Below are positions 1 to 36,827 of a stretch of DNA of 36,827 nt, in pieces. Each line of letters starts with the position of its first letter. Position 1 is the stretch's first letter. Source of the DNA: an uncultured Ruminococcus sp. (GTDB taxonomy: Bacteria > Bacillota > Clostridia > Oscillospirales > Ruminococcaceae). The notes beneath the pieces were generated by a model. It ran no database searches. It saw only the letters and a list, made by a program, of their open reading frames with translations, and was not told the origin of the DNA. The stretch spans positions 1 through 36,827 of the forward strand of contig CAMWOX010000002.1 of assembly GCA_947175975.1 (NCBI GenBank), in the 5' to 3' direction. A program made the position numbers and the translations under genes.

Positions 1-356
1 ATTTTCATGACAGGACACACCAGACGACAGGTGTCTATCAGGTAATCATCCGGTATCAGGATCATACGGAAAAATTAGAGGGACTTGCTGATACGGGAAA
101 TTCTCTTGTAGATTTTTATACAGGAAAACCTGTGATCGTCTGTGACCGGAATCTGCTGCATTCGATACAGCCCAAGCACAGCCATCCGATTCCGTATATG
201 ACCGTTGCAGGCAGTGGAATGCTGGAAGTATTTCAGCCGGATGAAGTTCTGATTTTGCAGGAGCAGGGAAGTACCAGATCTGTAGATGCTTTGATTGGTA
301 TGAGTACCCAGCAAAATCAGAAAGCCATTTTTAATCCGAAATTATTATCTTATTAA
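1..356 (+). CDS. spoIIGA: Sigma-E processing peptidase SpoIIGA, C-terminal part (truncated by window start)
   Basis: Open frame from position 3 reads FHDRTHQTTGVYQVIIRYQDHTEKLEGLADTGNSLVDFYTGKPV..., containing the aspartic-protease-like motif LADTGNSL; lies directly upstream of a sigE-like sigma factor. Confidence 0.85.
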   Translation, partial: FHDRTHQTTGVYQVIIRYQDHTEKLEGLADTGNSLVDFYTGKPVIVCDRNLLHSIQPKHSHPIPYMTVAGSGMLEVFQPDEVLILQEQGSTRSVDALIGMSTQQNQKAIFNPKLLSY

Positions 357-387
357 TAATTAATTTTTTTACCAGGGGGGCTTTTTC

Positions 388-1086
388 GTGTATATTTTTC
401 AGAAATTTCTGGCATTCCTCAAAAGACTGTTTCAGCCGGAGGTCAATTACATCAGCGGTGCAGATACGCTGCCGCCGCCGCTTACCCGGGAGGAAGAGGC
501 ATCTGTTTTTGCTGCACTCTCCGCAGGTGATCCCCATGCAAGGGAGCTGTTAATTGTTCATAATCTCCGATTGGTGGTCTACATTGCGAAAAAATTTGAA
601 AGTTCCGGTGTTTGTCTGGAGGATCTGATCTCGATCGGAACAATCGGATTGATTAAAGCAGTCGGGACGTTCTGTCCGGACAAGAACATCAAGCTTGCAA
701 CATATGCTTCCAGATGCATTGAAAATGAGATTCTTATGTTTCTGCGGAAATCTGTGCAGTACAAAGGCGAGGTTTCTATTGATGAGCCATTGAACGTTGA
801 CTGGGATGGCAATGAATTATTATTATCTGATGTGCTGGGTACAGATGATGATATTGTCAGCCGCGGCATTGAATGGGAGGCAGAAAGGGAAATGCTGTAT
901 GCCGCCGTCAATTCCCTGCCGAAGCGTGAACGTGAAATTATGGAACTGCGGTTCGGACTGAATGGACGAAGGGAGTGTACACAGAAAGAAGTAGCTGAAA
1001 AAATCGGGATTTCACAGTCTTATATCTCCAGACTGGAAAAGAAAATTATCAAAAAGCTCCGGCTGGTTCTCGAAGAACAGGTCTAA
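388..1086 (+). CDS. sigE: RNA polymerase sporulation sigma factor SigE (sigma-70 family, with N-terminal pro-sequence)
   Basis: 232 aa, GTG start; sigma-70 regions 2 and 4 ([33 protein letters not shown]..., [15 protein letters not shown]...[22 protein letters not shown]); amphipathic N-terminal pro-peptide; next to spoIIGA. Confidence 0.93.
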
Positions 1087-1123
1087 GATAATGCTTGACA
1101 AATCTGCTCAGATATGATAAATT

Positions 1124-1165
1124 ATAATAAGCAGGATCAGCAGAAAATGCATTCCTGCTTATTAT
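1124..1165. repeat. Perfect 13-bp inverted repeat (ATAATAAGCAGGA / TCCTGCTTATTAT) with 16-nt loop
   Basis: 1124-1136 is the exact reverse complement of 1153-1165; lies between sigE and the lipoprotein SD. Confidence 0.85.
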
Positions 1166-1185
1166 GATTGTCAGGAGTTATTTTT

Positions 1186-1794
1186 ATGAGATTGTTTTTA
1201 CAGGCGGCGTTTGTGCTGTCAGTTTTCTTGCTTACCGGATGTGCTGGCGGTCGACAGGATGTTAATATGACAGAGGATGAACTACCCTATGGAGCGACGA
1301 TGCGGGAAAACAAGACAGGTTTTGCTGCTCCTATGACATATGACAGGCGTTTTGTGAATGAAGAACAGGTTGCAGTTGTTGCGGATTACTTTGCGGCAAT
1401 TCAGAATCAGGATGCAGAGTTATATCTTGCAAGTGCGTTGCCGCTTTATACAGAATACCAGATTGATGAAGTCTATTCTTATCAGGATGCTGGGGAACTT
1501 GTTGCATCTCTTCATCAGGGAATCGCAGGGCAGACCGGGGAAGATTTTGAATTCAATATGATTTTAATCAATGAATTTGTACAGGATACCAGTTTCGGCG
1601 GTCTGGAGGCAATGCTTGATTTGCTGGATCATGTTTCTGATTCTGATCAGAAATTTTCTGACCAGATGCAGGGTGCATGGGCATTAGAATTAGAATGGAA
1701 TCTGCTGTATAATAACCAGTCCAGTTCCGGCACAGTGGACAGTCAGTGGGTCTATCTGTTCCAGATCAATGATCAGTATTATTGCTGTATGTGA
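1186..1794 (+). CDS. Putative lipoprotein
   Basis: ATG at 1186 after CAGGAG; signal peptide with lipobox MRLFLQAAFVLSVFLLTGCAGG. Confidence 0.75.
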   Translation: MRLFLQAAFVLSVFLLTGCAGGRQDVNMTEDELPYGATMRENKTGFAAPMTYDRRFVNEEQVAVVADYFAAIQNQDAELYLASALPLYTEYQIDEVYSYQDAGELVASLHQGIAGQTGEDFEFNMILINEFVQDTSFGGLEAMLDLLDHVSDSDQKFSDQMQGAWALELEWNLLYNNQSSSGTVDSQWVYLFQINDQYYCCM

Positions 1795-1808
1795 TGAGGT
1801 GAATTTCT

Positions 1809-2531
1809 ATGCCAAGATTTTTTGTACAGCATGCTGATCCCGGGCAGATTATTCTCACAGGGGAAGACGCTCATCATATCGGGCATTCCCTCCGGATGCG
1901 TACCGGTGAAATGCTGACGGTCTGTTCGGGTGGAATGGATTATGCGTGCGAAATTATCCGGATGACAGAAACTGAAATATTCCTGCATCCTGTCCGGATT
2001 ACACCATGCGTTTCTGAACCGGATATTTCTGTGACGCTTTATCAGGCAATGCCGAAACAGGACAAGCTTGCAGAGATTATTCAGAAATCTGTGGAGCTGG
2101 GTGTTTCTGAAATTGTTCCTGTTTTAACTACAAGATGCATTGCCAGACCCTCTGTTTCGGATTTTGAAAAAAAAAGGCAGAGACTGCAAAAAATTGCACT
2201 CTCTGCGGCAAAGCAGTCTGGCAGGGGAATGATTCCGAAAGTAAAGCATCTGATCAGTTGGAAAGAAATGCTTGCAGATTCTCAGAAACAAGATCTGAAT
2301 CTCATGCTCTATGAACAGCAAGGCGGCATGCGTTTTGAGCAGGCACTTGTGCCGGGAAAGAAAAAAATTTCGCTTTTCATTGGCAGTGAGGGTGGTATCT
2401 CCCCGGAGGAAGCCAAGGAAGCTGTTTCGGCAGGATTCTGCTCTGTCTGGCTTGGTAACCGGATTCTACGTTGTGAAACAGCTCCCACAGCAGCACTTGC
2501 TATTTTGATGTATCTGACAAAAAACATGTGA
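1809..2531 (+). CDS. rsmE: 16S rRNA (uracil(1498)-N(3))-methyltransferase RsmE
   Basis: 240 aa; MPRFFVQ...LTGEDAHHIGHSLRMRTGE, LFIGSEGGISPEEAKEA, LGNRILRCETAPTAALAIL (SPOUT knot). Confidence 0.93.
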   Translation: MPRFFVQHADPGQIILTGEDAHHIGHSLRMRTGEMLTVCSGGMDYACEIIRMTETEIFLHPVRITPCVSEPDISVTLYQAMPKQDKLAEIIQKSVELGVSEIVPVLTTRCIARPSVSDFEKKRQRLQKIALSAAKQSGRGMIPKVKHLISWKEMLADSQKQDLNLMLYEQQGGMRFEQALVPGKKKISLFIGSEGGISPEEAKEAVSAGFCSVWLGNRILRCETAPTAALAILMYLTKNM

Positions 2532-2558
2532 AAATTTTCTGAAATTTTAGAAATACTA

Positions 2559-2587
2559 TTGAAATTCGGGAAAGAATATGTTATAAT
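2559..2587 (+). promoter_or_regulatory. SigA-type promoter TTGAAA-N17-TATAAT
   Basis: TTGAAA 2559-2564, TATAAT 2582-2587, ~95 bp upstream of the 2681 CDS. Confidence 0.65.
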
Positions 2588-2680
2588 AAACTTGTAATCA
2601 CTTGCAGAGAACCGCAGATACTCTGCTAATATTGCAATCGGATTGATTTTTACTGATTCTGCGGAGAAAGAGGAAAATTT

Positions 2681-3064
2681 ATGAAAAATTTGAAACTCAT
2701 CGGTGTGATCGTTGCAACTGCTGTTGCGACAGCAACCGCTGTTCTGCTTGTATTGCAGAGAAGCCGTAAAAAGAACAGAATGCGCTTTGACAGCAGTGAT
2801 TTTGATGATGACGATTTCATGAATGATGTATATAACTGCACACCGGATGATCTGGATGTGGATTTCCCGGAGGAGTCTCAAGAAGAGGACATGCTTGACG
2901 AGATGGCGGATGCCGCTGAGGAAGTTGTGGAGGAAGTCAAGGAGATTATTTCTGAAGCAACAGAAAAAGCAGTAGATGCTATGGATGCTGTGATGGATGA
3001 TGCCAACGAAGCACTGGATGAATCAGCAGATCTCATGGATGATACAGATTCTGAGAAAGAATAA
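2681..3064 (+). CDS. Small acidic protein with N-terminal transmembrane segment, unknown function
   Basis: 127 aa; MKNLKLIGVIVATAVATATAVLLVLQRSRKKNR followed by a highly D/E-rich tail; SD GAGAAAGAGG. Confidence 0.7.
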   Translation: MKNLKLIGVIVATAVATATAVLLVLQRSRKKNRMRFDSSDFDDDDFMNDVYNCTPDDLDVDFPEESQEEDMLDEMADAAEEVVEEVKEIISEATEKAVDAMDAVMDDANEALDESADLMDDTDSEKE

Positions 3065-3072
3065 TAAAAAAT

Positions 3073-3105
3073 GCCCTGATCACAGAGATCAGGGCTGATT
3101 TTTTT
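3073..3105 (+). terminator. Rho-independent terminator
   Basis: GCCCTGATC-ACAGA-GATCAGGGC followed by TGATTTTTTT. Confidence 0.85.
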
Positions 3106-3109
3106 GCAA

Positions 3110-3451
3110 TCAGAAATTATTTCCATTCCATCCCCAGTCGGGTGTGCCGAAATAGCTAATATAAATCCGGTTCTGGGGAATGTTTAGTTCTGCCTGAATC
3201 AGTTCACAGATCCGGGCAGTCAGATTCTCAGAAGCCGGGGAAGAAACTGCACCGCAGATCTGTACTTGAATCATTGCTGCTGGTGCATCTGATCCCTGAT
3301 AATAGAGAATCGCATCCGGTTCAAGCGATACCATGAGCCATTGCTCGGATTTGCCGGGCAGAGCAGTAATGGCTTTTCCTAAACCTGCTTTGACAGCTTC
3401 CTGTTGTGCCTTGGAAACAGGCTGATTGGTCTTGACGTTAATAAATGGCAT
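3110..3451 (-). CDS. Macrophage migration inhibitory factor (MIF)-like tautomerase
   Basis: Start moved to ATG 3451 (GGAGGAATTTTT SD); 113 aa MPFINVKTNQPVSKAQQEAVKAGLGKAITALPGKSEQWLMV...IPQNRIYISYFGTPDWGWNGNNF; Pro right after Met, MIF-like C-terminus (RVYINYYDM...VGWNNSTF in mammalian MIF). Confidence 0.85.
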   Translation of the reverse strand: MPFINVKTNQPVSKAQQEAVKAGLGKAITALPGKSEQWLMVSLEPDAILYYQGSDAPAAMIQVQICGAVSSPASENLTARICELIQAELNIPQNRIYISYFGTPDWGWNGNNF

Positions 3452-3470
3452 AAAAATTCCTCCTGTCAGA

Positions 3471-3875
3471 TTATTTCTTTCTGTGATTTGCCTGCTCCAG
3501 AGTTCTGCTCGTAGAGCTGCAAAGTTTCTTGATTGTGTGTTCCGGAAATGTAGATAAAAACAAATAGGCATGGTCTTTTGCTTCATCCGGCGGCAAACGC
3601 AGGATTTTCCGGAAAAATAAATAAATCAGGTCATAGTCTGTATTGAACTGCTTTGCAACTTCTCTGCCTTTGGCAGTCAGTTTGACAGATTCGCAGTAAT
3701 CCGGATAGACAAGATCCATTTCCACCATGCATTTCATCATTTTGCTGACGCTGGGACGTGTCACATTGAGACTTCTGGCAACATCCACACAGCGGATTCT
3801 GGACAGTTCATGCTCCAGATGATAGATACACAGCAGATAGCGGCATTGTCCGGCACATACTCTCATGGTATTCAT
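3471..3875 (-). CDS. DtxR/MntR-family metal-dependent transcriptional regulator (start uncertain: 3875 or 3866)
   Basis: wHTH ...RIRCVDVARSLNVTRPSVSKMMKCMVEMDLVYPDYCESVKLTAKGREVAKQF...; the predicted promoter places the start downstream of ~3900. Confidence 0.75.
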   Translation of the reverse strand: MNTMRVCAGQCRYLLCIYHLEHELSRIRCVDVARSLNVTRPSVSKMMKCMVEMDLVYPDYCESVKLTAKGREVAKQFNTDYDLIYLFFRKILRLPPDEAKDHAYLFLSTFPEHTIKKLCSSTSRTLEQANHRKK

Positions 3876-3906
3876 CTCTTTTCTATGGAAAGTGATCATT
3901 TTCTTT

Positions 3907-3935
3907 ATCATAACATGAAATCCGTCAGTTGTCAA
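3907..3935 (-). promoter_or_regulatory. SigA promoter TTGACA-N17-TATGAT for the DtxR-like gene
   Basis: Minus strand: TTGACA (3935-3930), 17-nt spacer, TATGAT (3912-3907). Confidence 0.75.
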
Positions 3936-4028
3936 GAATTTTCAGATTTTTTCCTGAAATGATTGATTTTTACACAGCAATCTGCTATAATGAATAATAA
4001 GATTATTTTTTCAGGAGGGTATTTTTAG

Positions 4029-5423
4029 ATGAAGACAGAACATTTTTTTAAGATGCTTCAGGCAAAACGTGTTGCATTTATCGGAACAGGTGTGAGTCAT
4101 ACGGAGCTGATCCGGAAATTCCGTGAAAAACAAATAGAAATTACAGTCTGTGATAAGAGAAATGCAGAGCAGTTTCAGGCTGTTTATGACGAATTATCCG
4201 CATTGGGTGTAAAGTTTATCCTGGGTGAGCATTACCTGGATTCGCTCACAGATTTTGATATTGTATTCCGTACACCTGGCATGTATTTCCATCATCCGGC
4301 ATTGACGAAAGCCAGACAGGCTGGTGTCGTGATTACTTCGGAAATGGAAGTATTTTTTGACTTATGTCCCTGTAAGATCTATGCTGTGACGGGATCGGAT
4401 GGAAAATCAACTTCAACTACGTTGATTGCTGAGATACTGGAAGCTTCTGGAAAGAAAGTCTACAAGGGCGGTAATATCGGTAAGGCACTTTTGCCGCTGA
4501 TTGAAGAAATCACCGAAAATGATGTTGCTGTGGTAGAATTATCCAGTTTCCAACTGATTTCCATGCGAAAATCCCCGGATGTGGCATTGATTACGAATAT
4601 TACGCCGAATCATCTGGACGTACATGGTACAATGGAAGAATACACAGAATCCAAAACAAATCTGATTTTGCATCAGAATGCATTCTCCAGAACGGTTCTG
4701 AATTATGATAATCAGGGAACAAGGGATTTACAAAATCTTGTCCGAGGAAAATTAAACTGGTTCACACGACAGACAATTCCGGAACGGGGAGCGTATCTCC
4801 GGGATGATGGTATGCTCTGCTATATCGAGAATCATGCAATCATACCTGTGGTGCACAAAGATCAGATCCGGATTCCCGGTATGCACAATGTCGAGAATTT
4901 TCTTGGTGTGATTGCCGCACTCTGGGGTGAAGTAGAAATTGATCAGATTGTCCGGGTTGCTGAAAATTTTGGCGGTGTAGAACACCGTATTGAATTTGTC
5001 CGGGAAGTCAACGGCGTAAAATATTACAATGACAGCATTGCGACAAGTCCCACAAGGGTGCTTGCAGGACTGAAAAGTTTTGACCAGAAAATTATTGTGC
5101 TTGCTGGTGGCTATGATAAAAAAATTCCGTTTGAACCAATGGCAGAGACTGTCTGCGACAGAGTTAAATTACTGATTCTGATGGGGGCAACAGCGGATAA
5201 AATCCAGAAAGCCATTACATCTTCTGGAAATTATGATCCTGGGAAATTGAAAATATTGCGTGTAAATTCCATGGAAGAGGCTGTGTCAACAGCATACAGA
5301 GAAGCAAGATCCGGCGATATTGTCACGCTTTCTCCGGCTTGTGCAAGTTTTGACTGGTATCCGAATTTTGAAGTCCGGGGACAGCATTTTAAAAATTTAG
5401 TAGGGGGACTTTCAGAATCATGA
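4029..5423 (+). CDS. murD: UDP-N-acetylmuramoyl-L-alanine--D-glutamate ligase MurD
   Basis: 464 aa; P-loop VTGSDGKSTSTTLI, VVELSSFQL, ITNITPNHLDVHGTMEEY, YNDSIATSPTRVLAGL, LSPACASFDWYPNFEVRGQHF. Confidence 0.93.
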   Translation: MKTEHFFKMLQAKRVAFIGTGVSHTELIRKFREKQIEITVCDKRNAEQFQAVYDELSALGVKFILGEHYLDSLTDFDIVFRTPGMYFHHPALTKARQAGVVITSEMEVFFDLCPCKIYAVTGSDGKSTSTTLIAEILEASGKKVYKGGNIGKALLPLIEEITENDVAVVELSSFQLISMRKSPDVALITNITPNHLDVHGTMEEYTESKTNLILHQNAFSRTVLNYDNQGTRDLQNLVRGKLNWFTRQTIPERGAYLRDDGMLCYIENHAIIPVVHKDQIRIPGMHNVENFLGVIAALWGEVEIDQIVRVAENFGGVEHRIEFVREVNGVKYYNDSIATSPTRVLAGLKSFDQKIIVLAGGYDKKIPFEPMAETVCDRVKLLILMGATADKIQKAITSSGNYDPGKLKILRVNSMEEAVSTAYREARSGDIVTLSPACASFDWYPNFEVRGQHFKNLVGGLSES

Positions 5424-6442
5424 ATAAAAAAGAACTGAAAAAATTAATGACAGTGTTATGCCAGGAGAATGGCATTTCCGGCGATGAGTCGGATATTTCA
5501 AAGACTGCCCGTAAAAAGCTGAAGAAATACTGTCCGGATGCCCGGATTGAAAACGGCAATGTGATTGGATCACTGGGAAATCAGAATCCAAATGCCTGGC
5601 ATGTTCTGCTGGATGCCCACATGGATAAAGTGGGATTGATTGTCACCAGTATCACAGATGATGGATTCGTGACAGTCGGGAATGTCGGTGGACTTGACCG
5701 GAGATGGTTTCCGGCACAGCGGGTATGTATTCATGGTACAAAGAGTATTTATGGAATTATTTCCACACTGCCGCCGCATCTGGCATCCGGTGAGGAAAAA
5801 GTCCAGAAAATAGAACAGGTCAGAATTGATACCGGCTATGACGCTGAAAGTCTCCGTGAGTTTGTCTCAATCGGAGACAGCGTCACATTCTGTGGCTACA
5901 CCGGAGAATTGGCAGGTGGCAGATTTAGTTCGCCGGCATTGGATGACCGTTCTGGCATGGCTGCTATTTTCTATGCACTGGATGAGATCTGGCAGGAAGA
6001 TCTGGACTGCAAAGTGACAGTGTTATTTTCCAATCGAGAGGAAGTCAACGGATGCGGTGCAAAAACAGGCTGTTTTTCAATTAATCCGGATATTGCACTC
6101 GCTGTGGATGTGTCATTTGCAGGAGACGGCAAACTCTGTAAGACAGGAAAAGCTGGAGAGGGTGCAATGATTGGATTTTCTCCGTCTCTAGACAGAGGTC
6201 TGTCACAGGAACTTGTTGCGCATGCGATTCATGAAAAGATTCCCTATCAGTATGAAGTCATGAATGGCAGGACAGGTACAAATGCGGATGATTTTGCAGT
6301 CTGCCGGGATGGTGTAGAGACCTGTACGGTGTCAATTCCATTATATTATATGCATACACCTGTGGAAGTCGTGGATGTGAATGATGTAAAAAACACAGGC
6401 AAATTGCTTGCGGCATTCCTGAAAGGGATTCTGAATGATTAA
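5420..6442 (+). CDS. M42-family metallopeptidase (glutamyl aminopeptidase/cellulase M-like)
   Basis: 340 aa; DAHMDKVGLIV, SPALDDRSG, NREEVNGCGAKTG, YYMHTPVEVV; 4-bp overlap with murD. Confidence 0.85.
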   Translation: MNKKELKKLMTVLCQENGISGDESDISKTARKKLKKYCPDARIENGNVIGSLGNQNPNAWHVLLDAHMDKVGLIVTSITDDGFVTVGNVGGLDRRWFPAQRVCIHGTKSIYGIISTLPPHLASGEEKVQKIEQVRIDTGYDAESLREFVSIGDSVTFCGYTGELAGGRFSSPALDDRSGMAAIFYALDEIWQEDLDCKVTVLFSNREEVNGCGAKTGCFSINPDIALAVDVSFAGDGKLCKTGKAGEGAMIGFSPSLDRGLSQELVAHAIHEKIPYQYEVMNGRTGTNADDFAVCRDGVETCTVSIPLYYMHTPVEVVDVNDVKNTGKLLAAFLKGILND

Positions 6443-6466
6443 AGTTTTTTAAAAGGAGTTTTTGAT

Positions 6467-7498
6467 TTGTTAGCATATTTGAAAGAATTATGTGCAGTCT
6501 GCGGTACTTCCGGTGTGGAACAGGCTGTACGGGATTATCTGCTGGAAAAAATCAAGGATTTTCCAGGGATTCTTGAGTGCCGGACAGATAGTCTCGGTAA
6601 TGTATTAGTGCATAAAAAAGGCAGAAAAAAAGCAGCACATACTGTCATGATCGGCGCACACATGGATGAAGTCGGACTGATTGTCCGGGATATTCTGCCG
6701 GATGGCAGATGTGCATTGGATACAGTTGGCGGAATTGATCCGGATGTTGTTATTGGCAGAACCATGCAGATTCCCGATATTGGTTATGGTGTTGTTGGCT
6801 GTGAAGCTGTGCATAATTTGAATCCGGAAAACCGGGAGAAAAAACCAGACAAAAAAGATCTGATTCTGGATCTTGGTGCGAAAAACCGGGAAGAAATAGC
6901 AGATCTTTCAATTCTGCCAGGTGATGCTGTGTATTTTCTGAGCAGATGGGTAACACTCGGCGGCGGTAGCCGGGTTTCTTCCAAAGCAATTGATGACCGT
7001 TTTGGCTGTGCCTGTATGCTGAAAATGTTGCAGGGCGAGATCGCCTATGATACCTGGTTCTGCTTTTTTGTCCAGGAGGAAATCGGACTGCGTGGAAGCA
7101 AGACTGCTAGCTATGCCATTAATCCGGATTTTGCACTGATTCTGGAAACAACTACGGCAGGAGATCTGGATGGTGTGACTGGGGCTGACAGAGTCTGTTG
7201 CCTGGGAAAAGGTCCGGTTGTGTCTTTCATGGACAGAGCAACGATCTATGATAAAGAATTATATAAAATGGCTTTTGAACAGGCTGAAATATTAAACATT
7301 CCCTGTCAGACCAAAACCAGAATCGCAGGCGGCAATGATGCTGGTTCTGTGCATGTTTCCAGAACAGGTGTCCGCACTCTGGCGATTTCGATTCCATGCA
7401 GATACTTGCATTCTCCTTATTGTATGGCACAGATCAGTGACATGGAACAGAGTTATCTCCTGGCGGAAAAGATGCTCGAACGGATGCATGAGCTATGA
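6467..7498 (+). CDS. M42-family metallopeptidase, second tandem copy (TTG start)
   Basis: 343 aa; GAHMDEVGLIV, SKAIDDRFGC, VQEEIGLRGSKTA, RYLHSPYCM; SD AAAAGGAG upstream of TTG. Confidence 0.88.
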   Translation: MLAYLKELCAVCGTSGVEQAVRDYLLEKIKDFPGILECRTDSLGNVLVHKKGRKKAAHTVMIGAHMDEVGLIVRDILPDGRCALDTVGGIDPDVVIGRTMQIPDIGYGVVGCEAVHNLNPENREKKPDKKDLILDLGAKNREEIADLSILPGDAVYFLSRWVTLGGGSRVSSKAIDDRFGCACMLKMLQGEIAYDTWFCFFVQEEIGLRGSKTASYAINPDFALILETTTAGDLDGVTGADRVCCLGKGPVVSFMDRATIYDKELYKMAFEQAEILNIPCQTKTRIAGGNDAGSVHVSRTGVRTLAISIPCRYLHSPYCMAQISDMEQSYLLAEKMLERMHEL

Positions 7499-8292
7499 TC
7501 AGAAAAATAACAGATCCGGAGGAGTTGGATGTTTCGCTTTTGTGTCAGAGCTGGAGAGGACGCAATATCTATGCGTATTATAAGGCTTATGGTCTGGATT
7601 ATGATTTCTGCGAATTTTATCAGGTCGGTGCAGCAGGTATTTTATTAAGATTTAATAGTACTGTTCTGACAATGAATACTGATCCGGGCGAAATAGCCGA
7701 TCTGGCATTGTTGCTCCGGATGATGCAGCCATTCCGGATTGAATCTGATCTTGTAGGAGAATTATGCGAATTTTTGCCGGAGTATATGCCGCTGCACCGG
7801 ACGACATTTCAGCTCCAACCAGGAGAAGAAAATTTATTGCAGGCACAAGAGGCGGAAGCATGTATTGATTTCAACCCGGATCTGGAACAGGTCTATCAGA
7901 TTTTACAGGCAGGTTTTCCGCACTTGCAGGATTATGCACTGTGGCTGACAGATACTTCTCATAGATGCCGTCATGGAATCAGTCATGTGCTGACTTATAA
8001 GAATAGTACAACAGCAAGTATGTTATTTGATATTGAGAATCATGTTCTGATCGGACAGGTTGCTACACGTCCTGAAGCAAGGGGACTGGGACATGCCCGG
8101 ATGTTTCTGAGATGGCTTGCAGGCTGGCTTGCACAGTTGGATAAAACGGCTGTACTGTATGCATTGGACATCCGGCGGAGTTTCTATCAGGAAATCGGCT
8201 TTGTGCCGGTTGCAGAAGAATTTGTACTCGAACACTGCGAACCGGAGAAAAATAATACTATTATCATGAAAGGATTACTTGGAAATGCGTGA
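7495..8292 (+). CDS. GNAT family N-acetyltransferase
   Basis: 265 aa; GNAT acetyl-CoA motif QVATRPEARGLGHARMFLRWLAGWL; 4-bp overlap with upstream CDS. Confidence 0.8.
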   Translation: MIRKITDPEELDVSLLCQSWRGRNIYAYYKAYGLDYDFCEFYQVGAAGILLRFNSTVLTMNTDPGEIADLALLLRMMQPFRIESDLVGELCEFLPEYMPLHRTTFQLQPGEENLLQAQEAEACIDFNPDLEQVYQILQAGFPHLQDYALWLTDTSHRCRHGISHVLTYKNSTTASMLFDIENHVLIGQVATRPEARGLGHARMFLRWLAGWLAQLDKTAVLYALDIRRSFYQEIGFVPVAEEFVLEHCEPEKNNTIIMKGLLGNA

Positions 8293-9577
8293 ATTGTCAG
8301 ATTTTTTTCAGATTGACAAAAAATTGCAGAAACTGGCTGACAAAGCAGAATCCAATTGCAAGGAATGCTTTGCACAGATTGAAAAAACAGCAGCATATAA
8401 TTCCGCAAAAGTATTGAAAGCTTTTGCAGACCAGAGAGTCAGTGAAGCTTGTTTCGGAATCAGTACCGGCTACGGCTACGGCGATCTCGGCAGGGATGTA
8501 CTGGATCAGGTCTGGTCGCAGGTACTCGGTACGGAGGATGCGTTGGTCAGACATAATTTTGTTTCCGGAACACATGCCCTGAGTGTGGCATTATTTGGCT
8601 TACTGCGTCCTGGAGATCAGATTGTATTTGTGACAGGAACACCTTATGATACACTTCATGAAGTAATTGGCATTACGGGCAATTCGGGTAACGGATCACT
8701 GAAAGATTTCGAAGTAACACATAAGATTATTGATCTGGATCAAAATGGCAAAGTAGATCTGGAATCTGTGAGAAAAAATATTGCCGGAGCGAAAATTGCC
8801 TATATTCAGCGTTCCAGAGGTTACTCTCTTAGGGTGGCATTTACGGTTTCAGAAATCGCCGAAATGTGTCAGGTCATCCGGAAAGCAAATCCGGAAGCGA
8901 TTATCATGGTAGATAACTGCTATGGAGAATTTGTGGAAGAAATTGAACCGCCGCAGGTAGGGGCAGATATTATCATCGGCTCTATGATCAAGAATGCAGG
9001 CGGCGGCATTGCCCGGACGGGCGGCTATATCGCCGGAAAGTCTGATCTTGTCAGATTATGTGCCTATCGTTTGACCTGTGTGGGACTTGGAAAAGAAGTC
9101 GGCTGTACACTCGGGATGAACCGGGAGCTGTTCCAGGGATTGTATCTTGCACCGGATGTGACGGCAAATGCATTGAAAACAGCTTGTTTTGCATCAGAAT
9201 TATTCACAGCACTGGGATTTCACTGCACACCTGCAAGAAATGCTCCCAGGGGCGATATTGTCACAGCAATTGCATTAGAAACACCAGAAAATTTAGTTGC
9301 ATTCTGTCAGGGCATTCAGAAAGGTTCTCCTGTGGATGCACATGTGACACCAGAACCCTGGGATATGCCCGGCTATGACAGCAAGGTAATCATGGCGGCA
9401 GGTGCATTCACAAATGGGGCTTCGATTGAACTCTCTGCAGATGCACCTTTGAGAGAACCTTATGCTGTCTGGATGCAAGGCGGATTGAGCTGGCACAGTG
9501 CAAGAATCAGCATTTTGTTAGCTGCACAGGAAATGCTTTCCCGGAATTTGATTCATCTTGGAAATATTGCAGAATGA
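8285..9577 (+). CDS. Methionine gamma-lyase family / 'aluminium resistance' family PLP enzyme
   Basis: ~430 aa; VRHNFVSGTHALSVALFGLLRPGDQIVFVTGTPYDTLHEVIG, IMVDNCYGEFVEE, IIGSMIKNAGGGIARTGGYIAG; ATG 8285 after AAAGGA (upstream TTG 8279 also possible). Confidence 0.85.
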   Translation: MRELSDFFQIDKKLQKLADKAESNCKECFAQIEKTAAYNSAKVLKAFADQRVSEACFGISTGYGYGDLGRDVLDQVWSQVLGTEDALVRHNFVSGTHALSVALFGLLRPGDQIVFVTGTPYDTLHEVIGITGNSGNGSLKDFEVTHKIIDLDQNGKVDLESVRKNIAGAKIAYIQRSRGYSLRVAFTVSEIAEMCQVIRKANPEAIIMVDNCYGEFVEEIEPPQVGADIIIGSMIKNAGGGIARTGGYIAGKSDLVRLCAYRLTCVGLGKEVGCTLGMNRELFQGLYLAPDVTANALKTACFASELFTALGFHCTPARNAPRGDIVTAIALETPENLVAFCQGIQKGSPVDAHVTPEPWDMPGYDSKVIMAAGAFTNGASIELSADAPLREPYAVWMQGGLSWHSARISILLAAQEMLSRNLIHLGNIAE

Positions 9578-9640
9578 TAAAAGATAATTACAAATTAAAT
9601 ACAATTTTCGAAGGATTTTCTTGGGAAATCTTCAAAAAGG

Positions 9641-9669
9641 TTGACATTTTCGCCTGAAACTGTTAAAAT
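9641..9669 (+). promoter_or_regulatory. SigA promoter TTGACA-N17-TAAAAT
   Basis: TTGACA 9641-9646 and TAAAAT 9664-9669 upstream of the 9742 CDS. Confidence 0.75.
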
Positions 9670-9741
9670 AAAGTGAGAGTGAAAATAATATTTTTTGTTT
9701 TGCTTTCGGAATTTTAGATCATTCAGAAAGGAGGCGATCCG

Positions 9742-11697
9742 GTGGAAGAAAAAAACCGCTGTTATCACTGTATGGAGCTGAAACCTGAAAGATTCAGGAT
9801 CTGTCCCCACTGCGGTTATGAAGAAGATACACCCTATGATGCGGATTATGCACCGCCTGGCACGGAACTCAAAGGCAGATATATGCTTGGTGTCAAAATC
9901 GGACATAACAGCGAGGGCGCAAATTATATTGGTTATAGTTCGGCAATCGGCTGTAAAGTCCTGATCCGGGAATATATGCCTGTCGGACTTTGTAAACGTA
10001 TCCGTGGACGAGCTACAATCAGTGTTTATCCTGAAAAACTTGTACAGTATAAGGTCTTGATGGCTGAGTTCACAGAGCTGAATAAAAGCCTTGCCAAGAT
10101 GAGAAATCTGCCGCATATTAATCCGACACTGGATATCATCTGTGCAAATAATACAACTTATGTTGTCTATGAATATCTTGAGGGCATCAAGTTAGTAGAA
10201 TATCTCAAAGATAACGCCGGAGAACTGACCTGGAAACAGGTTTCTGAGCTGTTCCCGACGTTCTTTACAACGCTTAGTCTGATGCATAATCATAATGTAG
10301 TCCACAGGGCAATCAGTCCTGATACGATCTATGTGACACCCAAAGGGGAACTGAGACTATGCGGATTCAGCATTTATGCAGTCCGGACAGTGCATCTGGA
10401 ACTGCCAAGTGAGATCTTTCATGGCTACGCTGCACCGGAACAGTATACACCAGGTGCAAAACAGGGGACATTTACAGATGTCTATGCGATCTGTGCGGTA
10501 CTGTACCGGATTCTGACAGGGTGTATGCCGACAGAAGCCACAAGCCGGATTGAAAATGATAATCTGCGTGAACCCTACGAAATGAACCCGAATATCTCAA
10601 AAAGTGTTTCACGGGCGATCATGAAAGGCATGTGCCTGGATGCCACTGCGAGGACACAGACAGTGACAGAGCTTGTGACACAGTTATTTGAACAGGAAGA
10701 ATATAGAACAGAAAGTATTCCTGTCCCGGCTTTGACGGATCCTGTTCACAAAATTTCGCAGAAACAGGATATTCCAGCAAAACAATCTGATATGCATGGA
10801 AAGGAAATCCAGGCATCGGAGAATATCATTGAACGTGTCAAAACGCCTTTGATGTTTGTCATCATGCTGTTATGTGTCCTGCTGATCATCATGATTATTG
10901 TGTTCAGCATGATGCGTTCCGGTTCTGTTACAATTCAGAATCAGTCTTCAGAAACAACAACAACGACAGAGACTGTAACAGAAAATAATATTGTGACAGA
11001 ATCCGATACGGAATCTCCCGAACAAACAGAACAGGCTGGCGACAGTCAGATGCCGCCTCTCATCGGGACAGACTATGAGATTCAGAAACAAAGGCTGGAA
11101 GCGGACGGATGGTTGTATTTAGATCCTGTTTATGAGTATAATGATCTGTACAAAGCCGGAATTATTATTGATCAGGCAGTACCAGCAGGAGAGCCGTTCC
11201 AGAGTGGTTCGACTGTAAAAGTAACCGTCAGCCAGGGTCCTGCTTCTATCATACTTCCTGATTATCAGGGCAAATCTCTCATGCAGTATGAAGAAGAGCT
11301 GGAGGCTTTGGGTCTGACAAATGCAAATTACTATACAGAGGCTGTTCAGAATTATGATTTTGCAAATGGTCAGATCGTGGAGCTGAACAAAGCTGCTGGA
11401 GAAGTATTTGATCTGAGCGGAGAAGAAAAGCTCCGGATTTTTTATGCAAGCAATCCGGAAACAACAATTGTGATTGTGACAGAGACCGTTCCGCCTGCAA
11501 CAGAGCCGATAACAGAACCTGTTACAGAACCAACAGAATTTTTAGAACCACAGGTGACAGAGCCAGATATTCAGACTGCACCGATTCAGGATCCAACACA
11601 GGATGGCGACCTGCCACAGGATCTCACACAGGAAGCACCACAGACTGCACCAATTGATATTATGCCGTTTGAGACTGCACCGCCATTTTTTGAGTAA
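9742..11697 (+). CDS. Zinc-ribbon / protein (pseudo)kinase / TM / PASTA-like protein
   Basis: 651 aa, GTG start after AAAGGAGG; CYHC...CPHC zinc ribbon; kinase fold with HRAISPDTIYV and GYAAPEQY; TM PLMFVIMLLCVLLIIMIIVFSMM; extracellular PASTA-like repeats then T/E/P/Q-rich tail. Confidence 0.85.
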   Translation: MEEKNRCYHCMELKPERFRICPHCGYEEDTPYDADYAPPGTELKGRYMLGVKIGHNSEGANYIGYSSAIGCKVLIREYMPVGLCKRIRGRATISVYPEKLVQYKVLMAEFTELNKSLAKMRNLPHINPTLDIICANNTTYVVYEYLEGIKLVEYLKDNAGELTWKQVSELFPTFFTTLSLMHNHNVVHRAISPDTIYVTPKGELRLCGFSIYAVRTVHLELPSEIFHGYAAPEQYTPGAKQGTFTDVYAICAVLYRILTGCMPTEATSRIENDNLREPYEMNPNISKSVSRAIMKGMCLDATARTQTVTELVTQLFEQEEYRTESIPVPALTDPVHKISQKQDIPAKQSDMHGKEIQASENIIERVKTPLMFVIMLLCVLLIIMIIVFSMMRSGSVTIQNQSSETTTTTETVTENNIVTESDTESPEQTEQAGDSQMPPLIGTDYEIQKQRLEADGWLYLDPVYEYNDLYKAGIIIDQAVPAGEPFQSGSTVKVTVSQGPASIILPDYQGKSLMQYEEELEALGLTNANYYTEAVQNYDFANGQIVELNKAAGEVFDLSGEEKLRIFYASNPETTIVIVTETVPPATEPITEPVTEPTEFLEPQVTEPDIQTAPIQDPTQDGDLPQDLTQEAPQTAPIDIMPFETAPPFFE

Positions 11698-11702
11698 GTA
11701 TA

Positions 11703-11742
11703 AAAACAGCTTTCGGGAAATTTCCTGCGAAAGCTGTTTTTG
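11703..11742. terminator. Bidirectional intrinsic terminator
   Basis: AAAACAGCTTTCG (11703-11715) perfectly complementary to CGAAAGCTGTTTT (11728-11740), flanked by A- and T-rich tracts; convergent genes. Confidence 0.85.
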
Positions 11743-11746
11743 TTGT

Positions 11747-13414
11747 TTAAAAAATATTTTCAGAATAAATCCAGACCTGATAGTGTTCTTCAAAATCCGG
11801 TAAATCCAGATAGATTATTTCATGCGGCTGTTGTGCAATCGGCGGATTGCCGTTCGTCACCAAGCCTGCTTCTAAATCCGTCATCAGTACAAAATAGTTT
11901 TCCTGACCCAGCTGATCTTCATACCAAGTCACATTGCTCTGATAATAATATCTTTTGTAGAATCCTTCCTCATTGATGTCAATATCACGGCACTGGATTC
12001 TGGAATCTGACACAATCGTCAGACCATTGGCATTCCAGAATGTCGCATACCCATAGCTCAAATCCAGATCTTCCAGTTGTTCTGCCAGTTGATACAGAAT
12101 ATTCTCAGAAGTGTTGTCCATGGGCATTCCTGCGATTGTAAAGACATGCAGACAGGAGACAATATAAATCGGGACGGATAATAAAATAGAAATTCGTTTC
12201 AGATCTGCCTGTGAGACTGCCCAACGCAGAAATGCGGCAGAAACAATAACAGACATTGCAACAATTGGTGATAATCTCCAGTTTGCGACAGATAATCTGC
12301 CCACTACATAGCCAAGCAGGATTAATCCGGTCATGAACCAATATGTCAGAATCAGGATTTTTAATTTTCTATCCTGGATTTTGGAATAACAGCACAAGGC
12401 AATCACAGGGAGAATGAGTAAAATCATTCCCATGACAATAATTAATAATGATTGGATACTGGCAACACTCATCAAAGGATCGTTTTCAGCTGCCTCTGCA
12501 CCCAGAAGTGACACCCATGCTGTCGGGAATTTAAGCAGATTGCCGATCCAGGTGTTCATGTCAGAATACGAAGAGTAAGATTCCTGATAGCCTGCTGTAA
12601 TATCTCCGGCAAGGCAATTGGTAAGCAGATAGCCAATACACATTCCGAGGGACATGATGATGATCAGCAATAAAGTATCCAAATTGCGGAAAGTACATAA
12701 TTTTGTAGTCCTGTCCAGAAAACGCTCACAGAATACGGCTGCAATGACTGGCACTGCAAAAATTGTAACGGCAATAATCTGGTCACTGCATGTGAGAATC
12801 AGCCAGATAAAAATCAAGATAGTATCAATAACTGTGAAAATTAGTGTTTTTTTATTCCGTTTCAGTTTTTCTGTTTCTATAAGATTCATCCGATGAAATA
12901 CAAGCCCTAGTCCTACAAAAAGAAATAATACACCCAGGCTGTAATAGATCGTGTGTCCCCAAAAAATCTCCCGGAGTTTTGTACTTCCGGAACAGATCAT
13001 CAGTACATTGAAGATAGCTCCAGAAATCCAGCCCCAGCTCCAGTGCATCTGCCGAAGCATCCAGATCATTGAAATTGTGAATAACAGGAAGAAAATACAC
13101 ATACCAAATACATGCGTTGTCATGGAAACGCCTGTAATCGGAATCAGCAGTGACATGATTAGACTTGTGCCGAACGGCAGGAGACAGGCATAGGCAAAAT
13201 CTGGATTAAAGATCTTTCCGGCATCGCAAGTCGCTTCTGCCCACATGATTGTATCTGTTGTATCAGAATGAAAACTGCCTCTGGACGGAAACAGCGTATA
13301 ATAGCCGATCAGGATAATTACAAATGCGAGCAGTCCGATGCTTGCTGAAAATTTCAGCACTGGAAGAAATGTTTTTAGTTTTCCTGTCAGTTTTGAAAAT
13401 TTTGAATCTGTCAT
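11747..13414 (-). CDS. Polytopic membrane protein, possible GT-C-type glycosyltransferase
   Basis: 555 aa with many hydrophobic segments; early acidic loop [14 protein letters not shown]; 4-bp overlap with upstream oxidoreductase. Confidence 0.55.
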
Positions 13415-15006
13415 GTTTCTGGTGCGCTTTCTTCCGGCTCTCCGGAACTGGTTTCGTGATAGGACTGTTCTGTATTAATATTCCAGATATTGGATTTATC
13501 TGTGTTTCCCGTGAGAATATTTTTTACGGTCTCAAATGATGTAATCATGGAATGATCCATATTGTTATAGCGATGCTGTCCGTTGCGTCCCACACAGTAG
13601 AGGTTTTCAAACTGGTTCAGATACTGGATTAATTCATCCATGTGTTCGTAAGTATCGAAATATGCCGGATATGCTTTTTTGACTTTTTCCTTGTGATAAG
13701 CAAAAACTTTTGCGCCTTTGTTAAGAATGCCCATTTTCCGGAGTTCTTTCACGGCAAAGACTGCACTCTGCTGATTGGTCAGATTCCAGAATCTGTCTCC
13801 CTCCTGGCAGAAATATTCCAGTCCGATCCAAACTTGTTGTGCTGGATTCTGTACCATATAGGGTGACCAGTTATTGAAAATCTGGATTCTGCCGAGTTTC
13901 ACTCCGGTATCCTGGACATAGATCCAACAATCTGGCACAATATTGCCCAGTGTCGGAATATCCGTCTTGTTTTCCAGTTCCAGACGGTCTACCAGTAAGC
14001 CGATTGTCACAAAATCTCGGTATGGCAGCCCTGCGGCGATTTCTGATTCCCATTCCGGGACATCATTCATACCTGCGATCAGATCTTTGACAGGCATCGA
14101 AGAAATCAGAATATCACAGGGGATTTCCCGCAATTCTTTTGTTTTTGTATTCTGATAAGTAATAGATTCCACGAGATTTCTGCTGTTCGTTGTGACTCGT
14201 TTTACACTGGCATGGAATATTATTTCTCCACCAAGTTTCTGAAATTCTTCCAGTACCGTTTCCCAGAGCTGTCCTGGTCCGTATTTTGGATAATAAAATT
14301 CCTCGATCAGGGAAGTTTCTTTTTTAGATGGGTCTTGTATGCCAGTCACTCTCCGGAACATATCTTCCAGAACGGCTCTGACGGATAAGCCCTTGACTCT
14401 TTGTGCGCCCCAGTCAGCGGAGATCTCCGAGGGATGCCGTCCCCAGAGTTTTTCTGTGTATCCTTCAAAGAACATGGAATATAATTTTCTTCCGAAACGG
14501 TTGATATAGAAATCTTCCAAGGAATTTTCCGGTTTTTTTAATGCCGTTGCCTGCAAATAGCTTGCACCTGCCTGCATGGTCGTCACAAAACCCATATTCT
14601 TGAGTGTGTCCCATTTGAGGGAAACCGGATAATCAAAAAATTTTTTGTGATAATAAATTCTGGAAACACGGTTTCTTATAAGCATGACTCTATCTGTCTG
14701 TTCCGGATCGGCACCACCGGGAATTAATTTCTTCTTGCGTCCTAATTGAATATCATCATAGGACGGCTCGCCCTGAAAGGGCATCAATTCGCCCCACCAG
14801 TCCATTACCTGCTGATTTTTGGAGAAAAACCGATGACCGCCAATGTCCATCCGGTTATTTTTATAATTGACAGTTCTGGAAATACCTCCTGCAACGCCGG
14901 TTTCTTCGTAGATTGTCACATGATACTGATTTTTACCTTGCCGGAGCAGTTCCAGACCTGCTGTCAATCCGGCAGGCCCTGCACCGATAATGGCAACTTG
15001 CCACAA
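13411..15006 (-). CDS. NAD(P)/FAD-dependent oxidoreductase, UDP-galactopyranose mutase/amine-oxidase-like
   Basis: Rossmann motif [49 protein letters not shown] at 15006 follows GAGGTG SD (ORF track uses ATG 15027). Confidence 0.8.
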
Positions 15007-15049
15007 TGAAAACACCTCACTTTTCAATTCTTCTATTCCTTAAAATTTT

Positions 15050-15190
15050 TCAGATATGCACATGTTCACTTTCGATTGTGATATAATTTTTCCGGAATCG
15101 TCTGGAAAAACGATCTGCAAGACGGAATACTGCCCATACTGTCAGAATGGACGCAGTGAGCAGTCCGATCATTCGGCATAGATCTTTCAT
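15050..15190 (-). CDS. Small membrane protein, 46 aa (not in supplied ORF track)
   Basis: MKDLCRMIGLLTASILTVWAVFRLADRFSRRFRKNYITIESEHVHI*; AGGAGGTTTTTTT before ATG; perfect SigA promoter upstream; co-directional with next two genes. Confidence 0.75.
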   Translation of the reverse strand: MKDLCRMIGLLTASILTVWAVFRLADRFSRRFRKNYITIESEHVHI

Positions 15191-15238
15191 AAAAAAACCT
15201 CCTGTTATGCTGTAAAATTTAGATAATCTGCTGAATTT

Positions 15239-15267
15239 ATTATAGCATGAATTTTAGAATTTGTCAA
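15239..15267 (-). promoter_or_regulatory. Perfect consensus SigA promoter TTGACA-N17-TATAAT
   Basis: Minus strand TTGACA (15267-15262), 17-nt spacer, TATAAT (15244-15239). Confidence 0.9.
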
Positions 15268-15283
15268 GACTGCTAGAATTAAT

Positions 15284-16420
15284 TCAGATCGGAGCATCTG
15301 CTGGTGCATCTACAAATTCTGCATTGTCTGGTTGCTGCGGTTCAGAGATGACTTCCGGCATCTGTTTTGTTTCTGTGACTTCCGGTTCTGTTGTCTCCGG
15401 AACAGATTCTACATCAAGATATTCTTCCAGTGTCAAACCTTGCTCGTAGATTTCCGTTGCGGCATCTACTCCGACATAGCGAATGTGCCAGGATTCATAG
15501 TCATAGCCTGTGATTTGTTCTTTTCCGAGCGGATAACGCACGATAAAGCCGTAGTTATGGCAGTTTGCGGCAAGCCACTGCCCTTCGGGTGTTTCTGCAA
15601 AATCATTATTGATTGTATTGCAGTCGATCGTGTAGCCTGTCTGATGCTCAGAATAGCCTGCCCTTGCGGAGACCATGCTTGCGTACTCTTCGCCGTAGGC
15701 GGCACACATGCTGTCATAGTCTCTGACCTGGTGTTCATAATTGCGGTAGCCTGACCCCATATAGATATTCAGTCCTAGTGCTTCTGCATCTTCCTGTAAT
15801 TTGGCAAAGGCTTCTGCGGTTTCTGGGAGCATACCCGGATCATAGGTCGCCGGCATTCCATAGCTCTTGTTTGCAACCAGAATGCCGTCTACATATGTGC
15901 ATCCGTCCTGTATAATCAATTCCCGGATGGTTACAGGGATCTGGAGAATTTCTTCGCCGAGGGTGACAGATACAGTACATTCGCCCTTGGTCAGTCCTGT
16001 CAGCATACCAGATTCACTCACAGAAGCAATCGTATTATCATCAATCGTGTAGACTGCATCAGATGGATCAAATATGTCTTTCCGGCTGCCCAAATCTATT
16101 TGCTTTTCATGATTGACACGCAGATAAATATGCGGATCCATACTCCAGAAATTTGTTGCTCGTTTCAATTCAGACGTATTTTTTTCAGGAGTTGAGTTGG
16201 TTTCGGATTGATCCCGATCATCATCTTGTGCCGGAATTGCATTCGGATCTGGATTTTCTGTTTCTTTCTGAACTGTCATGGATTTCTGAACAGTTTCTGC
16301 CTGCATTACATTCTGTTTGCCGATCATCAAACCAAATGCGAACACTAGAACAACGCTCAGCATCAAAAGCGTGAATACGGCATATGTTCTGTCAGCTTTC
16401 TTTTTTTTTGACTGTGCCAT
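15284..16420 (-). CDS. D-alanyl-D-alanine carboxypeptidase, VanY (M15B) type, membrane-anchored, with Ig-like (Big_2) domain
   Basis: MAQSKKKKADRTYAVFTLLMLSVVLVFAFGLMIG N-terminal TM; Big_2-like DDNTIASVSESGMLTGLTKGECTVSV; MGSGYRNYEHQ, SEHQTGYTIDCN, ESWHIRYVG zinc motifs; start at ATG 16420 after AAAGAGG. Confidence 0.85.
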   Translation of the reverse strand: MAQSKKKKADRTYAVFTLLMLSVVLVFAFGLMIGKQNVMQAETVQKSMTVQKETENPDPNAIPAQDDDRDQSETNSTPEKNTSELKRATNFWSMDPHIYLRVNHEKQIDLGSRKDIFDPSDAVYTIDDNTIASVSESGMLTGLTKGECTVSVTLGEEILQIPVTIRELIIQDGCTYVDGILVANKSYGMPATYDPGMLPETAEAFAKLQEDAEALGLNIYMGSGYRNYEHQVRDYDSMCAAYGEEYASMVSARAGYSEHQTGYTIDCNTINNDFAETPEGQWLAANCHNYGFIVRYPLGKEQITGYDYESWHIRYVGVDAATEIYEQGLTLEEYLDVESVPETTEPEVTETKQMPEVISEPQQPDNAEFVDAPADAPI

Positions 16421-16476
16421 AGAATTTACCTCTTTCTGGAATTTAAAAATTAAAATTTCAGGACTCATGTCATTTT

Positions 16477-16505
16477 ATTATAGCACAGAAATCTGGATTT
16501 GTCAT
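16477..16505 (-). promoter_or_regulatory. SigA-like promoter ATGACA-N17-TATAAT for the VanY gene
   Basis: Minus strand ATGACA (16505-16500), TATAAT (16482-16477). Confidence 0.65.
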
Positions 16506-16639
16506 TAGTTTTTGAAAAAATTTTCTGAAAAATAATTCTCAGAATCTCCAGAAACTAACAAAGATCCTGTTTTCTTGCTGCTTCCTGATATTAGAATGTG
16601 CAGAAATCTGTGATTTTATCAGATTTTTTTGAAATCCCC

Positions 16640-16668
16640 TTGATTTTTTTCATAGAATATAGTAAAAT
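16640..16668 (+). promoter_or_regulatory. SigA promoter TTGATT-N17-TAAAAT
   Basis: TTGATT 16640-16645, TAAAAT 16663-16668, upstream of the GH74 CDS. Confidence 0.65.
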
Positions 16669-16703
16669 AAAATTAATATTAATTTTTTGAGGAGGAATTT
16701 TCA

Positions 16704-19361
16704 ATGAAGATCTGGAAAAAAGCAGCCGCTATGGCTTTGAGTGTTTCCATGCTGTTCAGTTCTGCTATGCTCCTGCCTAATACAGTGGCAGATGCAACGG
16801 ATTCTATAGAAGACAGCTATTCCTGGGGGACATTGCGTGTCGGCGGCGGCGGTTTCGTCTCTGGCATTGTGACCGGACAGAAAGAAATGTATCTGAGAAC
16901 AGACGTTGGCGGTGCTTATAAATGGAACTATGAAACTTCCAAGTGGGAGCAGTTGTTCGGATTTCTGACAGAGGCTGACAGAGGTCTGCTCAGTGTCAAA
17001 GGCATGGCAATTGATCCTACGGATGATGATACAGTCTATTTTCTCTGTGGCTGTGCGTATTTCTCAGGTGCAAAGACTGTTATTTTCAAAACAACGGACG
17101 GTGGAAAAACATTCACAGAGTCCGATGTGACAGAGCATATTCAGATACATGGCAACGGTGATGGTCGTGAATGCATTGAGCCGATTGCCATTGATCCGGA
17201 TAATCCGGATGTGATCTATGCAGGTGGTGACGTGACTGCCGGCAAATCCGCATTGATCAAATCCACGGACGGCGGTAAGACCTGGAATCCGGTTATCGGC
17301 TATGATGATCTGGGCTTGTTCCAGTATTCTTTGAAATATCCTTCCTGGACAGATCATATTGTCCGTGGCTCTGAAGATAAAGGCGAAAATGGCTATAATC
17401 AGCAGAACGGCATTGGCTGTATTCTGATTGAAGACGGAAAAGTCTATGTCGGCACTTCTGTGACAGGGCAGACGAACATCCATGTAGCGGATGTGGACAA
17501 AGACGAATTTACAGAACTGAGTGCAGACCTCCCGAATGAGAATTATCCCTGCTCAATTACAAGCGACAAGCATGGTAATCTCTTCTTTACGTATATTGCA
17601 GGACTTGCATTCGCTGGAGCTGCTGGCGGTGCTTACAAATATGATACCAAAGCAGGCACAGTCACACAGTTTACAGATCTCACTAGTGCAATCGGTATGA
17701 TTGAAGCAGATGAAAAAAATCCTGACAGACTTCTGGCAAGAACCTGCGGTGTGTGGTCGGATCAGTGGTATGAAGAAGAATGGACAGACGGCAGCGTTGC
17801 ATGGGGCGATTATTTCTATCGTTCCACAGACGGCGGCGAAACATGGCAGAATATTACTCCCGGACAGGGCGAGACAATCTATGATGAAAACGGCTCTCAC
17901 AAAGAATTTGTTTCCAATCCGATTGATATAAACGGCTATGACTGGATCTACGGAAAAGCATGCCACTGGGGCAGCGGTATTCTTTTAGATCCCAGAGACA
18001 CCAATAGAATCCTGATGACTTCCGGTAACGGTGTCTTTGTCTGTGACAATGTCTGGGATGAAAAAGGTGTGCAGTTCTACTTCCAGCCGGATGGCGTTGA
18101 AGAAGTTGTTGCACTGGATTTTGTCAGTGTCCCAGGTGGTCTGAATTATTCTGTAATCGGCGACTATGATGGCTTTATTCATGAAAGTCCCGATAAAATT
18201 CCGCAGCAGTATCAGCCTAACATTGGCTCGACTTCTGCAATTGCCTATTGTCCGGCTGATACAAAAGTCATGGCTCGTGTCGGTGAACATGATGCAAAAG
18301 GCTATTATAGTCTTGATGGCGGCAAAACGTGGGAAGATTTACAAGTCCCGAATGGCGGCGGAAAAATTGCCATTACAAAATTAGATGAAAAGACATATCG
18401 TTTTATCAAAGCAAGCAGTGACAATGCTGCAATTGTTTATACAGACGATTTCGGCAAAACCTGGAATGAATCCACTGGACTGGAAGGTTCCAAGACAACC
18501 TATCCGCTTGTTGATCCGGAAAATCCTGCAATTGTTTACGGTTCAGGAATTAAATATAATTCTTACTGGTCTTCTGATACAACCAAAAAAGAGCCGACGC
18601 TTGATGATGCACAGTATGATTTTTATATCAGCACAGACTATGGTGCAACATTCAGTAAGACTGTTGTTGACAAATATGACGAATGCGACCATACAGGTGA
18701 TCTGGCATATATTACAAAAGATACCCTTGCTATGGCTTTAGGCTGGAACGGGTTATATATCATCACAGAAAGCGGAACAAAAGTTGAAAAATCTGATGTA
18801 TTTTACTGCAAGACAATCGGCTATGGTGCACCCGAAAAAGCAGGCGATCTGAATGCACTCTACATGTACGGTAAGCCAGAAGAGTCCGATCCGGAGGGGA
18901 TCTATCGTTCTACGGACGGCGGCAAGACCTGGATTTGTATCAATACAGAGCATATCTATGGTGGTACAGGCAACGGCAATTTCATTGTCGGCGACATGAA
19001 CGAATTTGGCAAGCTCTACATGTCTACCGTAGGATGCGGCATTGTCTACGGCGAAGTGAAAGGGCAGTCTGATCCGAAACCCACTGAACCCAAACCCACA
19101 GACGATACACAGGGGTCTACCGGTTCTGATGATCCTGAGATTCTCTGGGGTGATGCGGATGAAAACGGCAAAGTAGAGATCGTGGATGTTGTTCTTATGA
19201 ACAGAGTCTATGTCGGTATTGATAAGATTTCAGACTCTGGTAAGACAAATGCAGACACGGATCAGGACAGCAAGATCACATTATCAGATTCTATGAATGT
19301 TCTGAAATTGCTTGTGCATCTGCTGGAACAGAAAGATTTCCCAGTTTCTACTGAAACTTGA
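16704..19361 (+). CDS. Secreted GH74 xyloglucanase/endoglucanase-like protein with C-terminal type I dockerin
   Basis: 885 aa; signal peptide; SYSWGTLRVGGGGFVSGIVTGQKEMYLRTDVGGAYKW; repeated beta-propeller/BNR motifs STDGGKTW; dockerin GDADENGKVEIVDVVLMNRVYVG...NADTDQDSKITLSDSMNVLKLLV. Confidence 0.93.
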   Translation: MKIWKKAAAMALSVSMLFSSAMLLPNTVADATDSIEDSYSWGTLRVGGGGFVSGIVTGQKEMYLRTDVGGAYKWNYETSKWEQLFGFLTEADRGLLSVKGMAIDPTDDDTVYFLCGCAYFSGAKTVIFKTTDGGKTFTESDVTEHIQIHGNGDGRECIEPIAIDPDNPDVIYAGGDVTAGKSALIKSTDGGKTWNPVIGYDDLGLFQYSLKYPSWTDHIVRGSEDKGENGYNQQNGIGCILIEDGKVYVGTSVTGQTNIHVADVDKDEFTELSADLPNENYPCSITSDKHGNLFFTYIAGLAFAGAAGGAYKYDTKAGTVTQFTDLTSAIGMIEADEKNPDRLLARTCGVWSDQWYEEEWTDGSVAWGDYFYRSTDGGETWQNITPGQGETIYDENGSHKEFVSNPIDINGYDWIYGKACHWGSGILLDPRDTNRILMTSGNGVFVCDNVWDEKGVQFYFQPDGVEEVVALDFVSVPGGLNYSVIGDYDGFIHESPDKIPQQYQPNIGSTSAIAYCPADTKVMARVGEHDAKGYYSLDGGKTWEDLQVPNGGGKIAITKLDEKTYRFIKASSDNAAIVYTDDFGKTWNESTGLEGSKTTYPLVDPENPAIVYGSGIKYNSYWSSDTTKKEPTLDDAQYDFYISTDYGATFSKTVVDKYDECDHTGDLAYITKDTLAMALGWNGLYIITESGTKVEKSDVFYCKTIGYGAPEKAGDLNALYMYGKPEESDPEGIYRSTDGGKTWICINTEHIYGGTGNGNFIVGDMNEFGKLYMSTVGCGIVYGEVKGQSDPKPTEPKPTDDTQGSTGSDDPEILWGDADENGKVEIVDVVLMNRVYVGIDKISDSGKTNADTDQDSKITLSDSMNVLKLLVHLLEQKDFPVSTET

Positions 19362-19371
19362 TTGCAAAAAT

Positions 19372-19416
19372 AAAGTCCGACATTCTGTGTGAATCCAAGG
19401 AATGCCGGACTTTTTA
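19372..19416 (+). terminator. Intrinsic terminator after the GH74 gene
   Basis: AAAGTCCGaCATTC ... GAATGcCGGACTTT followed by TT; it would place the true start of the LRR CDS downstream of 19416. Confidence 0.75.
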
Positions 19417-19442
19417 TCATGATTTATTTAGGAGATAAGCAT

Positions 19443-20144
19443 ATGAAATATAACGTCGGTGTGGAAATTACAGGTCACAACAGATCCAAAGAAAGTAAAA
19501 TTATTATTCCGAAAATAATTGGGGGAATGCCTGTCACAAGAATTGGAAATAATGCATTTAATGGATGCTTTTTTCTGAAATCTGTTACAATTTCAAATAA
19601 TGTCATAAGTATTGGGGAATTTGCATTTGCAGACTGTTCTTCCCTGAAATTTATCGTGATTCCGGACAGTGTTGAAAATATTGGGGATTGTGCATTTGCG
19701 GACTGTTCTTCCCTGAAGTCTATCATTCTTCCAGATAGTGTCACATGGATCGGAATAGGTGCATTTAGGGGCTGTTCTTCCCTGGAATCTATTATTATTC
19801 CGGATAGTGTCGAAAGTATCGTGAACAGTACATTTTCTGGCTGTTTTGCTTTAAAATTTGTTTCAATTCCGGATAGTATCATGGATATTGAAAAATATGC
19901 ATTTAGTGGATGTTCTTCCCTGAAATCTATCACAATTCCGGAGAGTGTCACAAGTATCGAGTATGGTGCATTTAGTGACTGTTCTTCACTGGAATCTATT
20001 ATCATTCAAAATGCAGAATGTGAAATTTATAATGATGAAGACACGATTGACAGCTCAGCCGTGATCTATGGCTATCCGTGGTCTACGGCACAGGCATATG
20101 CTGCAAAATATTACAGGAGATTTGTAACATTGAAAAATAAGTGA
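19443..20144 (+). CDS. BspA-type leucine-rich repeat (LRR_5) protein
   Basis: GGAG SD 8 nt before ATG 19443; tandem 23-aa repeats of type AFADCSSLKSIILPDSVTWIG. Confidence 0.85.
   Translation: MKYNVGVEITGHNRSKESKIIIPKIIGGMPVTRIGNNAFNGCFFLKSVTISNNVISIGEFAFADCSSLKFIVIPDSVENIGDCAFADCSSLKSIILPDSVTWIGIGAFRGCSSLESIIIPDSVESIVNSTFSGCFALKFVSIPDSIMDIEKYAFSGCSSLKSITIPESVTSIEYGAFSDCSSLESIIIQNAECEIYNDEDTIDSSAVIYGYPWSTAQAYAAKYYRRFVTLKNK
19545..20015 (+). repeat. In-frame ~69-bp tandem repeats encoding the LRRs
   Basis: Recurring GCATTT...GACTGTTCTTCCCTGAAATCTATC...ATTCCGGATAGTGT blocks. Confidence 0.8.
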
Positions 20145-20156
20145 AAAAATGAAAAA

Positions 20157-20195
20157 ACAGACAGGGAGCTGCTCCCTGCCTGTATTTTTTTTTTT
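20157..20195. terminator. Bidirectional intrinsic terminator between LRR gene and nifJ
   Basis: ACAGACAGGGAGC/TGCTCCCTGCCTGT hairpin with poly-T on the + side and A-rich tract on the other. Confidence 0.85.
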
Positions 20196-20207
20196 TATTT
20201 ATTAAAA

Positions 20208-23200
20208 TTAGTCGTTGTACAGTGCTGCCAGTCTTGTCAGATAGTCGTAACGATCCTTTGCATTGGCAAGTGCATTGTCAAACAGCTCTTCTGCACGAGC
20301 CGGATTCTGGCGAGCCAGTGCGTTGTAACGTACTTCGCCCATTAAGAAGTCCTTGTACTCGTCTGTATTCGGAGCTTTGGAATCCAGAATGAACGGGTTC
20401 TTGCCCTCTTTCTTCAGATCCGGATTGTAGCGGTACAGATGCCAGTAGCCAGCCTGAACAGCTTTCTTCTCTTCTGCCTGTGCAGTCGCCATACCGGTCT
20501 TGATACCATGGTTGATGCATGGTGCATAAGCGATGATGATGGACGGACCATCATAAGCCTCAGCCTCACGGATTGCTTTCAGACACTGGTTCATGTCAGC
20601 ACCCATTGCGATATGTGCAACATAGACATAACCGTAGCTCATAGCAATGCCTGCCAGATCCTTCTTCTTGACAACTTTACCAGCGGCTGCAAACTGTGCA
20701 ATTGCACCGGTAGGAGTTGCCTTAGAAGCCTGACCGCCTGTGTTGGAATATACTTCCGTATCGAATACCATGATATTGACATTTCTGCCGGATGCGATGA
20801 CGTGATCCAAACCGCCGAAGCCGATATCATAAGCCCAGCCGTCGCCGCCGAAGATCCACTGGGATTTTTTGCGGAGGTAATCTTTTTCAGCCAGGATCTG
20901 TTTAGCCAGTTCGCCGTCACAGTTGCAGTTCTCAATTGCAGCAATCAGCTTTTCAGAAGCCGGTGTATTTGCAGCACCATCATTCTTGGTTGCGAGGAAC
21001 TCTTCCGCAGCAGCCTTGACTTCCGGATTCTTTGCGCATTCAGCAACTTTCTCAACTTTGGCAATGACACGGTTTCTCAGTGTTTCCTGTCCGAGGAACA
21101 TACCATAGCCGAACTCTGCGTTATCTTCAAACAGGGAGTTGCTCCATGCAGGACCATAGCCCTTCTTGTTGACTGTATAAGGTGTAGACGGTGCGGAGTT
21201 GCCCCAGATGGAAGAACAGCCTGTTGCGTTAGCGATATACATTCTGTCGCCGAACAGCTGTGTGATCAGTTTTGCATACGGTGTTTCACCGCAGCCAGCA
21301 CATGCACCGGAGAATTCAAGCAGCGGCTGTTTGAACTGAGAACCCTTGACAGTTGCCTCTGTGAATTTCGCAGTGACTTCCGGCTTGATGTCCTTGGTTG
21401 TGCCGTAATCGAATGCTGCCTGCTGATCGAGCTGTGTCTCCAGAGGCTTCATTACGAGTGTATCTGCTTTCTTGTTTGCCGGGCAGATATTTGCACATAC
21501 GCCACAGCCTGTGCAGTCCAGAACGGAAACTGTCATGCCGAATTTCAGATCGCCGATAGCGGGTTTCATTGCAGCGAGCTTCATAGATGCCGGAGCTGCT
21601 TCTGCCTCTTCTGCTGTGAGTGTTACCGGACGAAGTACAGCGTGCGGACATACATAAGCACACTGGTTGCACTGGATGCAGGTATCGGGATTCCATACCG
21701 GAACAGTAACAGCGATGCCACGTTTTTCAAATGCGGAAGAACCAGACGGAGATGTACCGTCAGCCAGATCCACAAAAGTAGAAACAGGGAGTTTGTCGCC
21801 TTGCTGTGCGTTGCACGGAATCTGAACATTATTAACGAAATTCTCAAGTGCCTTGTTTTCACAAGTAACTTTGGACATACCCATAGGTGTGTCTTCTGCG
21901 TCTTTCCAGGATTCTGGAACTGTTACTTCTACGAGACCCTTGTAGCCGGCATCGATTGCATTCCAGTTCTTCTCAACAACGTCATGTCCTTTCTTGGAAT
22001 AGGACATTTCCGCAGCGTCTTTCATGTACTGGAGAGCATCTTCAAACGGGATAATATCAGCGAGCTTGAAGAATGCAGACTGGAGAATTGTATTAATTCT
22101 TGTACCCATGCCAGTTTCCTGACCGAGTTTTACACCGTTTACTGTGTAGAATTTAATATCATTCTGTGCAATGTATCTCTTAACCTGTCCGGGGAGATTC
22201 TTTTCCAGACCCTCAGCATCCCAGATGGTATTCAGCAGGAATGTGCCGCCCGGCTTAATGTCAGATACCATGTCGTATTTGTCGATATAGCTCTGGTTAT
22301 GACATGCCACAAAGTCTGCCTTGTTGATCAGATATGTAGATTTGATCGGTGTATCGCCGAAACGCAGGTGAGATACGGTAACACCGCCGGATTTCTTGGA
22401 GTCATAGGAGAAATATGCCTGTGCGTATTTATCCGTATGATCGCCGATGATCTTGATGGAGTTCTTGTTTGCACCAACTGTACCATCAGAGCCGAGCCCC
22501 CAGAATTTGCAGGAGATTGTGCCTGCCGGAGCTGTATCAGGGCTGAAAGAATCATCCAGAGACAGATTTGTCACATCATCCACGATACCGAGTGTGAAAC
22601 GCTTTTTTTCTGTATTCTTGAAGACTGCAATAATCTGATTCGGTGTTGTGTCTTTAGAACCCAGACCATAACGACCGGTGTAGATCTTGACAGCATCAAA
22701 TTTCGTGTCTTTCAGAGCTGCAACAACATCCAGGTACAGCGGTTCACCAAGAGAGCCGGGTTCTTTTGTTCTGTCGAGTACAGAAATTTGCTTTACAGTA
22801 TCCGGCAGAGCCTCTACCAGTTTGTCTGCTACAAACGGTCTGTACAGACGTACACGGATCATACCGTATTTGCCGCCGTTTGCGTTCAGATAATCTACCG
22901 TTTCTTCTACTGTGTCCATGACAGAACCCATTGCAATAATCACATGTTCTGCATCCGGCGCACCGTAGTAGTTGAACAGTTTGTAGTCTGTGCCGATTTT
23001 GGCATTGACTTTGTCCATATATTTTTCAACGACTGCCGGAAGTGCATCATAATATTTATTACATGCTTCACGAGCCTGGAAGAAAATATCAGGATTCTGT
23101 GCAGAGCCTCTCAGCACCGGATGATTCGGGTTCAGAGCCTGGTCACGGAATGCCTGTGCTGCTTCCTTGTTGAGCATCTCATCGAGATCTGCATCATCCC

Positions 23201-23756
23201 ATACTTCGATTTTCTGAATTTCATGAGAAGTTCTGAAACCATCGAAGAAATGCAGGAACGGTACACGTCCCTCAATTGTTGCCAGATGTGCCACTGCACC
23301 CAGATCCATTACTTCCTGAGGATTGGAAGAGCAGAGCATTGCATAGCCTGTCTGACGGCATGCATACACGTCAGAATGATCGCCGAAGATGTTCAGTGCA
23401 TGGGAAGATACGCATCTTGCAGATACATGAATAACATTCGGGAGCAGTTCGCCTGCGATTTTATACATGTTCGGGATCATGAGCAGCAAGCCCTGAGAAG
23501 CTGTATAAGTTGTTGTCAATGCACCTGCGGACAGAGAGCCGTGAACTGTGCCGGCAGCACCTGCTTCAGACTGCATTTCTACGACATTAACAGGGTCACC
23601 GAACAGATTTTTCTTGTCCTTTGCAGCCCACTGGTCTGTGACTTCCGCCATAACAGAAGAAGGTGTAATCGGATAGATTGCAGAGACATCTGTAAACGGA
23701 TAAGATGCCCATGCGGCAGCGTTATTGCCGTCCATGGTTTTCATTTTTCTAGCCAT
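20208..23756 (-). CDS. nifJ: Pyruvate:ferredoxin (flavodoxin) oxidoreductase
   Basis: ~1182 aa from ATG 23756 (GGAGGAAATTTTCCA); MARKMKTMDGNNAAAWASYPFTDVSAIYPITPSS; 4Fe-4S motifs CIQCNQCAYVCPHAV and CTGCGVCANICP; TPP-domain CAGCGETPYAK, GGDGWAYDIGFGGLDHV. Confidence 0.97.
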   Translation of the reverse strand: MARKMKTMDGNNAAAWASYPFTDVSAIYPITPSSVMAEVTDQWAAKDKKNLFGDPVNVVEMQSEAGAAGTVHGSLSAGALTTTYTASQGLLLMIPNMYKIAGELLPNVIHVSARCVSSHALNIFGDHSDVYACRQTGYAMLCSSNPQEVMDLGAVAHLATIEGRVPFLHFFDGFRTSHEIQKIEVWDDADLDEMLNKEAAQAFRDQALNPNHPVLRGSAQNPDIFFQAREACNKYYDALPAVVEKYMDKVNAKIGTDYKLFNYYGAPDAEHVIIAMGSVMDTVEETVDYLNANGGKYGMIRVRLYRPFVADKLVEALPDTVKQISVLDRTKEPGSLGEPLYLDVVAALKDTKFDAVKIYTGRYGLGSKDTTPNQIIAVFKNTEKKRFTLGIVDDVTNLSLDDSFSPDTAPAGTISCKFWGLGSDGTVGANKNSIKIIGDHTDKYAQAYFSYDSKKSGGVTVSHLRFGDTPIKSTYLINKADFVACHNQSYIDKYDMVSDIKPGGTFLLNTIWDAEGLEKNLPGQVKRYIAQNDIKFYTVNGVKLGQETGMGTRINTILQSAFFKLADIIPFEDALQYMKDAAEMSYSKKGHDVVEKNWNAIDAGYKGLVEVTVPESWKDAEDTPMGMSKVTCENKALENFVNNVQIPCNAQQGDKLPVSTFVDLADGTSPSGSSAFEKRGIAVTVPVWNPDTCIQCNQCAYVCPHAVLRPVTLTAEEAEAAPASMKLAAMKPAIGDLKFGMTVSVLDCTGCGVCANICPANKKADTLVMKPLETQLDQQAAFDYGTTKDIKPEVTAKFTEATVKGSQFKQPLLEFSGACAGCGETPYAKLITQLFGDRMYIANATGCSSIWGNSAPSTPYTVNKKGYGPAWSNSLFEDNAEFGYGMFLGQETLRNRVIAKVEKVAECAKNPEVKAAAEEFLATKNDGAANTPASEKLIAAIENCNCDGELAKQILAEKDYLRKKSQWIFGGDGWAYDIGFGGLDHVIASGRNVNIMVFDTEVYSNTGGQASKATPTGAIAQFAAAGKVVKKKDLAGIAMSYGYVYVAHIAMGADMNQCLKAIREAEAYDGPSIIIAYAPCINHGIKTGMATAQAEEKKAVQAGYWHLYRYNPDLKKEGKNPFILDSKAPNTDEYKDFLMGEVRYNALARQNPARAEELFDNALANAKDRYDYLTRLAALYND

Positions 23757-23853
23757 TGGAAAATTTCCTCCATAAGAAATATTTTTTGTACTGCCTGCGT
23801 ATCCTGGAAATAATAGTTTCCTGTAAGACAAGCAAACAGTTTATGACATATCT

Positions 23854-23882
23854 ATTTTACCATAAAAACGGAAATCTGTAAA
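23854..23882 (-). promoter_or_regulatory. SigA promoter TTTACA-N17-TAAAAT for nifJ
   Basis: Minus strand TTTACA (23882-23877), TAAAAT (23859-23854). Confidence 0.65.
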
Positions 23883-24064
23883 CAAGTTTTTTGTACAAAA
23901 TATCATGTTTTTTTTGCACATATTGCACAATTTTTTCTTAGAGCCGAAATAATAGTTACAAATTCTCCACTTGCAGGAACAGCACTTTGGCTATAATTTC
24001 AAAAATCAATTTATTCAAATTACACAAATTTTTCGATTTTTGACAGCTTTTTTGCAAATTTCTA

Positions 24065-24093
24065 TTGACGAAAGCCGTTTTTTGTGGTATCAT
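24065..24093 (+). promoter_or_regulatory. SigA promoter TTGACG-N17-TATCAT with no annotated gene downstream
   Basis: TTGACG 24065-24070, TATCAT 24088-24093; followed by 12-bp perfect palindrome AACACTAGTGTT (24094-24105). Confidence 0.75.
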
Positions 24094-24099
24094 AACACT

Positions 24100-24237
24100 A
24101 GTGTTCGTACGGTTTGTGATTCTACTCCCGTATGAGTAACACTCGTTTTGTTGTCTCCTTTCTTTTGTTCTACACAAAAATTGTTCTGATTTTTTCTTAT
24201 TTCCCGACAGGGCTGTTTGCAGTCCTGTTATTTTTTT
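24100..24237 (+). ncRNA. Candidate small RNA (~138 nt) of unknown family
   Basis: Promoter at 24065-24093; 5' stem-loop GTGTT.GTACGG / CCGTAT....AACAC; terminator ACAGGGCTG-TTTG-CAGTCCTGT + TATTTTTTT at 24207-24237. Confidence 0.6.
24207..24237 (+). terminator. Intrinsic terminator of the candidate sRNA
   Basis: 9-bp stem (one G-U pair), TTTG loop, U-rich tail; no T-tract on the minus-strand side. Confidence 0.8.
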
Positions 24238-24506
24238 AGGGATTTGATCTTGTGTGCTGTGATAATTGTAAAATTTCCGGCATGGATTGTCAGCCGGATA
24301 TTTCCTGTTTCGCAATAGAAATTTTTTCCGTTCTGATAGATCAGACACTCCGGTTGCCGGATTGTTTCTTTGCAATAATTGACTATATCTGGAACAGCAA
24401 TCTGATCCAGGCTTAAATTTTTCCATATTCTGTTAGCACCTAATGCCGTTGTGTGGATCTTATCAAGACTGGATAGTAATATTTCTTTTTCAGATCGTTT
24501 ATCCAT
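24228..24506 (-). CDS. DUF3781-like protein
   Basis: MDKRSEKEILLSSLDKIHTTALGANRIWKNLSLD...VNYCKETI...GKNFYCETGNIRLTIHAGNFTIITAHKI; GAGGAG upstream. Confidence 0.6.
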   Translation of the reverse strand: MDKRSEKEILLSSLDKIHTTALGANRIWKNLSLDQIAVPDIVNYCKETIRQPECLIYQNGKNFYCETGNIRLTIHAGNFTIITAHKIKSLKK

Positions 24507-24535
24507 TATTTTTTTGATACTCCTCTTCCGCAAAC

Positions 24536-24572
24536 AAGCCTTTCACGGATTGCATCTCGTGAAAGGCTTATC
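24536..24572 (-). terminator. Hairpin downstream of ROK glucokinase gene (weak intrinsic terminator)
   Basis: AAGCCTTTCACG / CGTGAAAGGCTT 12-bp inverted repeat. Confidence 0.55.
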
Positions 24573-24591
24573 CTATTTATTTAAAATTTTA

Positions 24592-25551
24592 TTATTTTGC
24601 AGCCGCACCCAGGAATGCCGCACCAATCAGACCAGCATCATTGCCGAGTTCTGCAATTACGATTTTCGTATTTTTTGCAGAATTGCGTGTATAGACTTCT
24701 TTTTCTACCAGTGCTTTCATCGGAAGCAACAGCGGATCGCCCTCATTGCATACACCACCGCCGACGCACAGCACATCCGGCTGGAAAACATTGATCGTGT
24801 TCGTGATCCCGGCAGCCAGGTATTTGATATAATCGTCAACGACTTCTTTTGCCGCTGGATCGCCCTGACGCATGGCATCGAATGCTGTTCTTGCAGAAAC
24901 TTTGTTATTTCTTTCTGCTGTGATCTGATGCATTTTGGAATCCGGTACAAGTTCCATTTTTTCTTTCGTCATCCGAATCAGTCCCGTTGCGGAGGAGTAT
25001 GCCTCAAAACAGCCCTTTCTTCCGCAGGAACATTGTGCGCCGTCCACCTGGATGACAGTATGTCCGATCTCACCACCGGCAAAATTCGAGCCTGCGTAGA
25101 TCTTTCCATCAATGATGATGCCGCCGCCGACACCAGTCCCCAGAGTAATGCAGACAGCATTCTTTGCACCCTGTGCCGCACCTGCGACATATTCACCGTA
25201 AGCCGCCGCATCGGCATCATTCGCCGCATAGATCGGCTTGTCAATATGCTTTTGGATGTATGCCACCATGGGCGTATTTTTGAATCCCAGATTATTGGAA
25301 TACTCAAACACACCTGTTTCACTGTTGACAGTACCGGGTGTACCAATACCGATCCATTCAATCTGATCCATTGTGAGACCTGCATCCTCTACGGCTTTGA
25401 TCGCCATAGCTGCCATGTCATCAGCGATTTCTTCCGCCGGACGGGGTCTGTTGGTTTTTGTGCTTGCCTTTGTGAGAATCTGATAATTCTCATCCACAAC
25501 GGCGGCAACGATATTTGTGCCGCCCAGATCAATGCCAACATAGTATTTCAT
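24592..25551 (-). CDS. ROK-family glucokinase
   Basis: 319 aa; MKYYVGIDLGGTNIVAAVV, AANDADAAAYGEY, LGTGVGGGIIIDGKIYAG, GGEIGHTVI, CSCGRKGCFEAYSS. Confidence 0.93.
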   Translation of the reverse strand: MKYYVGIDLGGTNIVAAVVDENYQILTKASTKTNRPRPAEEIADDMAAMAIKAVEDAGLTMDQIEWIGIGTPGTVNSETGVFEYSNNLGFKNTPMVAYIQKHIDKPIYAANDADAAAYGEYVAGAAQGAKNAVCITLGTGVGGGIIIDGKIYAGSNFAGGEIGHTVIQVDGAQCSCGRKGCFEAYSSATGLIRMTKEKMELVPDSKMHQITAERNNKVSARTAFDAMRQGDPAAKEVVDDYIKYLAAGITNTINVFQPDVLCVGGGVCNEGDPLLLPMKALVEKEVYTRNSAKNTKIVIAELGNDAGLIGAAFLGAAAK

Positions 25552-25580
25552 GAAAAAATACCTCCTTGAAAAATAAAATA

Positions 25581-26420
25581 TTAATATATCGCAGTTTCCT
25601 GCGTATCAGGCTGATTTTCCGGATCTCTGGCAGGCAGTGAAAATTCTTTCAGGAATGTTTCAAAATCCGCATGATAAACATTCAGATCAATGCAGACTTC
25701 TGTATGATCCGCCTGGATGCCGTCGTAGCCGTCTAATTTTCCCTGATCGGAATACTGCCAGAAATTCCAACGGTTCATAGGCTCAGTATAAGTATCTCTC
25801 ATCCAGATGGGATAGTCGCTGTAACCGCCGCCCAGGATGTAATAATAATACGTTTTTGCAGTAATATAAATAATCGGCTTGACATGATAATATTCTTCCA
25901 GTTCTGCAAGAAGGGAATCAAGAATTTCCCTGGTTTCTGATTTGGACAAAGGATTTTCCGCATAGTTCCCGTAAAATTCAAAATCCACGACAGGAGGAAG
26001 CTTGTCATCCAGTCCGCCGACTGTCTGGATAAAATTCTGTGCCTGTGTCTGACCAGAACTCTCAAAACTGAAAAAATGATATGCGCCGGCATAGATCCCG
26101 GTATTTTTAATATTCTCCCAGTTCAGGGCGAAACAGGGATCCTGATGCGAACTGCCCTCTGTGGCTTTGATGAAAGCAAACCGCACATCCTGGGATTCGA
26201 GTATATTCCAATCAATTTCTCCTTGGTAGCGTGACACATCCACACCCATGACCGGATATTTTTCCGGATCGGGAACAGCATTCGGCTCACCGGTATAGAT
26301 TTTCAGCATCCGGAATCCGAAACATCCAACTGCAATAAGAATCACAGCGATAAGCAAAAAAATGATCAGTCTGCCGTAGGCGATCTTTCTGCCTTTAAGA
26401 AACTGATTCACCGTATGCAA
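25581..26420 (-). CDS. GH25-family lysozyme, membrane-anchored
   Basis: 279 aa; N-terminal TM; VMGVDVSRYQGEIDWNIL, FAFIKATEGSSHQDPCF, GAYHFFSF, PPVVDFEFYGNY, WNFWQYSDQG. Confidence 0.9.
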   Translation of the reverse strand: MHTVNQFLKGRKIAYGRLIIFLLIAVILIAVGCFGFRMLKIYTGEPNAVPDPEKYPVMGVDVSRYQGEIDWNILESQDVRFAFIKATEGSSHQDPCFALNWENIKNTGIYAGAYHFFSFESSGQTQAQNFIQTVGGLDDKLPPVVDFEFYGNYAENPLSKSETREILDSLLAELEEYYHVKPIIYITAKTYYYYILGGGYSDYPIWMRDTYTEPMNRWNFWQYSDQGKLDGYDGIQADHTEVCIDLNVYHADFETFLKEFSLPARDPENQPDTQETAIY

Positions 26421-26463
26421 GCACCTGTGAAATCATAATTATAAAATAGCATCATAATTCCCC

Positions 26464-28833
26464 CTAGTTTTGGAAAATTCGTTTTGCAATATCAACTGTT
26501 TCCTTGGCATCCTTTGCATAGAAATCTGCTCCGATTTTTTCCGCATAATCTGCCGTCAGGACAGCTCCTCCGACAACAGTCTTGCACCAGGGACAGCGTT
26601 CATGCAGTAATTGAATGGTTGCTTCCATGGATGGAAGTGTCGTTGTCATGAGTGCTGATAAGCCTACTAATGGTGCATGAGAGCGTTCTGTGGCTTCTGC
26701 AACAGCTTCATAGGGAACATCTTTGCCAAGATCAATGACTTCATAGCCGTAATTTTCCAACAGAATTTTCACAATATTTTTACCAATATCATGAATATCA
26801 CCCTTGACCGTTGCCAGTACAATCGTGCCGCGGCTGACGGATTCACCATTTGATTTACAGAGATGATTCTTAATGACTTCAAACGCTGCCTGTGCGGCAG
26901 ATGCTGAGGAAATCAACTGTGGCAAAAAGCTCTTCCCGGATTCAAAATCAGCTCCGGCTTTGTCCAGTGCAGGGATTAGCATTTCATTCACGATCTGCAT
27001 CGGTTCGGATGATTCCAGTAATGTTCCTGTAAGATTACCGGCTTCGGATTTCAGACCGGATAGAATGGCAGATTCTAATGTCATTCCAGAACTGCCAGGA
27101 CTGGCAACAGGCTTGCTTTCCGGTGATTCCGTACCGTAGTGGGCAATATAATCCACAGCATTCTTATCAATATTCGCCAATAATTTATAAGTCCGGACAC
27201 AGGACATCATACTTGCTGTATTGGGATTGATGATCGGCAGATCCAGTCCGGCATAAAGTGCCATTGTCAGAAAATTTCTGGTAACAAGTTCACGGTTCGG
27301 CAGTCCGAATGAGATATTAGAAACACCCAGTACAGTATGCAATCCTAATTCTGTTTTGACTCTGTGCAAAGCATCCAGTGTCTGCATCACACCTTCCTGT
27401 TCCGCAGAAGCCGTAAGTGTCAGGCAATCAATATAGACATCTTCCCGGCGGATTCCCAGGGATAATGCACGGTTCAAGATTTTTTCAGCAATCGCAAATC
27501 TGCCCTCAGCGGTCTTAGGAATGCCGTTTCGATCCAGTGTCAGACCAACCACAGCAGCTCCATATTTTTTCACCAACGGCAAAATCGTCTGCAAAGATTC
27601 TTCTTCGCCATTGACGGAATTTACAATCGGCTTGCCATTATAGCATCGCAGACCGGCTTCCAGTGCTTCGGGATTTGTTGTATCGAGCTGTAAGGGGGTG
27701 TCTGTGATTCCCTGGATGGCTTTGACTGCGGTACGCATCATAGCAATTTCATCAATATCTGGCAGACCAACATTGACATCCAGAATATCCGCTCCGGCAT
27801 CAATCTGCTGAATTGCCTGATTCAGAATATAATCTATATCCTGTTCGATCAGGGCTTGCTTGAAACGTTTTTTGCCGGTGGGATTAATCCGCTCGCCGAT
27901 AACTCTCGGCTGGTCAATGATGATTGTCTGATTCGCAGAGCAGACGGCTGACGGGATCGAATGCTTTCTCTGTATTGGTGTTCTGGTTTTCAGCATTCTG
28001 GAAACGGCTTCGATATGTGCTGGTGTTGTACCACAGCATCCGCCCAGGATCACAGCACCGGAATCAATGAATTTTCCACAGCAGGAAGCGAATTTTTCCG
28101 GATCAAAATTGTAGGAATTTGTCACAGGATCAGGCAGACCGGCATTTGGCTTGACAATGACAGGAAGTGTTGTCCATTCGCATAATTTATCCACAATCGG
28201 ACGTAATTCCTCAGGACCAAGCGAACAGTTGACACCAATGGCATCCACACCGAGTCCCTCCAGAGTGAGTGCCATAGCCGGAATTTCACAGCCGGTGAAA
28301 GTCCGCTGATTCTCTTCAAATGTCATTGTAACAAGAATTGGTTTCGTGCTGTTTTCTTTTGCGGCAAGCACAGCGGCACGGACTTCCAGCAGATCCGTCA
28401 TAGTTTCAAATACAATCAGATCTGCATTAGATCCTGCAAGAATCTGTTCCCGGAATATATCATATGCTTCCTCGAATTTCAGCGTCCCGGTCGGTTCTAA
28501 TAACTGTCCGATTGGTCCAATATCCAGGGCGACATATTCCGCACCGGAACGTTTTGCATTTGCAACCGCAGTGCTGATAATATTCTGTACAGATTTATGT
28601 GTTTTTGCCATCTTAAGCCGGTTTGCACCGAATGTGTTGGTGTAGACTACGTTTGCACCGGCATTCACATAAGCTCTGTGAATCTCTGTGATCAGCTCCG
28701 GATCTGTGAAATTCAACAATTCCGGAATACCGCCGGGTGGTAATCCTGCGGCCTGGAGCATTGTCCCCATACCGCCGTCAAGAACCAGAAATTTATGTTT
28801 TTCAAGAATTTTCTGAAAATCAGATTTTTTCAA
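26464..28833 (-). CDS. metH: Cobalamin-dependent methionine synthase MetH lacking the activation domain (TTG start)
   Basis: Hcy-binding (VLDGGMGTMLQAAG, ILGGCCGTTPAHI), pterin-binding (VIGERINPTGKKRFKQAL), cobalamin-binding (VKGDIHDIGKNIVKILLENYGYEVIDLGKDV); TTG 28833 after AAAGGAG overlaps the previous stop (TTGA). Confidence 0.92.
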   Translation of the reverse strand: MKKSDFQKILEKHKFLVLDGGMGTMLQAAGLPPGGIPELLNFTDPELITEIHRAYVNAGANVVYTNTFGANRLKMAKTHKSVQNIISTAVANAKRSGAEYVALDIGPIGQLLEPTGTLKFEEAYDIFREQILAGSNADLIVFETMTDLLEVRAAVLAAKENSTKPILVTMTFEENQRTFTGCEIPAMALTLEGLGVDAIGVNCSLGPEELRPIVDKLCEWTTLPVIVKPNAGLPDPVTNSYNFDPEKFASCCGKFIDSGAVILGGCCGTTPAHIEAVSRMLKTRTPIQRKHSIPSAVCSANQTIIIDQPRVIGERINPTGKKRFKQALIEQDIDYILNQAIQQIDAGADILDVNVGLPDIDEIAMMRTAVKAIQGITDTPLQLDTTNPEALEAGLRCYNGKPIVNSVNGEEESLQTILPLVKKYGAAVVGLTLDRNGIPKTAEGRFAIAEKILNRALSLGIRREDVYIDCLTLTASAEQEGVMQTLDALHRVKTELGLHTVLGVSNISFGLPNRELVTRNFLTMALYAGLDLPIINPNTASMMSCVRTYKLLANIDKNAVDYIAHYGTESPESKPVASPGSSGMTLESAILSGLKSEAGNLTGTLLESSEPMQIVNEMLIPALDKAGADFESGKSFLPQLISSASAAQAAFEVIKNHLCKSNGESVSRGTIVLATVKGDIHDIGKNIVKILLENYGYEVIDLGKDVPYEAVAEATERSHAPLVGLSALMTTTLPSMEATIQLLHERCPWCKTVVGGAVLTADYAEKIGADFYAKDAKETVDIAKRIFQN

Positions 28834-29543
28834 TTGCAGTGGACTCCTTTCATACGATAGGGACAATTTTTGGAAAGATTACAAGCAGTACAGCCTTTTC
28901 GGGTTTTCTCCACAGGTTGATCCGATAAGCCAATGATCGCCGTGACGGATTTCCGAGGTGTCATTAAGTTGCTTTCTGTCAGACAGATTCCGGTTGTTTT
29001 CTGTGCTTGTAATAATGCTAAAATATCACTCTGTACAGATAATGGGAAATCCCCGTAGCCGGGACTGAATCGCCATGTAGCGTATTTCTGTTTAAAATTT
29101 TCAAGAATTTCTAATTCTGCGGCATCACAGAGTTGTTCTGTCAACGCACTTGCCATAGCATCTGTCATCATGCCTGCCAGGACATCGCTGGTTTGTACAA
29201 GCCGGATGCAAGTATCTGTATGCTGTGACAGCGTTGCACAGAACAGAATCATTTCTTGACAGTTCATCAGATGTTTCTGAATATCCTGTCCCAATAACAG
29301 AAATTCCAGATCGGATTTCTGGAATAATTTCCAGCAGTATCTCGGCTGAATTGCCTGTAATAATTTTTTTTCGCAGATTTCGGCAAGATCCAGAAATTTC
29401 TGATCCGGATTTTCCGGCAATCCCATATACCGGAATGCCTGTCTGCGGTCAACGGCAGTTAATTTTTCTCTGAGGGAATAATTAGGATAATACATCTCTG
29501 CCCAGGATGCCGGATACGGCTTGTGTGATTCTTTCAGCGACAT
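28830..29543 (-). CDS. Stand-alone methionine synthase activation (AdoMet-binding) domain protein; start uncertain
   Basis: 237 aa; YATWRFSPGYGDFPLSVQSDILALLQAQKTTGICLTESNLMTPRKSVTAIIGLS; Cys-rich C-terminus GCTACNLSKNCPYR; encoded between metF and metH. Confidence 0.85.
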   Translation of the reverse strand: MSLKESHKPYPASWAEMYYPNYSLREKLTAVDRRQAFRYMGLPENPDQKFLDLAEICEKKLLQAIQPRYCWKLFQKSDLEFLLLGQDIQKHLMNCQEMILFCATLSQHTDTCIRLVQTSDVLAGMMTDAMASALTEQLCDAAELEILENFKQKYATWRFSPGYGDFPLSVQSDILALLQAQKTTGICLTESNLMTPRKSVTAIIGLSDQPVEKTRKGCTACNLSKNCPYRMKGVHCN

Positions 29544-30345
29544 AGGGATTATTCATTGTATATAAATGAATGCCATCCACACCGTTTGCGGCTAAATCCA
29601 CGATCTGGTCGACAGCATAGGCAATCCCAGCATCCCGGATTGCTTCGGGACTATGCCCGAACCGCTGCATCATGACAGTAAATTTTCTTGGCAGACTTGT
29701 ACCGCATAAGCTTACCATGCGCTGGATCTGGGATGCATTGACAACGGGCATAATACCTGCCTCGATTGGTACATGAATCCCAATGATTTCGCATTTTTCC
29801 CGAAATTCATAGAAATACTGATTGTCAAAAAACAACTGGGAAATCAAATGATTTGCACCTTTGTCTACTTTTTCTTTGAGATGCTGTAAATCTGATACAG
29901 CAGAAATTGCCTCCGGGTGGATTTCCGGATAGCAGGCGGCATAGATTTCAAAATCGCCCTGTGCCTTGATAAAATCAATCAGATCACTGGCATATTTAAA
30001 ATCTGTCTTTTCGGGACGTTCCGGACTCTTGTCACCACGCAGTGCCAGAATATCCGTGATGCCGTTTTTTTTGAAATCTTGCAGTACCTGGGAAATTTCT
30101 TCTTTGGAGTAAGAAATACAGGGCAGATGGGCAATGGATTTCACATGATATGTATTCTGAATTTTGGCAGACAGCTCACAAGTCAGCTTTCCACCATTCA
30201 TGCCGCCGCCTGCACCGTAAGTCACGCTGATAAAATCCGGGTGCAGATCTGCCAGTTTTTCAAAGCAGTTTGCAATTTTTTCAACAGGTGTGGTCAGCTT
30301 CGGGGGAAATACTTCGAAAGAGTAGATCATTTTTTTTGTATTCAT
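29482..30345 (-). CDS. metF: Methylenetetrahydrofolate reductase
   Basis: 287 aa; YSFEVFPPKLTTPVEKI, ISVTYGAGGG, DILALRGD, LISQLFFDNQYFYEF, PIEAGIMPV. Confidence 0.93.
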   Translation of the reverse strand: MNTKKMIYSFEVFPPKLTTPVEKIANCFEKLADLHPDFISVTYGAGGGMNGGKLTCELSAKIQNTYHVKSIAHLPCISYSKEEISQVLQDFKKNGITDILALRGDKSPERPEKTDFKYASDLIDFIKAQGDFEIYAACYPEIHPEAISAVSDLQHLKEKVDKGANHLISQLFFDNQYFYEFREKCEIIGIHVPIEAGIMPVVNASQIQRMVSLCGTSLPRKFTVMMQRFGHSPEAIRDAGIAYAVDQIVDLAANGVDGIHLYTMNNPYVAERITQAVSGILGRDVLS

Positions 30346-30359
30346 AGAACTTTCGCCTC

Positions 30360-31037
30360 TTATCCATAAATCTTCCAGTCAATCGGCTTCAGATTATGTG
30401 CCTGTAAGAACTGGTTGGCCTGTGAGAAGTGCCGGCATCCGAAAAATCCGTTGCTTGCAGAGAGCGGAGACGGATGAGCAGCTTCTAAGATTAAGTGATT
30501 CGGATTTGTAATCAGTGCTTTTTTTTTCCGTGCAGGTGTCCCCCATAACAAAAATACAATCGGATCAACACGGAGATTCAGCAATTTGATGATTTCATCC
30601 GTGAACACTTCCCAACCCTGTCCTTTGTGACTGTTTGCTTGTCCTGCACGGACAGTCAGGACAGTATTCAACAGCAATACACCTTGCTTTGCCCAGTCTG
30701 TCAGTTCGCCGTGCATTCTTGTGTTATCAATTCCAGTATCACTGAGAATTTCTTTGTAGATATTTCTCAGGGAGGGGGGGACTCTCACGCCTTTCTTGAC
30801 AGAAAAGCTCAGTCCGTGTGCCTGCCCTGCACCATGATAAGGATCTTGCCCCAGAATCACAACTTTGATATTGCTGTATGTGGCATGTCTGAGTGCATTG
30901 AAAATATCATGCATATCCGGATAGATTGTCTGTGTGGCATATTCCTGCTTGAGAAATTCCCGTAATTTGAGATAATAGGCTTTCTGCATCTCATCTGCAA
31001 GCAGAACATCCCATTCGTTATCAAAATAGTTTTGCAT
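30360..31037 (-). CDS. ung: Uracil-DNA glycosylase (family 1)
   Basis: 225 aa; VVILGQDPYHGAGQAHGLSFSV, GVLLLNTVLTVRAGQANSHKGQGWE, AAHPSPLSASNGFFGCRHFSQAN. Confidence 0.96.
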   Translation of the reverse strand: MQNYFDNEWDVLLADEMQKAYYLKLREFLKQEYATQTIYPDMHDIFNALRHATYSNIKVVILGQDPYHGAGQAHGLSFSVKKGVRVPPSLRNIYKEILSDTGIDNTRMHGELTDWAKQGVLLLNTVLTVRAGQANSHKGQGWEVFTDEIIKLLNLRVDPIVFLLWGTPARKKKALITNPNHLILEAAHPSPLSASNGFFGCRHFSQANQFLQAHNLKPIDWKIYG

Positions 31038-31150
31038 TTTTAAAACCCCAATCCTAAATAATAAAATTAAAATATGATCAAAAACTGACCTATTCTATTT
31101 TAGCATATTATTTCCAATATTGCAAGGGGTTTCCGATTTTTTTTTGAGAA

Positions 31151-31528
31151 TTATAAAATATTCCAAAATTCCGGAAGTTCTTCTTCATAGAGATTCTGGA
31201 CAAGCATTCGTAATCTTGCAATTTCCGCAGAAGTATTTTTCTGATTGGCGAGAATCATAGGTTTCAGACTGGAAACAATTTCCCGCATTTCGTCAAGCTC
31301 TGTACCGTTGACGAATAAACCTGTAATATTATGATATTTTTCTAATTCTGATTCCAGTTTGTCATAAACAACAAGTGTATCTTCAATTGATCCTGTCTGG
31401 AATGTTGTTTCGAGTTGGTCTATGATTGCCAGATATGTTTCACTCTTGGATTTTAATATCATCAAAGAAGAAATACATAGCAGAATCAAGCCAATCAGAA
31501 TGCCGACACTGGCTTTGCAGTGGTTCAT
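31151..31528 (-). CDS. DUF4363-like membrane protein
   Basis: 125 aa; N-terminal TM SVGILIGLILLCISSLMIL then helical region; follows a DUF421 gene. Confidence 0.6.
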   Translation of the reverse strand: MNHCKASVGILIGLILLCISSLMILKSKSETYLAIIDQLETTFQTGSIEDTLVVYDKLESELEKYHNITGLFVNGTELDEMREIVSSLKPMILANQKNTSAEIARLRMLVQNLYEEELPEFWNIL

Positions 31529-31541
31529 AAAATCATCCTTT

Positions 31542-32219
31542 CTAGTTTTTCTGATCTTTTTTAATAATCTGATAACGACATGCCTGGTCGGCTGTCATCA
31601 TAAAAATTTCCGGAATGGACGTGCCGGAATTTCTCAAAATCAGATCCAGCCATTTCCGATCCTGTCCGATACTTGCTAAGGCATGTTCCCGGAGCTGACC
31701 GTCTGCAATAATGACTTGCGGCGGATTGCAGTCTTTTTTGGCAGTATGCACATCTTCTTTTGTGGCAGGCTGATCCGCTGATTTCTGGTAGACTGAAACA
31801 CTGCCGTTTGTTTCTACAATCGCAAACTGTACTTCTTCGATCGAGAAGATACCTCCCAGACGCAGTGCTGTCATGACATCATCCACAGAGAACCTGAGTG
31901 TCCGGAGCATATCCTGATCCAGAATACCGTCCCGGATGATGATTTTCGGACTGCCAGAAATCAGTCTCCGGAATTTGACAGATTTCAGTGAAATCCAGGA
32001 GACAAGCACTTCAAAACAGACCAGTGCCAGGATTGGCATAATCCCATGCAGGAGGGGAATTTCAATATCTTCCAATGATAACGTGGCAATATTGGAAATT
32101 AGAATCGTTGTGACCAGCTCCGCTGGCTGTAATTCTCCTAACTGGCGTTTTCCCATTAATCTGATAGAGAACATGACAACGAGATATAAAATAAAAGCCC
32201 GGATTAAAACAATCGTCAT
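31542..32219 (-). CDS. DUF421 / YetF-family membrane protein
   Basis: 225 aa; FSIRLMGKRQLGELQPAELVTTILISNIATLSLEDIEIPLLHGI, GSPKIIIRDGILDQDMLRTLRFSVDDVMTALRLGG. Confidence 0.88.
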   Translation of the reverse strand: MTIVLIRAFILYLVVMFSIRLMGKRQLGELQPAELVTTILISNIATLSLEDIEIPLLHGIMPILALVCFEVLVSWISLKSVKFRRLISGSPKIIIRDGILDQDMLRTLRFSVDDVMTALRLGGIFSIEEVQFAIVETNGSVSVYQKSADQPATKEDVHTAKKDCNPPQVIIADGQLREHALASIGQDRKWLDLILRNSGTSIPEIFMMTADQACRYQIIKKDQKN

Positions 32220-32285
32220 AACAGCACACCCTTAGCATTAAAAAATCTGAAAATCATAATCATGATTACTATATCCAGATCTGCA

Positions 32286-32350
32286 AAAAAAATACTGATT
32301 TTCCACAATTCCACAGTTAAAAAAGTGGAATGCTGAAAATCAGGATTTTT
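32286..32350. repeat. Hairpin repeat copy 1
   Basis: TACTGATTTTCCACAATTCCACAGTTAAAAAAGTGGAATGCTGAAAATCAGGATTTTT; two-segment stem CTGATTTTC/GAAAATCAG and ATTCCAC/GTGGAAT. Confidence 0.85.
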
Positions 32351-32352
32351 TA

Positions 32353-32658
32353 TTATTCTATTAATTGGATCAAATTCAGTAGAGCTTCTGCTTTTTCATT
32401 CGGCAGACGGCGGTAATTTTCTATTAATTTCTTTTCATTTTCGGTCAGCTCCATAGGTGTATTATCTTCATTAAAAAATTCTGCCGGTGTAATTCCGAGT
32501 GGCTCTATCAAACGGAGTAATATATCAACAGTAGGTTGACGGTTTCCGAGTTCTACGCCACTGATATGATTCTGTGAAATACCGGTTGTCATAGAAAGCC
32601 GGTAGATCGTTATATTTTTTGATTGTCTAATAGAACGCAATTTCTCTCCAATGTTCAT
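32353..32658 (-). CDS. XRE-family HTH transcriptional regulator
   Basis: 101 aa; MNIGEKLRSIRQSKNITIYRLSMTTGISQNHISGVELGNRQPTVDILLRLIEPLGI; SD GGAGGTTAAAAA. Confidence 0.88.
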   Translation of the reverse strand: MNIGEKLRSIRQSKNITIYRLSMTTGISQNHISGVELGNRQPTVDILLRLIEPLGITPAEFFNEDNTPMELTENEKKLIENYRRLPNEKAEALLNLIQLIE

Positions 32659-32729
32659 TTTTTAACCTCCATATATTATTTTTTTTTATTATAATATAAT
32701 TGAGTTTAAAAAATAATATTTTAAAAGTA

Positions 32730-32758
32730 TTGCAATTAATATCTTTTAAGTGTATAAT
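32730..32758 (+). promoter_or_regulatory. SigA promoter TTGCAA-N17-TATAAT
   Basis: TTGCAA 32730-32735, TATAAT 32753-32758, upstream of SLOG-like CDS, in the divergent region with the XRE gene. Confidence 0.7.
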
Positions 32759-32798
32759 TAAATTAGATGAGAATAAGATTCTGAAAGGAGAATTATTT

Positions 32799-33272
32799 AT
32801 GAATATTTTGAATATTTACACCGTCAGTTTTTTTGGACACCGTTCTTTGTATCTTTATGAAGATATAGAAAGAAAACTGGAGAAAGTGGTCAGTGATCTG
32901 ATCTATTACAAAAAATATGTGAAGTTCCTTGTCGGTCGTGACGGCGAGTTTGATCGGTTGACTTCTTCTGTAATCAGACGACTTGTCAGAAAATACGACT
33001 CTGGCAATATCTCTCACATTCTTGTACTGCCCTACATGAGAGCAGAATATCGGGACAACCGAGAAAATTTTCTGACTTATTATGACGAAGTCGAGATCTG
33101 CGAGGAGTCTTGTCAGGCGCATTTCAGATCTGCCATACAGATCCGCAATAGAATTATGGTAGATCGCTCCGACCTTGTTGTCTGTTGCATCCAGAACCAG
33201 ACCGGCGGGGCATATCAGACAATCCAGTATGCAAAAAGCCAGAATAAGAAAATCATCAATATTGCAGAGTAA
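32799..33272 (+). CDS. SLOG (Rossmann/LOG-like)-superfamily protein, unknown function
   Basis: ATG 32799 after AAAGGAG; 157 aa YTVSFFGHRSLYLYEDIERKLEKVV...FLVGRDGEFDRLTSSVI...IQIRNRIMVDRSDLVVCCIQNQTGGAYQTIQYAKSQNKKIINIAE. Confidence 0.7.
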   Translation: MNILNIYTVSFFGHRSLYLYEDIERKLEKVVSDLIYYKKYVKFLVGRDGEFDRLTSSVIRRLVRKYDSGNISHILVLPYMRAEYRDNRENFLTYYDEVEICEESCQAHFRSAIQIRNRIMVDRSDLVVCCIQNQTGGAYQTIQYAKSQNKKIINIAE

Positions 33273-33336
33273 AAAAATACTGATTTTCCAAAATTCCACA
33301 GTCAAAAAAGTGGAATGTTAAAAATCAGAATTTTCA
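33273..33336. repeat. Hairpin repeat copy 2
   Basis: TACTGATTTTCCAAAATTCCACAGTCAAAAAAGTGGAATGTTAAAAATCAGAATTTT; same orientation and near-identical to copy 1. Confidence 0.85.
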
Positions 33337-33358
33337 TGATTATTATTTTTCTGTATTG

Positions 33359-34000
33359 CTATTCTGAAACAGATTCACCGAGATTCATATAGAAAGCAGA
33401 CCATTTGAAACGAGCATCTTCAAAAGTGGATTCAGAGTATAATTGATTTACCAGTTCCGTGCCTTCGCCTGTCTGGATTCTTTTTTCTGTAATATTGCCG
33501 CTCTGGTAAAAAAGAAACTGATTTGTGACATCCTGACTGCTGTTATATCCATAAAACCATATATTGGGTTCGTCAATGTCAAGCTGTTCGGATTCTGTCT
33601 CTATGGTTAATTCCTGTGTACTGACTTCTGAAAGCAGATGATCCGGATCAAAGCTGATCTTCCCTAATTCTTCCGTATTCGTAAAATCATCCATATGAAG
33701 AATGGCATTGTCCGGCGTTGTTTCGTTTGTCTCCCAGAATGCCGAATATGCCTGATTTTCATCCGTCACATAATAGATCAGATAATGCGATGCAATATAG
33801 CCTTGATGGATATAATCTTCTCTTTGCCACGCACAAAGAAGTTTTATATTGCTGCTAATAGAATAAAATTCTGTTGAATTTTTAGATTTATTTTCAGTAT
33901 CAGAATTTGTTACAGAATTTTTCTGTTCCGAAAAATCAGAATTACATGCACATAAGCAGAATGTCAGTAATAACGCAGGTATCAATTTTAATTTCTCCAT
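33359..34000 (-). CDS. Putative lipoprotein
   Basis: 213 aa; signal peptide and lipobox MEKLKLIPALLLTFCLCACNSD. Confidence 0.7.
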   Translation of the reverse strand: MEKLKLIPALLLTFCLCACNSDFSEQKNSVTNSDTENKSKNSTEFYSISSNIKLLCAWQREDYIHQGYIASHYLIYYVTDENQAYSAFWETNETTPDNAILHMDDFTNTEELGKISFDPDHLLSEVSTQELTIETESEQLDIDEPNIWFYGYNSSQDVTNQFLFYQSGNITEKRIQTGEGTELVNQLYSESTFEDARFKWSAFYMNLGESVSE

Positions 34001-34019
34001 GGAAATTTATCCCTTCATT

Positions 34020-34586
34020 TCACACATAGGCAGGTTCTGCACTGAAACCCGGTTCAAGAATTTCATGGCGGATCTTGCCGTCTAATAGATCAATAATTTT
34101 TTCCAGAGAATACAAATGCCAGATTTCGCTTGCCGCACAGCATTTGTCTGCAATCGTGATAATAAAGCTCTCCCGGTATTTCGGGAATGGAAAACATAAT
34201 GGAAACATATGCTTACGGATGATGTCCCGTTCGATGGGATTCAGTTCAAATTCTTTTTCCGCATTTCTCAAAGATACAATTGGATGCATGAGTGTGTGAA
34301 ATTGACAGGCGGATTCTTTGTCATGCCAATCATAGAGAAAGAAATCATGTAATAAACAGCCACGGACAAGGCTTTTTTTGTCAATTTTCCGAATATGCAA
34401 GATTTCCGCTATACGCAGAGCCATATATGCGACACAGATAGAGTGCGTATAACAATTTGTTGTGCCATGTTGCATGAAATTTCGTTCTGATTGCATATTC
34501 GGCGAACGTAAAATATCTTGACCATAAGTAAGTACCTGTTCTGCAAGTTGCTTATCTGGTTTGATATACCACATGATAAAAATCAT
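34020..34586 (-). CDS. HD-domain (phosphohydrolase-like) protein; start uncertain
   Basis: NCYTHSICVAYMALRIAEIL...GCLLHDFFLYDWHDKES...HTLMHPIVSL...IADKCCAASE. Confidence 0.75.
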   Translation of the reverse strand: MIFIMWYIKPDKQLAEQVLTYGQDILRSPNMQSERNFMQHGTTNCYTHSICVAYMALRIAEILHIRKIDKKSLVRGCLLHDFFLYDWHDKESACQFHTLMHPIVSLRNAEKEFELNPIERDIIRKHMFPLCFPFPKYRESFIITIADKCCAASEIWHLYSLEKIIDLLDGKIRHEILEPGFSAEPAYV

Positions 34587-34649
34587 ATCCCTTCTTTTTT
34601 TAGTAATATTTATTATACTACAAAAAAAGACATCTGTCAATTAAAATTA

Positions 34650-34687
34650 AAAAAACAATCGCTCCGTTGTGATAGCACAACAGAGCG
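34650..34687 (-). terminator. Intrinsic terminator of groES-groEL
   Basis: Minus strand CGCTCTGTTGTG-CTAT-CACAACGGAGCG followed by ATTGTTTTTTT. Confidence 0.85.
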
Positions 34688-34711
34688 AAATTATTTTTAA
34701 GGATCAAAAAA

Positions 34712-36729
<2,018 letters not shown>

Positions 36730-36737
36730 CTATTATT

Positions 36738-36766
36738 ATTTTAATCAGCTTTGCAGGAAAAATCAA
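36738..36766 (-). promoter_or_regulatory. SigA promoter TTGATT-N17-TAAAAT for groES-groEL
   Basis: Minus strand TTGATT (36766-36761), TAAAAT (36743-36738); CIRCE just downstream. Confidence 0.75.
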
Positions 36767-36827
36767 GTGTATTTTTCAAGTTTTTTATTTTTTTCTGAAA
36801 ATTTCAGCATTCTGCATAATTTTGTGA

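Follow-up and report, generated by a model that had tools for sequence, protein, structure and literature searches.

A probable small RNA gene with an almost invariant core in the Ruminococcaceae, its candidate 5'-UTR target sites and its phage copies

A transcription unit between nifJ and a DUF3781 gene

The window analysed here, a stretch of 36,827 nucleotides from an uncultured Ruminococcus sp. (contig CAMWOX010000002.1), carries a compact plus-strand unit at 24065-24237, flanked by two minus-strand genes that both lie outside the RNA: nifJ (pyruvate:ferredoxin oxidoreductase, recognized by its PFOR domains; 20208-23831), which is divergent, and a DUF3781 gene (24228-24533; E = 6.7e-26), which converges on the terminator. 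A hexamer search located a sigma-70-type promoter, TTGACG-N17-TATCAT, at 24065-24093 (-35 at 24065-24070, -10 at 24088-24093), which matches 10 of the 12 consensus positions and has a TG preceding the -10. From the predicted transcription start, a 5' hairpin (AGTGTTCGTACGG...CCGTATGAGTAACACT; 24100-24143), delineated by folding and covariation, leads into an unpaired core of 33 nt (CGTTTTGTTGTCTCCTTTCTTTTGTTCTACACA; 24144-24176), the putative pairing region, which was delimited by conservation and has the same boundaries as the complementary 5'-UTR sites described below. The 27-nt 3' part of this core (24150-24176) is common to several genera by cross-genus comparison, and CTCCTTTCT at 24155-24163 equals the 3'-terminal nine bases of mature 16S rRNA (GGATCACCTCCTTTCT). 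A variable U-rich linker (24177-24205) connects the core to an intrinsic terminator (24206-24237) made of a 10-bp stem (24206-24229) and the T run ATTTTTTT. For the predicted transcript of 139 nt, the folding energy is -31.1 kcal/mol (z = -4.2), a value reached by none of 200 shuffles, and the predicted fold contains both the 5' hairpin and the terminator.

The promoter, hairpin, terminator and neighbouring genes were thus all present where the original prediction had placed them. It had also proposed an Rfam scan, which returned no match to the unit at the gathering threshold and chance-level matches only at relaxed thresholds; the RsaE/RoxS covariance model gave no match, nor did any of the 4227 models tested. 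No conserved open reading frame was seen in the homologue alignments. Three exposed C/U-rich stretches had been singled out as possible contact regions, and this stood for CTCCTTTCT, which lies in the conserved core, but not for CTACTCCCG in the hairpin loop or TTTCCCGA before the terminator, neither of which is conserved. The complement AGAAAGGAG at 9725-9733 is the sole other exact match within the window and is a generic Shine-Dalgarno (SD) sequence, as had been conceded from the outset. Elsewhere in the window, a plus-strand gene at 16704-19361 encodes a large protein that has BNR/sortilin-type repeats and, with a score at the edge of the cut-off, a dockerin-like C-terminus, which fits a cellulosome-forming Ruminococcus; members of the Ruminococcaceae are main fibre degraders of gut and rumen.

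Conservation across the Ruminococcaceae

A 186-nt element spanning the unit was recovered by BLAST from 31 of 36 genomes of the same genus (E 4e-8 to 2e-76). Across a wider species collection, exact matches to the 26-nt core are present in more than 119 contig stretches, a count that is a lower bound, including those of R. flavefaciens strains and R. albus 8. When up to three mismatches were allowed, 91 of 299 family genomes carried a 22-nt core with no mismatch and in a single copy each, and two further family copies differed slightly. Exact-pattern searches overstate the apparent invariance of the core; BLAST, covariance-model and three-mismatch searches agree on its conservation. Judged from these sequences, the core is common to more than 100 related species and almost unchanged. 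Among 391 genomes sampled across the class, the sense core was confined to the family of the window, with a single match beyond it (genome G1021), where a ribosome-binding site (RBS) lies on the opposite strand. There, at position 1500 of locus L500 (minus strand), a BlaI-like gene has an RBS that matches the core complement over 20 nt, which we take to be chance and a helpful caution.

The surrounding parts are conserved as parts of an RNA gene. Among 124 distinct homologues, the best hexamer pair had a spacer of 17 in every case (spacers of 16-18 were scored, with ties broken towards 17), the -10 was TATAAT in 116 and the -35 was TTGAC[G/T/A/C] in 122. In an alignment of 41 homologues, the outer eight pairs of the 5' hairpin were 93.8% paired, six of the eight showed changes on both sides, and the covariation score was equalled in none of 500 shuffles; at the foot of the hairpin, for example, A-U/G-C is replaced by G-C/A-U. 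The hairpin itself is exchangeable: in genera g28 and g33 it is a different one, and of the core only the 27 nt at the 3' end are retained, as is also the case in G035, from the genus of the window. A terminator hairpin whose sequence varies is found 3' of the core in nearly all homologues, and the core is largely unpaired in many, though not all, of the predicted folds. A nifJ homologue flanks 67 of 171 loci, the others having different neighbours.

Because the promoter and hairpin are conserved, the latter with compensatory changes, we regard it as nearly certain, on this comparative evidence, that the unit at 24065-24237 is a small RNA gene. The covariance analysis and the search for conservation in close relatives, both suggested with the original prediction, came out in favour of its free-standing small-RNA gene, which is strongly supported by the promoter, the covarying hairpin, the invariant core, the changing terminator and the unfixed gene context. 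The competing idea that the unit serves nifJ or DUF3781 as a cis element or leader, or is an unused promoter and terminator, can point to the frequency of nifJ homologues beside the unit; the RNA is, however, encoded on the strand opposite to both genes, and it persists unchanged where the neighbours vary, so that we give this idea next to no credence. The unit has its own promoter, an intrinsic terminator and no coding capacity and is conserved as an RNA, as is general for trans-acting base-pairing sRNAs; pairing with mRNAs encoded at other loci, the further mark of that class, is indicated by sequence complementarity in other genera but not in the genus of the window.

Candidate target sites and mode of action

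Candidate targets were sought in 398 family genomes with the pattern TAGAACAAAAGAAANNNGACAACAAAA, its centre left free and up to three mismatches allowed, and with the reversed pattern as a control. At least 23 sites beyond the sRNA itself were found versus 4 for the control (counts being lower bounds), and 20 of the 23 listed sites fall in sRNA-bearing genera. Those examined are mostly located in 5' UTRs, preceding the start codon by approximately 45-125 nt and lying 5' of the SD. Every tabulated site has stronger predicted binding than the best-scoring of 200 shuffles, and none of the 19 has GGAG in its centre, an absence that may reflect avoidance either of an internal SD or of a long perfect duplex.

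The strongest sites occur in the leader of an operon in which an uncharacterised gene is accompanied by one for an SPFH/Band 7 (flotillin-like) protein. In genus g222, six species carry one to three sites each in this leader, up to ~79 nt apart, and all but one of these sites are paired at 32 of 33 positions (about -45 to -46 kcal/mol). When the central three positions are set aside, 13 distinct sites show 32 changes, of which 30 are A to G, so that A-U becomes G-U and pairing is kept, and the remaining two break pairing; the A to G changes are spread over eight positions and several species. On inspection, the sites end exactly at the end of the conserved core and include no part of the sRNA's hairpin or terminator, which speaks against simple inverted duplication as their origin. 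Of the 17 g222 genomes with a flotillin gene that were searched, 6 had visible leader sites, several loci being too short to show them. Between the leader sites of two loci (L594, 2537-2728, minus strand in reverse-complement numbering; L605, 2491-2681), extra purine-rich stretches ACAAAAGAAAGAGACAT also resemble the core complement, one base short.

Further candidate sites precede a PadR-HAAS gene (two species), a GntR-ABC operon (three species of g267), an uncharacterised gene (two species of g251) and a serpin and an Hsp20 gene (one site each). Complementarity at these non-flotillin sites is less complete (26-30 of 33 positions), and their changes keep pairing in 7 cases and break it in 31. 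In the GntR-ABC operons (L599, L600 and L602), the promoter is followed by a palindrome, GTGTACTAC...GTAGTACAC, and then by the sRNA site; the palindrome is likely a GntR operator, and double control of the operon by GntR and the sRNA is possible. Within the genus of the window, a comparable pattern gave 15 extra sites versus 19 for the control, hence no enrichment, and most were inside genes; no extended target was found in the window's own genome, which is 78% complete. One candidate target in this genus was noted in G032, the nearest relative of the window, where a single 5'-UTR site (L621 position 1236, minus strand; -25 kcal/mol) directly follows a promoter and precedes a gene for a secreted protein.

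Pairing of the RsaE/RoxS type with SD regions, as the original prediction had envisaged, was not supported. In G145, an sRNA-bearing genome whose SDs are mostly GAAAGGA/AAAGGAG, the core scored a mean of -13.0 kcal/mol at 1,288 translation starts compared with -12.8 +/- 0.56 for flank-shuffled cores, and a genome-wide scan gave few sites. The best RBS matches in single genomes, at an antiporter gene in G145 and degV in G173, are missing from the orthologous genes. Sites of 22 nt with one mismatch were recorded at the RBS of degV in G173, a GntR gene in G650 and an ABC gene in G519. No perfect RBS-plus-start target (GAAAGGAGACAACAAAATG) was found apart from the sRNA itself, and no strong complement to rRNA was seen in the part of G145 examined. 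The generic SD complementarity of the core is real as a matter of sequence, yet it provides no evidence of targeting, given the shuffled-flank null, the RBS matches that are not kept and the comparable match in another family. The broader expectation of action in trans by pairing was supported to the extent that 5'-UTR sites in other genera match most or all of the core.

The complementary sites argue that the RNA is probably a trans-acting antisense sRNA with nearly full-core 5'-UTR sites, a reading that draws on genera other than that of the window. Positions 24100-24237 would accordingly encode a stand-alone RNA of ~135-140 nt, consisting of the 5' hairpin, the 33-nt unpaired core and the terminator, whose core would pair with complementary 5'-UTR sites in a small, lineage-dependent set of mRNAs; this pairing would take place in cells and alter mRNA stability or translation. 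As the sites lie close to the 5' ends of the mRNAs, do not cover the SD and are always free of GGAG, we lean towards control of mRNA decay or of 5'-UTR folding, for example through 5'-end protection, rather than direct SD masking, a guess that we would put at about even.

Comparison with known systems bears on the first of the alternatives. Streptococcus csRNAs of the CiaRH regulon possess a conserved unpaired region between two stem-loops that is complementary to the SD, are defined by CiaR-type promoters (TTTAAG-N5-TTTAAG) and carry a CAU anti-start codon in 53 of 61 cases (PMC3091779). The Ruminococcaceae sRNA shares this layout and SD complementarity, but the CiaR promoter is absent from all of its loci, the 33-nt core contains CTCCTTTCT and lacks CAU, each genome carries a single copy and the supported targets stay clear of the SD; with promoter and anti-start codon both absent, it does not qualify as a csRNA. 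In Staphylococcus and Bacillus, RsaE/RoxS is likewise a Firmicute sRNA with a C/U-rich single-stranded motif, and RoxS can act at mRNA 5' ends too; its C-rich motifs are short, however, whereas here a frozen core of 27-33 nt is found, and no Rfam match. That the core nevertheless masks the SDs of many mRNAs and blocks initiation, as csRNAs or RsaE would, seems unlikely to us. Such masking would be in keeping with the 16S 3' end held in the core, with the common SDs of G145 and with the one-mismatch RBS sites at the degV, GntR and ABC genes, but it sits poorly with a core that performs no better than flank-shuffled cores, with degV and antiporter matches absent from orthologs, with a similar RBS match in G1021, of another family and without the sRNA, and with well-supported sites that avoid GGAG and lie upstream of the SD.

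Two other readings concern what the core or its complements might bind. The core could mimic the 16S 3' tail as a decoy or scaffold for a protein or nuclease, with phage copies titrating it; the shared tail, a core frozen while scaffolds change and the phage copies beside initiator-type tRNA-Met described below would all suit such a role, which we nonetheless consider highly improbable, since conservation extends well past the nine shared bases and matches the boundaries of the complementary 5'-UTR sites. The leader arrays, for their part, could be sponges that titrate the sRNA instead of regulated targets. This gains some appeal from the tandem arrangement of up to three sites, ~79 nt apart, whose central mismatch is constant, and the RoxS sponge (PMC8216469) similarly has sites complementary to the sRNA pairing region, though here the sites are tandem, nearly full-core and within an operon leader. 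Against it, the other sites are single and lie in ordinary 5' UTRs near promoters, and sponging could coexist with regulation; as an exclusive account it has a low probability. The preferred reading, antisense pairing at 5'-UTR sites, concerns an sRNA that is widespread and single-copy, with a frozen core and candidate targets whose base changes keep pairing, and these make its mode of action directly testable. No published sRNA of this kind in Ruminococcaceae was found in the papers searched, though it could be among the 3,161 candidate structured RNAs that have been listed from human microbiomes.

Phage copies of the core

IMG/VR contigs also carry the core (viral contigs L259, L261-L278, L280, L281, L283, L284, L286, L287, L421 and L487). 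After removal of duplicates there are 27 distinct viral copies; three of these resemble chance hits inside genes, leaving ~24 phage contigs. Matches in INPHARED phages and PLSDB plasmids were at chance level only. A tRNA gene lies 41-72 nt downstream of the core in 18 viral copies (15 tRNA-Met, two tRNA-Leu and one tRNA-Ser), and the tRNA-Met genes inspected are of the initiator type as read by eye, nearly all having the 1/72 mismatch, the A11-U24 pair and the CUCAUAA loop. In four contigs (L259, L262, L268 and L269), a 39-40-nt tRNA-like acceptor/T-arm minihelix replaces the tRNA after the core, ending in CCA in three of them (fold z about -3.7 to -3.9). Among 176 distinct host-set copies, none has a neighbouring tRNA that could serve in processing as in the phages. 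The 5' scaffolds of the phage units are unrelated to the host hairpin, and in most predicted folds the phage core is unpaired or largely unpaired. The unit adjoins a late-type transcription regulator (phrog_36) in three phages and precedes terminase genes in two of them.

This arrangement suggests that tRNA processing by RNase P may free the 3' end of the phage RNA, and the presence of the core in unrelated scaffolds suggests that phages exploit the same RNA code. A fuller scenario, which we offer tentatively and think rather doubtful as a whole, is that host and phage share an RNA module consisting of an invariant core of ~20-27 nt in swappable scaffolds. The host would use it to control envelope-type operons via near-full-core 5'-UTR sites, with tandem sites in some operons titrating the RNA, and the phage copy, placed between late regulator and terminase and trimmed by RNase P at the tRNA or tRNA-like hairpin, would rewrite the same regulon during infection. 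The idea that core-bearing phages use other SD types found no support, with AAAGGA-type and GGAGG-type SDs making up 11% and 27%, respectively, versus 14% and 24% in host loci. In two of the contigs (L274 and L275), the core directly follows a promoter and a terminator is present without a tRNA.
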